NCBI GenBank assembly: GCA_937951625.1
Contig: CALFBP010000060.1
Coordinates: 1 to 64,000 of the forward strand
Length of the DNA: 64,000 nucleotides
Direction: 5' to 3'
Source: an uncultured Thermoguttaceae bacterium
GTDB taxonomy: Bacteria > Planctomycetota > Planctomycetia > Pirellulales > Thermoguttaceae
Part shown: positions 1 through 64,000 of the stretch, piece by piece
Position numbering within the stretch: position 1 is the stretch's first letter
Layout: each line of letters starts with the position of its first letter
Position numbers and translations under genes: made by a program
Notes under the pieces: model-generated
Seen by the model: only the letters and a program-made list of their open reading frames with translations
Databases searched by the model: none
What the model was told of the DNA's origin: nothing

Positions 1-232
1 CATTGCGAAACGTCTGGGCTTGGAATCGGCGTACCGCTCCGCAGGTCGTCCGAGGATCGCGAGGGGCCTTAATCAAGTCCCGGAACCATGAAGTGCCACG
101 GTGCCTTCCCAATTTACCAATATCGGACCTGTCCCGTTTTCCGTTTTCGCAGGGGTTGTAAGGCGAGCTGACGGATTACCGATCCACCGTGTGGCGAGCA
201 CCCAAGAATTTCTGGCAGAAGGCTTGTAGCGG

Positions 233-541
233 TTGGCGAAATCGCTGTTGTCGGGGTGGCTCAGCGTGATGATGGTGGCCGATCGGGGCTTAAGACAGAC
301 GGAGTTGGTACGCACTTGCCGACAACTGGGTTTCCACGATGTGATCCGCATCGAGCCGAAGTTCTACGTGGAATGTCCGGAATTTCGGAAAAAGCTCGGC
401 TCCTTTGCTGTCAAACGCGGCATCGAGCGACTTCTCAAATACGGGCCATGCCGCCAACAGCCGCATTCACCCCGCATCATGGTTCGGCGACTGGAACTTA
501 GGGCTACCCGATCACTCGCGGCCTTCCTGAGAGCACTATAA
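233..541 (+). pseudogene. IS4-like transposase remnant
   Basis: A 102-codon open frame reads like the internal part of an IS4-family DDE transposase. The stretch VMMVADRGLRQTELVR resembles the region around the second catalytic aspartate (ADRGF), and it is followed by CRQLGFHDVIRI and by VKRGIERLLK, both typical in spacing and character. The first catalytic aspartate and the C-terminal DDE glutamate are missing, and similarity fades after about residue 75. No terminal inverted repeats were seen. It is most likely a decayed insertion-sequence fragment, not a working gene. The family assignment is by eye. Confidence 0.5.
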
Positions 542-657
542 TCCGAGTCTGGAACGTGGGGATAAGTCAGGGGTTCCCCAAGTGAGGTTTTTTTCCTCAC
601 CGCTAATTCGCACCAGAGCCGTTAAGCACCCCGCTAAGACGATCCAAGTGTTATGAT

Positions 658-687
658 TTGATATTCAGGGAAACTTTGCCGTATAAT
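658..687 (+). promoter_or_regulatory. sigma70-type promoter for the toroid protein gene
   Basis: TTGATA and TATAAT are separated by 18 bases. The predicted transcription start near 694 lies about 20 bases before the ATG at 717, which fits a short leader. Inferred from consensus match only. Confidence 0.55.
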
Positions 688-716
688 CGAAAAGTGTTAT
701 CGAAGGCACGTCGTTC

Positions 717-2405
717 ATGGCGCAACTGTTCAAACGGCTCCTCAGGCAGTTCGTACCCGAAGGTGTGCCGCTGAGCGAGGCCCTGAGGGCCTGGTATCAC
801 CAAAGTGGCTATTGGTATACCACCAGCTTTCTGGTCCACGCGATTGGTTTCGTGGTGTTGGGGATTGTGTTTTCTCTGCTGCCAAACGCCTTTCCGGGCG
901 TTTTCGGTCCCCTGTCACCCAATGAAACGGTGACGTTGGAACCTGCCAGTCAGGGGGGCGAGGTTGAATTGGAGGTGCCACGTTTCGAGATCGGCGACGC
1001 TCCCTACGAGTACACAAGATTAGGCCCGGATACGCTTCTTTTGGGCCCGCAGGCTCCACAAAAGGCAATCTACATTGATGATTCGGACACTTTCATTGCA
1101 CCCGGTGGCGGTAGGCCGAGCGAGGCCAGCGGACCGAAATTAGGTGGGCTCGGGGGATTCTCGTTGCCTCGGCCCGGCCCTGGTGGACGGGGAGGATTAG
1201 GGGCAAGTGAGGGGACGGGCGACACGCCTGGTGCTGGCGGCGGATTGGGCGAGGGCCTTGGCGGCCGGGGCCAAGGGTCCCGAAAGGCCCTCGCGGGCGT
1301 CAGTGGTGGAACAGGTCCCTCGGAACGCGCCGTCGCTGGCGGCCTCAATTGGCTCGCGCGGCATCAAGCCCCCGCCGGAAATTGGACCCTTCAGCACTGT
1401 AAATACTGTAAGGGCGGCTCGTGCAGCGGGCAAGGCGATATTACTCATGATGCCGGGGCCACGGCTTTGGTTTTATTGGCCTTTCTCGGGGCGGGCGAGA
1501 CGCACAAAGGCAACGGTCCGTATCGCTCGCGTGTCCAAAAGGGTATTTCCTGGCTTATCAGGCATCAAAACCCGAAAACCGGCGACCTTTCGGCTGGGGC
1601 CCCACAACCGATGTATTCCCACGGTTTGGCGACCATCGCCCTCTGCGAGGCCTATGCCATGACCCGCGACAAAAGTATCGGCGAGGCGGCCGACAAGGCG
1701 GTTCGGTTCATCGAACGGGCGCAGAACGAGGCCACCGGCGGGTGGCGCTACCAGCCGGGCCAGGACGGCGATACTTCGGTCCTCGGTTGGCAAGTCATGG
1801 CCCTCAAAAGCGCCCAGATGGCGGGCATCGGCGTCAGCTCCTTGGCCTTCGAGGGCGCACGCAAGTATTTGGCCTCGGTGGCCGAAGGCAAACACCGCGG
1901 TTTGTACAAGTATCAGCCTTACGACCAGCATGGAATCAAGCCCTCGATGACCGCCGTAGGCATGCTTTGCCAGCAATACATCGGCATCGCTCGCGACGAT
2001 CCTTCCATGCTCGAAGGCCGAGAGTACCTTCTGGCCAATCTGCCCGACGCAAACCTGAACCGCGACGTCTACTACTGGTATTACGGCACGCTGGTGATGC
2101 ACAACTTCATGGGCCGGGAGTGGGATCGCTGGAACCGGGCCATGCGTCGCACGCTGATCGACACGCAGTGCAAAGGCGGTTGTGCCGAGGGTAGTTGGGA
2201 TCCGCATCACCCGAGCGTGGACACCTGGGCCCGCGCTGGTCGGGTCTACGTAACAGCGATGAGTACGCTGACGCTGGAGGTCTACTACCGCTACTTGCCG
2301 CTGTACAAGATCAACCAAGGCGACTCGCCCCCGCACTCGCCCGACAACATGAGCCTGGCCGTCGGTCTTTCTGCGGCCCCGGAACCCCCAAAGCAGACTC
2401 CGTGA
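717..2405 (+). CDS. membrane-tethered prenyltransferase/squalene-oxidase-repeat protein
   Basis: A 562-residue protein. Residues about 35-60 form one hydrophobic membrane segment. A spacer follows, then a long Gly/Pro-rich linker (about 140-200), then a C-terminal alpha/alpha toroid built from squalene-oxidase/prenyltransferase repeats such as GLNWLARHQ, GISWLIRHQ and AVRFIERAQ. The DxDD motif of squalene-hopene cyclases is absent, so cyclase activity is unlikely. A Cys-rich insert (CKYCKGGSC) sits inside the first repeat unit. The expected topology is a short cytoplasmic N-terminus with the toroid outside the cytoplasm. Proteins of this architecture are common in planctomycetes and have no known function. 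The start at 717 is supported by the promoter just upstream. Confidence 0.8.
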   Translation: MAQLFKRLLRQFVPEGVPLSEALRAWYHQSGYWYTTSFLVHAIGFVVLGIVFSLLPNAFPGVFGPLSPNETVTLEPASQGGEVELEVPRFEIGDAPYEYTRLGPDTLLLGPQAPQKAIYIDDSDTFIAPGGGRPSEASGPKLGGLGGFSLPRPGPGGRGGLGASEGTGDTPGAGGGLGEGLGGRGQGSRKALAGVSGGTGPSERAVAGGLNWLARHQAPAGNWTLQHCKYCKGGSCSGQGDITHDAGATALVLLAFLGAGETHKGNGPYRSRVQKGISWLIRHQNPKTGDLSAGAPQPMYSHGLATIALCEAYAMTRDKSIGEAADKAVRFIERAQNEATGGWRYQPGQDGDTSVLGWQVMALKSAQMAGIGVSSLAFEGARKYLASVAEGKHRGLYKYQPYDQHGIKPSMTAVGMLCQQYIGIARDDPSMLEGREYLLANLPDANLNRDVYYWYYGTLVMHNFMGREWDRWNRAMRRTLIDTQCKGGCAEGSWDPHHPSVDTWARAGRVYVTAMSTLTLEVYYRYLPLYKINQGDSPPHSPDNMSLAVGLSAAPEPPKQTP

Positions 2406-2555
2406 GGCGTCGCCGAGTGGGTTTGATCCTCGCCCTGAGTGGAACGTCCCAAAGAAGTTCTGCCCGTATGGGATCGCGGCTTGCGCTGCCGAAATACATT
2501 TTTCCGAGGAAAAAAGCCTGTTCCGAAAGCTTCTTTACGCCTCCGGAGATGGGCG

Positions 2556-2711
2556 ATGGGGGATGCGCGGATGCGATGGCAGTGGTTGATGCTCGCGCTG
2601 GGCTTGGTCCTGGCCGATGCGGCGGAGGATGGGCGGCCGCAAGACATTACCTTCGTTGCCGGGAAAGCAGAGACTCGACGCGTATTCGCGGAGGCGGGGG
2701 GCAACGCATAG
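2556..2711 (+). CDS. small exported peptide or gene remnant
   Basis: A 51-codon frame starts with ATG at 2556 behind a GGAG-like ribosome site. It encodes a basic N-terminus, a hydrophobic stretch (WLMLALGLVLADAA) like a signal peptide, and only about 30 further residues. An alternative ATG lies at 2571. It lies alone between the toroid gene and thiC. It could be a small exported peptide or the head of a lost gene. No family was recognised. Confidence 0.25.
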   Translation: MGDARMRWQWLMLALGLVLADAAEDGRPQDITFVAGKAETRRVFAEAGGNA

Positions 2712-2745
2712 GCCGTTGCCTCGGAGTCTGGTTCAAGGGATGGCG

Positions 2746-2773
2746 TTGACAATCCCCGCAGGGGTCGTAGGAT
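2746..2773 (+). promoter_or_regulatory. sigma70-type promoter for thiC
   Basis: TTGACA and TAGGAT are separated by 16 bases, with a start expected near 2780. The spacer itself contains the small palindrome CCCCGCAGGGG. Confidence 0.45.
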
Positions 2774-2779
2774 GAAGGC

Positions 2780-2810
2780 GGATGACGAGTAGCTTTGCTC
2801 ATCCTTGTTT
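2780..2810 (+). promoter_or_regulatory. leader hairpin with U-rich tail before thiC
   Basis: GGATGA pairs with TCATCC across a 13-base loop and is followed at once by TTGTTT. This looks like a weak attenuator. It lies between the predicted thiC promoter and the ATG at 2844. The CUGAGA and GCG elements of a TPP riboswitch are not present in the leader. Confidence 0.3.
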
Positions 2811-2843
2811 ACCGGCTCTCCCCACAAGTTTTTCCTTCTCAAG

Positions 2844-4151
2844 ATGACCCAAATCGAGCAGGCCCGAGCCAACGTCATCACCGCAGAAATGGAGGCCGTC
2901 GCCCAAGCTGAGAGGCTTGCCCCGGAGTTCATCAGGCAGGAGGTTGCCCGCGGGCGGATGGTGATCCCGGCCAACAAGGTCCACCTCCGTAAAGGCTTGC
3001 GGCCGATCGGGATCGGAATTGCGGCGAGGACCAAGATCAACGCTAATCTAGGAAACTCCCCGGTCACCAGCGATAGCGACTGCGAATTGAAGAAGGTTCG
3101 AGTGGCCGTTCGGTACGGGGCGGACACGGTGATGGACCTTTCGACGGGGACGGATATCGAAACCATCCGGCAGCGGATCATCGACGCGGTGGACGTGCCG
3201 GTAGGAACCGTGCCCATCTATCAAGTAGCCGAGCAGCTCGACGACATCGTGGAGATGCGGCCGCGGGACTTTCTTGACGTGGTCGAACAGCAGGCCCGGC
3301 AAGGCGTGGACTACATGACCATTCACTGTGCCCTACTGCGCGAGCACCTGCCCTTGGCCGAAAAACGCGTGACGGGCATCGTCAGCCGCGGCGGTTCGCT
3401 TGTCGCCCGTTGGATGGCGGTCCACCGTGAACAAAATCCGTTTTTCACGCATTTCGACGAACTTTGCGAAATCCTTCATGCCTACGACGTGACGTGGAGT
3501 CTTGGCGACGGGCTTCGCCCCGGTTGCATTGCCGATGCGAGCGACGAAGCCCAGTTCGCGGAGTTGAAGGTGATGGGCGAGTTGACCCTTCGGGCGTGGG
3601 AACGGAACTGCCAAGTGATGATCGAAGGGCCGGGCCATGTGCCTATGGATCAGATCGAGATGAACGTCCGCCGCCAGATGGAGTGGTGTCACGAGGCCCC
3701 GTTCTACGTCTTGGGCCCCTTGGTGACGGACATCGCCCCTGGCTACGATCACATCACAGGCGCGATCGGCTCGGCGCTGGCGGCCTGGTACGGGGCCTCG
3801 ATGCTGTGTTACGTGACGCCCAAAGAGCACCTCGGCCTACCCAACCTCGAGGACGTGCGAGCTGGCGTGATCGCTTTCAAAATCGCCGCCCATGCCGCCG
3901 ATGTGGCTCGCGGCCGCCCTGGCGCCCGCGAGCGCGACGACGCCCTTTCCCGCGCCCGCTTCGCCTTCGATTGGGACGAGCAGTTTCGTTTGTCGCTCGA
4001 TCCGGAAACCGCCCGACGGATGCGCGAACAAAGCCTTCCGCCTGGCCAAGGCGACGACCCACGTTTTTGCAGTATGTGCGGTCCGAAATTCTGCTCCATG
4101 CGCGCAAACGAAGCCATCCGCCGTGCTGCTCCCTCGGAATCAGCCCGGTGA
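2844..4151 (+). CDS. thiC: phosphomethylpyrimidine synthase (ThiC)
   Basis: ThiC is a radical SAM enzyme that converts aminoimidazole ribotide to the hydroxymethylpyrimidine phosphate moiety of thiamine. The 435-residue product has the family core: the NANLGNSP segment, [14 protein letters not shown] and EGPGHVP motifs. The C-terminal cluster CSMCGPKFC (C-x2-C-x4-C) binds the [4Fe-4S] cluster. The length matches the short form of ThiC that lacks the long N-terminal domain of the E. coli enzyme. The ORF track starts at 2805, but ATG 2844 ([10 protein letters not shown]) fits the family better. No other thiamine gene is adjacent. Confidence 0.95.
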
Positions 4152-4762
4152 GCTTTGGGCCCATTTTTTAGGCGTCCTCCTTGAAAAAGGCGACTCGCGC
4201 CGAGACCCAAGGATTCAAGGTTAATCTCTACACTAAACGAGATGCCCAAGCGAGGCCATCTCGAACCTGTTGCAGGGTCTACAGATATCGTCGGTTTGGC
4301 AGGGGATGAACCAAATGGCGAGCGCTCCATTGCATATTGTGGTATATGCAATCTACTAGTGGCATGGCACCGTTATAAAGAGGTATTAAGACCTGTAGCG
4401 ATGTGTTGTGGGCCGACAGGCGTGCGGACTTGATTGCCAGATAATGGGGGTACGCCAGCGAGAGGCGTTGCAAACTTAATTTCACACGTTTTCCCAGTCC
4501 GCGGTCGCAGAACGTAATCCGCAGATTCCACTTAGTTCCCAGAGGGGTATGGGTACGTCCTAATGGATGGTTTTGTGTGATTTTTAGGGTCGTAGAAAGC
4601 GTTCCGGTCGTGAACCGAGGCCACCTGGAGCGTTTGCTTGCATTTGGATCATGGCGGAATTAGTATGGAACGGGTGCAACCGGTGTACGGCGCCCGGGGG
4701 AGTGCTTAGGCGGCTCCCATACACAGCCGTTCTCGCGATAGGGTCGTCCCTGGGAGGAATCT
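4152..4762 (+). other. 611-base spacer without a convincing gene
   Basis: This stretch has lower GC than its neighbours. The short ORFs in it (for example 4242-4433) have no recognisable family and no good ribosome site. It carries a strong 24-base inverted repeat listed separately. It could hold a non-coding RNA, but none was recognised. Confidence 0.4.
4329..4352. repeat. perfect 9-bp inverted repeat
   Basis: ATTGCATAT, six bases (TGTGGT), then ATATGCAAT. Both arms match perfectly. The size and symmetry suit a dimeric DNA-binding protein, though no promoter was assigned next to it. Confidence 0.5.
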
Positions 4763-5911
4763 GTGGTCATGTTTCAAAGACTTGCTGTGGTGGGAGGTGT
4801 GCTGTTGGCGTTGTGCCCGGCCGTATCGCCAGGTGATGACGGCATTGCCGACCACCTCTATGGAAAGGGCGTCCACGCTTATTTTGAAGGGGATTTTTTG
4901 GAGGCCCACAAGCTGTTGACGGAATCGCTGGCGGCAGGCAGTCAGGACCCGCGTGCGTATTACTTCCGCGGCCTCGCCTACTCCAAACTGGGCCGGGACG
5001 AAGAAGCCGAACAGGACTTTTCCAAAGGCGCCGCACTAGAGAGTTCCGACATCGATCGCCTTTACAACATCAGTAAGGCCTTGGAGCGAGTCCAAGGCGT
5101 GGACCGGATGAAGATCGAGAAGCATCGGACTAAGGCGAGACTAGCGGCCTACCAAAAGGCCGAGCAGCTTCGCCGGGCCCGTTACGAAGAGTGGCGGCGT
5201 GAAGAAAGCCGCGTGCTGGAGCAACAATCCAAGTCCGCTCCGGTCCCGGCCGGCAAGGGATTGCCCGTCGCCCCCGACGTGAGCTTTGGTGAGCCGCCGG
5301 CCCGGGAACCGGCCGCCAAACCCGCGGGACCGGGCTCGCCGACCCCTCCGAGCGAACCCGCGGCAGCACCGGCAACCGCCACTGAGGCGGACATGGCGCC
5401 TGCGGCTCCGGATGCAGCGGGCGGGGTGGATCCTTTTGCTCCCAGCCCAGTGACGGAAAAGAAGCCTGCCGCCAAGAAGCCGGTGGCCGAGTCCGGCGCT
5501 GCCCCGCCAAAGAGCAAAGCCAGCGCGAAGGAGCCCGCGGCCGAGGATAACGAAGATCCTTTCGCCGCCCCGGCTTCGAAGCCCTCGCCGAAAAAAAAGG
5601 CAGCGGCTGAGGACTCGGATCCGTTTGCTGCCCCGGACGACGACATGACCGCCCCCGCCGAAAAGCCCCAGGCGAAGCCCGCCGCGAAGGAACCCGCGGC
5701 CGAGGATAACGAAGATCCTTTCGCCGCCCCCGCCGAGAAAAAGGTCGCTCCGAAGAAGAAACCTGCGGCCGACGACGAGGACCCATTCGCCGGCGAACCA
5801 GCGCCGGCGAAGAAGGACTCGAACAATGGGGCCACGGAAAAGGCCGCTGAGCCCAATGCGGACGCAGCCGACGCGGATCCCTTTGCAACCGATGCGCCGG
5901 AAGAGAAATAG
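4763..5911 (+). CDS. exported TPR protein with Lys/Ala/Pro-rich DPF-repeat tail
   Basis: The product is about 382 residues. It starts with a signal peptide (LAVVGGVLLALCPAVSPG), followed by two TPR-like helical hairpins (residues about 25-95), a charged helix rich in Arg/Glu, and then about 220 residues of low-complexity Lys/Ala/Pro/Glu sequence. Within the tail the motif DPFA occurs six times, usually preceded by Glu or Asp. Two blocks are near-identical in DNA (5524-5571 and 5683-5730). GTG 4763 lies 5 bases after GGAGG; ATG 4769 is the alternative start. The structure suggests a periplasmic scaffold or wall-associated protein. The function is unknown. Confidence 0.7.
   Translation: MVMFQRLAVVGGVLLALCPAVSPGDDGIADHLYGKGVHAYFEGDFLEAHKLLTESLAAGSQDPRAYYFRGLAYSKLGRDEEAEQDFSKGAALESSDIDRLYNISKALERVQGVDRMKIEKHRTKARLAAYQKAEQLRRARYEEWRREESRVLEQQSKSAPVPAGKGLPVAPDVSFGEPPAREPAAKPAGPGSPTPPSEPAAAPATATEADMAPAAPDAAGGVDPFAPSPVTEKKPAAKKPVAESGAAPPKSKASAKEPAAEDNEDPFAAPASKPSPKKKAAAEDSDPFAAPDDDMTAPAEKPQAKPAAKEPAAEDNEDPFAAPAEKKVAPKKKPAADDEDPFAGEPAPAKKDSNNGATEKAAEPNADAADADPFATDAPEEK
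5524..5571 (+). repeat. 48-bp direct repeat, copy 1
   Basis: It differs by one base from the copy at 5683-5730 and encodes AKEPAAEDNEDPFAAP. This points to recent in-frame duplication inside the low-complexity tail. Confidence 0.85.
5683..5730 (+). repeat. 48-bp direct repeat, copy 2
   Basis: Second copy of the block at 5524-5571, with one mismatch (GAGCCC becomes GAACCC), 159 bases apart start to start. The frame is the same, so the protein repeat is preserved. Confidence 0.85.
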
Positions 5912-5932
5912 CGGCCGCACGCTCCCGCACGT

Positions 5933-7144
5933 TCAACGTGGTTGAGTCATGCCGCCGGCGATCACCAGCTCATGGGCCGTCTTCAGGTCCGTGACCAGAT
6001 GCGTCCAAAGCCGCAGGCGGGGTTGACGCAGCAGGGGAATCAGGGCCGCGGTCTTGGTCTTGCCGCATTCGTGACAGGGACCGGCGAGAAGGACGACGTA
6101 CTTATCGGGCTGGCTGGCCCGCTGGACGAGCGCCGAAAGTTCGAACAGGGTAACGGCCCGCACCGGGCACCCATCGTCCATCGGGCCCTCGGCCGTATAC
6201 GGCCGGAACTGCACATCGCCGACCCAGCCCAAAGCCTCCATGGCATCGAGGGCCTTTTGTTCCATTTCACCTTTTTCAATCAGGTGCTGAAGGTATTTCT
6301 TCAATAGCCCGTGGGGATCCTCGGCCGAGGCGAAGGAAGTGATCACGACATCGATTTCCTCGGCGCGGGCGAACGACTCGCGAACGCCGGGGCTGGCGAT
6401 CACTTGTTCGTACTGCCCACTCGGCACCACGGTGGCCGAAAACAGGCCCACGTATTCCGGCTCGTTGAGCACGTCGTGGAAATAACTGAAGTAGGTGACC
6501 GGGGCCTCGGTCGGCTGGTCCACGAGAAAGCCCCCGGCGGTCAAGGCGTGGAGCACGAGCTTGGGACAGTCGAGGTCCGAACGGATGCGGCTGGCGAGCC
6601 GCTCGGCGACCATCATGGCCGTCACGCCCCCACCCAGCCCGACGTGAACCCTCGTGTCCGCCCGACGCTCTTCCCGCTTCTTGCGCCCTAATCGCTTGAT
6701 CAGCGAGAGCACCACCTCGGCGCCCACGCTGGCCACGTGGCGGAGCGCGCCGGGACCCCGGGTATTGACGACTTGAATTGTCTCCGGGGCATCACTAACC
6801 AGCGGTACACCGTACAGCTCGGCGATGCGGCAGGCCAAGTCGCGTTCCCGCGGCGGCTGCACAAAAAGGAACTTGCGCCGCGCTGCTTCCCAAAACAGCG
6901 GATAGATGCGTTCGCGGGTGATGTCGTGCCGCTTGAACTCGCGATTGAGCCATTGGGCGATCGCCGCCGCCGATTCGGGGGCCTCTTCGTCCGGCCGCGA
7001 GCCCTCGCCCCCAGCGGAATCCGAAAAACCAGTCTCGCCTTGGTGAGCGCATTGGCGGTGCAAATGCGCGAGAAACCGGTCGCACGCGGCAAACACCAGT
7101 TCGTCGCTCTCCTGCGATGGATGCCAGCCCCTGCGCCTTGGCAT
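5933..7144 (-). CDS. SorC-like sugar-binding transcriptional regulator
   Basis: The product has 403 residues. The N-terminal third carries a DNA-binding-like segment (AIAQWLNREFKRHDITRERI, then YPLFWEAARRKFLFV). The C-terminal two-thirds resemble the SorC/DeoR-type effector domain of the phosphosugar-isomerase fold, with VHVGLGGGVTAMMVAERLA, a GGF loop, and a late ELSAL segment. Such proteins sense phosphorylated sugars. The family's final (V/T)DExTA motif is not obvious, and the N-terminus is longer than usual. It is convergent with the TPR gene (21-base gap). Its target is unknown, and no sugar operon adjoins it. Confidence 0.6.
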   Translation of the reverse strand: MPRRRGWHPSQESDELVFAACDRFLAHLHRQCAHQGETGFSDSAGGEGSRPDEEAPESAAAIAQWLNREFKRHDITRERIYPLFWEAARRKFLFVQPPRERDLACRIAELYGVPLVSDAPETIQVVNTRGPGALRHVASVGAEVVLSLIKRLGRKKREERRADTRVHVGLGGGVTAMMVAERLASRIRSDLDCPKLVLHALTAGGFLVDQPTEAPVTYFSYFHDVLNEPEYVGLFSATVVPSGQYEQVIASPGVRESFARAEEIDVVITSFASAEDPHGLLKKYLQHLIEKGEMEQKALDAMEALGWVGDVQFRPYTAEGPMDDGCPVRAVTLFELSALVQRASQPDKYVVLLAGPCHECGKTKTAALIPLLRQPRLRLWTHLVTDLKTAHELVIAGGMTQPR

Positions 7145-7381
7145 GATTCCCTCGTGAACCAGTCGCGACGTCGAAACGCTTGATTGGGAAACAGCGCAAG
7201 CCGTGCCCGAAATGGCCGAGCTCCGCTATCGGCTCAGCCTACCGCCCGGCGATTCGTTGAGCAAGTGTGCTCGTTGCCTTGTTGAGTGGAGGACGCCGCC
7301 GATGTGCGCTTTCAGACTGCCGGAACCGCACTAAAGCATCGCGTTGTGTAACCCCCGCTGGTGAAGGTGCAATGGTTTATC

Positions 7382-7410
7382 TTGCTGGCTTATCGGTTCC
7401 CGACTAGAAT
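7382..7410 (+). promoter_or_regulatory. sigma70-type promoter for the ECF-like sigma factor
   Basis: TTGCTG and TAGAAT are separated by exactly 17 bases. It lies inside the 5' part of the ORF-track frame 7361-8113, so translation should begin downstream, consistent with the GTG at 7523. The rest of the 378-base gap (7145-7522) shows nothing recognisable. Confidence 0.5.
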
Positions 7411-7522
7411 TGCAATAAGAACGGGGGCCAAGGGCACTGCCCTGCCGAGCGGGCCTTGGCGTGGGGGAATGCGGCATGGATTCGCCCCGAGGGCATCTCT
7501 CCAAAGCCAACGGAGCGAGATC

Positions 7523-8113
7523 GTGGTACTGACCGAAATCGACCGAGGTCTTTTGGAACGTTGCTTGAACGGCAAACCTCGGGCGTGGGAAGACTTCGTG
7601 GACCGTTTCCTGGGATTAGTGGTCCACGTGGTTAATCATACCACGCAGATTCGGGGCCTTTGGATCGGCCCGGAAACTCGGGACGATCTGGTGAGCGAGG
7701 TTTTCCTCGGCATTCTTCAGAACGACTTCGCTGTCCTCCGTCGCTTTCGCGGACAAAGCAGTCTGGCCACGTATTTGACCGTAGTGGCCAGGCGGATCGT
7801 TGTCCGCAGTTTGATGCGCGAAAGGCCTGCGCTTGCCGAGGCGAACGACGTCCCTGGCGCCCTCGCCGACTATCGGCGGAATAAGGCCCGCGCGGCGGCA
7901 GCGAGGGTCGAGGACCGGGACCAAGTGGAGCGATTGCTCCACGACCTCGAAGCGGATGAAGCAGCGGCGGTCCGCATGTACCACTTGCAAGGGAAAAGCT
8001 ATCGCGAGATCAGTGGCGAGATCGGGGTCCCTGAAAACAGCGTCGGGCCCCTTCTCAGCCGCGCCCGAAAGAAGATGCGCCAAGCCGGCATGAATCCGGA
8101 CCCGGTTGACTAG
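7523..8113 (+). CDS. ECF-like RNA polymerase sigma factor
   Basis: The product is about 196 residues. Region 2 is represented by the segment from AWEDFVDRFLGLV to FRGQSSLATYLTVVARR. Region 4 is the C-terminal helix-turn-helix YREISGEIGVPENSVGPLLSRARKKM. GTG 7523 follows GGAGCGAG by a short spacing and lies downstream of the predicted promoter; the ORF-track start at 7361 would precede it. No anti-sigma factor is adjacent, which is frequent among planctomycete ECF-like factors. The regulon is unknown. Confidence 0.75.
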   Translation: MVLTEIDRGLLERCLNGKPRAWEDFVDRFLGLVVHVVNHTTQIRGLWIGPETRDDLVSEVFLGILQNDFAVLRRFRGQSSLATYLTVVARRIVVRSLMRERPALAEANDVPGALADYRRNKARAAAARVEDRDQVERLLHDLEADEAAAVRMYHLQGKSYREISGEIGVPENSVGPLLSRARKKMRQAGMNPDPVD

Positions 8114-8280
8114 CCCCGAGCCGGGCGCACACTGTCGGGCCTGGTTCCTCTGGGGAACGCCGCGGCACGCGTGGCTGCGAGTTGAGCGAGCGAGGGCGCT
8201 AGCAGGTTCCTCTGGTTGGTCGCGGCATGGAACTATATCATCAAGGGCCGACATAAAAAGTCGCCAACGAGGATCCTGCC

Positions 8281-9060
8281 ATGCGCCCCTGGAAGCTTTT
8301 GGAACTCAATTACGGGGCCGTGCGCCAGCAACGATACGAGCTGGCCGTGCTGCCGCTGGGCGCCACCGAGCCGCACAACTTGCACTTGCCCTACGGCATG
8401 GATGTCTTCGAGGGGGATTTGATTGGCGAGAAGATCTGCGAGGCGGCCTGGCAGCGGGGGGCCAAGGTCGTGCTTTTGCCGACGATTCCCTACGGCACGC
8501 AGACCAATCAGCGGGCCTTTCCTTTGGCGATGAACGTCAACCCCTCGACGCTAGGCGCGGTCATCGCTGACCTGGTGGAAAGCCTCGTGGCGTCGAAAAT
8601 CGTGAAAATCGTGCTCCTGAACAGCCACGGCGGAAACGACTTGAAGCCGGTGCTCCGCGAACTCTATGGCAAGACCACGGCGCACTTGTTTCTCTGCAAT
8701 TGGTATCAGAGCGTTCAAGACGTCTATCACCAGATTTTTCAAGAGCCGGACGACCATGCCGGCGAGATGGAGACCTCGCTGGCCTTGGCCTATTGGCCGC
8801 AGCTCGTGGCCCGGAATGCCGACGGCTCGCTGGCCGCCGACGAGGGGCGGAAAACTCCGACCCGCTTCGAGGCCATCAATCGCGGCTGGGTCTCGATTAC
8901 CCGGCCCTGGCACTTGTTGACGACCAACGCCGGCGCCGGCAACCCCCACGCGGCCAGCGCGGACAAGGGACGGCGGCTCGTCGAGGTGCTTGTGGAGCGT
9001 CTTGCTGGATTCCTGGTCGAGCTGTCAGCAGCCGCAGTCGATGAGCGATTCCCCTTTTGA
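8281..9060 (+). CDS. creatininase-family amidohydrolase
   Basis: The product has 259 residues and the fold and metal-site motifs of the creatininase/MftE-like family. LPLGATEPHNLHLPYGMD supplies Glu30, His35 and Asp41. NSHGGN supplies the next ligand and turn, and AGEMETSLAL the late Glu. Substrates in the family range from creatinine to formamides and cofactor-precursor peptides, so the substrate cannot be set. The usual EQHGPHLP motif reads EPHNLHLP here. ATG 8281 follows GAGGATCC. It stands alone between the sigma factor and a convergent gene. Confidence 0.8.
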   Translation: MRPWKLLELNYGAVRQQRYELAVLPLGATEPHNLHLPYGMDVFEGDLIGEKICEAAWQRGAKVVLLPTIPYGTQTNQRAFPLAMNVNPSTLGAVIADLVESLVASKIVKIVLLNSHGGNDLKPVLRELYGKTTAHLFLCNWYQSVQDVYHQIFQEPDDHAGEMETSLALAYWPQLVARNADGSLAADEGRKTPTRFEAINRGWVSITRPWHLLTTNAGAGNPHAASADKGRRLVEVLVERLAGFLVELSAAAVDERFPF

Positions 9061-9115
9061 GGGAAACCGGGCTTGCCCTTCTCTTTTCCCCTGATGAAAC
9101 GCTGTGGGAGCCCTG

Positions 9116-10699
9116 TTACGGGCTGTCCGCGAGCCACTGGAACCCGACTTCGCGAAATCGCCGCTGCGACTCCGGGGCGAGGATCGCCTCCAGGAGTCGG
9201 CCCATCAGGTGCTTGTGGGGCGAATCCTTGGCCACGGCGTAGGGCTGGATGGCGATGGCTTCGGGGAGGTTCATCTCCACGATTTCCAGGAAGCGATCGG
9301 GATTATCGGAATGGCTGAGCACGTTGCTGCGGTAGACGACGATCAGGTCCAAGGCCCCCGCCCGCATCTGATTCACCAGCACATGGCCCGCGTCGGCGTG
9401 GACCACCGGATGCTTGCGCGTGGGGGCATAAATCTGTTGATGAAGGCCGACCTTTTTAACCAGATCGTCCGTCAGGGCGCCGAGGGCCGAATTGACCGGG
9501 TGGGCCAACCCCACGCGGAGTTCCGGATGGGCCAGATCCTTGATCGAACGGACCTGCTTCGGATTTCCCTTGGGAACGGCCAACACCATGTCGTTGCGGG
9601 AAATGACCTTCGACGCCTCGAACCACTGCTCGACCATCTCCATGAACGAGACGTCGCAAGAGAAGTAGGCGTCGGGAAAGTGGGTGGGGAGCTTCTCGCC
9701 TTGCTTCATGGCCTTCATTTGGGCCACGTGGATGCCGCAGCCAGCGTAGATCGTGTTGATCGAAACGCCCTCCCGTTCACTGAATCGCTTGACCAACTCG
9801 TCGATGGCCGGTTTGAGCATCGCCCCGGACATGAGCACCAGCGACGGCCGATCCTCCCAGACGTCGGCGTCGGCGAGCGGCTGGAGGTAATGCCGCTGGA
9901 AGGCGAGTTGGCCTCGGTCGCGGGCAGTAAGATATCGGGCGAAATGCAGGGCCTGGGTGGGCCGCGACGAGGCGGCCACAACGCCGACGAAAACCTGCTC
10001 AGTTGTGTTATGGGCCAGCGACGGCGCCTCGACGATCTCGAGGCCGAACTGCCGGGCGGTGGCGTCCCAGACAATGGCCGCATCGGCCGCCCCGATTCGC
10101 ACCGCCTGGGCCGCCTCGTTGACCGTGCCGACCAACGAAACCTTCGCAGCCGCCTGCTGGGATCGCGCCAATAGCTTTTCCCATTGGCCGGTTCCCGCCA
10201 AGGCCCGCTGCGCCACTTTGCCCACGGCCGTAATTTCAGGATTAGGCAGTACGACCGTGCGCGATTCGCCCAGCAAGTCCGCCGTGTCAGCAATCGCCAA
10301 GGGATTGCCTTTGGCGACGGCAATCACCAAATGCTGCTTTGCCGCGGGAAGAATTTCGGCCACCAGGCCGTACTGCCGGGCCTCACGCACGTAGGATTCC
10401 TCGGCCGCCAGATACAGATCGGCGGCCGTAGGCGTGACACGGAGCTTGCTCAACAGCGTGCCCGAGCCCCCGGGCTCGACCCGCACCTGCACCCCGTACT
10501 CGTCCTCGTACTCAGCGCAGATTTCCTCAACCGGCTTGAGTAAACCGGCAGCACAGAACAGGACGAGCTGATCTGCCTGGGGCCTTCTAGCCCCGGGCTG
10601 CCAAAGGAGCACGATTAGAATCGCGATGGCCGCCAGAGAAACAACCACCACAATCCATGCGAGGGAGACACAGCCACGTCGTGCTTGCCACTGGACCAT
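9116..10699 (-). CDS. membrane-anchored protein with two tandem ModA-like substrate-binding domains
   Basis: The product is about 527 residues. An uncleaved-looking membrane anchor (about 10-35) precedes two consecutive periplasmic binding domains of the molybdate/tungstate-type family. Domain 1 starts LVLFCAAGLLKPVEEI and domain 2 starts LVLMSGAMLKPAIDEL; both then follow the same plan with conserved KGNP, GL/VG and C-terminal FARYL/LLEAI segments. ATG 10699 follows AAGGGG; the ORF-track start at 10807 adds 36 non-homologous residues. No ABC permease or ATPase adjoins, so the partner is elsewhere or the protein is a sensor/buffer. Confidence 0.8.
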   Translation of the reverse strand: MVQWQARRGCVSLAWIVVVVSLAAIAILIVLLWQPGARRPQADQLVLFCAAGLLKPVEEICAEYEDEYGVQVRVEPGGSGTLLSKLRVTPTAADLYLAAEESYVREARQYGLVAEILPAAKQHLVIAVAKGNPLAIADTADLLGESRTVVLPNPEITAVGKVAQRALAGTGQWEKLLARSQQAAAKVSLVGTVNEAAQAVRIGAADAAIVWDATARQFGLEIVEAPSLAHNTTEQVFVGVVAASSRPTQALHFARYLTARDRGQLAFQRHYLQPLADADVWEDRPSLVLMSGAMLKPAIDELVKRFSEREGVSINTIYAGCGIHVAQMKAMKQGEKLPTHFPDAYFSCDVSFMEMVEQWFEASKVISRNDMVLAVPKGNPKQVRSIKDLAHPELRVGLAHPVNSALGALTDDLVKKVGLHQQIYAPTRKHPVVHADAGHVLVNQMRAGALDLIVVYRSNVLSHSDNPDRFLEIVEMNLPEAIAIQPYAVAKDSPHKHLMGRLLEAILAPESQRRFREVGFQWLADSP

Positions 10700-10828
10700 G
10701 GTGAATCCCCTTGTCGGCCGCGAATGGGTGGGAAGATGACCGACTCGTGCCGCATCTCCCCCTCGCATCGCCAAAGATGCGCTGGCCCGGACGCAACCAC
10801 CGCCCAAGTGAGTTTATCACTGCCCTGG

Positions 10829-11416
10829 TCAGGTTTCGATCTTGGTGCCCAACAATTCCAAAAACTTTCGCATCCACTCAGGGTGGCCGGGCCAAGCTGC
10901 CGCCGTCACCAAATTGCGGTCCACCACGGCGTTGGAGAAGGTGGCGTTGACCTCGCACCACTGCGCCCCCGCACGCAGCAGTTCTGGCTTCACGGCGGGA
11001 TATGCCGTACAGTGCCGTCCCTCGACCACACCAGCCGCCGCCAGCACTTGCTGGCCATGGCAGATCGAGGCGATGGGCTTGTTGGCCGCGGCGAATTGAC
11101 GGACGATCTCCAACACGCGATCGTTCAGCCGCAAATACTCGGGCGATCGCCCGCCCGGGATCACCAATCCGTCGTAAGCCGCCGCATCCACCGCATCGAA
11201 GTCTGCCGTGATGGCGAAATTGTGTCCCCGCTTCTCGCTGTAGGTTTGGTCCCCTTCGAAATCATGGACGGCGGTCTTCACCGTCTGTCCCGCCCGTTTT
11301 CCAGGGCAAACCGTGTCCACATGGTGCCCCGCCAGGAGCAGCATTTGGTAAGGCACCATCGCCTCGTAGTCCTCAACGTAGTCGCCAACCAACATCAAGA
11401 TTCGCTTGGCAGCCAT
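10829..11416 (-). CDS. DJ-1/PfpI-family protein
   Basis: The product has 195 residues with the flavodoxin-like PfpI fold. The nucleophile elbow is SICHGQQ, giving the active-site Cys, and the GDYVEDYE segment near the N-terminus supplies the conserved Glu. [16 protein letters not shown] is the family signature strand and loop. Members include intracellular cysteine proteases, chaperones and glyoxalases/deglycases. It lies 129 bases upstream of the SBP gene on the same strand and may be co-transcribed. The exact activity is open. Confidence 0.8.
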
Positions 11417-11534
11417 GGTTCACCTCCATACGGTCATTTTCCGGCGGGCTTTGTCCGCGTCAACTCCCGAAATTGGCACACCATCGCCATACATCCGCAG
11501 GGTGTCCTGCTTTGGGGCAGGCGAACCACGACGG

Positions 11535-12770
11535 TTAGCCGAAAACCAACCCGATCTGCTGAAGCCTGGCTTCCGTTTCGGCCATCAAGGCGTCTTCGGC
11601 CGCTTCGTCCGGGGCCTCGTAGGTCGCGGAGAGTCGCAGGTAGGGCCCGGCGTCGTCCCAGGGAACGGTGCAGATCGAGTGTTCTGTGATCAGGTATTGG
11701 CTGGCCGCCTCGGCGCTGGAGAATGTAAGACCATGCTTTACGCCTTTCGGACTGGGGACATAAAGGAAATAGGTCCCGCCAGGCATCGCGCAATCGAACC
11801 CGCAGCGGCGGAGCACGGCGACAAGTTTCTCCAAGCGGCGCTGGTACTTGGCCCGGGTCTTGGCCGGGATTTCCGGATCGTCCAAGGCGTGGATCGCCGC
11901 TTTTTGAATGGCGATGAACTGGCCCGAGTCCGAATTGTCCTTTACGTCGGCGAAGGCGCGGACGATCCGCTCGTGGCCGCAAACCCAACCCAAGCGCCAG
12001 CCGATCATGTGCCAACCCTTGGAAAGCGAGTGGACCTCGACGCCCACCTCCCGAGCGCCCGGAATCTGGAGGAAGCTCAGCGGCCGCTGGCCGTAGCTGA
12101 GCATGATGTGGGCCGCGTCTTGAATCACGACTAGGGCATTCTCCCGAGCGAAGCGAACCACCCGCTCGTAAAATTCCCGCGTGGCCACCCGGCCCGTGGG
12201 ACTGTTCGGGTAGTTCAACACCAGAAGCTTGGCCCGGCGGCGCACCTCGGGCGGAATGGCGTCCAAATCGGGAAAGAAACCGTTCTCAGCGCGCAACGGC
12301 AAGCGATAGACCTCGCCGCCATAGTATTTCGTGTGCGTGCCCGCCACCGGATAGCCGGGGACGGTCATCAGGGTCACGTCCCCGGGATTGATGAAGCACG
12401 CTGGCAGCATGGCCAGTGCCGGTTTGCTGCCGATGGAATGGTTGATTTCGGTATCCGGGTCTAGGTCGACGTCGAACTCGCGTTTCATGAATCGGGCCAC
12501 GGCCTGGCGGAAGGCCGGGATGCCGTTGTCGGCGTAGCCGCGGTTTTCCGGTTTGTTAATCTCCTCGGCCATCACGCGACGGACCGACTCCGGCGCCATT
12601 TCGTCGTTTTCGCCGATCCCAAAATCGAGGAGCCTCCGCTCGGGATGCTCGGCCAAGGCCTTGCGCTTGGCCCGCTTGATTTTCTCGAACTTGTAGATTT
12701 CTGTCCCCTTGCCATAACCAGCGCCACCAATGCGGTCGGCGAACAACTGCTGAAAGTACGGATCACTCAT
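11535..12770 (-). CDS. dapL: LL-diaminopimelate aminotransferase-like PLP enzyme
   Basis: The product has 411 residues and is a fold-type I aminotransferase. The PLP lysine is in HSLSKGWHMIGWR, a DapL-like signature; other marks are DFGIGENDEMAP at the N-terminus, NYPNSPTG, and the final Arg in YLRLSAT. DapL converts tetrahydrodipicolinate directly to LL-diaminopimelate for lysine and peptidoglycan precursors. dapA is present at 44629-45525 in the same window, which supports this route. A related class I aminotransferase of other specificity cannot be excluded. The next gene downstream is the PfpI-like protein. Confidence 0.8.
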   Translation of the reverse strand: MSDPYFQQLFADRIGGAGYGKGTEIYKFEKIKRAKRKALAEHPERRLLDFGIGENDEMAPESVRRVMAEEINKPENRGYADNGIPAFRQAVARFMKREFDVDLDPDTEINHSIGSKPALAMLPACFINPGDVTLMTVPGYPVAGTHTKYYGGEVYRLPLRAENGFFPDLDAIPPEVRRRAKLLVLNYPNSPTGRVATREFYERVVRFARENALVVIQDAAHIMLSYGQRPLSFLQIPGAREVGVEVHSLSKGWHMIGWRLGWVCGHERIVRAFADVKDNSDSGQFIAIQKAAIHALDDPEIPAKTRAKYQRRLEKLVAVLRRCGFDCAMPGGTYFLYVPSPKGVKHGLTFSSAEAASQYLITEHSICTVPWDDAGPYLRLSATYEAPDEAAEDALMAETEARLQQIGLVFG

Positions 12771-12988
12771 CGTTTGAAATACTTCCGAAAACGGTACTTT
12801 TTGGTAAAGTTTGCGCGAAAGTGTGTGGCGAAGCGCGAAACAAGTGGTGATTAAAAAAGAGCCGTGCTTTTGAGCTTAAGCCGGCTGTCGTGGCCCCCCA
12901 TCATAGCCGACGGTTGACGCATGTTGTAGGATGGGTGTCGAGATTCGCTGGTTCCCTCCCCAAATTTCCCCCCACGAGGAATCCTGCC

Positions 12989-15412
12989 ATGCTGCGTTTG
13001 CCATCCTCGAAGGTCACGATGTTCGTTGCCACGGCGTGCTTTGGAGTTTCCGTTTTGGTCGCGCTTTTGCCCGCTAGCGCTGCGGACGGCGGGGTGGTCA
13101 AGGAAGTCCCCAAGCTGTCGGCTGTGGGCGAGAACCTTTTGAAGCCCGACCGATGGTCGGCTTACGAGCGGGGGTTCTCCCGGGACGGAGCGACGTTCGT
13201 TTGCGACAACGGCTCCGAGACCTCGGCCCGACGCGGGGCCTATCAGGCCGTCGTCCTCAACCAGACCCGACCGGCGCCGATCGTGGCCTCGGCGTGGAGC
13301 AAGGCCGACGGAGTGACCGGGACGGCCGACCACGACTATAGCGTCTATATCGACTTGATTTTCACGGACGGCACCCCCCTGTGGGGCCAAGTGGCCCAGT
13401 TCAAAACCGGCACGCACGATTGGCAGCGCAGCCAAGTCGTGATCTATCCCGAAAAACCCGTCAAGTCGCTCAGCCTCTATCTGATGTTTCGCAACCACGG
13501 CGGCAAGGTCTATTTTCGAGATCCTGAGCTGCGGGTCGTCACAGTCTCTGGTGATGTGAAGCTATTCGACGGCGTGCCTGTCGTGCCGCAGGTGCCGCCG
13601 GCGATTGGATTTCAGCTCCGCGACGTGGCGGCGGGCAGCGATTTCGTGCGGCTCGAGAAAGAGGCCTTGGGTATCAAGCTCGAGCATGTCGCGACGAAGC
13701 AGGGCGACGCCGTGTTTCACGACGTGACCCTTGCCGAGACGACGGGCCGGGACCGGGCCGTGACCTTGATCTTCGCTTGGCCGTGCAAGTCAAGCCATCA
13801 AGGGCTTTACTGGCTGGAAAATCCGCGGCGGAGCGTTTCCGTCGAAGAAAAGGGAGAATACAGCCACGCCACGAGCTTCAAGGTAGGATCGAACGGGCGA
13901 CTGTCGTTGTACCCGTTCGGCGCGGTGACCGATGCCAGCCGCGGCTACGGCCTGGGAATCGACATGGCGCGGCCCGCCTTTTTCCGCGTGGGCTACAACG
14001 CCGGCACCAGCGAGCTGTTTCTGGCCTATGACATCGGTCTAGCGCCCGAGAAGCCGACCGCTCGATTGCGATTCTGCCAGTTCCAGTTCGACCCCACCTG
14101 GGGGTTCCGTTCGGCCTTGGACGCCTACTATCGGCTCTTCCCCGAGGCCTTCCGCTGCCGCACTCCGGAGCAAGGCCTGTGGATGCCGTTTGCCAAGATC
14201 AGCCGGGTCAAGGGCTGGGAGGACTTCGGGTTCAAGTTCAAGGAGGGCAACGACGAGACGGCCTGGGACGACGCCCACGGGATTCTCACCTTCCGCTACA
14301 CCGAGCCGATGACCTGGTGGATGCCGATGGATAAGAAGATCCCGCGGACCCGGGAAGCGGCCCTCACCGAGGCCCAACGCCTGGCCGACCAAGGCAATGC
14401 CTCCGCCAAAGCCTTTTTGACCAGCGCTTTCCACGATGTGGACGGCGAGATTCCCCTGCGACTGCTGGATACGCCTTGGTGCAACGGGGCGGTTTGGAGC
14501 ATGAACTCCATGCCCGGCATCCGCGGCGAGGTGACCGATTTCAAGGTCAAATGGAACGCAAACATCCGCGAGCAGCTCTACGGCCCCAAACGCCACGGCG
14601 ACTTGGACGGCGAGTACATCGACTCCAGCGAGGGCTACGTCACCGATGAACTCGACTTCCGCCGCGACCATTTCGCCGCGGCCGAGACGCCGCTGGTTTT
14701 CTCGCAGGAATCGCACAAACCAGCGATCTTTCGCGGGCTGATCGTGTTTGAATACATTCGCGCCATCGCCGCCGACGTCCACGCGATGGGCAAGCTGATG
14801 ATGGCCAATTCCACGCCCATCCGGCTCTGTTGGCTCGCCCCGCTGTTGGAGGTGATGGGCACCGAAACCGATTGGCATCACGGCGGCGTGTGGCGGCCCA
14901 TGACCGACGCCGAATTGCTCTACCGTCGCGCGATGTGCAAGGGCAAGCCGTACTGCTTCCTGATGAACACGCACTTCGAGAAGTTTTCGTATGAACTAGT
15001 GGAAAAATACATGAAGCGTTCGCTGGCCTATGGAATGTTTCCCGGGTTTTTCAGTCACAATGCCTCCGAGGGCCATTATTTCACCCGGCCCGAGCTTTAC
15101 GAGCGCGATCGGCCTCTGTTCAAGAAATACGTCCCGCTTTGCAAACGGGTGGCCGAGGCGGGTTGGGAGCCGATCCCCCAGGCTCGCTGTGATGATCCGC
15201 ACGTGTACGTGGAGCGGTTCGGGAACGGCTCGCCCCACTTCCTCACCGTGTTCAACGACAGTCAGCAGCGCCGCACGGCGACCATCACGCTGGAGGGCGA
15301 CGCCCCGCGGTCATGCCGGGAATTGGTAAGCGGCCGTACGATCGCTTGGAAAGACGGCAAAACGACGCTCACGCTGGAGGGCGAGGACGTGGCCGTGCTC
15401 GAGTTGCGTTGA
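12989..15412 (+). CDS. large exported protein, probable carbohydrate-active, family unknown
   Basis: The product is about 807 residues and starts with a signal peptide (MFVATACFGVSVLVALLPASAADG). Residues about 35-170 look like a beta-sandwich carbohydrate-binding-type domain. A second beta-rich region follows, then a region rich in aromatics and acids (WWMPMDKKIPRTREAAL, HGDLDGEYIDSSEGYV, GTETDWHHGGVW) with the look of a TIM-barrel glycosidase, and a short C-terminal beta domain. I could not assign a GH family. ATG 12989 follows GAGGA; the track start at 12890 lies outside the signal peptide. A sugar isomerase gene follows 145 bases later. Confidence 0.6.
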   Translation: MLRLPSSKVTMFVATACFGVSVLVALLPASAADGGVVKEVPKLSAVGENLLKPDRWSAYERGFSRDGATFVCDNGSETSARRGAYQAVVLNQTRPAPIVASAWSKADGVTGTADHDYSVYIDLIFTDGTPLWGQVAQFKTGTHDWQRSQVVIYPEKPVKSLSLYLMFRNHGGKVYFRDPELRVVTVSGDVKLFDGVPVVPQVPPAIGFQLRDVAAGSDFVRLEKEALGIKLEHVATKQGDAVFHDVTLAETTGRDRAVTLIFAWPCKSSHQGLYWLENPRRSVSVEEKGEYSHATSFKVGSNGRLSLYPFGAVTDASRGYGLGIDMARPAFFRVGYNAGTSELFLAYDIGLAPEKPTARLRFCQFQFDPTWGFRSALDAYYRLFPEAFRCRTPEQGLWMPFAKISRVKGWEDFGFKFKEGNDETAWDDAHGILTFRYTEPMTWWMPMDKKIPRTREAALTEAQRLADQGNASAKAFLTSAFHDVDGEIPLRLLDTPWCNGAVWSMNSMPGIRGEVTDFKVKWNANIREQLYGPKRHGDLDGEYIDSSEGYVTDELDFRRDHFAAAETPLVFSQESHKPAIFRGLIVFEYIRAIAADVHAMGKLMMANSTPIRLCWLAPLLEVMGTETDWHHGGVWRPMTDAELLYRRAMCKGKPYCFLMNTHFEKFSYELVEKYMKRSLAYGMFPGFFSHNASEGHYFTRPELYERDRPLFKKYVPLCKRVAEAGWEPIPQARCDDPHVYVERFGNGSPHFLTVFNDSQQRRTATITLEGDAPRSCRELVSGRTIAWKDGKTTLTLEGEDVAVLELR

Positions 15413-15557
15413 TCCTTGAAGACCGGTCGCCGCTGTAGCCTGCTTCCACTCAGAGGGATGGGCCCGTCCGGGCCGTGAAGGCGATTCTCCGTTAGACCCA
15501 AAATCGTGGTGGCCCAGGGAGTCACTCGGAATCTATCTGCTCAGAAAGGGACCTCTC

Positions 15558-16535
15558 ATGAAAAAAGCTTCCATGTCGCGTCGGAGTTTTCTGACCCAGT
15601 CCGGGTTGGTCGCGGCGGCAGCCGCTGGCCATGGCCTCGCGTTCAATCGGGCCCGATCGGCCCGGGGCGGCGAGACCCCGCAAGCCCACCCTGTGCGTCT
15701 TGGTGGGCCCGTGTTCGACATGCCGGCAGATCCTGAGGCCATGGCCTTGGCCCATCGCAAACTGGGTTATCGGGCGGCCTATTGTCCGTCCGTGGGATTG
15801 AACGAGAAGGAGCGCATCCGGGACATCGAGGCGGCCTTCGCCAAGCACGACGTGGTCATCGCCGAGGTGGGCCGCTGGGTCAATCTTCTCGATGCCGATC
15901 CGAAACGCAGGGCCGAGAACCTGAAGATCGTAACTGAAGGGTTAGCCCTGGCCGAGGCCATCGGCGCGCGGTGCTGCGTGGACATCGCCGGTTCGTACAA
16001 CACGACGGTTTGGTATGGCCCCCACCCGGAAAACCTGTCGCAAAAATTCTTCGACGAGGCCGTGGAAAATGCCCGCAAAATTATCGACGCCGTGAAGCCG
16101 CGACGGGCCAAGTTTTGCTACGAGATGATGGGCTGGGCCCTGCCCGACAGCCCGGAGGCTTACTTGAAACTCATTCGCGCCGTGGATCGGCCGGCCTTCG
16201 GCGTCCATCTCGACCCGTGTAATCTGATCAACTGCCCAGAGCGATTCTACAACACCACGGCTGTGATCAACGAGTGTTTCGACAAGCTCGGGCCGTGGAT
16301 CGTTAGTTGTCACGTCAAGGACCTGACGTGGGACGTGGAAATGAGCATTCACTTCCGCGAGGTGACGGTCGGCACGGGCGTGATCGACTTCGCCACCTAT
16401 TTGCGGCGTGCGGCCGCGCTGCCTGCCGACGCGCCGTTGATGATCGAACACATGGCCAACGCCGAGGAGTACGACAAGGCCCGGCGTCACCTGCTCGAGC
16501 TGGGGGCGAAAATCGGCGTGGATTTCGGCAATTGA
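15558..16535 (+). CDS. Tat-exported sugar isomerase/epimerase-like TIM barrel
   Basis: The product has 325 residues. The N-terminus has a twin-arginine signal (SRRSFLTQ followed by a hydrophobic Ala/Gly run), so export in folded form is expected. The rest is a xylose-isomerase-like TIM barrel (AP endonuclease 2 superfamily). Candidate metal ligands are the Glu in FCYEMMGWA, the Asp and His in FGVHLDPCN, His in SCHVKDLTW, and the Glu in LMIEHM. Family members isomerise or epimerise free sugars and inositols. It probably acts with the preceding exported protein. Confidence 0.75.
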   Translation: MKKASMSRRSFLTQSGLVAAAAAGHGLAFNRARSARGGETPQAHPVRLGGPVFDMPADPEAMALAHRKLGYRAAYCPSVGLNEKERIRDIEAAFAKHDVVIAEVGRWVNLLDADPKRRAENLKIVTEGLALAEAIGARCCVDIAGSYNTTVWYGPHPENLSQKFFDEAVENARKIIDAVKPRRAKFCYEMMGWALPDSPEAYLKLIRAVDRPAFGVHLDPCNLINCPERFYNTTAVINECFDKLGPWIVSCHVKDLTWDVEMSIHFREVTVGTGVIDFATYLRRAAALPADAPLMIEHMANAEEYDKARRHLLELGAKIGVDFGN

Positions 16536-16560
16536 TCCGAGCTGCCCGAGGGGCGGGGCT

Positions 16561-18138
16561 TCACAAACCTTGGGGCCGCGGGGGATCAGGCTGGTAAGGA
16601 ACGAACTGGAAGGCGTAAAGATCGGCGTCCTTGAGCACGAACCGCAAGCGGATCGGCTTGCCAGCGAGCGGCCGAAGGTCGCCTCCGTTGCGCCAACGGA
16701 CGACCATTGCCAGGTCGTCGCCAAAGATTTCTGGGCAATCGGCCAGGGCGTAGCCGGGGATGGGCTGGCCCGCCGCGTCCTGGATCTCGACCCGAATGCT
16801 TCCCGCTCCGGACGTTTCGGCGTTCAGCGTGAGGTTCCCCCCTTCGAACACGAGGGGCTTGGTGGTCATTTCCCCGCCGCCCCACGGGGCTCCCAGCGAG
16901 ACGAACCCATCGATGCGTAACGAGAGACGGCGGAAACTCACCCCAGTGCCTTGCCAGTAGTCTTCCGTGGCGAAAACCGAAAGCTCATTCGGCGCGTCGC
17001 CCAGCGGGGAGGCCGTCTCGACCAGTCCCCAAAAAACGAGATGGTCGCCATAGACCCACGAGCCGTGCCGTCGCGGGCCCGGCCGCAGCCAGGCTTCGTT
17101 CCAACGGTGGAATAGCACCCCGTCGCGGCTGGTCATGAACAGGCCGTCGGTAATGGCCATGCCGTAGCGCGGATGGGCCTTGGCCCGATCCAAACGATCC
17201 TCAAGGTCTGGTAGGGCCAGCATCGCGTCGGGCCAGCCGCGCTCGGTATAGCGCATGGGGAAGCCGATGAAAATATGCGGGGCGCGGTAGTAGGGCAGGA
17301 TTTGGTTGGTGTAGAGCTGCTGGGGGGGCGAGTTGACGTAGCGCAAATCGCTCTGGCCGGTCCAATTCACCAAATCCTTCGACACGGCGGTGCGGATCGC
17401 CCGCAGGCCCGCCGGCTTCCAGGTCGTGCCGTCGGCCACGCCCTCGGTGAAAATCCGCCAGTACGCCCGATATTCCTGCCGCACCGAATCCCAAAACGCC
17501 AGATTTTGGGAGTCAAACGCCCCTTGCGTGATGGCGGGCTTTTGGCTTGCGATCCGAAAGCGCAGTCCATCGGCCGATTCCAGCACGTACAGCCCGTGCG
17601 GCTTACCCACGATGACGCACTTATATCGGGCCTGGGGAGGGCAATTCGGGTTGGCGTCCTTGAAGACGGCCGTATGGGCCGGGTCGCCCTGGATCGCGGT
17701 GACGCTCTTTGGGGTAAGGACGATGTTGTTTTTCGTGGAACCCTCGAACTCGCAAAGCCCCAGCTCCGGACGTCGCCAATGAATCCCGTCGTCGCTCTCG
17801 GCGTAGCAAAGCACCCACGGGTGTTCCGGCCGCCCTTGGGCCGCCGCGCCGCCGTGCCGATAGTGGCCGCCGTGGTAGTACATGCGATACCGCGGCCCAT
17901 CCTGAAACACGCTGGGGTAGCCGCAAGCGTTGCCTTCCCAGGGGGCATCGGTCTTGAGCACGATCTCGCGCGGGATGGGCCGGTGCAGCTCGAAGCGTGC
18001 CCCGCCCGAGAGTTTCGCCACGAGAAAATCATCGACCAACAGCTCGCGCCGAGCGCCGATTTGGATCGGCTCGCTGGAGCTTGTCGCCTCGGACATGGTT
18101 CCCATCGTCAACAGCAGGACGGCAAACATCGCTTGCAT
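16561..18138 (-). CDS. exported five-bladed beta-propeller, glycosidase-like
   Basis: The product has 525 residues with a short N-terminal signal peptide. RRELLVDDFLVAKLSG opens the mature part and is typical of a planctomycete/verrucomicrobial family distantly related to GH32/GH43-type five-bladed propellers. Blade-like repeats such as YRMYYHGG, CYAESDDGIHWRRPELGL and FMTSRDGVLFHRW recur. The last about 110 residues form a beta-sandwich. The catalytic acids could not be fixed. It converges on the isomerase gene (25-base gap) and starts after a GGGAG ribosome site. Substrate unknown. Confidence 0.55.
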   Translation of the reverse strand: MQAMFAVLLLTMGTMSEATSSSEPIQIGARRELLVDDFLVAKLSGGARFELHRPIPREIVLKTDAPWEGNACGYPSVFQDGPRYRMYYHGGHYRHGGAAAQGRPEHPWVLCYAESDDGIHWRRPELGLCEFEGSTKNNIVLTPKSVTAIQGDPAHTAVFKDANPNCPPQARYKCVIVGKPHGLYVLESADGLRFRIASQKPAITQGAFDSQNLAFWDSVRQEYRAYWRIFTEGVADGTTWKPAGLRAIRTAVSKDLVNWTGQSDLRYVNSPPQQLYTNQILPYYRAPHIFIGFPMRYTERGWPDAMLALPDLEDRLDRAKAHPRYGMAITDGLFMTSRDGVLFHRWNEAWLRPGPRRHGSWVYGDHLVFWGLVETASPLGDAPNELSVFATEDYWQGTGVSFRRLSLRIDGFVSLGAPWGGGEMTTKPLVFEGGNLTLNAETSGAGSIRVEIQDAAGQPIPGYALADCPEIFGDDLAMVVRWRNGGDLRPLAGKPIRLRFVLKDADLYAFQFVPYQPDPPRPQGL

Positions 18139-18214
18139 AAGGCATCTCCCAAGACGTTGCGGCCTCTGAACCCGACCGCGTCTCCCTTTTGTCCGAGGGC
18201 CGCGCGAGCGTTGT

Positions 18215-18550
18215 TCAAAAATGGAGAAAGGCCTCCACGGTCACTTCGGAGTCGGGGTAGAGCGTTTTCATGATGGCCCCACAATGAACGTTGGCTGCGT
18301 CGTTGATAAGGCGGCGGTCCTTGTCCCAGACGTAATCGCGAAACGGCCGCCGATCGGCCTTTCCCTCGTTTTCGATGATCAGCGGAATCAGGATATGGGC
18401 CTCGGGTTCGTGCATCGAGACATAGTATGCAGAAAACATGGCATGGATGCTCACGGTGCCGGTCCTGCCCGCCCCCACGTTGAAAGCGTGGAACTTCCGG
18501 CGTCGGAGCAGCCTGCGAGCAATTTTCGAGATCCAGCCGCGGTGAATCAA
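18215..18550 (-). pseudogene. truncated sulfotransferase (N-terminal part)
   Basis: The 111-residue frame begins with a TTG start overlapping the stop of the upstream PP-loop gene, which suggests translational coupling. FNVGAGRTGTVSIHAMF is the PAPS-binding P-loop and first helix of the sulfotransferase superfamily. The frame ends at residue 111, before the PSB-loop region (RDP-type) and the remaining two-thirds of a normal 250-300-residue enzyme. No continuation was seen in the 77 bases before the next gene. It is therefore most likely a deletion-truncated sulfotransferase that once decorated the polysaccharide made by this cluster. Confidence 0.5.
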
Positions 18551-19743
18551 GGCTGGGAGTCCTTAAAACGAAACGACGACACGATCCTAGCCACTGCGGA
18601 CAAGGCGCGGGCCGCCGCCCGGCCAGCCGCTTGTGCTGGTTGATACAAACCGGCCAGCAGGCGCGAAGCAAGGGGAAAGCGGTACCCCTTCTGCCGGGCA
18701 AAACGGACGATTTCGCGTTGGAGCGGGTCGCGGCTCGCGAGCACCCTGCCCATGTATGCCTTGCGCCGGCGGCGATAGACCTCCAGATCAAACACCTTCG
18801 CGTAGCGGTCCAACAGACCGGCGATCTCCAGCGTGAGCTGGGTGCGCAGACATTTGAAGCACGCCGAGCAGTTTTTCTCGCCCTGGAGGGAGACGCAAAC
18901 GTCGAGCGCGGCGTATGACTCGGGGATCTCCGCCACGCGCAGCGTCTTCTCCACCCGTGTGTACTCCCCGCCCACGGAAATCGTGTCTAGCGAGTCAGTG
19001 GAAAGCAAGGGCAAGGCGACCGCGTCGCAATAGGCCATGTCACGAGCAGGACCAACATAGGCATTGACCCACGAGAGACCCGAGGCGTACAGGTAGCGTC
19101 CAATCCCGTTCTGAAGCAATAGCGGCACTGAGGCGTTCCGCGGCGTGTGGGTCTGTTGAAAGCTGAAGGGCTTATAAAACTCGCTCAGGTTCGAGTTGAC
19201 CGCGATAAGCGGAAGACCGATGCGTTCGGCCACGGCCTCGACGCGCGCGAGCCGCTGGCGGAAGAGGCGTTCGCCGCCCTCACCGTGGGACCCCACGTTG
19301 TTGAACAACAGGTGCGTCACCTCGAGCTCCGTGGATGTTTGGGCATAGTAATAGTCGGCCAGCACGCACCAGGAGTCGATGCCCGCGGAAAAACCCGTCG
19401 CAACGCCAGGCGCGCGGGGCGCGGCCGACGGGACCACCTCCGCCGCATGGACGCGGATCCGTTTCAAGGACGGAATCACCATCTGCAAGATGCGCTGATA
19501 CGCACTCGAAAGGGCATGATACAGCCTTTCCGAGACGGTTCCCTCGGCGTGCAGTTCCTCGCCGCGGGCCATAGCCGGGATCAGTAGGGCCAGCAGCGGG
19601 CCGTCCGATCGGTCCGTCAAAAAGGCCGCGTAGGCCTGGTCCACGCGATACCATAAAACTTTTTCGCCCAGCGAGCCAACGACCCGCACCGAGTAAACGG
19701 CCTCGCCGCCTTGCCGGACGATTTCAGGTCTGGAAATACGCAT
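18547..19743 (-). CDS. QueC-like PP-loop ATPase in a polysaccharide cluster
   Basis: The product has 398 residues. Residues 118-124 read FSAGIDS, a variant of the PP-loop SGGxDS motif that adenylates carbonyl or carboxyl groups. Cys283, Cys292, Cys295 and Cys298 give C-x8-C-x2-C-x2-C, the same spacing as the zinc site of 7-cyano-7-deazaguanine synthase QueC. The N-terminal 100 residues and the C-terminal basic tail do not resemble QueC, and no queuosine gene is nearby. It overlaps the upstream GT4 gene by 20 bases and the downstream sulfotransferase fragment, so it belongs to this operon. The role is probably sugar or lipid modification by amidation or a related reaction. Inferred, not known. 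Confidence 0.65.
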   Translation of the reverse strand: MRISRPEIVRQGGEAVYSVRVVGSLGEKVLWYRVDQAYAAFLTDRSDGPLLALLIPAMARGEELHAEGTVSERLYHALSSAYQRILQMVIPSLKRIRVHAAEVVPSAAPRAPGVATGFSAGIDSWCVLADYYYAQTSTELEVTHLLFNNVGSHGEGGERLFRQRLARVEAVAERIGLPLIAVNSNLSEFYKPFSFQQTHTPRNASVPLLLQNGIGRYLYASGLSWVNAYVGPARDMAYCDAVALPLLSTDSLDTISVGGEYTRVEKTLRVAEIPESYAALDVCVSLQGEKNCSACFKCLRTQLTLEIAGLLDRYAKVFDLEVYRRRRKAYMGRVLASRDPLQREIVRFARQKGYRFPLASRLLAGLYQPAQAAGRAAARALSAVARIVSSFRFKDSQP

Positions 19744-20926
19744 GAGATTTCCCCGGCGGGCCGACGATGTTTGCAGGTCCAGCGTTCGAGCGCGCGGTCA
19801 GGATCTCGCGCAGGGTATTCATCTCTTGTTCCAAGGTAAACATGGTTCGCGCGCGTTCCCAAGCGTGTTTTCCCATTTGGCTTCGCAATTCGGGCGAGTT
19901 GGCCAGACGCACCAGCGCGTTGGCGTGGCCCCGTAAATCGCCTGGCTCGACGAGGATGCCATCTTGCTCATGCTCAACGATTTCGGGAAGCGACCCGCTC
20001 CGTCCCGTAACGATGGGCAGCCCCATGGCCATGGCCTCCACGATCGAAACTCCGAAGGCCTCCTCTTGGTGCGTCTTCGGCCCGAGGCGATGGTGCGCGG
20101 TAAAGATGTCGGCCTGCTGCAATAGGTGCTCTACGGTGGATGCGTTCACGGCCCCTAGGAGTTCTATGCGATCGGAGAACGGTGAGCGGGCCTTCAATCG
20201 GCGGCAGGCCCTCCACAAGGGGCCGTCGCCAGCGAGGACCAAGCGGCCTCGCAGCCCCTGGCGGCAGGCCAGGTCGAAAGCCTGGATCAGGAGGTCTGGC
20301 CCTTTACAATCGATAAGCCTGCCCACGCAAACCAGCGTGCATTCTTCTTTCGACTCGTGGACCCGCGGCTCGGGAGGAACCGTGACGCCCAAGTATTTCA
20401 CATCAATCCGTTCCTCGGGGATGCCGATCGATGTCAACCGGCGCTTGGTGGCGAGCGAATTGGCGATGAAACTGACGTTGGGGGGCAAGGCCCGAACCCG
20501 ACCGATGTAGTTGCGAGCATGCGTCGGCCGACCGTTGTCGCCTCGATGGTCCCACGTGACGTCGTATCCGTGACAATGGACCACCACCGGCTTAGCGCAG
20601 CGCACCCAGGCTTCGTGGTAGCGCACCGCCGTGGTCAAAAAATGCACCAACACGCAATCGATCGAGTGGCGCGCGATCAGCGATTCGATCGCCGCACCTC
20701 GGAGCCGATTCCACGGCGAATCGCCGAGCAAACCAAGCGCGCCGACCACTTGGGACCACAGGGGCGGGACGGGCAGGACGTGGACCGGCAACCCCGATGC
20801 CGCCGCCGTGGGCGCGGGCCGGTCGGCAGCGATGAGCGTCAAGTCCGGGCCCAGACCTCGGGCCATGCGCCGCATCCACTCATGCGACGGGCTGTCCAAA
20901 TCGCGAGCTAAAAATAAGACTCGCAT
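19724..20926 (-). CDS. GT4-family glycosyltransferase
   Basis: The product is about 400 residues with a GT-B fold. The N-terminal domain starts MRVLFLARDLDSPSHEW. The C-terminal nucleotide-sugar domain has CVGRLIDCKGPDLLIQAF, and EAFGVSIVEAMAMGLPIV carries the E-x7-E motif of retaining GT4 enzymes. ATG 20926 is chosen because the GT fold begins there; the ORF-track start at 21082 adds 52 unrelated residues. It sits between the pyruvyl transferase and the PP-loop ATPase on the same strand. Donor and acceptor are unknown. Confidence 0.85.
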   Translation of the reverse strand: MRVLFLARDLDSPSHEWMRRMARGLGPDLTLIAADRPAPTAAASGLPVHVLPVPPLWSQVVGALGLLGDSPWNRLRGAAIESLIARHSIDCVLVHFLTTAVRYHEAWVRCAKPVVVHCHGYDVTWDHRGDNGRPTHARNYIGRVRALPPNVSFIANSLATKRRLTSIGIPEERIDVKYLGVTVPPEPRVHESKEECTLVCVGRLIDCKGPDLLIQAFDLACRQGLRGRLVLAGDGPLWRACRRLKARSPFSDRIELLGAVNASTVEHLLQQADIFTAHHRLGPKTHQEEAFGVSIVEAMAMGLPIVTGRSGSLPEIVEHEQDGILVEPGDLRGHANALVRLANSPELRSQMGKHAWERARTMFTLEQEMNTLREILTARSNAGPANIVGPPGKSHAYFQT

Positions 20927-21057
20927 CCACCGCCTCAAAGCTCTCGGAGAAGCGAAAGGGAGGGCAAACGCGCCGAAAGGCCAGGCCGCACCCGAACTTC
21001 GGCCGTTTGTTCCCTCTTGGCCCAAAAGCCTTACTGTCTTGCACCATGCATATTGGA

Positions 21058-21984
21058 TTATCTCGTGTGCGACTGGATCCACTCCCGGGCCAGGGCGCCA
21101 AACGCCACTGCCGCCTCCCGCTCCTCGATTCGCCTCGCGGCGCTCACCGTCGGCGCGTTGTCAAGCAGGCGGGGCAGTTCTTCCGTCCTTTCGGCCAAAA
21201 TCCCGTTGCCGTACCGTTCCTGGAACGCGCGGAGCTTCTCGTCCCAGGGCAGGGCGACGTAGGGAATCCCCAAGCCAAAGGCGATGATCGCGCCGTGCAA
21301 ACGGGAGCAGACAACGAGGCGGGCTGGTCGGTAGCATTGATCGAGAATGTCCATCAACCCGAAGCGGGGCCGCTGGACGTTATCGGTTCGAACCACCGGC
21401 CAACCGGACCGCCGGAGTGCCCTCCAAATGGCCTCCGACTCGGCAACGGGAACCGCATCGTGGGCCGCCAAAAGGATGGTCTTCCGCTCCGGCGCGAGGG
21501 ATGCAGCGAACTGGTCCGCCCAAACCACGGTGGGGCAAATTCCCACGTGGACATCCGGCCTCCCAAAGTGGTTTGCCGTCAGCTCGTCCCGCACATGGAT
21601 CAGATCGCAGCGATCGAACACGTCGCGGACCACGCCGCGATCCACACACGGATTGTTCTCGCCGCGGGGAAAGCACCCGCCGATTCCCCAGGCGATCATC
21701 GGCAAGCGGCAATGCTGCCGCAGATCGCTCCAGAAGGGGTTGAACACTCGGTGCAGAAGGCCGGCGCCGCCAATGATCGCGGCGCGATACCGCCGGTTAA
21801 TGAACTCGAAATCGACCGGGACCCGATGAACATTCCACGTGTCCGGTTGGAAACCGAGCATCTGCTGGATGCCAAGCACTGGCGTGTAATTGCCGATGTT
21901 GTCGACCGCGGAGTAGAACTGGATCACCGGCGACCGCACACGCCGCAGAACAGCAGGGAGACGAGAGAGGTCATGAAACCGCAC
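21058..21984 (-). CDS. polysaccharide pyruvyl transferase-like protein
   Basis: The product is about 308 residues. The start of the domain, IQFYSAVDNIGNYTPVLGIQQML, and the late CSRLHGAIIAFGLGIPYVAL match the polysaccharide pyruvyl transferase family (CsaB/WcaK type), which adds ketal pyruvate to wall or exopolysaccharide sugars. The start is uncertain: GTG 21984 and GTG 21939 are both possible and neither has a clear ribosome site. ATG 22104 is unlikely because the predicted transcription start lies only a few bases before it. It is the first gene of the minus-strand polysaccharide operon. Confidence 0.75.
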   Translation of the reverse strand: MRFHDLSRLPAVLRRVRSPVIQFYSAVDNIGNYTPVLGIQQMLGFQPDTWNVHRVPVDFEFINRRYRAAIIGGAGLLHRVFNPFWSDLRQHCRLPMIAWGIGGCFPRGENNPCVDRGVVRDVFDRCDLIHVRDELTANHFGRPDVHVGICPTVVWADQFAASLAPERKTILLAAHDAVPVAESEAIWRALRRSGWPVVRTDNVQRPRFGLMDILDQCYRPARLVVCSRLHGAIIAFGLGIPYVALPWDEKLRAFQERYGNGILAERTEELPRLLDNAPTVSAARRIEEREAAVAFGALAREWIQSHTR

Positions 21985-22115
21985 ACGCCGGTCGAGGAGG
22001 CCCCACCAGCCCCCAACCCTAGCTCGATCGCCCACGCAAGATGCCCTCCTCCTGAAGGCCCCTCGGCCCCGCACGCTGCCGGGCGGCCGTGTCCTTCCCC
22101 ACACTGGCGGCGGGC

Positions 22116-22144
22116 ATTATATTGGCCGCATCCTGCGTTGACAA
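22116..22144 (-). promoter_or_regulatory. minus-strand sigma70 promoter of the polysaccharide operon
   Basis: Read on the minus strand, TTGTCA (22144-22139) and a perfect TATAAT (22121-22116) are separated by 17 bases. The -35 box lies within one arm of a perfect palindrome, so repression by a dimeric protein is plausible. Confidence 0.65.
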
Positions 22145-22159
22145 CACAGAGTTGTCAAC
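22137..22159. repeat. perfect 9-bp inverted repeat, candidate operator
   Basis: GTTGACAAC, five bases (ACAGA), then GTTGTCAAC. It covers the -35 element of the minus-strand promoter and lies about 220 bases before the plus-strand glycosyltransferase gene, so one protein could control both directions. Confidence 0.65.
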
Positions 22160-22380
22160 ACAAAGTTCATAACACGGACCAGCCCGATCGTTGGTATCGC
22201 GGCAAGGTTCGCCGATGCGGAAAGCTGCGTATTGTTCACGAGTTCTCGGCTTGGGGGCGAGCCTTGGCCACTCCGCGTGCCTTGTCAGGGCCGCGGCGAT
22301 GCACGCAATGGCTTTTGGCCGCGGTAGCTAGAAGGCTGCGGGGTGGGCCCTGTTGCAACGCTGAAGGATTGCGTTCTTCC

Positions 22381-23358
22381 ATGCCCGAACACGGTTCTTC
22401 CCGACGGGTGAGGTTGCCGGGTTCCTTCTGGGGAATCACCGCGTATTTCAATCCCTCGCGGTACGCCAACAAGCGGACGAATTACCGCTTGTTCCGCCAG
22501 TCGTTGAAGCCGCAGGGATTGCCTCTGGTCGCCGTCGAGTTGGTTCACGACCAGGGCCCCTTCGAGTTGGAGGAGGGCGATGCGGAAATTCTCGTGCAGC
22601 GCCGTGGCGGGGACGTGATGTGGCAAAAGGAGCGGTTGCTCAACGTCGCCTTGGAGCACTTGCCAGCCGACTGCGATAAGGTCGTACTTCTGGACGCGGA
22701 TACGCTGTTTCAAAATCGGCATTGGGTGACCGATACGGCCGAACTCCTCGAGCAATATACCTTCGTGCAACCGTTCTCCTACTTTTTCTGGCTCGGGCCA
22801 GAATGCACCGCCGCGCCGGCTCGGGCATCGGTCAAGGCCAGCGTCGGTTATTGTTCGGTTCACGGCCTGAACATCCGTAGCGGTGTTCCCGGCGCCGCGT
22901 TGGCGGCGCGGCGTAGCGTGTTTCAGACCTTCGGGATTTACGACCGCATGATCCTCGGAGGCGGCGATCGTATCTTGATCAGCGCCGCCCTGGGCATCGA
23001 TCCCGCCGACAACCCTCACATCGACGCCCATTCGGCCAGTCTGTTGGACGACGCCCGCCAGTGGTGCCGGGCAGTCGGCGCGGCCGGCCAGCAGAGTTTG
23101 GGTTATACGGAGGGCAATTTATTCCACCTTTGGCACGGATCCTTTCGTAATCGACGCTATGGCAGGCGAGTCCGCCTCTTGGCCGACTTTGACGTTCGCA
23201 ACGACATTCGCGTTGATGATCAAGGGGCCTGGGCCTGGGCCTCCAACAAGCCTCGCCTTCATGCCGCCGTCCGCCGGTATTTCGAGCTTCGCAACGAGCA
23301 AGGCGGGGCGGCCGCAGTTTGGTGGAGGCGATGGGTCCGGTCCTTTCTGAAGCGGTAA
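22381..23358 (+). CDS. GT-A-type glycosyltransferase
   Basis: The product is about 325 residues. KVVLLDADTLF carries a DxD-type motif for metal and nucleotide-sugar binding, preceded by QKERLLNVALEHLP, a pattern seen in GT-A enzymes that handle surface glycans. MILGGGDRILISAALGI and NLFHLWHGSFRNRRYGRR follow as acceptor-side and C-terminal elements. ATG 22381 is the likely start; the ORF-track frame from 21007 runs antisense through the pyruvyl transferase gene and is spurious upstream. The gene is divergent from the polysaccharide operon and probably works with it. Confidence 0.75.
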   Translation: MPEHGSSRRVRLPGSFWGITAYFNPSRYANKRTNYRLFRQSLKPQGLPLVAVELVHDQGPFELEEGDAEILVQRRGGDVMWQKERLLNVALEHLPADCDKVVLLDADTLFQNRHWVTDTAELLEQYTFVQPFSYFFWLGPECTAAPARASVKASVGYCSVHGLNIRSGVPGAALAARRSVFQTFGIYDRMILGGGDRILISAALGIDPADNPHIDAHSASLLDDARQWCRAVGAAGQQSLGYTEGNLFHLWHGSFRNRRYGRRVRLLADFDVRNDIRVDDQGAWAWASNKPRLHAAVRRYFELRNEQGGAAAVWWRRWVRSFLKR

Positions 23359-23458
23359 TCCGTAGCACTTCGTAAAGCGCCGAACTCGGGCTTCAGCCGC
23401 CATGCCATTCACAAGACACCGCTGACCGTCGCGCATTCGGCCCCCCCCACTTGTGGCT

Positions 23459-23475
23459 ATTACTAATTCAGTAAT
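23459..23475. repeat. 6-bp inverted repeat upstream of the membrane protein gene
   Basis: ATTACT, five bases (AATTC), AGTAAT, in an AT-rich stretch about 90 bases before the ATG at 23568. It is a possible operator; no promoter could be fixed beside it. Confidence 0.3.
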
Positions 23476-23567
23476 GATTGGTTACATTCATCACTCTACA
23501 AGCGTGGTACAGTAGAAGCGCTGGAGCAAAGAAACCATGGCGGCAATCCCAATCGGAAAGGCTTGCT

Positions 23568-24161
23568 ATGGACAACCGAGAATTGCTGCGGACTTTGTCG
23601 GGTTGCCGGTTTTATCGGCGGTATCTCGAGGCCCAGCAAGCGGGAATATCGCCTTCCCACGAACCCACAATCCTAGCCATTCCGCCGCGGCAACAGAAAC
23701 GCCGTCGCGCACGGCGGTTGTACCGGAAATATAGCGCGGTGGTGGGAATCCTGCTGGGAGTTGGCGTGGTGCTGATTATCACGCCTTTGTGGCTTGCGCA
23801 CCCGCCCTACGGCAAAGCGTTTCTGTTGAGCCTGCCGCCGATGCTGATCTGTGCTTTAAGTTGGATGGCTGGGGTGTGGTGGGCGTGGGACAAGGATCGA
23901 ATCATCTTCCTTGCAGTAACCATTGGTGTTACGCCGGCCCGACTGTTTCTCGGTTTGGCGTGGGCGTGGATGGTGCTTTCGATTCCCGACCTCCCTTGTT
24001 TTGCCTTCGTGCTGGGCTTGATGTGGCACTGGCTGGTTTTTGCCATCCCTGAATTCGGAATGGCCTACGAGCTGAGTCAGCCCCCCCCAATTCACAACCC
24101 ATCACTCTCCTCACGAGATGCAATTCGTTCCGTGTGTGAAGCGAATGGTGAAAAGATCTAA
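23568..24161 (+). CDS. multi-pass membrane protein of unknown function
   Basis: The product is about 197 residues. A basic cytoplasmic N-terminus (QQKRRRARRLYRKY) precedes about four hydrophobic segments: VVGILLGVGVVLIITPLWL, LLSLPPMLICALSWMAG, IIFLAVTIGV with LFLGLAWAWMVL, and FVLGLMWHWLVFAI. A short polar tail ends at TAA 24159. ATG 23568 follows GGAAAGG; the track start at 23478 lacks this. No family was recognised. It precedes the AAA/VWA pair by 427 bases on the same strand. Confidence 0.65.
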   Translation: MDNRELLRTLSGCRFYRRYLEAQQAGISPSHEPTILAIPPRQQKRRRARRLYRKYSAVVGILLGVGVVLIITPLWLAHPPYGKAFLLSLPPMLICALSWMAGVWWAWDKDRIIFLAVTIGVTPARLFLGLAWAWMVLSIPDLPCFAFVLGLMWHWLVFAIPEFGMAYELSQPPPIHNPSLSSRDAIRSVCEANGEKI

Positions 24162-24588
24162 CCCACACTGAGAAAAACACTTACCAAACATCTCGATTTC
24201 TCTCCGCGTGAGGTTGAGGTGATTGCGCGGCTCGTGGAGGCCGTCGGCCGACTGAGGTCCGGTAACGGTTCGGTTGCTGCCCGCATTCTGATTGGCAGGC
24301 GCAAAGAGTTGCTTGCTTCCAATGCCGCCGTAGTCTAAAATTGTCCGATAACATGCCGAATGGTGAAAGTTTCGCCATCACCAGGCACGGCAAAAAAATG
24401 TTTCCTCTCTGAGTAGAGATTGTTTTGGGGGCGAAGGTTGTCGAAGCGTTGACGAACGAGCGGCGTCGTCCGGGCAGGTCGTGGTAGTCGCTTTCGTCCC
24501 GTGCCGTGTTGTCTGCGTGCAGGTAGCGGAATCTGCCTCCAGAAGTTTTTCCGGCGTGTGACGGTGAAGCGCGTGCCGCTCGTCGTGT
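24162..24588 (+). other. spacer with an in-frame coding-like extension
   Basis: Directly after the TAA of the membrane protein gene the same frame stays open for 58 codons to a TAA at 24336. It reads like protein (KHLDFSPREVEVIARLVE, then RILIGRRKELLASNAAVV) but has no ATG. It may be a separated C-terminal part of the upstream gene, a recoding extension or chance. The remaining 250 bases up to the AAA gene hold nothing recognised. Confidence 0.35.
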
Positions 24589-26049
24589 ATGTCCAGCGAC
24601 CAAATCATCCCTGACGCCTTCGACGACCTGTCTCCCCAGGAGGTCCGAGTCCCGTCCACCGGGCAAGCGGCGTGTCCGGCCTGTGGCCAGATCGGCCAGG
24701 CGGCGTTGGTCTCGCCCCTAGGGGCGACCGGCGAGGTTCCGAGCCATCGCTTGCGGCGGCCTTGGTTGCATGGGGAACCGTGGGACGCGGAGCCAGCGGC
24801 GATCATCGACGAATTGCGTCGGGTCCTGTTCGCGTTGGAACGCGATCTGGTCGGGTTCCGACCCTTGTTGATTCAGTCGCTATACGCCCTTCTGACGCGG
24901 GAGAACTTGCTCATCTTCAGTCCGGCCGGTACGGCAAAGACCTTCTTTGCCGCCTCGATTTTTGGCCGGATTCGGGGGGCTCGGGTGTTTGATACCCAAA
25001 TGTCGAAGGGGACCCTGGCCGAGGAACTGTTTGGTTCGATCGACACCGGGCAGTTGAAACGAGGGCGGATTGTCCATAACACGCGAGGAACCTTGGTCGA
25101 TGCCGACTTGGCATTCATCGACGAGTTTTTCGACGCCAACGACATGGTATTGCGTGCCTTATTGGGGGTGTTCAACGAACGCGTGTTCAAGAAAGGCTCG
25201 CAGCTCGAACACTGCCCGCTTCATACCGGCATTGCCGCGGCCAATTATTTGCGGGCTACCGAGGTCACGGAGGCGGTGTTGGATCGCTTTCTGTTTCGGG
25301 CCTACATCACCCCGGATTACAGCGCGTTGACTTTGTTGGGTATCGATCAGGCGTTCGGGCGGCATTATGGCCGGCATGAGGCGCCCGCAGAGGACGAACA
25401 AATCCCATTGCAGCATATCGCCTTTCTGGCCGACATCGTGCGTGGTTTGGTCCCCGAGCGGCGGATCGAAGCCCCGGCGAGCGTCTTGTTCCTGAAGAAC
25501 ATGGTGCTCAATCGCTACCGGGAGCTGATCGGCCAGGCTTGCGAGGCGGCGAAAAAGCGGGCCTTGTACATCAGCCCTCGGACTTATGCCAAGGCGCGGA
25601 TCGTGCTCAATGCCGCGGCATTGATTCGCGGGCGAAGTCAGGTGACCTCGGACGATCTCGCCCAGCTCCGCTATGCGGTCACCACCGTGGGCGGTTGGGA
25701 AGAGCAAGCCGCATGTTTCGACAAGGCGTTGAATGAGACGCTCGTGAGAATCCGTCCTGCCGATCTGGAGCACATCGACCAGCTCGTGGCGGCCCGCGAC
25801 CTTGCCGATCACGTGATGGCCCGTGTCAAAAACGGTGAGCCGATTCCTTGTACGAGTTTTGTCCAACGAATCCTGCGGTTTTTCGGGCTGCTAAGCGCCG
25901 GTGATGTGACTTTCGATCATGTGCGCCGGTTCGTCGACGGCATCAAGCCGCAGGACGAACAGGTCAAGACGCTGAAACTCGAAGTGCTGCGTTGGATTCA
26001 GGACTTGGCCCGCCGCGTGGATCGCATGGCTCACGAGCCCCTGGCCTAG
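24589..26049 (+). CDS. MoxR/RavA-like AAA+ ATPase
   Basis: The product has 486 residues. After a 60-residue N-terminus with a CPACG knuckle comes the AAA+ core. Walker A is SPAGTAKT (111-118), a variant of the MoxR GPPGTAKT; Walker B is LAFIDE (about 174-179), followed by FDANDMVLRALLGVFNER, and sensor 1 lies near IAAANYLRA. The C-terminal half is helical with a late FVQRILRFFGLL. It is followed after 2 bases by a VWA-domain gene, the arrangement of RavA-ViaA and MoxR-VWA chaperone pairs that help load metals or assemble complexes. The substrate complex is unknown. Confidence 0.85.
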   Translation: MSSDQIIPDAFDDLSPQEVRVPSTGQAACPACGQIGQAALVSPLGATGEVPSHRLRRPWLHGEPWDAEPAAIIDELRRVLFALERDLVGFRPLLIQSLYALLTRENLLIFSPAGTAKTFFAASIFGRIRGARVFDTQMSKGTLAEELFGSIDTGQLKRGRIVHNTRGTLVDADLAFIDEFFDANDMVLRALLGVFNERVFKKGSQLEHCPLHTGIAAANYLRATEVTEAVLDRFLFRAYITPDYSALTLLGIDQAFGRHYGRHEAPAEDEQIPLQHIAFLADIVRGLVPERRIEAPASVLFLKNMVLNRYRELIGQACEAAKKRALYISPRTYAKARIVLNAAALIRGRSQVTSDDLAQLRYAVTTVGGWEEQAACFDKALNETLVRIRPADLEHIDQLVAARDLADHVMARVKNGEPIPCTSFVQRILRFFGLLSAGDVTFDHVRRFVDGIKPQDEQVKTLKLEVLRWIQDLARRVDRMAHEPLA

Positions 26050-26051
26050 AC

Positions 26052-27533
26052 GTGGACTCTCCCGACCTCGTCCGGTATCTGGCTGAATTTGATCTGAAGC
26101 TCTCCGACGTGGCGCCTCCTCAGGTCGCGATGTTCGTGGCGGCGCGAAATGCGGCGGGCTACGTGCGTGGGCTGGAGGTTCCCATGGGGACGCGTCGCCG
26201 CGACCAGGAAGGGGCGAGCTTGGCCGAGCGTCCCACCGAGCAAACCCTCGACCTCACCGCTTACGATGGCGAAATCAGCGACTCGCCTCTGCCCGCCGAC
26301 GAAATGGATGTGAGTCTCATCCACAGTGTCGAGGACCTCGCGCACATCTTTCCCGTCCAATGGCTCCTGGAAGACATTCACCGCGACCTTTTCTGGGCCA
26401 AACTGGCGCAGGGCGAGCTGTTGATGCCCCTGTGGCAACGCCCCGCGGATCAGCCCCGCGATTCGACCGAGTCGACGGCGCGGCGGGAGGTGGTGCGGGA
26501 AGAGGCGGAATCCTTCACCCTCAGGCAACATGCCTATGTCCTTCTGGACACTTCGAGCACGATGCAGGACCACGATCGGCGGGGCACCATCGCCCGGGGG
26601 CTGGCCCTGGAATTTCTTCGGGCGGGCCACCAGCAGCGAGCCCAACTCCACCTCCGTCCTTTCACCGCCGAGGCCGGTCCCAGGCTCTCCGGCGTCAGCC
26701 GAGAGGAATTTCGCGCCATCGTCCAAGCAGTGATCGACTTACCCAATGTCGGTCAGACCCGAATCCAAACCGCGCTCGAGCAAGCCGTGCGCGACATCCG
26801 CGAAGGAGGGCCGTGTCTGGGGGCCAGCATCCTTTTGATCACCGATGGCATTTCCCGACTGGGCAAGTGCCCCCTGGCCGACGAAACCTTGCACACCTTC
26901 ATCCTCGGCGACTTGTTCGAGGACCGGTCTGAGGCGGGAACGATCGCCACGCTGAAACAGTGGAGCGACACGTTCCACCGCATTTGGCTCGCCCGCTTCG
27001 CCGAGATTCTCGCGCCCACCTGGGCCGATTGTCAGGCAGCGGCGGCGGTGTTGCAGAAGGCCGTCGAAGCCGGCGCCGCCGATGGTCCGGGGCCCGAGCT
27101 GGCACGGCTCGAAAGGCTATTGGAAAACGTCACGTTCTTGGTCCGCGAGTTCCGCCACTCGCTTGACAAACACAGCCCCGTGCCGCCGGAACTTCCCGAA
27201 ATCGAAAAACGCTTGAAAAATCTCGAGGTCATGTTCCGGGTGCTCGGGGCGCAGGCCTCCGAGGGCCGACTCAATACCAAAGCCAACAGTCCTCCGGGCC
27301 CCCGGCCTGCCAACGCGGTTGCCGATGCCCAACCGCCAGCCGAGGGGCACTTACCCTCTTGGCGTTTCTGGCGAAGCGGCAGTCTCGCGCATCGCGGAGC
27401 AGATGCCTGGCGTTGGCTTTGGCTGCTTTGGAAACACTTGGCGGGCATCATCATTGCGGTATTCGGCAAACTTCGCCGAGCATGGCGGAGGCTCCGCGCG
27501 GGGCGTCCGTTGGCTCGGCGGCGGCAAAGGTAA
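26052..27533 (+). CDS. VWA-domain partner of the MoxR-like ATPase
   Basis: The product is about 493 residues. GTG 26052 begins two bases after the AAA stop codon, so translation is probably coupled. The N-terminal 155 residues are acidic and helical. The VWA domain opens with the MIDAS-like DTSST (166-170; consensus DxSxS) and includes ILLITDGIS as the later acidic strand. A helical linker follows, then a C-terminal segment with aromatic/hydrophobic residues (WLWLLWKHLAGIIIAVFG) and a strongly basic end (RRAWRRLRAGRPLARRRQR), which may bind the membrane. It corresponds to ViaA in the pair. Confidence 0.8.
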   Translation: MDSPDLVRYLAEFDLKLSDVAPPQVAMFVAARNAAGYVRGLEVPMGTRRRDQEGASLAERPTEQTLDLTAYDGEISDSPLPADEMDVSLIHSVEDLAHIFPVQWLLEDIHRDLFWAKLAQGELLMPLWQRPADQPRDSTESTARREVVREEAESFTLRQHAYVLLDTSSTMQDHDRRGTIARGLALEFLRAGHQQRAQLHLRPFTAEAGPRLSGVSREEFRAIVQAVIDLPNVGQTRIQTALEQAVRDIREGGPCLGASILLITDGISRLGKCPLADETLHTFILGDLFEDRSEAGTIATLKQWSDTFHRIWLARFAEILAPTWADCQAAAAVLQKAVEAGAADGPGPELARLERLLENVTFLVREFRHSLDKHSPVPPELPEIEKRLKNLEVMFRVLGAQASEGRLNTKANSPPGPRPANAVADAQPPAEGHLPSWRFWRSGSLAHRGADAWRWLWLLWKHLAGIIIAVFGKLRRAWRRLRAGRPLARRRQR

Positions 27534-27722
27534 GATTATTTTGTTTGGGCAGCAGCGGCCAACACGGCCCGGCCCCTCGCAGCCCCGGAAAAGTGAATTT
27601 TGAAAACGCGATCAGCCCCGGCGTGTGCCACGGGAGTCGATGTTCGCAGCAATTCTGGTTGTTGGCAGCTCCTCCAAAGGATAACCTAGATTATTTGCAC
27701 AGTTTGGCGAAGGCGGGCCGCT

Positions 27723-27764
27723 AAGCAGGCGGGCTCGCTTTGCAACAGGTCTTCAAGCCTGCTT
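27723..27764 (+). promoter_or_regulatory. long stem-loop upstream of the SLC13 gene
   Basis: AAGCAGGC pairs perfectly with GCCTGCTT across a 26-base loop. It lies 66 bases before ATG 27831 in a 297-base spacer. It could be a leader structure or an end structure for the VWA transcript. No known riboswitch core was recognised. Confidence 0.3.
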
Positions 27765-27830
27765 CCCGCAACCGGAATGCGCGAAGGATGGCAGGGCGAA
27801 AAAGGTTGGTGGAGACGAGGGGTCGGAAGA

Positions 27831-29690
27831 ATGTTCGAGGCTTGGCTGACGTTGGTGGTGGTTCTGCTGGTGCTGGGACTGCTGTCGACTTCGCGAGTCT
27901 CGCCCGACTTGGCCTTGGGCGGGGGCCTGATGGTGCTGCTTTTGTGCGGGGTGATCCAGACCGACGAGGCCCTTGCCGGGTTCGCCAACGAGGGCATGAT
28001 TACGGTCGGTTTGCTGTTCGTCGTCAGCGCCGGGATGGTCGAAACTGGCGCGGTCACTTGGTTGGCGGAGCGACTGTTTGGCCGTCCCAAATCGACCTTC
28101 CGCGCGCTTTGGCGGATGATGCTTCCCACCGCGGGACTGAGCGCCTTCATGAACAACACCCCGTTGGTCGCCATGCTCATCCCCGCCGTCAATGATTGGG
28201 CGAAACAACATCGCATCCCGGCCTCGAAGCTGTTGTTGCCGCTGAGCTATGCCTCGATCCTGGGCGGCGTCTGCACCCTGATCGGCACGAGCACGAACCT
28301 GGTGGTCAACGGGATGTTGATCCGGGCCCACGACGCGCCCAAGGTGGCCGACGCGGCGGCGGCCATTCCCCGAGGGCTGGGAATGTTTGATATTGCCTGG
28401 GTAGGCGTGCCCTGCGCCTTGGCCGGCATGGCCTTCGTCGCCCTGACCAGCCGATTCTTGCTGCCCAACCGCCGACCCTCGATTGCCTCGGTTGCCGATC
28501 CCCGCGAATACACCATCGAAATGGTGGTGGAACCGGGTAGTCCCCTGGTCGACAAGTCGGTCGAAGAGGCGGGGCTCCGCCACTTGCCTGGTTTGTTTCT
28601 CGCGGAAATTTCCCGTGAGGGGGTCACCTTGCCGGCCGTGGGGCCGGAAGAAAAGCTTCGGGGCAACGACCATTTGGTGTTCGTGGGGATCGTCGATTCG
28701 GTGGTCGATCTGCAAAAGATTCGCGGCCTGACGCCCGCTACGAACCAGGTCTTCAAGCTCGATTCGCCCCGCTCGCAGCGGTGCTTGATCGAGGCCGTGG
28801 CCAGCAGCAGTTGTCCCGTTGTCGGCAAGACCATCCGCGACGGTCGCTTCCGCTCGCTTTACAACGCGGTGGTGATCGCCGTCGCCCGGCACGGTGAACG
28901 GGTGCGGGGAAAGATCGGCGACATCGTGCTCCGCGCAGGCGACACGCTTTTGCTGGAGGCCCATCCTTCGTTTGTCAAAGAAAACCGCAACAACCGACAT
29001 TTCTACCTGATCAGCCAAGTCGAAAATTCCAGCCCGCCACGCTACGACAAGGCGCCGTTGGCCTTGGGCATCGTGCTGGGCATGGTGTTGTTGGTCACCA
29101 TCAGCGAGGCGCTGGGCGCCGTGAAGCTCACGTTGGGCAACAACACGCTTGACCTGGGCCAAATCACGATGTTCAAAGGCGCCATGATCGCCGCGGCGCT
29201 GATGGTCGTCACACGGTGCGTGCGGATCGAAGAGGCGAGGCGAACCATCGACTGGGAAGTGCTGGTGGCCATTGCCTGCTCGCTGGGCATTGGCTTGGCC
29301 CTGGATCGCAGCGGGGCGGCCGACATGGTGACCGACGCCGTTTTCCGCGGCTTGGGTGAAAACCCGTGGCTGGCCCTGGCGATGATCTATGCCGTCACGC
29401 TGTTGGCCACCGAAATCCTCACCAACAACGCTGCGGCCGCGCTGATGTTCCCCTTCGCCATGGCCACTGCCGCCCACCTGGGGGCCGACGTCCGACCGTT
29501 CGTGATCTGCGTCATGGTGGCGGCCTCGTGCGGCTTCGCCACCCCCATCGGCTATCAGACGAACTTGATGGTGTATGGCCCCGGCGGATATCGTTTCGGC
29601 GACTATCTGCGGATTGGCGTGCCATTGGACCTTCTGGTGGGCGCGATTGCCGTGGCAGTTACCCCGCTGGTATGGCCGTTTTATCCTTGA
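27831..29690 (+). CDS. SLC13/DASS-family permease with two RCK_C (TrkA-C) domains
   Basis: The product is about 619 residues. The N-terminal membrane half contains the SFMNNTPLVAMLIP-type motif (seen as AFMNNTPLVAMLIP) and SLC13-like GTSTNLVVNG; the C-terminal half repeats this with TNNAAAALMFPFAM and ATPIGYQTNLMVYG. Between them lie two soluble RCK_C modules (about residues 220-395), typical of bacterial transporters annotated for sulfate, dicarboxylates or other anions. ATG 27831 is used because the hydrophobic segment starts directly after it. Substrate unknown; no neighbouring gene defines it. Confidence 0.85.
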   Translation: MFEAWLTLVVVLLVLGLLSTSRVSPDLALGGGLMVLLLCGVIQTDEALAGFANEGMITVGLLFVVSAGMVETGAVTWLAERLFGRPKSTFRALWRMMLPTAGLSAFMNNTPLVAMLIPAVNDWAKQHRIPASKLLLPLSYASILGGVCTLIGTSTNLVVNGMLIRAHDAPKVADAAAAIPRGLGMFDIAWVGVPCALAGMAFVALTSRFLLPNRRPSIASVADPREYTIEMVVEPGSPLVDKSVEEAGLRHLPGLFLAEISREGVTLPAVGPEEKLRGNDHLVFVGIVDSVVDLQKIRGLTPATNQVFKLDSPRSQRCLIEAVASSSCPVVGKTIRDGRFRSLYNAVVIAVARHGERVRGKIGDIVLRAGDTLLLEAHPSFVKENRNNRHFYLISQVENSSPPRYDKAPLALGIVLGMVLLVTISEALGAVKLTLGNNTLDLGQITMFKGAMIAAALMVVTRCVRIEEARRTIDWEVLVAIACSLGIGLALDRSGAADMVTDAVFRGLGENPWLALAMIYAVTLLATEILTNNAAAALMFPFAMATAAHLGADVRPFVICVMVAASCGFATPIGYQTNLMVYGPGGYRFGDYLRIGVPLDLLVGAIAVAVTPLVWPFYP

Positions 29691-29768
29691 CGCCCCCCTT
29701 GCCAATCGCTGTTGGATGCGGCGTGGCCGCCTTTTGGCGACGAACCGGTGCCTGTCAACGCCATCGCA

Positions 29769-31019
29769 TCACGGCAAGAATCCACGCGCCACCATGGCCA
29801 TGCAGACGTTCCTCACGGCCAGATACATGGAGGCATCTCGAGGTCGCAGCTTGCCGTCTGTCGCTGTTTTCATCACCAACTGGAATTTTTCCTTCATGCG
29901 GTTTTCCAAACGGCTTCGCACTTCCTCTTCGGTCATTTGTTCTTGCTGGGTCTCCTGCGTGTATTCCAGATAGGAGGCATAGACGCCGCCGGCGTTGCAA
30001 AGAATGTCTGGTATCACGAACACGTTGCGTCGGGCAAGGATTTCGTCGGCCTCGGGCGTGGTCGGACCGTTCGCCCCTTCGGCGATGATCTTCGCTTGGA
30101 TCCTGGCGGCGTTTTTTCCAGTAATCTGGTTGGCTGTCGCCGCGGGCACCAGCACGTCGCACGGCGCTTCCAAAAGGGCTGAACCGTCGATATCCTTGCC
30201 GCCGTCGAACCCTTTGACGGAACCGGTCTTCTGGACATGCCCATCGAGTTTGACGAGGTTCAACCCTTTGGCATTGATCGTCGCGCCGTACATATCGGAG
30301 ACGCCAACGATCTTCATCCCGAGTCTTGCTAACTCACGGGCAGCGACTCCGCCCACGTTGCCGTATCCTTGCACGATGGCGGTCGCCCCCTTCACCTTCT
30401 TACCCAACAGTTTCAAGGCCTCGCAGGTCGCCACGGCCACTCCACGACCGGTCGCCTCCCGTCTGCCGGGCAGCCCGCCCAGAATCACCGGTTTGCCCGT
30501 GATGTAACACCCCTGCGTCGTGGCCAGCCCTTGGGAATACGAAATGGCATCCTTCATGTGCCCCATGTCCTTCTCGTTGGTGCCCATGTCCGGGGCGGGC
30601 ACATACACGAGCGGGTGGATATGTCGATGGGCATTCCGCGCGAAACTCCGAATCAGGATTTCCTTGTCTTGGGCCGAAAGCTTGGTGGGATCCGCGACAA
30701 TTCCACTCTTTCCACCACCGAAGGGCACTCCGATCAACGCACATTTCCAAGACATTTCCATGGCCAACGCGCTGACGTCATCCAGCGTGACATTCGGGGC
30801 CATGCGGATTCCGCCTTTGGCTGGCCCCAGCGTGTTGCAGTGTTGCACCACGTAGGCCGTGACCACGTGGACTCGGCCGTCGGAAAATAGCGGCGACAAC
30901 CGCAATTCGATTTTTTCTTTCCAACACCGCAAACGCGTGAAAACCGCTTCGTCGAACTCGCCCTTCAGAAGCGGCACCGTCCTGTCAAAGTTCACCAAAG
31001 CGTGCGCCAGCATGGACAT
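29769..31019 (-). CDS. gdhA: glutamate dehydrogenase (Glu/Leu/Phe/Val family)
   Basis: The product is about 416 residues, the usual length of the hexameric short form. GPAKGGIRM and the catalytic-lysine loop WKCALIGVPFGGGKSGI (PFGGGKGG type) mark the substrate domain, with the catalytic Asp in PAPDMGTNEKDM. IVQGYGNVGG is the dinucleotide-binding turn of the second domain. It interconverts glutamate and 2-oxoglutarate plus ammonia. ATG 31019 (MSMLAH) is chosen; the track start at 31112 adds a non-conserved stretch. It is convergent with the SLC13 gene and divergent from the GH42-like gene. Confidence 0.93.
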   Translation of the reverse strand: MSMLAHALVNFDRTVPLLKGEFDEAVFTRLRCWKEKIELRLSPLFSDGRVHVVTAYVVQHCNTLGPAKGGIRMAPNVTLDDVSALAMEMSWKCALIGVPFGGGKSGIVADPTKLSAQDKEILIRSFARNAHRHIHPLVYVPAPDMGTNEKDMGHMKDAISYSQGLATTQGCYITGKPVILGGLPGRREATGRGVAVATCEALKLLGKKVKGATAIVQGYGNVGGVAARELARLGMKIVGVSDMYGATINAKGLNLVKLDGHVQKTGSVKGFDGGKDIDGSALLEAPCDVLVPAATANQITGKNAARIQAKIIAEGANGPTTPEADEILARRNVFVIPDILCNAGGVYASYLEYTQETQQEQMTEEEVRSRLENRMKEKFQLVMKTATDGKLRPRDASMYLAVRNVCMAMVARGFLP

Positions 31020-31258
31020 TGTGTTTTCATCCGTGGATGTGTATCTGTTGTTGCGGCCTACTACCCGAAAACGTATCTTGGAGCGACCTTGCGTGGGCTG
31101 GTCGCCCAACATCGCCTGATGAGCAGGCGGGGCGCTTCAGGTTCGTCTTTACTGTCGCAGGCGCGGCCTGTCAACCATGGGAACCTTTTTTAAGGGAGTC
31201 TATTTCTTCCTCGGTTAGGCCGGATCGCCTGAGAGACAAACCCCTTGAGAGACATGGC

Positions 31259-33250
31259 ATGAATCCGAGAATCTCTTCGAGCCTCGCATTGACCACCATT
31301 CAGGCGGCATGGGCCGTCCGAGGGGCTGTCTGGGCCGTTGCGCTGGTAATGGCCGTTTTGGAAACGGATGCCCTCGCCCTGAAGGCGGTGGCCGCGGAGC
31401 GGCCGAATCGGCTGTACTTCGCGTACCGTTCCTTTTGGCCCGAGTTCGCCGCCATGCGGCAATTCAAAGAAGCCGGCGTCCACACGATCTGCCTCTTCCC
31501 GGCGAACACCGCCAATTCGCTGGGCCAGCCGTATTGCAAATACCCGCCCGTCTGGCGATGGTTCGGCAAGTACGACTTCGATTCGCTCGACAAGCAGTTC
31601 GCCGAGGTGCTCGCCGTCAATCCTGAGGCGGAATTCATCTGCATGATCGACTTGAACACCCCGCTGTGGCTCCAGCGACAATTGAGCCTTCGCGGGCAAA
31701 GCGCCGAGTGCGAAAGTTTCACCATGCTGAGCTGCGCCTGCGCGAATCCGGATTGGCGCAAGGCGACTGGCGAATACCTCGAGGCGTTCGTCAAGCACAC
31801 CGAAGCGCGACACGGAGACCGGATTGTGGCCTATCTCTTGGCCTGCGGCCAAACCGACGAGTGGATGGACTACAGCCGCGGCGTCGCGGGACGGATGAAA
31901 ACGAGGGCTTGGCAAAACTGGCTGCAATCGCATGGCAAGAAGGAAACGCCGATTCCCGCCTGGGACCGCCTCGACCGGGCCTCGTTCGAAAATCTGATCC
32001 GCGATCCGGCAACCGAACAAGACGTGGTAGATTACGCCCAGTTCACGAGCGATTTGGTCGCGAATACGGTGCTCGAATTCGCCGCCCGGACCCGAGCCAT
32101 GGTGCCTCGTCGACGTCAAATCGGGGTGTTCTTCGGGTACATCTTGGAACTCACGCAGTCGCGCCTGGTCTGGTCGGGCCACCTGGAATATGAGCGGCTT
32201 CTGCGGTCGCCCGACATCGACTTCTTCGTCAGCCCAGGAACTTACGGCGACCGGCCCATGGGCGGGGGCAGCGGCTTTATGACGCCCTACGGTTCGCTTC
32301 GCCTCGCTGGAAAAGGCTTTCTTCACGAAATCGACCACCGCACGCCGACCTACAACGTCCATCTCGATGAATTCGTGTCGATCGGCTGGATGGTTCCCTG
32401 GAAGGACCAGGCGGAGACCACCGCCGGATTGAAACGCGAATTCGCCCTGGCCATCGTGAATCAAACCTCGCTGTGGTGCTTCGACATGTGGGGAGGCGTG
32501 TTTCAAACGACGGAGACCATGAAATTGGTGGAACAAGGCAAACAACTCTGGGACCGATTTACCGCCCAGCGGCTGCGGAGTCGGGCGGAAGTCGCGTTGG
32601 TAGCGGACCCGCACAGCGCCCGATACATCAATGACCTGCACCCGGCGGCCAGTCAGATCTATCAGGCGACTCGCAACAAGCTCAACCGGCTGGGGGCCCC
32701 CTTCGAGGTGTTTTCCTTCAACGATTTGGCAAGCGTCGATCTGCGGCCCTATCGGTTGCTCGTTTTCCCGGGCCTATTCGTCCTCACTCCCGAGAAGCTC
32801 GCGGTGCTCCAGCAGCACGTGTTTCGCGATGGTCGAACGGTCCTGTTCGTCTATGCGCCGGGAATCTGCGACGGAAAGAGTCTCGACCCGGAACGCGTCA
32901 AGGCGTTGACCGGAGTTTCCTTCAAGTCGCCTGGCGTCCACAAGACGCCACGGGCGGGTTGGACCTCGGTCTACGTGCCGCGCTACGAAGACCTCACGCC
33001 GGAAGTCTTGCGCCAGGCCGCGGTCGAGGCGGGCGTCACGATTTATTGTCAGGACCCGCTCCCCGTCTATGCCAATGAACGCCTCCTCGCTATCCATACG
33101 GCACAGGGCGGCGAGAAGACCATCACATTGCCTGCCGACTGCCGCGAAGTCCAGGAACTGTTTACTGGCGCGAAGCTGCCCGTGACCCAGCGGCGTTTCC
33201 GCTATGTTTTTCAAACCCCCGACACTGCCCTGTTTGAACTGATCCCGTAA
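31259..33250 (+). CDS. GH42-like beta-galactosidase-related exported protein
   Basis: The product is about 663 residues with an N-terminal hydrophobic segment (AVRGAVWAVALVMAVLET), probably a signal or anchor. The TIM-barrel part (about 50-390) has ACGQTDEWMDY, where a Glu could be the acid/base, and GFLHEIDHRTP, a pattern seen around the nucleophile in GH42-like enzymes. The middle domain (YRLLVFPGLFVLTPEKLAVLQQHV) matches a beta-galactosidase trimerisation-type (GATase-like) domain, and a small beta domain ends the protein. ATG 31259 is used; the track frame from 31019 runs over the gdhA start. Specificity unknown. Confidence 0.7.
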   Translation: MNPRISSSLALTTIQAAWAVRGAVWAVALVMAVLETDALALKAVAAERPNRLYFAYRSFWPEFAAMRQFKEAGVHTICLFPANTANSLGQPYCKYPPVWRWFGKYDFDSLDKQFAEVLAVNPEAEFICMIDLNTPLWLQRQLSLRGQSAECESFTMLSCACANPDWRKATGEYLEAFVKHTEARHGDRIVAYLLACGQTDEWMDYSRGVAGRMKTRAWQNWLQSHGKKETPIPAWDRLDRASFENLIRDPATEQDVVDYAQFTSDLVANTVLEFAARTRAMVPRRRQIGVFFGYILELTQSRLVWSGHLEYERLLRSPDIDFFVSPGTYGDRPMGGGSGFMTPYGSLRLAGKGFLHEIDHRTPTYNVHLDEFVSIGWMVPWKDQAETTAGLKREFALAIVNQTSLWCFDMWGGVFQTTETMKLVEQGKQLWDRFTAQRLRSRAEVALVADPHSARYINDLHPAASQIYQATRNKLNRLGAPFEVFSFNDLASVDLRPYRLLVFPGLFVLTPEKLAVLQQHVFRDGRTVLFVYAPGICDGKSLDPERVKALTGVSFKSPGVHKTPRAGWTSVYVPRYEDLTPEVLRQAAVEAGVTIYCQDPLPVYANERLLAIHTAQGGEKTITLPADCREVQELFTGAKLPVTQRRFRYVFQTPDTALFELIP

Positions 33251-33752
33251 TCCCGACGCGAGGCCATTCCAGACGGCACTGGGGGGAAGGTCGCGGAACA
33301 GCGGAACACTCGAAAAAACTCCCTTCGGCAATCGGACCGGCTTGCATTGCAGGGGGGCGCCGAGGCGGGCCAAGCGGGCGGCGGGTGGTTCGGGTCTCAA
33401 TCACAACCCGAGGGGCGGGCCCCGCCCTTGAACCTTACTCTTCCCAAAGCTACAGTGACAGCCGTCGTGCGGAATCCTATGCGGACTCTGAAGGATCGCA
33501 AGGCTTGATTTCAGCCTCGTTGGTTGCCTTCTCCGGCAGCAAGCTGGATAATGCTAACCTTGCGGGCAGCATACAAGCCGTGCCCGGCAAACATCGTTTA
33601 CCTGACGTCGCGTAGGCGATCGTTGACCCGGTCAGGCCAGGTCAAGCGACTCGGGATGACGTGGCGTGTCGGGGATTGCGATTTGTCTTGTCGGCGGCGA
33701 TCGAGCCTACTTTGTCGAGCGGAACCTGAAAAAAAGGAGGCCATCTCTCCGC
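33251..33752 (+). other. 502-base spacer with two end hairpins
   Basis: No convincing gene. Near the start are two stem-loops: CGGGT/ACCCG (33391-33410) and GGGCGGG-C-CCCGCCC (33413-33427). They could end the upstream transcript, though no clear T-run follows. The 3' end carries AAGGAGG, the ribosome site for the next gene. Confidence 0.4.
33391..33427 (+). terminator. possible intrinsic transcript end, tandem hairpins
   Basis: Two adjacent inverted repeats, the second a 7-bp G/C-only stem. They lie 140 bases past the GH42-like stop. The lack of a U-tract makes the terminator call weak. Confidence 0.25.
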
Positions 33753-34271
33753 ATGCCACAGATCGATGTGAAACACGCCCTTCAGCCCGGCGAAGCAATC
33801 GCCAAGGTAGTTTGGCCCACGATCGGGGCAACACGATGGGGGCGCTTCGTTGGCCAACTTTGCGCCATTCGGCTGGGGGTGGGAAGGATTTTCACGTTGG
33901 GCAATCTTTTGGCCCTGGCAACCATTCCCATCAGCCTCGCCGTGTTCTTTTGGCAACTGATGCCTGGCGTGATTCGCCGCTACGCTTTGACCAACCGCAG
34001 GGTCATTGTCTTCAAGGGACTTGCGCGAATCGAAGAACGCTCGATCGGCCTTGATGAATTCGAGGCGATTGAAATCCGGCTTCTGCCCGGCCAACAGTGG
34101 CTCCGCTCGGGCGAAATGATCTTCCTCCGCGAGGGTCAGGAGGTCTTTCGGTTGTCGGGCGTGCCGAGGCCGGAGATTTTTCGGGCGATCTGCCTGAAAC
34201 AGCAGGCCACGATGCTGGCCATGCGCGACGTGATGTCCACCCCGGGTGTCGCGGCTGCTACGCCTGCCTGA
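33753..34271 (+). CDS. bacterial PH-domain (YdbS/YdbT-type) membrane protein
   Basis: The product is about 172 residues. Two hydrophobic stretches (LGNLLALATIPISLAVFFWQLM region) precede RYALTNRRVIVFKGLARIEERSIGLDEFEAIEI, the hallmark of the bPH_2 domain, in which YxLTxxRV is the core motif. ATG 33753 lies 12 bases after AAGGAGG; the track start at 33666 is upstream of that site. Its stop codon abuts the stop of the convergent Ser-rich gene with no spacer. Function unknown; such domains often occur in membrane-associated proteins. Confidence 0.75.
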   Translation: MPQIDVKHALQPGEAIAKVVWPTIGATRWGRFVGQLCAIRLGVGRIFTLGNLLALATIPISLAVFFWQLMPGVIRRYALTNRRVIVFKGLARIEERSIGLDEFEAIEIRLLPGQQWLRSGEMIFLREGQEVFRLSGVPRPEIFRAICLKQQATMLAMRDVMSTPGVAAATPA

Positions 34272-35321
34272 CTATTCCGCGGAAGTGATGGGGTACGTGC
34301 GTGCGAGGTCCGGAGAAAGGGAAACCGGTTCCGCAGAGGGCTCCGAACCGACCGGCGGCAAGTGGCGGACTTGCGAGGACTTCGTTCCTAATTGTCCGAT
34401 AAACTGAAAACCGGCCATCGCCTTGTCGGCTGCATCCGCCGGGCGGTGGTTTCGGCCGGCGGGACGCGCGATAGGCACCAGCGGCGCGGCCGTGGGGGCC
34501 TGTTTGTCGCGTTGGAAAGAGTCGGTTGAAATCCCGGATGGGGCGGATCGTTGAAAATCCTCTGATTTCTGTTGCTGTGATCCGCTTTTGAGTCCCTTGC
34601 CGATTGCCGATTCTGGGCTGGGGGCCTCGTATCCCGCGCCAAATTCCTGGACAGCATAGGGATCGTAGCTCGACGTGGCCTCTTTGGCAGCCAATGCGGC
34701 TTTCGACACGCTAAACTCCTGGGTGGAGCGAGCCGTGTCGGCTGACGCCCGGGAACCCGATTTCAGAAGGTCCGCGGAGTCTTCGGATTCCGCGGATCGC
34801 GTGTTTACGGTATCGGATTCTCCCGCATCGCGCGAGGACCCAAGGGACTTGGGCCAGGAGAGCGATTTTGCCCCTTGCGGCGGTTCCGTACCGAAGGCTT
34901 TGGACTTTGAAGCCCTATTGGCGTCTGATGATGTCGCGGTGAGTGTTTGGCTGTCGTCTGACTTTGCTCCGAGCGAGAACTCGCTGGCCGCTTCGACGTG
35001 CCTTGGATTGTATCCGGGCTGCTCGGTCGCTGAGCTGCGATTCAAGCCGGTTCCAAAAGAATTGACCGAGGGCATGGAACAAATTCCGTTCTTGCAATCG
35101 GCGGAGCCGCGGAGGTTCGAGGTCTGAAAAGCGGCCGGCGGGGCTTGCTTGTGCTCCGTGAAAGCAGACCCCGGCTTTTCCGATGGTTTCAAGTCTTTTG
35201 CTTGGGAAGGCGAGGAAATGGCGGCAACCATTTCTCGGACGACAGGATACCGGTACGTGTTGAAAGCGATGCAGGAAGCAGCCGCCGCGAGCACGGCCAG
35301 CGCTTGTCGGATTTTGGGCAT
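34272..35321 (-). CDS. Ser/Ala-rich exported protein of unknown function
   Basis: The product is about 349 residues. The N-terminus (MPKIRQALAVLAAAASCIAF) is signal-peptide-like. The rest is low-complexity and rich in Ser, Ala, Lys and Gln, with few predicted structured parts. One short stretch with Cys residues (SADCKNGICSMPSV) stands out. No domain was recognised. ATG 35321 is chosen for the signal peptide; the track start at 35627 extends into the divergent regulatory region. The reading frame is supported by its length and consistent GC pattern, but no homolog could be checked. Confidence 0.55.
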   Translation of the reverse strand: MPKIRQALAVLAAAASCIAFNTYRYPVVREMVAAISSPSQAKDLKPSEKPGSAFTEHKQAPPAAFQTSNLRGSADCKNGICSMPSVNSFGTGLNRSSATEQPGYNPRHVEAASEFSLGAKSDDSQTLTATSSDANRASKSKAFGTEPPQGAKSLSWPKSLGSSRDAGESDTVNTRSAESEDSADLLKSGSRASADTARSTQEFSVSKAALAAKEATSSYDPYAVQEFGAGYEAPSPESAIGKGLKSGSQQQKSEDFQRSAPSGISTDSFQRDKQAPTAAPLVPIARPAGRNHRPADAADKAMAGFQFIGQLGTKSSQVRHLPPVGSEPSAEPVSLSPDLARTYPITSAE

Positions 35322-35869
35322 GGGAGTCGCTCCGCGTTGGACGCTCGTTGCGCAAGGCTCGAACCGGAGAGACCCATCCGTGGAACGATTCGTGGCAGGT
35401 TCCGCCCGACTCCTTTTTCCGTCCGTCGTGAGGTCGGTCCAGGAAACCATACACCCTGTGCAGCCCGCGGCAAGCGAGCGAAGCTTCCTCAACCGTGGTT
35501 TGGTCCGTTGTCGTAGAGGATCGTGGGGGCTAGGAAAAGTTTTCCGGAGGCGTTCTCGGGTTTTCTCTTTACCGTGGCAATCAGACCCTCGGGCTTGGCG
35601 TTTTTCCCCTTGAGCGGAAGCGACCAATCGTGGTAGTGAGAGAATAGGAGTGAGTGAAACACTCCCCTATGGGGGTACCTACAACGCGGTGTGCTGGTTA
35701 TCATTAAAGTGGATTGGTTTTACCGGTCGTTCGCACTGTCTTATCGCAATCACCAGTCGCTTTCTGCGTTTTTTCAACCACGTTAAGGGCCAACGAGCTG
35801 CCTTTGCCGCGTTGGAACTTGGGCCAGCGTTCCTATCCGCGCTTTGGCGAATTGGAGGTTTGCGCGTGT
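35322..35869. other. 548-base divergent spacer
   Basis: Lies between the Ser-rich gene (minus) and the kinase gene (plus). The kinase-proximal half is AT-richer. It contains GGAGTG/CACTCC (35647-35665) directly followed by CCCCTATGGGG (to 35674), two overlapping small palindromes. No gene was recognised. Confidence 0.4.
35647..35674. repeat. overlapping palindromes in the kinase upstream region
   Basis: GGAGTG, seven bases, CACTCC, then CCCC-TAT-GGGG sharing the CC. These could be operator or RNA-hairpin elements for the divergent genes. Confidence 0.3.
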
Positions 35870-37399
35870 ATGGGAACTGGCAATCTTGAGCGGTTTGTAA
35901 CGGCGCTCTACGAATCAGAAATCTTACCCGCTGCTGAGATCCAGGCTTTTTTCGACAGCCTCGGAGAAGAGGAGTGTCCAGCCAGCGCCGAGGATTTGGC
36001 CGGCCAGATGATCCGGCGCGGGATGCTGACTTCGTTTCAGGCGAAGGCGTTGCTCGACGGCAAGGCCCGAGGCTTGGTCCTCGGAAGCTACCTCGTTCTG
36101 GATCGGCTGGGCAAAGGGGGCATGAGCCGGCTATTCCGCTGCATGCACCGGCAGATGAAGCGGGTGGTGGCACTGAAGGTGCTGCCGCCAAGCTCGATGA
36201 AGTCGCCGCAATCGGTCGAGCGTTTCCAGCGCGAAGTCGAGGCCATGGCGCGGCTCTCGCATCCCAACGTCGTCACCGCGTTCGACGCGGGCGAAGACAA
36301 AGGCCTCCGCTTTCTGGCCATGGAATATGTGGACGGGAGCGACCTCGGTTCTCTGATCGCGGATCGCGGACCGCTGCCAGTGATGACCGCCGTGGAATAC
36401 GTGTTGCAGGCGGCGCAGGGACTGGAATACGCCCATTGGCACGGCATGATCCATCGCGATGTCAAGCCGGAGAACCTGATTCTCGACTGGCGGGGGATCG
36501 TAAAAGTCCTGGACCTAGGAATCGTCGGGCTGGTGGATGGCCTTTCGGAACCGGGCAAAAGCGAGTCGGCGCCACCTCCCGAAGAGCGCGTCGCTTATGG
36601 CACGCCCGACTATATGGCGCCCGAGTTACTGACCAACTCGGCCCCGTTGGGTCCGGGCTGTGACATTTACAGCCTGGGCTGCACGCTTCATTATTTGCTT
36701 TTGGGCCGCCCGGTCTTCCAAGGCGACACGCCCGAGGCCAAGCTCCTGGCCCATCAACATTCCCCGATCCCCTCGCTCCGCGCACGTCGTTCGGATGTGC
36801 CAGTCGCCCTGGACTGCCTGTTCCAGCAGATGCTGGCGAAGCGGCCGGAGGATCGACCAGCAACGATGAGCGACGTGATCCTGCAACTCCAAAAGTGCCG
36901 AGCGTTGCTGGCAGCAACCAATCGTGAAGCGAATCATTTCTACACGATCCTTGACGGCCCCAGCGACGTCCACAACGCGGAAACCCTGCCGCTTCGGCTT
37001 CCCAACAGCGGCTCGGCGCCCGAGACCCAATCCGCGCCGAAGCGACCCGCCAAACCGCGACGCCGGCTTGTTCGTATCTTGGCTGGATTGGCTGTGACGG
37101 GAGTTCTCTTCCTGGGCATACTGTTGGGATTCGCGTGGCGCGATTGGGGACGGGGACGCCTGGTGCTCGATGTTCAAGGGCCGCACGTGGCGGTACAAGT
37201 GCGGGACGCTTCTGGCGATATCGTGGTGGATTGCCCGTCGGCTTCCGGCCGGCTTGAGTTTACCCTCCCCGCTGGCTTTTACCGGCTCGTCGTCCGTAGC
37301 CGCGATGCCGAGCAAGTGAACGAGACGATCGAACTCCCCGTCAGCCAGAGCGTCGTTATCGGAGTGCCGAGCGTGGGAGTCGCGGACAGCTCGCGATAG
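35870..37399 (+). CDS. planctomycete-type Ser/Thr protein kinase with TM and C-terminal domain
   Basis: The product is about 509 residues. Residues 1-70 are the planctomycete extension (GMLTSFQAKALLDGKARGLVLGSYLVL). The kinase domain follows with glycine loop GKGGMSRLF (81-89), Lys103, HRDVKPEN (195-202) and DLG (215-217) in place of DFG; the APE motif is APE in YMAPELL. A membrane segment (ILAGLAVTGVLFLGILLGF) near 395-415 leads to a short beta-rich extracytoplasmic domain (PEGA-like). The catalytic residues are intact, so it is probably active. ATG 35870 is preceded by GGAGG. Substrate unknown. Confidence 0.88.
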   Translation: MGTGNLERFVTALYESEILPAAEIQAFFDSLGEEECPASAEDLAGQMIRRGMLTSFQAKALLDGKARGLVLGSYLVLDRLGKGGMSRLFRCMHRQMKRVVALKVLPPSSMKSPQSVERFQREVEAMARLSHPNVVTAFDAGEDKGLRFLAMEYVDGSDLGSLIADRGPLPVMTAVEYVLQAAQGLEYAHWHGMIHRDVKPENLILDWRGIVKVLDLGIVGLVDGLSEPGKSESAPPPEERVAYGTPDYMAPELLTNSAPLGPGCDIYSLGCTLHYLLLGRPVFQGDTPEAKLLAHQHSPIPSLRARRSDVPVALDCLFQQMLAKRPEDRPATMSDVILQLQKCRALLAATNREANHFYTILDGPSDVHNAETLPLRLPNSGSAPETQSAPKRPAKPRRRLVRILAGLAVTGVLFLGILLGFAWRDWGRGRLVLDVQGPHVAVQVRDASGDIVVDCPSASGRLEFTLPAGFYRLVVRSRDAEQVNETIELPVSQSVVIGVPSVGVADSSR

Positions 37400-37543
37400 T
37401 CCGCCAGTCCCACGCTCCGAGAGTGCTCGGCGAGGCATTGGCGTGGGTTGCCGCTGAGATAGAACAGCTTCTTTCCAACGCCACGACCTGGCGCGACTGA
37501 GAGGCCAAACGACTCGCTCCTCTCTACCTGCTTTCTTCCAAAT

Positions 37544-38740
37544 TTACAGCAGCCCTTCAAGAATCTCCGTAAGTTCCGCGTCGGAGAGGTCGCGGGGGTT
37601 GCCGCTCATGCTGCTGCCGCGGGAATCGCGCACGATGGCGGGGATTTGGTCTGACCGGACCCCGATCTGGGAAAGGCGTCGGGGCACGCCCACCCGATCG
37701 CATAAAGCGGAAACGGCGTCGATCAAAAAGTCCACCGCTGCGCCGGGCGAACGAAACGTACGATCGTGGAAAAGCCGTTGCGAGATTTGGGCAAGTTCGG
37801 CTTGACGCACGGAGCGATTCACCCGAAGGGCCACGGGCAGCAAAAGGGCGCAGGCCACGCCGTGGGCCACGCGGCAATGCACGCCCAGGGCGGCAGCCAC
37901 GCCGTGAGCCATGCCCAGGCCGGAATTGGCCAGGCACATTCCCGAAAGTAGGGCCGCATGAGCCATCGCCTCCCGAGCTGGCCGCGAGCCACCGTTCTCC
38001 ACCGCCTCGGCAATCGCCCCCCAAGCCCGCTGGAGTCCGTCCAGGGCCAACGCCTGGGGGATGGGTTGGGCCTTTCGGGAGATGAAGCTTTCGATCAGTT
38101 GCGTGATGGCGTCCATGCCGCTGGCCGCGGTGACGCTTCGTGGAACGGTCAGCGTCAATTCCGGATCAACCAGCGCCGTCCAAGGCATGATCTTCTCTGA
38201 ACGGAGACTCTTCTTGAACGGTGGATCGTAGCTGGAAATCACCGCATTGCGAGTGGCTTCGGCCCCCGTGCCCGCCGTGGTGGGCACCGCCAACACGGGA
38301 AGCGGGTCGGCACGCAGCTTCAAATCGCGGCCGACGTTTTCCAGATAATCCTTGACCGTGGGGCTTTCGTCGTTGGTGGCCATCGCGGCAACGGCCTTTC
38401 CCAAGTCGATGGCAGCCCCGCCTCCTACGGCCAGCACGAAATCGCCCGGCTGCGGTTTGTGTTCGCGGACCACGGCCGCCGCGTGGTCCACGTCGCCGAC
38501 CTCCGGTTCATGCTCGATCGTCGCCAAGACGACGGACCGCACGCCTTCCTTGGTCATTGACTCCAGCATCTGGCCGAGAATGCCGTTGACCACGAGCGTC
38601 TCGGCCCCGCATACGACGAACGCCCGGCGTCCCAACGCCCGCGACAGGCTTCCCAACTCGCGGCGACGCCCCCAACCGAAGACGATTCGCCGTGGGGCGA
38701 CGAATTCATACTGAACAGACGCCTCGCTTGCCATCGCCAC
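37544..38740 (-). CDS. iron-containing (group III) alcohol dehydrogenase
   Basis: The product has 398 residues. NAD(P)-binding GGGAAIDLGKAVA, the TTAGTGAEATRNAVI loop, and the metal-site helices GMDAITQLIESF, LGMAHGVAAALG and HCRVAHG are all present, giving the Asp and His ligands of the Fe/Zn site. It oxidises alcohols or reduces aldehydes with NAD(P)H; substrate range cannot be read from sequence. It is convergent with the kinase gene and stands alone. Confidence 0.88.
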   Translation of the reverse strand: MAMASEASVQYEFVAPRRIVFGWGRRRELGSLSRALGRRAFVVCGAETLVVNGILGQMLESMTKEGVRSVVLATIEHEPEVGDVDHAAAVVREHKPQPGDFVLAVGGGAAIDLGKAVAAMATNDESPTVKDYLENVGRDLKLRADPLPVLAVPTTAGTGAEATRNAVISSYDPPFKKSLRSEKIMPWTALVDPELTLTVPRSVTAASGMDAITQLIESFISRKAQPIPQALALDGLQRAWGAIAEAVENGGSRPAREAMAHAALLSGMCLANSGLGMAHGVAAALGVHCRVAHGVACALLLPVALRVNRSVRQAELAQISQRLFHDRTFRSPGAAVDFLIDAVSALCDRVGVPRRLSQIGVRSDQIPAIVRDSRGSSMSGNPRDLSDAELTEILEGLL

Positions 38741-38930
38741 TGCTCGACTTCACGCCGCAAACGGCGTTCAACAGAGTTCCTCTTTCCAACCGAGTCGATC
38801 CCGCGGCCTCCACGACCGACGGACCGATGTCATGACGCCACAGGCCGGCTTTCGGTGCTATGTCGCCGGCGCCGTCGCCTCAGTATAATGCTTCGGTTCC
38901 AACCTGGAACAGACCTTGGGGAGGGCCGCC

Positions 38931-40094
38931 ATGAGGATGCAATTGATGCTCCGTATCACGGGATGTTGGCTGGCGTGTTTGGCAATTTCGGCTGCGGGTG
39001 CCGACCACACGATCCCGGCCGCGGACACCGAGAGGGCGTCTCTTTTGGCCACGCTGCGGGCCGTGGGGCCGAACGGCGTCGGCCACCGCGAGGCGGCCCA
39101 GGCTTGGAAAGCCTTGTCTGGCGCCAACGCCACGGACTTGCCGGAAATCCTCAAGGGATTCGACGGCGCCAATCCCTTGGCCGCAAATTGGATTCGGGCA
39201 GCGGTCGACGCGATTGCCGAGCGGCACTTGCAGCGTGGCGGGAAGCTCCCCACCGCGGAACTGGAAAAATTCGTCTTAGACAGGTCGCACGATTCCCGGG
39301 CCCGTCGGCTGGCCTACGAGTGGTTGCTCCGCGTGGACGCCTCGGCTGCGGATCGCTTGATTCCCCAGATGCTCGACGACCCAGGCTGGGAGTTCCGCCG
39401 GGACGCCGTGGAACGTCTCCTTCGCCAAGCGGCGGAGCTCCTCGAGGCCAAACGCTCCCCCGAGGCCGTCGCCATCTACCGTCAAGCCCTCGACGCGGCG
39501 CGAGAGCGGGATCAAATCGACCTCATCGCCCAACGTCTCCGCAGTCTGGGAGAAAAAGTGGATTTGGCCCGGCAACTCGGCTACCTGATGCGGTGGAAGA
39601 TCATCGGGCCGTTCGACGACGTGGGCGGCAAAGGGTTCGACGCGGTTTATCCGCCGGAGCTGGAAATCCGCTTCGACGCCCAATACGAAGGCAAGACAGG
39701 GACCGTCGGCTGGAAGGACTTCGTGTGCCAAGATGATTACGGCACCGTGGACCTCAACCGGGGCCTCGTCGAAATCAAAGAAGCGGCGGGATATGCGACG
39801 ACCGAGTTCATCTCTGACCGAGAGCGGAAGGTCCTGTTTCGGTTGACCTCCGACAACGCCGTAAAGGTTTGGCTCAACGGCGCTCTGGTGGCGTCCTACA
39901 AAATCTATCACGGCGGAACCCAGCCCGATCAATACCAAGATTCGGCCGTCTTGCGTCCAGGCCGCAACGTGATCCTGGTGAAGGTGTGCCAGAACGAATT
40001 GAAACAGGATTGGGCCAGGGCGTGGGATTTTCGGCTTCGCATTGTGGACCTCGACGGCAAGCCGGTCCTTTCGGGCGACGAGGGCCGCAAGTAA
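38931..40094 (+). CDS. exported helical-repeat protein with C-terminal jelly-roll-like domain
   Basis: The product is about 387 residues with a signal peptide (MLRITGCWLACLAISAAGAD). The first half is all-helical with HEAT-like repeats (AYEWLLRVDASAADRLIPQML, then DDPGWEFRRDAVERLLRQAA). The second half begins WKIIGPFDDVGGKGFDAVYPPE and contains VKVWLNGALVASYKIY, typical of beta-sandwich domains found in planctomycete exported proteins. ATG 38931 follows GGGAGG. A TATAAT at 38884-38889 is a likely -10 box. Function unknown. Confidence 0.7.
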   Translation: MRMQLMLRITGCWLACLAISAAGADHTIPAADTERASLLATLRAVGPNGVGHREAAQAWKALSGANATDLPEILKGFDGANPLAANWIRAAVDAIAERHLQRGGKLPTAELEKFVLDRSHDSRARRLAYEWLLRVDASAADRLIPQMLDDPGWEFRRDAVERLLRQAAELLEAKRSPEAVAIYRQALDAARERDQIDLIAQRLRSLGEKVDLARQLGYLMRWKIIGPFDDVGGKGFDAVYPPELEIRFDAQYEGKTGTVGWKDFVCQDDYGTVDLNRGLVEIKEAAGYATTEFISDRERKVLFRLTSDNAVKVWLNGALVASYKIYHGGTQPDQYQDSAVLRPGRNVILVKVCQNELKQDWARAWDFRLRIVDLDGKPVLSGDEGRK

Positions 40095-40186
40095 GGGCCA
40101 CGCTTGATCTCGACAGAGCGCGGTCGGTTTGGCCCTCTCTTGGCCAACCTGATCCCTCGAAAGATTTTCGAGAGGCGTCCTCGGGC

Positions 40187-41464
40187 CTAGAACCGGGCCT
40201 GAACCCCGCTGATCAGCTCGATGAACTCGCGGTTCGACTTGAACTTGGCGAGTTGGGCGGTGAGCTGTTCCATGGCGTCGACCGGGTGCATGGTGGAAAG
40301 CGTGCGGCGCAGCATGGTCACGGCGTGGAGCGTCTCGGGTGGGAGGAGCTTTTCCTCGCGGCGGGTGCCGGATTGCGTGATGTCGATGGCCGGCCAGACG
40401 CGGCGATCCGCCAAGCGTCGGTCCAGCACCAGCTCCATGTTGCCCGTTCCTTTGAACTCCTGAAAGATCAGCTCGTCCATGCGGCTGCCCGTGTCGATCA
40501 AGGCCGTGCCCACGATGGTCAGGGAGCCGCCCTCCTCGAAGAGCCGGGCGGTGGCGAAGAGCTTCTTCGGGATGTCCATGGCCTTGATGTCCACGCCGCC
40601 GGACATGGTTCGCCCCGTGTTGCCCACCCACTTGTTGAAGGCCCTGGCGAGTCGAGTGATGGAGTCCAGGAGCAGGAACACGTCTTTGCCCATCTCGGCC
40701 AAGCGGCGGCAACGCTCGACAATGAGCTGCGACAGACGCACATGGCTTTCGATGTCGCGATCCAAGCTGCTGGCGACGACCTCGCCCGGCACCGCCCGAC
40801 GCATGTCGGTTACTTCCTCTGGACGTTCGTCGATCAACAACATCACCAACTTGACATCTGGGTAGTTCTTGCCGATCGCTTGGCTGATGTGCTGCAAGAG
40901 GATCGTCTTGCCCGTGCGCGGTGGGGCGACGATCAACGCGCGTTGTCCCTTCCCCAAGGGCGTGAGGAGGTCCATGACCCGGGTGGTCAACGGCGTGGGC
41001 CCGGTTTCCAGGCGGTACCAGAACTCGGGATTGATGGGCGTGAGTTGATCGAACGTCTTCACCTTGGGATACTCTTCCGGCGGCAAGCCGTCCACATCGA
41101 AGATCTCGCGAAGCCGCGGACCTTGCTGCTTGCGGCCAGGCTGGACCAGGCCCCGAATCAGGACGCCTTCGCGCAGCCCGAACTTCTCGATCATGCTGCC
41201 GGGCACGAAGGGGTCGGTCAACTGGCGGATGTAATTGGAAGCCGGATCGCGAAGGAAGCCGTAACCGTTGGGGTGCATTTCCAGCACGCCGCCACCCTCT
41301 TGAAGCGGTCCTTCCTCGCCGTTTTCCGATGGCTCAGGCTCGCGGCCATTGCCCGCCACTGGCTGGAGACTACTTTCGCGAGGCAGTCGCGTCCGTCCGT
41401 GACGCCCTTGGGTGCCGTATCCGTTACGTACCCCTCGAACCCGTCCCCGTCTTTTCTTTGACAT
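40187..41464 (-). CDS. rho: transcription termination factor Rho
   Basis: The product is about 425 residues. The N-terminal RNA-binding domain has GVLEMHPNGYGFLRDP. The ATPase domain has Walker A APPRTGKT (usually APPKAGKT), LIDERPEEVTDM and DVFLLLDSITRLARA as Walker B, plus the Q/R-loop region TGRTMSGGVDI and the C-terminal MDELIFQEFKGTGNMEL. Rho is the hexameric helicase that ends transcription. ATG 41464 gives a normal basic N-terminus; the track start at 41512 does not. It has a long upstream leader region. Confidence 0.97.
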   Translation of the reverse strand: MSKKRRGRVRGVRNGYGTQGRHGRTRLPRESSLQPVAGNGREPEPSENGEEGPLQEGGGVLEMHPNGYGFLRDPASNYIRQLTDPFVPGSMIEKFGLREGVLIRGLVQPGRKQQGPRLREIFDVDGLPPEEYPKVKTFDQLTPINPEFWYRLETGPTPLTTRVMDLLTPLGKGQRALIVAPPRTGKTILLQHISQAIGKNYPDVKLVMLLIDERPEEVTDMRRAVPGEVVASSLDRDIESHVRLSQLIVERCRRLAEMGKDVFLLLDSITRLARAFNKWVGNTGRTMSGGVDIKAMDIPKKLFATARLFEEGGSLTIVGTALIDTGSRMDELIFQEFKGTGNMELVLDRRLADRRVWPAIDITQSGTRREEKLLPPETLHAVTMLRRTLSTMHPVDAMEQLTAQLAKFKSNREFIELISGVQARF

Positions 41465-42108
41465 GAGAACACCAATCCACCTTTGACTTGCCGCGCTGCA
41501 ACCGCGCAACACTGTCCTTGCACTCGGGACTATCCGAATCCAGCGCGGAACCTCTCCACGGCGCTAGACCGCGTGAGGTAAGTAAGAAATTCAATTCCCG
41601 TCCGACGACGAAATTGGGGGCCAAGCAAGAACCTGCCCGTGTACGACCTATTACGGGTTTTCTAATGGCTTACTGAGGCCCACGAACCCATCCTGGGATG
41701 CTCATTCGCTCAGGCTGGCCAAATTAATCAGCAGAAAGCTCAGGTCGAGAAGCCTCCACTGACGCCACCACAAGTCGCACCTGCGGCGGAAACGGCCCGA
41801 GATCCAAGATTGTAGGCGTCGTAACGCCCATCTGCCCGGCAGGACTCAAAGCTACTGGTATCTTAACAACCCGTCGACTTCTGTCAAGCTTCCCGTGAAA
41901 TTTCTCGTCCTGTCGATGACCATTGCGATATACCCTATTTTTCCGCCCCGTTCAAGGGGAAAAACCGTTTTCACGACTGGTATACCTGAAAAATCCATAA
42001 ATATGACGTAAGCCGCAATTTTTTCCCAAGATACGCGACCTATCCGTCCGATAGACAACTGGGTACAAAGCAGACACTTCCACCTTGGGGGGGATGGGAG
42101 CGGGGAAC
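41465..42108. other. 644-base divergent spacer between rho and the thioredoxin-fold gene
   Basis: No gene recognised. The middle part is AT-rich and contains TTTTTCCG-CCCC-GTTCAA-GGGG-AAAAA (41938-41963), an imperfect inverted repeat, and GGTATACC, an 8-bp palindrome near 41980. Rho genes often have long autoregulated leaders; that would lie on the minus strand here. This is inference. Confidence 0.35.
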
Positions 42109-43374
42109 ATGCGGGCAAGACGGTTCGGAGTGGGATTGTTTTTATGGGGCATAGTCACGGCCGCCTCGGCATCGGCCCAATCGGCTATCCCGTGGCAAGC
42201 CAGTCTAGAAGAAGCCAAGCAAATTTCCGCGCAGACCAACCGGCCATTGCTCGTCCATTTTTGGACCGAAACGTGCGGACCTTGCATGCGTATGGAGCGC
42301 GAAGTCTTTTCCCGGCCCGAGGTGGCCGACGCGATCCGCGCCAACTACATTCCCGTCCGGATCAACGTCCTAAAGTATCCAAACCTTGCCCGGCAGTATG
42401 GCGTCACCGCTTGGCCGACCGAGATCATCCTCAGCCCCACAGGCGAGGTCATTGAACGAAAAATTGGGGCCGCCGATGCTGCTCAGTACCTCGCACTGCT
42501 GAATCAGGTCGCGACCAGAACCCGGGCCAGCGGGATGCCACCCCAAGTGGCCCAGGGAGCCAGCCCTCCCGTTTATGATACTAGCCCAGGCTTTGGACAG
42601 GCGGCCGGACGCGTACCTCCCAGCAACGTTCGCCCCCAGGTCGCCTACGGTCAGGAGGCGTTCCCAACACCAGCGTTTGATCCGCGTGAACGCGACGCCG
42701 CGATACCACCAAACGCATCGGGCGGTATCCCGTCTGGTGGACGACCACCGGCTCAAGGGGCCTCGCAACCTTGGCAGCCGGAGATCGCTCAATGGAATCG
42801 CGGTGGAATGCCAAGCGCGAATCCTGGCTACAATCCCGGACTGGGCGAGGGTCCGCGTCCTCAGCAGACGGCGCCTCCAAAGGACCAGTATCATTCACCC
42901 TACGGGATCGGATATCAATCGCATCCTCCTGCTGGTGTGAGTCAAGCTTCGCCATCGGGGACCACGGCGGGCGGTCCGCCTGAGCGACCGCTGTTGTCAG
43001 CCCAGCCAGAAATCCCGCCCTTAGGGCTGGAGGGCTATTGTCCGGTGACACTCCTGGAGCAAGAGCGATGGGTCCGGGGCGACCCGCGCCATGGCGTGAT
43101 CCACCGTGGCCGCACCTATCTTTTCGCGGGAGCGGAAGAGGCCAAACGCTTTTTTGCTGATCCTGACCGCTATGCGCCGGTCCTTTCTGGAATCGACGTG
43201 GTCGTGGCGGTAGAAGAGAACCGGCAGGTTCCGGGGAAGCGGGAATACGGCGCTTGGTACGAAGGGCGGATGTATCTGTTCTCGTCCGAGGACTCGTTCC
43301 GTAAGTTTGATCGGGATCCATCGCGATACGCTGCCGCGGCAAGCCAGGTCGCTCAGGCCTCGCCACGTCGTTAA
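42109..43374 (+). CDS. exported thioredoxin-fold protein with C-terminal YHS-like repeats
   Basis: The product is about 421 residues. A signal peptide (VGLFLWGIVTAASASAQ) precedes a thioredoxin domain with WTETCGPCMRM (CGPC) and cis-Pro region AWPTEIIL. A Pro/Gly/Gln-rich linker (about 140-290) follows. The C-terminal part has LEGYCPVTLLEQERWVRGDP and HRGRTYLFAGAEEAKRFFADPDRYAP, then a second similar segment GAWYEGRMYLFSSEDSFRKFDRDPSRYA; these resemble YHS-type metal-binding domains, the first with its Cys. ATG 42109 follows GGAGCGGGG. It is probably periplasmic, with a redox or metal-handling role. Confidence 0.75.
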   Translation: MRARRFGVGLFLWGIVTAASASAQSAIPWQASLEEAKQISAQTNRPLLVHFWTETCGPCMRMEREVFSRPEVADAIRANYIPVRINVLKYPNLARQYGVTAWPTEIILSPTGEVIERKIGAADAAQYLALLNQVATRTRASGMPPQVAQGASPPVYDTSPGFGQAAGRVPPSNVRPQVAYGQEAFPTPAFDPRERDAAIPPNASGGIPSGGRPPAQGASQPWQPEIAQWNRGGMPSANPGYNPGLGEGPRPQQTAPPKDQYHSPYGIGYQSHPPAGVSQASPSGTTAGGPPERPLLSAQPEIPPLGLEGYCPVTLLEQERWVRGDPRHGVIHRGRTYLFAGAEEAKRFFADPDRYAPVLSGIDVVVAVEENRQVPGKREYGAWYEGRMYLFSSEDSFRKFDRDPSRYAAAASQVAQASPRR

Positions 43375-43833
43375 CTCGCCCCCTCCAGCCTCGCCTCTTT
43401 TTGGGTATCGAATATTTATTTTACCCGTCAGCGATGCACTCTCGGCCGTATCGCCCCTCGCATATAAGCTTGGGAAAGCGGATCGTTGGTCAGCCCTCAG
43501 CCAGCGGGATGTTCTTGGCCAGCAACTAGCCAACAAACTTAGTCGTAGAGGCGACCGCCACGCGAGGTGGATCATGCCACTTCCACTCCCGACGGTGCGA
43601 GTAGATCGGTAAACGAAGCCCCGGACGGGACCAACCCCCTTGAGGCACCGACCCGCGGTGGACCGCGCGCAGCTTGGTTTCTCCTCTTTGACGCCAGCGA
43701 GAAACCAATTGGGAAAAAAACCGGTAAACCTTGAGGGCTTCTCGCAGACGCTCGCCGGTTGGCAATGCTGATAAATCCGGGCTTGATCAACCAAGGCGTC
43801 GAAGGGCGGTGCTACGGGCCTTGCGTCCCTAGG
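43375..43833. other. spacer before pdxJ without a recognised gene
   Basis: Only short ORFs occur here. A minus-strand frame at 43526-43765 has a plausible basic composition but no family match or ribosome site. Confidence 0.35.
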
Positions 43834-43861
43834 TTGCAGGCCTGCTTGGGCCCGTTATAAT
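43834..43861 (+). promoter_or_regulatory. sigma70-type promoter of pdxJ-dapA
   Basis: TTGCAG and a perfect TATAAT are separated by 16 bases. The expected start near 43868 leaves a leader of about 50 bases to ATG 43917. Confidence 0.6.
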
Positions 43862-43916
43862 CACGCCGAAGATTCGCGGAAAAGTGCGCTAGGCCCTCGG
43901 ATCTTGGGTAAAAGAT

Positions 43917-44645
43917 ATGGCCATCCTAGGGGTGAATATCGATCACGTGGCAACCCTTCGTCAGGCCCGGCGGACGTACGAGCCGGACCCTGTCTGGGCG
44001 GCTGCCTTGGCTGAACTCGGCGGCGCCGACGGAATCACGCTGCATTTACGAGAGGATCGCCGTCACATTCAAGATCGGGACCTGGAAATTCTTCGACGCA
44101 CCGTGACCGTAAAACTGAACCTGGAAATGGCCTGCAACCAGGAGATCCTGGAAATCGCCTGCCGGGTGCGGCCCGATCAGGCCACGCTGGTTCCAGAGCG
44201 GAGGGAGGAGGTAACCACAGAAGGGGGACTGGATGTTGTCGGCAACTTCGCCCGCGTCTCCGAAGTAGTGAAGACGCTTCGCGATCATGGCGTCTCGGTC
44301 AGCCTGTTCTTGGATCCTGAGGCATGTCAGATCGAAGCTGCGGCGAAGCTCGAAGCCGATGCCGTGGAATTGCATACCGGTCGATATGCTTTGGCCAAGC
44401 CAGGGCCCCAGCGCGATCAAGAGCTTGCCGCCTTGGTGACAGCCGGGAGCTTGGTTCGATCGGCAGGGATGACACTTCACGCCGGTCATGGGCTGAATTA
44501 CCAGAATGTACGTCCCATTGTAGCCATTCCCGAAATGCACGAATTGAACATCGGCCACAGTATTGTTGCCCGGGCCGTGATGGTCGGTTTTCAGCAAGCC
44601 GTCCGGGAAATGAAAGAGTTGGTGAGCCATGCCTACCCGAGCTGA
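43917..44645 (+). CDS. pdxJ: pyridoxine 5'-phosphate synthase (PdxJ)
   Basis: The product has 242 residues, the normal length. It condenses 3-amino-2-oxopropyl phosphate with deoxyxylulose 5-phosphate to form pyridoxine 5'-phosphate. The family is clear from [15 protein letters not shown] at the N-terminus, [16 protein letters not shown], the ELHTGRYA segment, and [11 protein letters not shown] with the phosphate-binding histidine region. It overlaps dapA by 17 bases, so the two genes are co-translated. Confidence 0.95.
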
Positions 44646-45525
44646 ACAATTCTCTGGACTCTCCGTTGCCTTGATCACGCCGTTCCGGGACGGACAGGTG
44701 GACCTCCACGCTCTTAAAGAGCAAGTCGAATTCCAGATCGAGGCGGGGACCACGTGCGTTTGTCCCGTGGGCACGACCGGGGAATCGCCCACCCTATCCC
44801 ACGCGGAGCACGAACGCGTGATCGCCGCCGTGGTGCAGGCGGCGGCGGGAAGAATCAAGGTGATGCCCGGCACCGGCTCGAACAGCACGGCCGAGGCATT
44901 GCGTCTGACGAAATGGGCAGCGAAGAGCGGGGCTGACGCAGCCTTGGTGGTTGCTCCCTACTACAACAAACCCACCCAAGAGGGGTTTTATCAACACTAC
45001 AAGGCCCTCGCCGAAGCAGTTGACATCCCCATTTGCGTTTACAACATCCCTGGTCGAACGGGTAAAAATATCGAGCCTGAGACCATCGCTCGATTGGCCG
45101 AATTGCCCAACATCGCCATGGTCAAAGAGGCCTCTGGTTCTATGGACCAAGCATCGCAAATCATTGCAATGACCGATCTTACCGTTCTCAGTGGAGACGA
45201 TAGCCTGACTCTGCCGCTGCTGGCGATCGGGGGGCGTGGGGTTATCTCTGTCGTGGGGAACATCGTGCCCAGAGATATGATCGCCTTATGTCGGGCATTT
45301 GAGTCGGGAGATATCGCCGAGGCTCAACGCTGGCACAAAAAACTGTTCCCCCTCTGCCGCGACATGTTAGGGCTGGCCACCAACCCCATCCCCATCAAGG
45401 CGGCCATGGCCCTGCTCGGCCGCGACACAGGCGAACTCCGCTTGCCATTGACTCCGCTCTCGTCCGAGCAGGAGGCAAGACTCCGAAAAACACTTGCTGG
45501 CTATGGGTTGTCGGTCCCGACCTGA
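44629..45525 (+). CDS. dapA: 4-hydroxy-tetrahydrodipicolinate synthase (DapA)
   Basis: The product has 298 residues. It condenses pyruvate with aspartate semialdehyde in the first step towards diaminopimelate and lysine. Lys166 in MVKEASG forms the Schiff base, Tyr138 in YNIPGRTG and the GTTGE loop (Thr49/Thr50) complete the active site, and Arg143 binds the substrate carboxylate. It is in an operon with pdxJ. With dapL at 11535-12770 the window holds two steps of the same route. Confidence 0.93.
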
Positions 45526-45997
45526 GCAAGTGCGCGGTTTTTGCGGTATAGTCTCGTTGCGCTGGCCGGAAGGGACGGAAAGCAAGCCTGGGCGTTTTGT
45601 CATGACGGCAAGGCGCGTTTTGCGTGGTCTCGGCGCCTCGCGTGCCGATTGAACTGCCCAGTGTGTCGCCGTTCTAGTTAGCAGGTTCAACTCTGGCGTG
45701 GTTCTCACAGTGTCTATGGGGCTGGGCTGGGCAGAGATTCCGAGACTTCATGGATTGTGGCCGACGATGGCTCCACGTTAGAGACCGCTTGGATGGTTCA
45801 GTGAGTCCGTCGTGCAACGGGACTCGAGATTCGTCACGCTTGGCAGGAACCATGCCTCGATCATGGAGGCAAAACATGTTGCCGGTCCATCCTTCTGACG
45901 AGCATGGGCTTGGGCGGTGACGACCGTGAGCTGGGGCATCGACTTACCGACCCCTGGAAGCGTGGAAAGCGAACCCGTCAATCTTTCCTTAGCCAGT
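45526..45997. other. spacer before the regulator gene
   Basis: Only short, unsupported ORFs on both strands. No RNA gene or repeat recognised. It ends at the promoter listed next. Confidence 0.4.
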
Positions 45998-46026
45998 TTG
46001 CATTCGGCGGGCAAAAGCGTTATTAT
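45998..46026 (+). promoter_or_regulatory. sigma70-type promoter of the regulator-cytochrome operon
   Basis: TTGCAT and TATTAT are separated by exactly 17 bases. It lies inside the 5' part of the ORF-track frame 45917-46744, so the true start should be the ATG at 46106. Confidence 0.6.
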
Positions 46027-46105
46027 CAGTTTTGACAGAAACAATGGGGAGACGTCCTCCGCGAGGCTTCATCCCGCAGGGGACTTGAGACGAGGCGCGA
46101 ACAAA

Positions 46106-46744
46106 ATGCCCGAGACCTTGGTGAGTCCAGCAGGAGTGCGGATTCTTCGGCTTCTCGTGGGAAAGCCGCCGCAGACGATTTCCCAGCTAATCCGCGAGAT
46201 CGGGGTGACGCGAACCGCGGTGTCGGAGCAGCTTAACGAGTTGGTGGCGGCCGGTTTGGTGGTTCGGACGATGGAACGTCTGCCGGGCCGCGGCCGACCG
46301 CGCTACTTGTATGCCGCCACGACGAACGCCTTGATGCTTCTGTTTTCGCGGGGACAAGAACTGGTCATTCCGTCGATTTGGCGGGCCATCGAGCAAACCG
46401 GCGGGGGCGAGTTGACGAAGAAGGTCCTGAAGCGGGCAGCGCAATCCGTGGTCGATCATTACCGGCCGCGAATCACCGGCAGGACGGTGCGCGAGCGGCT
46501 TCACCAGATCGCCGAGGTATGGTCCGAAGAGGGACACTTGGTCGACGTGATCGAAGACCAAGGCCGCCTCTTATTGCGCAAACGCAGTTGCGGCTTCGTC
46601 AGCATGTTCGAGGAAAGCCGCACGATTTGTAGCCTCGACATAGAAGTGATTTCCAGCCTGGCGCAGGTTTCGCTGAAGCAAGTCGAGTGCCGCCATGACG
46701 GCGCTCCCTGCTGCACGTTCGAAGTCGTTTCCGCGGGAAAGTAG
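46106..46744 (+). CDS. winged-helix regulator with C-terminal Cys motif (SufR/ArsR-like)
   Basis: The product is about 212 residues. Residues about 5-70 are a winged helix-turn-helix (RILRLLVGKPPQTISQLIREIGVTRTAVSEQL). The central region is helical. The C-terminal part ends VSLKQVECRHDGAPCCTFEV, a Cys-containing pattern seen in SufR-like and V4R-type sensors, so Fe-S cluster or metal sensing is possible. ATG 46106 has GAGG upstream and follows the promoter. The cytochrome gene starts 2 bases after its stop, so it likely controls that gene and itself. Confidence 0.75.
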   Translation: MPETLVSPAGVRILRLLVGKPPQTISQLIREIGVTRTAVSEQLNELVAAGLVVRTMERLPGRGRPRYLYAATTNALMLLFSRGQELVIPSIWRAIEQTGGGELTKKVLKRAAQSVVDHYRPRITGRTVRERLHQIAEVWSEEGHLVDVIEDQGRLLLRKRSCGFVSMFEESRTICSLDIEVISSLAQVSLKQVECRHDGAPCCTFEVVSAGK

Positions 46745-46745
46745 G

Positions 46746-49217
46746 ATGCGAATGTCCCGAGCGCTCTGGTCGCTTGCCGCGATCTTTTTCTTGGCTGGTC
46801 TCTGGCTGGCGGCCGATTGGTGGTTCGGATTGCCGGAGGGTTCACAGGCTGAATACGTGGGGCGCGAGGCGTGTGCGGGCTGTCATCCCAAGGAGACCGA
46901 ACTCTGGCTCGGATCCGACCACGATCGGGCCATGGACGTGGCGACCCCAGCGACCGTCCTGGGCGACTTCAAGGATCGTCAACTGGATCATTTCGGCCTA
47001 GTTTCACGGATGTTCCGGCGGGAGGACGGCGCGTTCTGCGTCTCCACGGACAACCGCGAGGGCAAGATCGAGACGTTCGTCGTCAAGTACGTCTTGGGCT
47101 ACCGCCCGTTGCAGCAATACCTGGTGGAGTTCCCCGACGGCCGGGTCCAGTGCTTGCCGCTGGCCTGGGACACGGAGGACAAGCGGTGGTTCCACCTCTA
47201 CCCCGACGAACCCATCCCGTACACCGATCCGCTGCATTGGACCGGCCCGATGCAGAATTGGAACTATATGTGCGCGGAATGCCACACCACGAATCTCCGC
47301 AAGAACTATCGAGTGGCCGACAACACCTACCACACGGAGTTTTCGGAGATCGACGTGAGCTGCGAGACGTGCCACGGTCCGGGCAGCCTACACGTGAAAC
47401 TGGCTACGAGTTGGTCGCCCTTTTGGGACCGGCGGCTTGGATACGGCTTGGCCCGGCTCAAGGGCCCCGACCACCGCGTGCAGATCGATTCCTGCGCGCC
47501 TTGCCACGCGAGACGGCGGGTCGTCTATCCGGGTTTCCAACCCGGCGACAAGTTTCTCGACTATTACGTGCCCGAACTGCTCGAGGCGAACCTGTACTAT
47601 GCCGACGGGCAGATCCTCGACGAGGTGTATGAGTACGGGTCGTTTCTGCAAAGCAAGATGTTTCATCAGGGCGTGAAGTGTACCGATTGCCACGATCCCC
47701 ACTCCACGATGGTGAAATTCGCCACGCCCGAGACCCGCGGCCGTTTCGCCGACAACCGTCTTTGTGGGCAGTGCCACTTGCCGACGAAGTACGACACGGT
47801 CAACCACCACCATCACCCGGACGCCTCGAAGCGGGGCACGGCCTGCGTCGAGTGCCACATGCCGGACCGGCACTACATGGTGGTGGACCCGCGGCGAGAC
47901 CACAGCTTTCGCGTTCCCCGACCAGATTTGACAGTCGCCCTCGGTGTTCCCAACGCCTGCAATGGCTGCCACCACGACGAATCGAAGGGCGAGACCGACC
48001 AATGGGCCGTCGAGCAGGTAGAGAAATGGTATGGCAAGAAGAAGGAATTGCCGCACTTCGCTTTCGCCTTGGAGGCGGGACGGCAACGCAAGCCGGGGGC
48101 GGTCGAGGCCTTGACGGCGCTGGTCGAGCGGCCAGACGTGCGGGCAATCGTTCGCGCCACGGCCGTTGCGCTCTTGGGCGAATTTCCCGACGCCGCCGCC
48201 CGAAAGGCCGTCTTGGCTCAGCTTCAACAGCCCGAGGCGATTGTTCGGGTGGCGGCGTTGCGGGCGTTGGAATCGGCCCCCGCGGCTGATATTTACCCGC
48301 TCCTGGGACCGCTTCTCCGTGACCCGGTGCGCGCCGTGCGTACCGAGGCTGCACGCTTACTGACACGCATTCCCAACACCCGGTTCAGCGAGAAGGACCG
48401 CGTGGCCTTCGAGCAGGCCCTCGAGGAGTATGTCGTGGGGCAGCAAGCCCTGTCGGACCAGCCCGGTTCGCATCTCAATTTGGGCGTAGTTTACGGTAAT
48501 CTTGGGCGGCTTGCGGAGGCGGAGCAGGAGTACCAGACGGCGCTGCGCATCGACCCGCACTTTATTCCAGCGCGGATCAACCTGGCCATGCTCTACGACC
48601 AAAAACTGGACAAAGCGTCGGCCGAAGAGCAATTTCGTGCGGCCATCGCGACCTTGCGACGGCAACTGGCCGACACGCAGCGCCAGGTAGAAGCGACCAT
48701 GGCGACCGGGGCGAGGTCCTCGCCGCATGCGGAGCCGAAAGCCTCACTCTCGACCGCGCCTTCCCGCGAGGCTTCCCGCTATGTGCCTGTGTTCGCCACC
48801 CGGTCCAGTGGAAGCGATCGTTCCTTGCAGCACCTTCTGGAGCAATTGCGCCAGCAGCTTGGCGAGACGCACTATTCCCTCGGGTTGCTCTTGGCCGAAG
48901 AAGAGAAACGTCTAGGCGACGCGGCAGAAATGCTCGCCACGGCCGCCAGTTTGCTGACCGACAATCCGCGGGTGCAATACAATCTCGGCTTGGCGAGACA
49001 ACGCTTGGGCCAGACCAAGGCCGCGGAAGAGGCCTTGATGGCCGCCTGCCGCCTGGCCCCCACCGAGCCAGATTATGTTCATGCCCTGACCGTCTTCTAC
49101 TCCCAGAGCGGAAATTGGGACAAAGCGCGAATCTGCGCAGAGCAGTTGGTGCGTGTTGCGCCGGGCAACGCCGCCTATCGAGCCTTGCTGGAACTGGTGC
49201 AGCGTCAGGGAAAATGA
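46746..49217 (+). CDS. octahaem c-type cytochrome fused to HEAT and TPR repeats
   Basis: The product is about 823 residues. An N-terminal membrane anchor or signal (ALWSLAAIFFLAGLWLAADW) precedes eight CxxCH haem sites: CAGCH, CAECH, CETCH, CAPCH, CTDCH, CGQCH, CVECH and CNGCH. The haem part resembles cytochrome c554-like multihaem proteins. After about residue 430 come HEAT-like repeats (AVALLGEFPDAAARKAVLAQL), then TPRs (HLNLGVVYGNLGRLAEAEQEYQTALRIDP and a C-terminal set). It should be periplasmic and carry electrons or act as a reductase with a protein-binding tail. The regulator gene lies 2 bases upstream. Confidence 0.85.
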   Translation: MRMSRALWSLAAIFFLAGLWLAADWWFGLPEGSQAEYVGREACAGCHPKETELWLGSDHDRAMDVATPATVLGDFKDRQLDHFGLVSRMFRREDGAFCVSTDNREGKIETFVVKYVLGYRPLQQYLVEFPDGRVQCLPLAWDTEDKRWFHLYPDEPIPYTDPLHWTGPMQNWNYMCAECHTTNLRKNYRVADNTYHTEFSEIDVSCETCHGPGSLHVKLATSWSPFWDRRLGYGLARLKGPDHRVQIDSCAPCHARRRVVYPGFQPGDKFLDYYVPELLEANLYYADGQILDEVYEYGSFLQSKMFHQGVKCTDCHDPHSTMVKFATPETRGRFADNRLCGQCHLPTKYDTVNHHHHPDASKRGTACVECHMPDRHYMVVDPRRDHSFRVPRPDLTVALGVPNACNGCHHDESKGETDQWAVEQVEKWYGKKKELPHFAFALEAGRQRKPGAVEALTALVERPDVRAIVRATAVALLGEFPDAAARKAVLAQLQQPEAIVRVAALRALESAPAADIYPLLGPLLRDPVRAVRTEAARLLTRIPNTRFSEKDRVAFEQALEEYVVGQQALSDQPGSHLNLGVVYGNLGRLAEAEQEYQTALRIDPHFIPARINLAMLYDQKLDKASAEEQFRAAIATLRRQLADTQRQVEATMATGARSSPHAEPKASLSTAPSREASRYVPVFATRSSGSDRSLQHLLEQLRQQLGETHYSLGLLLAEEEKRLGDAAEMLATAASLLTDNPRVQYNLGLARQRLGQTKAAEEALMAACRLAPTEPDYVHALTVFYSQSGNWDKARICAEQLVRVAPGNAAYRALLELVQRQGK

Positions 49218-50209
49218 CGGTCGGGTCTGGGACGGCGGATTCCCTCGCCAAATACCCGTGCCAAGGCAGCGGCCACGTGCTCGGCCAAGAGTTGATTTCC
49301 TTGGGCGTTGGGGTGCAGCCCGTCGTCTTGCGTGAGAAACGGCCCCCCCGTCCACGAACCCGGCGGCATGGTCGGGCTCTGGAGCAGGAGACGGCGAATA
49401 GCCGTGTCGGGAATAAGCTCCAAGCGGTGACGCCGCGCAAGCTGGCGTTCGAGACCCCAATAGGGGTCCGAAAAGAAACCGCGGGGAATCTCCATCAGGA
49501 TCACTTCCGCACCAAGCTGGCGGCAAGCGAGAATGATCTGCTCGAGGTTCTCCTCGACGACCTGACGGGCCTCGCCCTGCACGAAATCGTTGCCGCCAAG
49601 CTCCACTACCACTGCTTGGGGCTCGGCCAGGGCCAGGCGATCGAACAACTTGAGCGCCTGTCGGGAAGTGATGCCCGGCTGGCCAAGGTTGACGACGGGA
49701 ATGGAAAGGAGTTTGGCCAGGACCTCGGGATACCCGCCGTGGGGAGGGCCCATCGAAGTCATGCTGTCGCCGAGGCAGACCACCGGCCTTCCCAGCATGA
49801 TCGTCACGCCGCGCGGTCCGCGGACACTTGCCTGCCAGTCGATGGCCATCAAAGCCCAAGCCGTCCACAGGACGAGCGTCTCCGCCCCGACCATGGCCCG
49901 ACGTGCCCACCCGATCTGGCTCTGGCGCGCCAACCAGTCGGCCAGCAGGCAACTGGCGGCAACCCCGGCAAGCAACATCAATCCCGGCGTCCACGGCAAC
50001 CGTTTGGCGAGGACCACCAAGGCGCAGGCGGCCAATGGACCCCACCCCGTCCGCAACCGCAACAAGCGGATCGTCGCCCAAACGAGCCAGCCAGCGATCA
50101 TCCAAGGCGTTTCGCTGGGAAAAGCAGCCAGCGAGGCCAAGATCAACAGCCCCACTCCGATCCGCGAGGCCGTCTTCCAATGTCGTGGTCGAATCGCCAT
50201 GGGTTCCAT
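49205..50209 (-). CDS. membrane-anchored SGNH/GDSL hydrolase
   Basis: The product is about 334 residues. The N-terminal 120 residues contain three to four hydrophobic segments. The hydrolase domain has block I VCLGDSMTSM with the Ser, block II Gly in GQPGITS, block III GGND, and block V DGLHPN with the Asp and His. Activity is likely deacylation of lipid or carbohydrate esters outside or at the membrane. ATG 50209 (or 50200) is the start; the track start at 50827 runs antisense through the GH130 gene. The 3' end overlaps the cytochrome gene by 13 bases, tail to tail. Confidence 0.8.
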   Translation of the reverse strand: MEPMAIRPRHWKTASRIGVGLLILASLAAFPSETPWMIAGWLVWATIRLLRLRTGWGPLAACALVVLAKRLPWTPGLMLLAGVAASCLLADWLARQSQIGWARRAMVGAETLVLWTAWALMAIDWQASVRGPRGVTIMLGRPVVCLGDSMTSMGPPHGGYPEVLAKLLSIPVVNLGQPGITSRQALKLFDRLALAEPQAVVVELGGNDFVQGEARQVVEENLEQIILACRQLGAEVILMEIPRGFFSDPYWGLERQLARRHRLELIPDTAIRRLLLQSPTMPPGSWTGGPFLTQDDGLHPNAQGNQLLAEHVAAALARVFGEGIRRPRPDRHFP

Positions 50210-50308
50210 GGTAATCCGGGCTTGTCGTACCCGATAGGACTTGCAAAATGGAAATGTGGTTTTTTGCGAGAGCTGCCCGACAAGGACGTGTAGGGAGACG
50301 AAGCTGGC

Positions 50309-51370
50309 ATGGCGGTAGCTTGGAAAAAGAAGCTGCTCCTTGGGCCCGATGAGGTAACGCCATCGCGTGAAGGCTGGGAAGTCGTGGGGGTTTTCAATCC
50401 CGGGGCGGCGGTGATCGAGGGAAAGGTGGTGTTGCTGGTTCGGGTGGCCGAACGGCCGTGCGAGGCCCGCCCAGGGTACGTTGCTCTGCCACGATGGGAT
50501 GCAGCCGGCGGGCCAATCGTCGACTGGACTCCCAGTGACGCACTCGAGCCCGTGGACCCCCGCGTGGTGCGGATGCGATCCACTGGCCACGTGCGTCTGA
50601 CGTCCGTTTCCCACCTCCGGGTGGTATGGTGTGGCGAGGGTTTGGCGGTCGAACGCCTCGATGCGGCGCGGTTCACACCCCAGGCCGAGTACGAGGAATA
50701 CGGCGTGGAAGATCCGAGAATCACCCGCATTGGCGAGCGATATTGGATCACTTACGTGGCTGTTTCGCGTCATGGCGCGGCCACGGCCTTGGCTTCGACC
50801 CGCGACTTTCGGTCGTTCGATCGTCATGGAATCATCTTTCCGCCCGAAAATAAGGACGTGGTTTTGCTATCGGAGCCGCTGGGGGGACGCCACGCGGCTT
50901 TGCATCGGCCCAATCCGGCAACGCCGTTCTCGGCACCGGCGATGTGGCTGGCTTGGTCCGATGATCTGATCCACTGGGGCAGACACGAGCCGTTTTTTTC
51001 TGGGACGGATGTCTGGGAAAACGGGCGGGTGGGCGCCGGGCCACCGCCAATCCGCGTTGCCGATGGGTGGCTAGAGATTTATCATGGAAATCGTCGGCCG
51101 GAGTCGCCGGGCGAGGTCGGTCGGTACCAAGCCGCCGCGATGCTCCTCGACGCGGCCAATCCGGCACGCGTGCTTCGCACTTCCGGCAGGCCGATCCTCG
51201 AACCCTCGGAACCCTTCGAACGACAAGGGTTCGTTCCCGAGGTCGTATTCCCCACCGGTATCGTGGAGCGGGACGCCAAGTTGCTGGTGTATTACGGTGC
51301 CGGCGACACGTACACCGCAGTGGCGGAAGCCAGGAAACAGGAAGTCATTCAGTCCCTAGCGGAGGCATGA
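50309..51370 (+). CDS. GH130-family glycoside phosphorylase/hydrolase, short form
   Basis: The product has 353 residues with no signal peptide, so it should be cytoplasmic. FNPGAAVIEGKVVLLVRVAE and YGVEDPRITRIGERYWITY are the GH130 signatures; the Asp of the DPR motif is the likely catalytic acid. Further blades contain GAGPPPIRVADGWLEIYHG and FVPEVVFPTGIV. GH130 enzymes phosphorolyse or hydrolyse beta-mannosides. The next gene, a GT4 fusion, starts one base after the stop, so the pair is translated together. Confidence 0.85.
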   Translation: MAVAWKKKLLLGPDEVTPSREGWEVVGVFNPGAAVIEGKVVLLVRVAERPCEARPGYVALPRWDAAGGPIVDWTPSDALEPVDPRVVRMRSTGHVRLTSVSHLRVVWCGEGLAVERLDAARFTPQAEYEEYGVEDPRITRIGERYWITYVAVSRHGAATALASTRDFRSFDRHGIIFPPENKDVVLLSEPLGGRHAALHRPNPATPFSAPAMWLAWSDDLIHWGRHEPFFSGTDVWENGRVGAGPPPIRVADGWLEIYHGNRRPESPGEVGRYQAAAMLLDAANPARVLRTSGRPILEPSEPFERQGFVPEVVFPTGIVERDAKLLVYYGAGDTYTAVAEARKQEVIQSLAEA

Positions 51371-51371
51371 G

Positions 51372-53720
51372 GTGGCCAATTCCACTGAGGTTCGCAAGAT
51401 CGCATTCATTGGCGACTATCTTCCCCGCAAGTGCGGCATCGCGACCTTCACGTCGGATTTGCGGCAGGCGGTTGCCAGCCAGTATCCGAAGTGCGAAACC
51501 ACGGTGATTCCCGTCGACGACATCGAGGGAGGTTACGATTACCCCTCCGAGGTGCGGTTCCAAATACCCGAGCAGGAGCTGGACGGCTATCGCCGCGCCG
51601 CCGACTTCCTGAATTTCAACGATTTCGACGTGGTCTGTCTTCAGCACGAATTCGGGATTTTCGGCGGGCCGGCGGGCAGTCATATCCTCGCGTTGCTGCG
51701 CAATCTTCGCATGCCCGTCGTGACCACCTTGCACACCGTGCTGCGTGAGCCGAACTCGGATCAACGGCGGGTGATGGAGCGACTCGCCGCGCGTTCGGCG
51801 CGGCTGATCGTGATGTCGGAGAAGGGAAAGGCGTTTCTGCGCGAAATTTACGGAGTCCCAGAGGCCAAAATCGACGTCATTCCTCACGGCATTCCGGACA
51901 TGCCGTTCGTCGACCCCAATTTCTACAAGGATCAGTTTGGGGTGGAGGGAAAAAACGTATTGTTGACCTTCGGGTTGCTCTCGCCCAACAAGGGCATCGA
52001 GTACGCGATCGAGGCCCTGCCCGCCATCCTCAGCGAGTTTCCCAACACGGTGTACATCGTCCTCGGGGCGACCCACCCCAATCTCGTCCGCGATCAGGGC
52101 GAAACGTATCGCATGAGTCTGGAGCGTCTTGCCCAGGATCTCAAAGTGGCGGGCAACGTGATTTTTTATAATCGCTTCGTGGAGCTTCGGGAACTGACGG
52201 AGTTCATCGGGGCGGCGGATATCTATCTCACGCCTTACCTCAATCCCGCCCAAATCACTTCAGGAACGCTTGCCTACTGTTTTGGCTGCGGGAAGGCGGT
52301 CATTTCTACTCCCTATTGGCATGCCGAAGAGCTTTTGGCGGATGGCCGGGGCGTGCTCGTGCCCTTCCGCGATAGCCAAGCCATTGCCCGCGAAGTCTCC
52401 GGCTTGCTCCGCGATGAACCGCGGCGTCACGCGATGCGGAAGCGGGCCTATTTGCTGGGCCGCGAAATGATCTGGAGCAACGTGGCCCACTTGTTTATGG
52501 AGTCGTTTCAGCGGGCGAGGCGGAGCCATCCGAGTCTGGTCGCCATGCCTGTGGCCGCCCGAGCCCAGCAGCCCGAGCGATGGGAAACGCCTCGCTTGCG
52601 CTTGGATCACTTGCTACGGATGACCGACAACACGGGGATCTTGCAGCACGCCACGTATACGATCCCCAATTTCCACGAAGGCTATTGTACTGACGACAAT
52701 GCCCGGGCACTGGTGGTAACGGTGCGGTTGGAGGAGTTGGGCGAGGACCGCGACGAAGTCCATCGGCTGACGACCACCTACGCCGCCTTTCTCGACTATG
52801 CCTTCGATCCCCGCACTGGCCTCTGGAGGAACTTTCTTGGCTTCGATCGCCGTTGGTTGGAGGAGAAAGGGTCCGAGGATTCGCTAGGCCGAGCGATCTG
52901 GGCCTTGGGCACGTGCGTCGGGCGTTCCCAACGTCGCGACCTGCAATCTTGGGCGGCGCGGTTGTTCGAACCCTCGCTCCGAATGATCGTCAACACGACC
53001 TCGCCGCGAGCGTGGGCGTCGGCCTTGCTGGGCATCCACGAGTATCTCCGGCGGCTGACCGGCGACCGGCTGGCCAGCCAAGTCCGGGACGATTTGGCCG
53101 CCCGGCTCGTTGCCCTCTATCAACATCACGCCTGCGACGAATGGCCCTGGTTCGAGAACATCGTATCCTACGGCAACGCCGGCATCCCGCAGGCCCTGAT
53201 TCTCACCGGGCGTTCGGCGGGACATGAGGAAGCTTTGCAGATCGGGTTGCGTTCCTTGGAGTGGCTCAGCCGCATCCAACGGTCTCCAAAGGGTTGGTTC
53301 CGGCCCATCGGTAGCAACGGATTTTTCCGCCGCGGCGAGCCGCCCGCTGAGTTCGACCAGCAACCGATCGAGGCGGCCACCATGGTCTCGGCGGCGATCG
53401 AGGCCTACGGGGCTACAGACAATCCGTACTGGTTGACCGAGGCGAGGCTGGCCTTCGAGTGGTTCTTGGGCAGGAATGACTTGGCCACTCCCCTGTACGA
53501 TGCCCGCACGGGGGGCTGCTGCGACGGCCTCCACGAGGACCGAGTCAATCAGAATCAAGGGGCCGAATCGACCCTCTCCTGGCTGATGGCCTTGGCCGAA
53601 ATGAAGTTGCTCGAAGGCTCGTTGGCGGCCTTCGAACGCAGTCCTCTCGCCGACGGCGGGGACAACCGCGACCACTCGCCCGCAGGCCAGTCGGCTGCAC
53701 CTCCCGCGGTTCCGAAATAA
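51372..53720 (+). CDS. GT4 glycosyltransferase fused to an (alpha/alpha)-toroid domain
   Basis: The product has 782 residues with a GTG start at 51372, one base after the GH130 stop. Residues 1-390 are a GT-B fold: IAFIGDYLPRKCGIATFT, then VLLTFGLLSPNKGIEYAIEAL and ITSGTLAYCFGCGKAVISTPYWHAEELL. The first Glu of the usual E-x7-E is not present in this subfamily-like motif. Residues about 410-760 form a helical toroid (HATYTIPNFHEGYCTDDNARAL, then GWFRPIGSNGFFR) like (alpha/alpha)6 glycosidases. No signal peptide. Probably synthesises or trims an intracellular glycan with the GH130 enzymes. Confidence 0.8.
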   Translation: MANSTEVRKIAFIGDYLPRKCGIATFTSDLRQAVASQYPKCETTVIPVDDIEGGYDYPSEVRFQIPEQELDGYRRAADFLNFNDFDVVCLQHEFGIFGGPAGSHILALLRNLRMPVVTTLHTVLREPNSDQRRVMERLAARSARLIVMSEKGKAFLREIYGVPEAKIDVIPHGIPDMPFVDPNFYKDQFGVEGKNVLLTFGLLSPNKGIEYAIEALPAILSEFPNTVYIVLGATHPNLVRDQGETYRMSLERLAQDLKVAGNVIFYNRFVELRELTEFIGAADIYLTPYLNPAQITSGTLAYCFGCGKAVISTPYWHAEELLADGRGVLVPFRDSQAIAREVSGLLRDEPRRHAMRKRAYLLGREMIWSNVAHLFMESFQRARRSHPSLVAMPVAARAQQPERWETPRLRLDHLLRMTDNTGILQHATYTIPNFHEGYCTDDNARALVVTVRLEELGEDRDEVHRLTTTYAAFLDYAFDPRTGLWRNFLGFDRRWLEEKGSEDSLGRAIWALGTCVGRSQRRDLQSWAARLFEPSLRMIVNTTSPRAWASALLGIHEYLRRLTGDRLASQVRDDLAARLVALYQHHACDEWPWFENIVSYGNAGIPQALILTGRSAGHEEALQIGLRSLEWLSRIQRSPKGWFRPIGSNGFFRRGEPPAEFDQQPIEAATMVSAAIEAYGATDNPYWLTEARLAFEWFLGRNDLATPLYDARTGGCCDGLHEDRVNQNQGAESTLSWLMALAEMKLLEGSLAAFERSPLADGGDNRDHSPAGQSAAPPAVPK

Positions 53721-54105
53721 GGGCGGCAGGTCTCTGCCCAGCGCGGGGGGAACAATTCCTCTGGCGTCGCCGCCCTTCCTTATAACGCTCAGCGCGGTCC
53801 CCCTTGTGGGACTCTTAGCGTAATTCCGCCGCGGCAACGCAGGTCGCCGCGACGGGGTCGCGATGCCGCCGTGCGCTGCGGCGCTGCGTCCAACTGATCT
53901 TGTCCGGCCTTGGATGCCGCGCAATAATGAAAAAGACGAAGGTTGGAACCAGGGTTTAACATCAAAAAGGGACGGATTCCACCCGCCTGAGGCTTCAATC
54001 CGATGCATCGCTCCGCCCGAGACTTTGCCCAGGACGGGGTGAGGTTTTGATCAGCTTGGAAGCGCAGCCTTTCGCGGCTGCCGACTTGGAGTCTTCAGCA
54101 CAGAC
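53721..54105. other. 385-base spacer inside the GH130/GT cluster
   Basis: No gene recognised. It contains GTCCC-CCTTGT-GGGAC near 53797 and G/C-rich repeats of CGCTGCG. It separates the GT4 fusion gene from the second GH130 gene, so a separate promoter is possible. Confidence 0.4.
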
Positions 54106-55560
54106 ATGGATGTCAAAAGAAGTAGCATTCTCCTTGGCCCCAACAACCGGCGCGTGCTTTTTCGGCCCTTCGAGCCGAAGGAGCCGGAACGTCAGCTCAA
54201 AATCGTCGCCCGCCTCATGGAGCTGAGCGAAGCCGAGGTCGACACGCTGTTGGAGCGGGTCTTGACCGACTTCCGTGGGCGGCATCAGCGATTAACGCAA
54301 TTCTTTTTGCAGCGGTTTGCCGCGATGCGGCAGCACTTGCTTACCGATCGCGAAATCAGCGAGAAGCGGAAGCTCTTGATCGGGTCGTACTTTACGCAAG
54401 AGTATGCCTTGGAGTCCGCGGCGCTGTTCAACCCCTCGATGGTTTGGCACCCCGATCAATCGGGCGTTCCCCCGGGGGCGAAGCGATTCATTTTGAGTTT
54501 GCGTGCGACGGGCGAAGGGCACCTCTCGTCGATTTGCTTCCGCAGCGGCATCGTGGATGCATCCGGCGAGATCACCTTGGACAAGCCATCGCGCTTCGTC
54601 GCCGCGCCGCAGGTGGTGCCCAACTCGCAGTATGACAAGACCCTTTTTCAACGGAAACTAGGCGAACTGGGGGTTGGCAACGGCTTCTTGGAACGTGTGC
54701 TCCGCCTGCTGGGCGAGACGTTCACCATTGCCGATCTGGAGGCGGGCATCGCCACGGTGCTTCGGCAACACCCGTTCGAGCGGCGCGAATGGAACCCGCT
54801 GGCCCAGGCCATGCTCGCCTTGGCCAAGGCCAACTACGAAATCCAATACGAGCCGGACGTCGACCTTTCCGAGCGGATTGTCTTCCCCTATTCCCCGACG
54901 GAGAGCAACGGCATCGAAGACGCCCGTTTCGTGGAGTTCACCGAGGACGACGGTTCGAAGTGTTATTATGCCACCTATACGGCCTTCGACGGCGATGTCA
55001 CCTTCCCGCAGCTCCTGGGCACCAAGGACTTCCTGCACTTCAAGATCAACACGCTCAACGGGCCGGAAGTGAAAAACAAGGGCATGGCCTTGTTCCCGCG
55101 GAAGATCAATGGGCTGTACGCCATGCTTTCCCGCCAGGACGGCGAAAACATCTACTTGATGTATTCGGATATGCTCCATTTCTGGTACTCCAAACAACTT
55201 CTGCTCAAGCCGACCTTCCCATGGGAATTCGTGCTGGTGGGCAACTGCGGCTCCCCCATCGAGACCGAGGCCGGTTGGCTGGTGCTGAGCCACGGGGTGG
55301 GCCCGATGCGGAGATACTCGATCGGGGCCTTCTTGTTGGATCGAGAGGATCCCTCGAAAGTGATTGGGCGGTTGCCCGAGCCTTTATTGACGCCCAACGA
55401 GAACGAGCGCGAAGGGTATGTCCCCAACGTAGTCTACAGTTGCGGCGGGCTGGTGCATGCCGGTCAACTGATCATCCCCTACGCCATGTCGGACTACGCT
55501 ACCACCTTCGCCTCCGTGCGGCTCCAGGACCTGCTCGACGCGATGAAGTCCCCGCGCTGA
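54106..55560 (+). CDS. GH130-family protein, long form
   Basis: The product has 484 residues without a signal peptide. The first about 100 residues are a helical extension (LMELSEAEVDTLLERVLTDF) not found in the short GH130 paralog. The propeller then shows FNPSMVWHPD, SNGIEDARFVEFTEDDGSKCYYATYTAFDG (with EDAR in place of EDPR), and VLVGNCGSPIETEAGWLVLSHGVG. The extension and the sequence differ enough from the 50309 gene to suggest another chain-length or linkage preference. The oxidoreductase gene follows 51 bases later. Confidence 0.85.
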   Translation: MDVKRSSILLGPNNRRVLFRPFEPKEPERQLKIVARLMELSEAEVDTLLERVLTDFRGRHQRLTQFFLQRFAAMRQHLLTDREISEKRKLLIGSYFTQEYALESAALFNPSMVWHPDQSGVPPGAKRFILSLRATGEGHLSSICFRSGIVDASGEITLDKPSRFVAAPQVVPNSQYDKTLFQRKLGELGVGNGFLERVLRLLGETFTIADLEAGIATVLRQHPFERREWNPLAQAMLALAKANYEIQYEPDVDLSERIVFPYSPTESNGIEDARFVEFTEDDGSKCYYATYTAFDGDVTFPQLLGTKDFLHFKINTLNGPEVKNKGMALFPRKINGLYAMLSRQDGENIYLMYSDMLHFWYSKQLLLKPTFPWEFVLVGNCGSPIETEAGWLVLSHGVGPMRRYSIGAFLLDREDPSKVIGRLPEPLLTPNENEREGYVPNVVYSCGGLVHAGQLIIPYAMSDYATTFASVRLQDLLDAMKSPR

Positions 55561-55611
55561 GATAGCTTGAGATTCATAATTGTCGCCTTGCGAAAAGGGG
55601 AGGCCTAGGCG

Positions 55612-56748
55612 GTGAGCGCAGCGGGAGCATTCGACGAGATTCGCATCGGCGTGATCGGCTGCGGGGGCTTCGGCCTGTTCGCCTTGCAGCATTTCGCCCA
55701 AGTGCCTGGAGTGCGGTTGGCAGGCATGGCCGGCACGCACCGCGAGGCCGCCTTGGCCGCGGCCAAGCGGTTCGGCTTGGAAAACGTCGAGGAGGTGGCC
55801 GATCTCCTCCGTCGCGAGGACATCGACTTGGTGTACATCGCCACGCCGCCGTTTTTGCATCACGATCAGGCGATTCGGGCCTTGGAGGCCGGAAAACACG
55901 TGATTTGCGAGAAGCCGATGGCGGTCGCCTTGTCCCAAGCCGACGAGATGATCGCATCCGCCGCGCGGCGTAACCTGCTCGTGGTGGCCAACCTCATGCA
56001 ACGTTACAACCCGCTGTTCGAGGCCGTGCGGACGCTCATCGAACGACGGATTTTGGGCGAGGTGCTCCACGGCTATTTCGAGAACTACGCGGCGGATGAA
56101 GGGCTGCCCGCGGAACACTGGTTTTGGGACCGCACCAAAAGCGGCGGCATCTTCATCGAGCATGGCGTGCATTTCTTCGACCTTTTCGAGGGTTGGTTGG
56201 GCAAGGGCCAAGTTGTGTCGGCGCAGGCCTGCCGCCGCCCCGACGCCGATCTCGAAGACCAGGTCCAATGCGTGGTCCGCTATGGCGGCGGCGTGCTGGT
56301 GCATTTTTACCACGGCTTCCATCAACCGGGCCGCATGGACCGCCAGGAACTCCGCTTGGTTTTCGAGCGCGGCGACGTGACGCTTTACGATTGGATCCCC
56401 AGCCGATACCGGATCCACGCCGTGGTCGACGAGGCGGCCACTCGGGCACTCTGCGATCTGTTTCCCAAGGCACGCTTGGACGTTTCGGCCACGTATGGCG
56501 GCAAGGACCGCCTCTGCCGTGGGCGTGGCCGCGACTTGGACGTTTATCAGATGGTCGAGCTTTCCGGCGGGCTCGAACGGCCGAAGCTGCACCGTTACGG
56601 CGACTTGCTCCGCGATTTGCTGAGCGACCAGCTCGCCTGGCTGCGAGACCGCTCCCACGTCCGCCGCGTTACCGAGCAGAACGGCCGCGCTAGCCTCGCC
56701 ATGGCGGTCGAGGCCGACTCGCTGGCGAGGCAAACCATGCCGGGATGA
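55612..56748 (+). CDS. Gfo/Idh/MocA-family oxidoreductase
   Basis: The product has 378 residues with a GTG start. The NAD(P)-binding start is RIGVIGCGGFGLFALQHF and the second marker is the catalytic-lysine motif HVICEKPMAVAL. The C-terminal domain contains GGIFIEHGVHFFDLFEGWLG, with the histidine typical of the family. Members oxidise or reduce sugars, inositols or nucleotide sugars. Its place after two GH130 genes and a glycosyltransferase suggests a role on the same sugar, but the substrate is not readable. Confidence 0.85.
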   Translation: MSAAGAFDEIRIGVIGCGGFGLFALQHFAQVPGVRLAGMAGTHREAALAAAKRFGLENVEEVADLLRREDIDLVYIATPPFLHHDQAIRALEAGKHVICEKPMAVALSQADEMIASAARRNLLVVANLMQRYNPLFEAVRTLIERRILGEVLHGYFENYAADEGLPAEHWFWDRTKSGGIFIEHGVHFFDLFEGWLGKGQVVSAQACRRPDADLEDQVQCVVRYGGGVLVHFYHGFHQPGRMDRQELRLVFERGDVTLYDWIPSRYRIHAVVDEAATRALCDLFPKARLDVSATYGGKDRLCRGRGRDLDVYQMVELSGGLERPKLHRYGDLLRDLLSDQLAWLRDRSHVRRVTEQNGRASLAMAVEADSLARQTMPG

Positions 56749-56770
56749 AACGTCTGGCCCGGCGGGGCGA

Positions 56771-58192
56771 TCATTCCTTTTCTTCCGGCTCGACGTGGAT
56801 CACCACCCGGCCCACGCCATCCAGCCGCGCGCGGAGATGGCCTTCCAGCCGCTCGGTGAGCTGATGGGCGTAGGTGATGGCGGTGTCGGGGGGCATTGGG
56901 CAGTGGAAGGAAATCGCCAATTCACACCCCGTGCTTTGGACCTTGACATCGTGCGGTTCGATCGCCATTCCGGACGCGGCGAAGTATTCTCGGATCGCGG
57001 CGCAGACCGCGGCCTCGCTGACTCGCTGGGTCGGAATGGTTGCGGTGGTCTCGCCCGCGGGTTCGATATGGCTGACGACTTCCGCCAGATCAGGTAGTTT
57101 GGAGCGCAGGTCCTGTTCGAAGGCCGTGGCTTGCCGGTGGGCCTCGTCGAGCCGCAACGAGTCGTCGACCTCCAGGTGGCACTCGATGGAACGGTGGCCT
57201 TCCCGCTCATAGATGCGAATCCCATGCACGCTTAGGCCATGTTGGGCCGCCACCCTCCGCACCGTGGTGAGAAGGTCTTCCGATGGAGCGGCGACCGGCT
57301 CCAAATGGACGACCACGTCAGCGCCCGGGGCCACGCGGCGAACGGCGGCCTCGGCCTCATCGGCGATTTCGTGGGAACGCTCGAACGTGGTGCTCCGATC
57401 GACTTCGAGGACAACGTCGGCAAACACCTCGGGTCCACTGCGGCGCACGCGGACTTGGCGGACGCTCGCCACGTCAGGAACGCTCGCGGCCGCGGCGGCC
57501 ACCTCTTCGCGCAACTGCCGCGGCACGCTGTCCAAAAGGTCGTCGATCGACTTCTTGCCCAAGCGAAGGCTGATCCCGATCACGATTCCCGCCACCACAA
57601 GGGCGGCCACAGCGTCGGCCTTCACCAACCAAGGCAGACCGAAACGATTGCCGAGCGCGACCGTGGCCAGGCCGAACAACACCACGGCTGAACTCCAGAT
57701 GTCGGTAGAGAAATGCAGGGCGTCGGCCTCGAGGGCCTGACTGTGATACTTCCGGGCGGCTCGCGACAGGGCTCTTGCTCGGGAAAAATCGACGGCCATC
57801 GAGACGAGCACCACAAGGAAGGCCCAGACGTTGGCGTCGACCTCCACTTCGTCGCCGAGGAGTCGTTTTCCGCCCTCGAAGATGATCCACGCGCAGGTGA
57901 CCAGGAGCAGCCCCGTCTGGCCCAGCGCCGAGAGGTTTTCGAACTTGCCATGGCCGTAGGTGTGGCTGCCGTCGGCGGGGCGACTGGAAATGCGAACTGC
58001 CCAAAGGGTCATGCCCGTGGCCACCAGGTCGAGACCCGAATGCGCCGCTTCCGAGAGGATGCCCAAGCTGTTGGTCATGAAACCAACAACCAGCTTGAGG
58101 ACCGTCAATAGGATCGCGGCGGCCAGCGAGCGCAGGGCGACGTCGCGTTTCTCCCGGGCTGCCTGCTCGCGATTCTCCAAGGCCTCGTTCAT
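56771..58192 (-). CDS. cation diffusion facilitator transporter with extended C-terminus
   Basis: The product is about 473 residues, well above the usual 300. Six membrane segments occupy about residues 20-210. The metal site is HSGLD in helix 2 and HFSTD in helix 5, both HxxxD, as in Zn-type members. The cytoplasmic part appears to contain three ferredoxin-like modules rather than one: ADVVLEVDRSTTFERSHEIAD, then ECHLEVDDSLRLDEAHRQA, then ELAISFHCPMPPDTAITYAHQ, each followed by a VxxHxEP-type end. ATG 58192 is used. It is convergent with the oxidoreductase gene. Confidence 0.85.
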   Translation of the reverse strand: MNEALENREQAAREKRDVALRSLAAAILLTVLKLVVGFMTNSLGILSEAAHSGLDLVATGMTLWAVRISSRPADGSHTYGHGKFENLSALGQTGLLLVTCAWIIFEGGKRLLGDEVEVDANVWAFLVVLVSMAVDFSRARALSRAARKYHSQALEADALHFSTDIWSSAVVLFGLATVALGNRFGLPWLVKADAVAALVVAGIVIGISLRLGKKSIDDLLDSVPRQLREEVAAAAASVPDVASVRQVRVRRSGPEVFADVVLEVDRSTTFERSHEIADEAEAAVRRVAPGADVVVHLEPVAAPSEDLLTTVRRVAAQHGLSVHGIRIYEREGHRSIECHLEVDDSLRLDEAHRQATAFEQDLRSKLPDLAEVVSHIEPAGETTATIPTQRVSEAAVCAAIREYFAASGMAIEPHDVKVQSTGCELAISFHCPMPPDTAITYAHQLTERLEGHLRARLDGVGRVVIHVEPEEKE

Positions 58193-58479
58193 GCGGAGAT
58201 TATAGGCCGCAAAACTTCCCAAGCGAAGAAACCGCCCGCGCGACTCGAATGGCGAAGCCCTGTCAACGGTTCCAGAGATTGCCCCCAACCCCCTCGTGCG
58301 CGGGATGGCAGAACGGTGAGAGGTTGACATTCATGCGGCTGTCTCACAAACTATCCGGTTCGGACATGCACAAGCATCCTCGGCTTTTCGGCGCCGATGC
58401 GCGATTCCCGCTTCGCTGTTTTGGTGCAGGCAGGAACCCAAGGGCAGTATGGCATTCGGTTGACTTAGGAAGGTGGGCC

Positions 58480-59262
58480 ATGGAAATCCTAATCTTCGAC
58501 ACTTACGAGCAGATGAGCAAGGCCGCGGCCAAGGCCGTGGCCGATTTGCTGAACCGCAAGCCAAACGCCGTGCTGGGATTAGCGACAGGCTCGACGCCGT
58601 TGGGGCTCTACAAAGAACTTGTCCGCATGCACAAGTACGAGGGGCTGGACTTTTCCCAGGTAACCACGTTCAACCTGGACGAGTATGTGGGTCTGAAGAA
58701 GGACCACCCGCAAAGCTACCATTACTTCATGCACGAGAACCTTTTCAAACACATCAACATCCCGCTGCAAAACATCTACATCCCCTCGGGAACGACCAAC
58801 AATTACGCGGCATTTTGCGAGTGGTATGAGCGGCGGATCAAGGAGTGCGGGGGAATCGACTTGCAGTTGTTGGGAGTCGGTTCGGATGGACACATTGCCT
58901 TCAACGAACCGTCAAGTTCCTTGGGTTCCCGCACCCGCATCAAAACCTTGGCCCATTCCACCATCCAAGACAATGCCCGGTTCTTCGAGAAGATCGAGGA
59001 TGTGCCGATCTACGCCATTACGATGGGCGTGGGCACGATCCTGGAGGCGAGGAAAATCCTCTTCCTGGCCAACGGAGCGAAGAAGGCCGACGCCGTAGCG
59101 AAGGCGATCGAGGGACCGGTCACGAGCATGATTACGGCCAGCGCGTTGCAACTCCACCCGTTTGTGACCGCGTATCTCGATCGAGAAGCGGCGAGCAAGC
59201 TGACCATGATCGACTACTACCAGTGGATTCAGGCCAAAAGCATCGAAGCTCCCAAACCGTGA
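58480..59262 (+). CDS. nagB: glucosamine-6-phosphate deaminase (NagB)
   Basis: The product is about 260 residues. It converts glucosamine 6-phosphate to fructose 6-phosphate and ammonia. GLATGSTPLGLYKELV, the catalytic Asp in FNLDEYVGL, and GVGSDGHIAFNEP with the active-site His are intact. ATG 58480 follows AGGAAGG; the track start at 58249 is upstream and antisense to the CDF gene. A TTGACA at 58324-58329 may be the -35 box, but its -10 is poor. A GlmU-like gene follows 9 bases later. Confidence 0.93.
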   Translation: MEILIFDTYEQMSKAAAKAVADLLNRKPNAVLGLATGSTPLGLYKELVRMHKYEGLDFSQVTTFNLDEYVGLKKDHPQSYHYFMHENLFKHINIPLQNIYIPSGTTNNYAAFCEWYERRIKECGGIDLQLLGVGSDGHIAFNEPSSSLGSRTRIKTLAHSTIQDNARFFEKIEDVPIYAITMGVGTILEARKILFLANGAKKADAVAKAIEGPVTSMITASALQLHPFVTAYLDREAASKLTMIDYYQWIQAKSIEAPKP

Positions 59263-59271
59263 GGGTCCGGC

Positions 59272-60555
59272 ATGCGATTGATTCTTTTGGACTTACCCTC
59301 TCCCAAACGAGTTCAGTTTTATCCCTTAGCGCTGTGCCGCCCAATCTGGGAATTGCGGTGTGGCATGTCGTCGTTGGGGGAGAAATTGGTGGCCAAAACG
59401 GGCGTGCGCGATGTGGCGTGCTTCGTGCCGGAATACATGGCCGAGTCTTATCGGGCCAAGACGCCCTGGCCGGTGAATGATCTCCAGTCGTTGAAAGGCG
59501 ACGATCTGCTGCTGGTGTCGGGCAGAGTGAAAGCCGCCGGGCTGGACATGATGCCGCAAGGGCCAAGCCAAGCCGTGTTTCTGCCCGATGGCGAGTGCCT
59601 CCTGGCCCGGATTACCCGGGAGGACGCGGCTAAACTGGACGCCTCGTCGATCGAGGCCTTTTTGGCATCGGCTCGGAGTTCCCTTCCCGCGGCGGCCCTC
59701 GACGTGCCGACGTGGAACTACACCTGGGACCTGATCCTCGCCAACCCAGCGCAACTGATCGAGGATTACAAAAAGGCGGGACGCAGCGGCATCGAAGGTA
59801 CGGTGGAACAGCCCAATGCCATCCGCGGCAGCGCCAAAGACGTGTACGTGGCCCACGGGGCGGTCGTGCATCCCATGGTCGTGCTCGATGCGGCGGCAGG
59901 GCCGATCTATCTCGACGAGGGCGTCGTGGTCCACCCCTTTACCCGCATCGAAGGGCCTGCCTACATCGGCAAGCATTCGATCCTGCTCGGGGCCAAATGT
60001 CGCGAAGGGAACTCGATCGGGCCGATGTGCCGGGTAGGCGGCGAAGTCGAGGAATCGATCATCCAGGGCTATTCCAACAAGTATCATGATGGATTTCTGG
60101 GACATGCCTATGTCGGCGAGTGGGTGAACCTTGGTGCGCTGACCACCAACAGCGACCTGAAAAACGATTACTCCAGCGTTTCGATCATCCTCGACGGCCA
60201 CACGCCCATCGACACCGGCTCCACCAAAGTCGGCGCACTGATCGGCGATCACACGAAGACGTCGATCGGGACCCTATTGAACACGGGCGCTTATGTCGGG
60301 GCCATGGCCCTGATCGCCGCGACCGGGCGACTCCTGCCGAAGTTCCTGCCCTCGTTCGCCTGGTATCTGGAAGGCGTAGTGACGAAGGGCTTTGGAAAAA
60401 ACAAATTGTATGAAACCGCCAAAGTGGCCATGAGCCGTCGCAAATGCGAATGGACGGCCGCCGAGCAGGCGATGTGGGACGAAATCTTCCAGCTCACCGC
60501 CCCGGAACGCAATGAGGCCATCAAGAAGGGTCGGCGGACCTTGGCGGGAACCTGA
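59272..60555 (+). CDS. GlmU-like sugar nucleotidyl/acetyltransferase (alternative GlmU type)
   Basis: The product has 427 residues. The N-terminus, MRLILLDLPSPKRVQFYPLALCRPIWELRCG, lacks the GxGxRM loop of standard nucleotidyltransferases and instead looks like the alternative bacterial GlmU family known from Bacteroidetes. The middle and C-terminus form a left-handed beta-helix (VVHPMVVLDAAAGPIYLDEG, IEGPAYIGKHSILLGAKCREG, GTLLNTGAYVGAMA), and the LGALTTNSDLKNDYSSV loop fits the acetyltransferase site. It is likely to make UDP-N-acetylglucosamine or a related nucleotide sugar and pairs with nagB. Confidence 0.75.
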   Translation: MRLILLDLPSPKRVQFYPLALCRPIWELRCGMSSLGEKLVAKTGVRDVACFVPEYMAESYRAKTPWPVNDLQSLKGDDLLLVSGRVKAAGLDMMPQGPSQAVFLPDGECLLARITREDAAKLDASSIEAFLASARSSLPAAALDVPTWNYTWDLILANPAQLIEDYKKAGRSGIEGTVEQPNAIRGSAKDVYVAHGAVVHPMVVLDAAAGPIYLDEGVVVHPFTRIEGPAYIGKHSILLGAKCREGNSIGPMCRVGGEVEESIIQGYSNKYHDGFLGHAYVGEWVNLGALTTNSDLKNDYSSVSIILDGHTPIDTGSTKVGALIGDHTKTSIGTLLNTGAYVGAMALIAATGRLLPKFLPSFAWYLEGVVTKGFGKNKLYETAKVAMSRRKCEWTAAEQAMWDEIFQLTAPERNEAIKKGRRTLAGT

Positions 60556-60646
60556 ATTGCGCATCTAGTTGTCACCGAAGCTTGGATGCGGGGTCCCTCG
60601 GGGACTCCCGAACACTGCTTACCAACCTGATACGTGGAGGCATTTC

Positions 60647-60901
60647 ATGGCGACGATCGAAGAACGGGTCAAGGCAGTCACCGCCCGCGTCTTGCGGCTG
60701 AATCCCGACGACATCAAGCCCGAGCATCATTTTGCCCGCGACCTGGGGGCGGAAAGCATCCAGTCGGTCGAACTGGTGGCGAATTTCGAGGAGGAATTCG
60801 GCATCGAGATGGACGAAGACGCGGCCCTGTCGGTATCGACGGTGGGCGAAGCGGTAAAATTCATCGCCGAAGTGTGCAAGCAGCAGGGGGTCTCGGCGTA
60901 G
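60647..60901 (+). CDS. acyl carrier protein
   Basis: The product has 84 residues. DLGAESIQSVELV contains Ser37, the site for the 4'-phosphopantetheine arm; the usual DSL reads ESI here. The acidic helices EEEFGIEMDEDAALSVSTVGEAV match the family. ATG 60647 follows GGAGG. No fatty-acid gene adjoins it; the next gene is a LeuA-like enzyme. It may be the housekeeping ACP or a dedicated one. Confidence 0.88.
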   Translation: MATIEERVKAVTARVLRLNPDDIKPEHHFARDLGAESIQSVELVANFEEEFGIEMDEDAALSVSTVGEAVKFIAEVCKQQGVSA

Positions 60902-61020
60902 GGCGCGTGACGACGTGCCCGGTGAGCCGCCGCCACCCCTGGGCCGCCCCACTTCAACCGACATCACCCTCCGGCATCCCTGCCCTAGGACCGCATCCCA
61001 TTCGACGAAAGGCGCTATCC

Positions 61021-62433
61021 ATGACCGAAATCGCCAAGGCCAACAACACGAAAATCTCTTTCCCGTTGATCGATCGAACGGAACCCAATCTTCTCGAGGA
61101 AACTTTCAACTACAGCTTGCCGCCGTTGATCCGCTTCGACGGCCCGATTGTCGAGTACATCGACGGCAAGCCAGTGACCTTCGACCCGCAAACGCTCAAG
61201 ACCCGCGACCTGGTCATCACCGACACCACCTTTCGCGACGGCCAGCAGTCGCGTCCCCCGTACACCATCGAACAGATGGTGCATATTTACGATTTGCTCT
61301 CGAAGCTGGGGGGGCCCAACGGCATCATCCGCCAAACGGAGTTTTTCCTCTACACCAAGAATGACCGAGAGACGCTGGATCGTTGCCGGGCCCTGGGCCA
61401 TCGCTACCCGGAGTGTACCGGCTGGATTCGCGCCAACACGATGGACGACTTCCGCCTGGTGCAGGAGGCTGGCTTGGCGGAGACGGGCATGTTGACAAGC
61501 TGTTCGGACTACCACATCTTCAACAAACTCAAGTTCAAGAGCCGCAAGGAGTGCATGGACCGCTACTGCCAGGTGGTCGATGCGGCCTTCGAAGCCGGTA
61601 TCCGGCCCCGCTGTCACCTGGAGGACGTGACCCGGGCCGACATCGAGGGTTTCGTGCTCCCCTTCGTCGAGCGGCTGATGCGGATGAGCGAGCAGGTTCC
61701 GGATCACCTTTCGGTGAAGATCCGGCTTTGCGATACGATGGGCTTCGGCTTGAGTTATCCCGGCGTGGAACTGCCCCGAAGCATCCCGAAGCTGGTCTAC
61801 AAGCTCCACCGCGAGGTCGGCGTACCCAGCGAGCGGCTGGAGTGGCACGGGCACAACGATTTCCATAAGGTCCACATCAATGGCGCGACCGCCTGGCTCT
61901 ACGGCTGCGATGCACTCAATACGACCCTTTTCGGCTTCGGCGAGCGGACCGGTAATCCGCCCTTGGAGGCCGCTGTGTTCGAATACATCGCCCTTCGTGG
62001 CGAGCTGAGCGGCATCCGCACCGAACTGATCACCGAGCTAGCCGATTACATGCGGTCGATCGGGATGCCTATTCCCGACAACTATCCGTTTGTGGGCCGC
62101 TGCTTCAACACGACCTCGGCCGGGATCCACGCGGGCGGGTTGCGCCAGGACGAACGCATCTACAATATTTTCGACACCACCGCCCTGCTGGGCCGTCCGC
62201 CGCGGGTCGCCATCACCGACAAGACCGGCGCCGATGGCGTGACCCTTTGGGTCAACGAGTTTTTCGGCCTGAAAGGTGCCGATCGCATCAGCAAGATCAA
62301 GGTCCATAAGCTCGCCCGTTGGGTCATGGATCAGTACGAGGTCCACGGGCGATTGACCGCCATCAGCGATCAGGAACTCGAGGCCAAGACCCGCGAATTG
62401 CTGCCCGAACTCTGGGCCAAGTTTCGCGGCTAA
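61021..62433 (+). CDS. LeuA/homocitrate/Re-citrate synthase-like enzyme
   Basis: The product is about 470 residues. TDTTFRDGQQSRPPYT has the metal-binding Asp and Arg of the DRE-TIM family, and EWHGHNDFHKV supplies the HxH metal site. The segments IIRQTEFFLYTKNDRET and ETGMLTSCSDYHIFNKL are, from memory, like the Re-citrate synthase branch rather than standard LeuA, and the C-terminal regulatory LeuA domain is absent. It condenses acetyl-CoA with a 2-oxo acid; oxaloacetate is the favoured guess. ATG 61021 is used; the track start at 60634 overlaps the ACP gene in another frame. Confidence 0.75.
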   Translation: MTEIAKANNTKISFPLIDRTEPNLLEETFNYSLPPLIRFDGPIVEYIDGKPVTFDPQTLKTRDLVITDTTFRDGQQSRPPYTIEQMVHIYDLLSKLGGPNGIIRQTEFFLYTKNDRETLDRCRALGHRYPECTGWIRANTMDDFRLVQEAGLAETGMLTSCSDYHIFNKLKFKSRKECMDRYCQVVDAAFEAGIRPRCHLEDVTRADIEGFVLPFVERLMRMSEQVPDHLSVKIRLCDTMGFGLSYPGVELPRSIPKLVYKLHREVGVPSERLEWHGHNDFHKVHINGATAWLYGCDALNTTLFGFGERTGNPPLEAAVFEYIALRGELSGIRTELITELADYMRSIGMPIPDNYPFVGRCFNTTSAGIHAGGLRQDERIYNIFDTTALLGRPPRVAITDKTGADGVTLWVNEFFGLKGADRISKIKVHKLARWVMDQYEVHGRLTAISDQELEAKTRELLPELWAKFRG

Positions 62434-62605
62434 AGAGCGTTCCCGCGGAAATAGCGAACACGACCTGCTTGTCCCGAGCGGCGCTGGGGGGCGACCTGTT
62501 TCATCAGCCGCACATGCCAGAGCCTTAGCCGAGCGGGGCGTGCGATTGCTGTATGCAAGTTGATCCTAACACGCTCCCTCATCCCCGCCGTGAGGAAACT
62601 TTCTC

Positions 62606-64000
62606 ATGAAGACTTCAGCGATCTTTGTTCGCCGCTCCGTGAACGGTCAGGCTGTGCCACGTCGTGGCGTGTGGAAGCTTTTGCCGGTCGCAGGAATCGC
62701 CTTCGCGCTGTTTGGCGGGGAGGCCGCGGCGACGGACGTGGGGCTAGAGGAGGCATTTCGCACCCCGCCTCATGCCGCGAAGCCTTGGGCCTACTGGTGG
62801 TGGCTCAACGCCAACGTGACCCGCTCCTCGATCACCCGAGACTTGGAAGAAATGAAACACAAGGGGCTGGGCGGGTTTTTGCTGTTCGACGTCACGGCCT
62901 ACGGCCAACACTTGGTGCCGTCGCCACCGCGAAAGATCGAGTTCATGAGCCAGCCCTGGCGGGCGTTGGTCAAGCACGCCATGCAGGAGGCCCATCGGTT
63001 GGGCCTCGAGATGAGCATTAATCTCAGCACGTGTGGCGGGGCCCTTCGCGCCCCGTGGAAAACCGGGTCGCAGGCCCCGAAGGTCCTCGTCTGGTCCGCC
63101 GTGGACGTGACCGGCCCAAGGCGGGTGACGCTGGCGGTGGCGCGTCAGCGCGGGCCGGAGGCTTGGGACGCGGCCTTGGTGGCGGCCCGAATCCCAGCCG
63201 ATGCTCCAGCCCTTGCCGCCCCCCCAGAGGCCAATAAGCAGGAGATTCGGTTTTCCAACGATCCCGCGTCATGGCGGGAAGCGACCTTTCGCGGGTCAGG
63301 CCCGCACGCGGCCCACGACGCTAAAGCTGAGGCGATCACGGCCCTGGAGGTCGTCGATGTGACGGATCGCCTGGATGCTGGCGGCCGACTCGTTTGGGAC
63401 GTGCCCGAGGGGCGATGGCGGGTCTTCCGCTTTCTCTACACCGTTGCCAAGGACGCCGAGTCTGACGTCGACATGCTGGACGCCGCCGCCGTGGAATCTT
63501 TTTTCAACAAGATGGGCGGGGCGATTCTCGAAGACGCCGGTCCCCTGGTGGGCAAGACGTTGACCCATTTCTACAGCGTAAGCTGGGAAGGCGCCATCCC
63601 CACGTGGACCGTGGATTTCGATCGCCATTTTGAGCGTTATCGCGGCTACTCGCTGCGGCCCTACCTCCCGGTGCTCGCGGGGCTCACCGTCGGCAGCCCT
63701 GAGGTCTCCCAGCGTTTCCTCCGCGACTTCGGCCGCACCCTGGCCGATTGCTTCATGGACCATTGCTACGCCAAGCTGGGCGCGTTGTGCCATCGGGTGG
63801 GGCTGAAGTGGCACTCGGAGTCGGGCGGGCCCTGGCGTCGCGACACGCCCTTGTTCGCCTACGCCGACGCGCTGGAGTTCTGGGGCCGCAACGACATGCC
63901 GCAAGGCGAATTCTGGTGGCCGGGCAAGGCGGAGATCGGCCGCAGCAACGCCATTCAAGCCGCGATGGCCGCTCACATTTATGGCCGCCCCTTGGCCTCG
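62606..64000 (+). CDS. GH106-like alpha-L-rhamnosidase, N-terminal part, cut by the window edge
   Basis: An open frame of 465 codons runs from ATG 62606 to the end of the window with no stop, which explains its absence from the ORF track. A signal-like N-terminus (LLPVAGIAFALFGGEAAA) is followed by PWAYWWWLNANVTRSSITRD and KGLGGFLLFDV, the start of the GH106 TIM barrel, and later by WEGAIPTWTVDFDRHFERYRGY and LKWHSESGG. GH106 enzymes release L-rhamnose from plant or algal polysaccharides. The full enzyme usually exceeds 900 residues, so about half is visible. Confidence 0.85.
   Translation, partial: MKTSAIFVRRSVNGQAVPRRGVWKLLPVAGIAFALFGGEAAATDVGLEEAFRTPPHAAKPWAYWWWLNANVTRSSITRDLEEMKHKGLGGFLLFDVTAYGQHLVPSPPRKIEFMSQPWRALVKHAMQEAHRLGLEMSINLSTCGGALRAPWKTGSQAPKVLVWSAVDVTGPRRVTLAVARQRGPEAWDAALVAARIPADAPALAAPPEANKQEIRFSNDPASWREATFRGSGPHAAHDAKAEAITALEVVDVTDRLDAGGRLVWDVPEGRWRVFRFLYTVAKDAESDVDMLDAAAVESFFNKMGGAILEDAGPLVGKTLTHFYSVSWEGAIPTWTVDFDRHFERYRGYSLRPYLPVLAGLTVGSPEVSQRFLRDFGRTLADCFMDHCYAKLGALCHRVGLKWHSESGGPWRRDTPLFAYADALEFWGRNDMPQGEFWWPGKAEIGRSNAIQAAMAAHIYGRPLAS

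Follow-up and report, generated by a model that had tools for sequence, protein, structure and literature searches.

A widespread QueC-like PP-loop protein family with a predicted zinc site, linked to polysaccharide pyruvyl transferases and surface-glycan gene clusters

QueC-type enzymes belong to the synthesis of tRNA and DNA bases and, as has lately emerged, to phage defence. QueC uses ATP and ammonia to turn a carboxylate into an amide and then into a nitrile, and the residues essential for preQ0 formation lie in its YxQxHxxE, VPxRN and YPDC motifs (PMC13329287). In type IV CBASS and in qatABCD, QueC-family proteins have protein N-termini as their targets (PMC12424860), and LarE has no C-x8-C-x2-C-x2-C motif (PMC13329287). 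NASAT/WbpG, which works in surface glycan synthesis and has acetamidino chemistry, carries a PP-loop and a zinc tetracysteine site in which the cysteines are split as CxxC-Xn-CxxC (PMC10607449) and the order of the motifs is reversed from that of QueC (PMC13329287). A 2026 survey of PF06508 mentions no polysaccharides and no glycosyl or pyruvyl enzymes, the sole exception being WbpG, an O-antigen enzyme that it names in one subcluster (PMC13329287).

The window that we analysed is the whole stretch of planctomycete DNA, 64,000 nucleotides long, and one of its genes encodes a protein that resembles QueC and lies among polysaccharide genes. The name PsQ was coined in this analysis for the family of this product. 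A search of the open-access literature found no description of a polysaccharide-linked QueC family, and we found no enzymatic or glycan-composition data for members of the family. PsQ is a new family in a known superfamily and probably modifies the surface sugars of bacteria in an ATP-driven reaction that has not been described. It would add surface-sugar chemistry to the QueC superfamily and would point to a glycan modification possibly missed by composition studies.

The PsQ gene and its operon

The PsQ gene was called as an open reading frame with an ATG start and a product of 398 aa (Table 1). A first-pass annotation had credited this product with an FSAGIDS PP-loop and a C-x8-C-x2-C-x2-C motif with the exact cysteine spacing of QueC. 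Both motifs are present, at residues 118-124 and 283-298, and the spacing is that of QueC in the window protein, while the spacing to the first cysteine varies among its relatives. The same annotation had noted an N-terminus different from that of QueC. The AlphaFold2 model, which is confident (pLDDT 93.1, pTM 0.90), agrees with this, since about 110 residues made up of three beta-strands, helices and then two more strands precede the core and have no counterpart in QueC.

Table 1. Features of the PsQ operon and its flanks in the window
Feature	Position	Strand	Basis or remark
111-aa ORF overlapping the PsQ stop	18215..18550	-	sulfotransferase-like loop by eye only
PsQ, predicted QueC-like zinc PP-loop protein	18547..19743	-	ORF; family of 115+ members; AlphaFold2 model; hhalign to QueC
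C-terminal helical extension, residues 320-390	18574..18786	-	secondary structure of the model
C283-x8-C292-x2-C295-x2-C298, expected zinc site	18850..18897	-	motif conservation; aligns with the QueC Cys motif
PP-loop FSAGIDS, residues 118-124	19372..19392	-	expected ATP phosphate binding; [ST]xGxD in 115/115 members
N-terminal extension, residues 1-110	19414..19743	-	secondary structure of the model; hhalign to a DUF6395 protein
GT4 glycosyltransferase	19724..21082	-	PF13692 101 bits; PF00534 100 bits
Polysaccharide pyruvyl transferase PssT	21058..22104	-	PF04230 54.3 bits
Promoter-like site TTGTCA-17-TATAAT upstream of PssT	22116..22144	-	11/12 matches
Perfect palindrome GTTGACAAC-N5-GTTGTCAAC, 9-bp arms	22137..22159		overlaps the -35 region; candidate operator

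The GT4 gene lies upstream of PsQ and overlaps it, as annotated at first pass, by 20 bp, and its first family-fitting Met is probably near position 20926. The next gene upstream, on the same strand, encodes PssT, the sole PF04230 gene found in the genome, in agreement with the operon shared with a pyruvyl transferase that had been proposed. The promoter-like site is the single such match in positions 18000-22600, a count that is not significant alone as shuffled sequences average 0.9. The palindrome is the sole site in the genome at three or fewer mismatches (0 for the reversed control) and is possibly the operator of a dedicated regulator of the PssT-GT4-PsQ operon. The description of the 111-aa ORF as a sulfotransferase fragment was not borne out, as the ORF had no match in Pfam, NCBIfam, PDB sequences or plasmids; the loop in question is FNVGAGRTGT.

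Extent of the PsQ family and its relation to QueC

The window protein had no match in Pfam, NCBIfam or PADLOC and none among PDB sequences (phmmer), and a search of genome contigs with this single sequence returned nothing. An alignment-based search of the contigs was needed to recover its relatives, and it gave 166 confirmed loci, 79 of which were fetched. PsQ was also found on plasmids by tblastn, in Azospirillum, Gloeothece, Paracoccus, Gemmobacter, Nostoc, Priestia and the archaeon Halorientalis, where the homologues are always annotated as 'hypothetical protein'. Members occur in Bacillota, Bacteroidota, Cyanobacteria, Planctomycetota, Verrucomicrobia, several Proteobacteria, Actinomycetota, Chloroflexota, Nitrospirae and other phyla. 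The best score of any relative scanned was 16.5 bits against PF06508 (QueC; cut-off 22), which the window protein did not match, and 16.3 bits against PF19932 (DUF6395; cut-off 25). PsQ is a coherent family that extends across many bacterial phyla and one archaeon and lies outside Pfam and NCBIfam.

All 115 members collected have [ST]xGxD plus invariant C, NC, C and C, although the conservation of the cysteines is partly pattern-selected in this set because most of the loci were fetched by a Cys-motif pattern. N185, R263 and K266 are nearly invariant in the same set. A less biased test of conservation came from searching 392 genomes from the same phylum with a profile, which gave strong PsQ matches in 21; the Cys motif was recognised in all but a few of the proteins found in this way, and a single copy, a truncated one, had no recognisable PP-loop. 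The retention of [ST]-x-G-x-D and of the four cysteines in 115/115 of the relatives first collected indicates that the motifs of PsQ are more than chance, and the PP-loop Asp, on which the first-pass reading had been staked, is kept.

Two to four copies of PsQ are present per locus in L071:3706-10518, L029, L025, L033, L087 and L126, some of them in one polypeptide. A protein of 845 aa (L087:5260-7794) carries two copies in one chain, and up to four copies stand in tandem in L071. These tandem copies suggest several acceptors or several sites.

Comparison of PsQ with 25 planctomycete QueC proteins by hhalign gave 94.1% (E 1.3e-7) over 186 collinear columns that run from the PP-loop to the Cys motif, and comparison with TilS gave 17% over the PP-loop only. 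The best matches in a fold search against the PDB were TilS and NcsA (prob 0.93-0.96, TM about 0.3), with none below an E of 0.001, and a search of PDB sequences with the PsQ profile returned PP-loop patches only. A library of viral models was used because the PDB fold matches were weak, and in this library, in the structural comparison with QueC called for at first pass, the top Foldseek matches were phage QueC models (prob 1.0, TM by target 0.61-0.64).

PsQ and QueC thus have in common the order of the PP-loop and the cysteines and a similar predicted fold, whereas the N-terminal extension and the C-terminal helical tail set PsQ apart from QueC, its scores stay below the Pfam cut-off and its neighbours are glycan genes and not queD or queE. 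The YxQxHxxE, VPxRN and YPDC motifs of QueC are absent from the PsQ family consensus, and the active site of PsQ beyond its ATP and zinc parts is therefore not comparable with that of QueC. A canonical QueC with YGQRHxxE, VPARN and YPDC is encoded on another contig of the same genome (C1), QueD-type matches are on contigs C90, C44 and C33, and about 83 kb separate PsQ from QueA on their common contig, so that the earlier remark that PsQ has no queuosine genes nearby was accurate. Since PsQ has none of these QueC motifs and a canonical QueC is encoded elsewhere in the genome, PsQ is a branch of the QueC superfamily and not a QueC. The label 'QueC-type' of the first-pass annotation is upheld by the profile alignment and the predicted fold as a statement of kinship and does not hold as one of identity. 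The same genome (G000) also has, outside the window, a second and diverged QueC-like gene (C90:17726-18825, 95 bits) that adjoins a QueD-type gene, and similar second QueC matches are present in many relatives.

QatC of the qatABCD defence system (NF041925, PDLC02214) has a QueC core with N- and C-terminal extensions and a length similar to that of PsQ, and membership of PsQ in this family was considered for its similar extensions and rejected on sequence. The QatC profiles gave no PADLOC match for the window protein, 10 bits for the best relative and 12.4 bits with NF041925 against a cut-off of 280, and hhalign aligned two patches only (47% and 15%), the motif regions of the PP-loop and the cysteines. 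The spacing to the first cysteine is longer in QatC, and no qat genes were seen near PsQ. Comparison of PsQ with a DUF6395 protein by hhalign gave 82.6% over the N-terminal region and the PP-loop, SGGVDS, which the two apparently have in common, whereas the C-terminal DUF6395 domain was not matched above threshold by PsQ. The DUF6395 proteins look like a sister branch of PsQ on these alignments, and a function for DUF6395 may follow from that of PsQ. One DUF6395 protein (L014:15820-17133) is encoded in a Priestia plasmid cluster that holds two PsQ genes.

Association of PsQ with pyruvyl transferases and glycan genes

PssT, scored with its own HMM across the loci, was present in 45/92 PsQ loci and at 500 bp or less from PsQ in 31/92, counts that include near-duplicates (about eight from Psychrobacter and five from Azospirillum or Roseomonas). 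In roughly half of the loci the DNA fetched, some of it from short contigs, showed no PssT. Among 118 immediate neighbours of PsQ, a set from which most near-duplicates were left out, PF04230 occurred most often, with 22, and next came the GT2, flippase, ABC/Wzt, Asn_synthase and GT4 families. One QueA was the only queuosine gene in the table of neighbours, which covers the first 25 of 118 families, and neither defence genes nor RNA or cofactor genes recurred there; the weak PF06508 matches in the same table include AsnB-like PP-loop proteins. The neighbourhood survey proposed at first pass, which set glycosyltransferases against queuosine genes, thus found the relatives chiefly beside pyruvyl transferases, and also beside glycosyltransferases, flippases and ABC exporters, and not mainly in queuosine operons.

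Comparison with control loci showed that PssT was near 0/30 QueC, 0/30 TilS and 0/14 QatC genes, versus 5/21 PsQ loci in the same 1.5-kb frame. PssT was present in 17/21 of the genomes with PsQ versus 119/371 of the others in the sample of 392 genomes (Fisher p 1.1e-5), and the two genes were close together on one contig in at least 8/21 of the PsQ genomes. When the 36 PssT-linked members of the PsQ tree were ordered by gene arrangement, PssT was upstream of PsQ in 20, downstream in 14 and fused to it in 2. The link required 21 changes on this tree (FastTree, rough). Supported branches force 14 or more of these, so that by this rough count the association of PsQ with PssT arose or disappeared no fewer than 14 times. 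The two fusions, in which PsQ is N-terminal and PssT C-terminal, are planctomycete proteins (L067:4859-6838, 660 aa, and L078:1-1650). A GT2-PsQ fusion with an adjoining piece of PssT was found in L111, and in Azospirillum the PssT-PsQ pair stands alone amid unrelated genes. A PssT-GT2 fusion is also present among the loci. The link of PsQ to surface-glycan biosynthesis is well supported.

R148, H308 and K328 of CsaB are critical for PEP binding (PMC10435577). An Arg, the His of an RLH motif and a Lys are kept in 43/43 partner PssTs, that of the window included, and appear to correspond to these three residues by their order, with a His-Lys spacing of 20 residues as well. The PssT of the window is divergent at several positions that are conserved in the other partner PssTs.

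Proposed function and its alternatives

We give about an even chance to the reading that PsQ is dedicated to glycans and, as a zinc PP-loop ATP pyrophosphatase of the QueC superfamily, forms an amide on a carboxylate of a surface-polysaccharide precursor. ATP-dependent amidation is the simplest reading because PsQ retains the parts of QueC for ATP and zinc but not its substrate motifs, and travels, in operons and in fusions, with a PssT that puts a carboxylate-bearing ketal on sugars; the QueC-like fold, the collinearity with QueC and the glycan context go with it. PsQ would convert ATP to AMP and PPi and would bind zinc at its four cysteines. It would most likely adenylate the carboxylate of the precursor, and ammonia or a small amine would then displace AMP to give the amide. 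The best candidate for the carboxylate would be the ketal-linked pyruvate installed by the partner PssT, and the alternative may be a uronic acid from that same repeat unit. The existence of PsQ loci that lack PssT speaks for substrates besides pyruvate. The first-pass suggestion, an ATP-dependent amidation, nitrile formation or similar modification of a surface sugar or its carrier, is partly supported, by the glycan setting and the kinship with QueC, with the chemistry and the substrate inferred. More tentatively, and at well below even chances, PssT and PsQ may form a widespread two-enzyme module in which the carboxylate of the ketal-linked pyruvate becomes an amide or an amine conjugate, an undescribed glycan group. 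If this is true, a residue that was charged would end up neutral or cationic.

PsQ might instead act as NASAT/WbpG does, with ATP activating the N-acetyl group or another amide of a glycan sugar and ammonia entering to give an acetamidino or similar group. The two have a PP-loop, a zinc tetracysteine and the setting of surface glycan synthesis in common (PMC10607449), and PsQ loci are rich in glycosyltransferases. All four cysteines of PsQ, however, follow the PP-loop with the spacing of QueC, while in NASAT they are split and the order of the motifs is reversed (PMC13329287), and the recurrent partner PssT makes a carboxylate (a pyruvate ketal) and not an acetamido group, which makes this chemistry unlikely. 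Modification of a protein, as proposed for QatC and Cap9, would have PsQ attach a small acid to PssT or to another glycan enzyme, at its N-terminus or on a side chain. The extensions that flank the PsQ core, like those of QatC, and the action of the QueC-family proteins of type IV CBASS and qatABCD on N-termini (PMC12424860) are consistent with it. It is less likely because PssT follows PsQ in both fusions and has no free N-terminus there, and the patchy alignment with QatC and the recurrence of glycan genes rather than defence genes beside PsQ also argue against it, so that we hold it to be quite improbable.

Continuation from the amide to a nitrile, which would give a glycan with a cyano group, is more doubtful still. 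We know of no nitrile-bearing polysaccharide, which counts against such a product, and the residues that QueC needs for preQ0 are not conserved in PsQ. On the other side, QueC itself performs both steps (PMC13329287), and one peptide pathway is known to include an AsnB-like nitrile synthetase (PMC13060819). The least probable reading, to which we give very little weight, is that PsQ transfers sulfur or is some other AMP-activating enzyme, of the LarE, NcsA or TilS type, and is found in glycan clusters by chance. TilS and NcsA are its best PDB fold matches, but those matches are weak and the alignment with TilS stops at the PP-loop, LarE is without the cysteine motif of PsQ, and RNA or cofactor genes do not recur nearby.

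Amidation of the glycan could also involve a neighbour of PsQ. AsnB-like ligases of glycan clusters are, like the PsQ that we propose, ATP-dependent amide formers next to glycosyltransferases, and they stand beside PsQ in several loci (L040:2648-4495, L044:862-2691, L041:5997-7829, L067:6819-8672 and L078:1529-3529); they differ from it in their larger size, about 610 aa, and in their C-terminal domain. These neighbours start with MANF or MAHL, that is, without the N-terminal glutaminase Cys, and are perhaps amide ligases that take an amine other than glutamine-derived ammonia. The AsnB-like protein beside PsQ could itself be the amide former. ATP-grasp genes (TupA-like, of the sugar-transfer type) and one TauD dioxygenase gene also adjoin PsQ (L053:9202-10311, L071:1814-3004, L010:10211-11383, L012:10165-11373 and L066:9034-10098), which may point to additional tailoring in these clusters, by amide formation or by oxidation.
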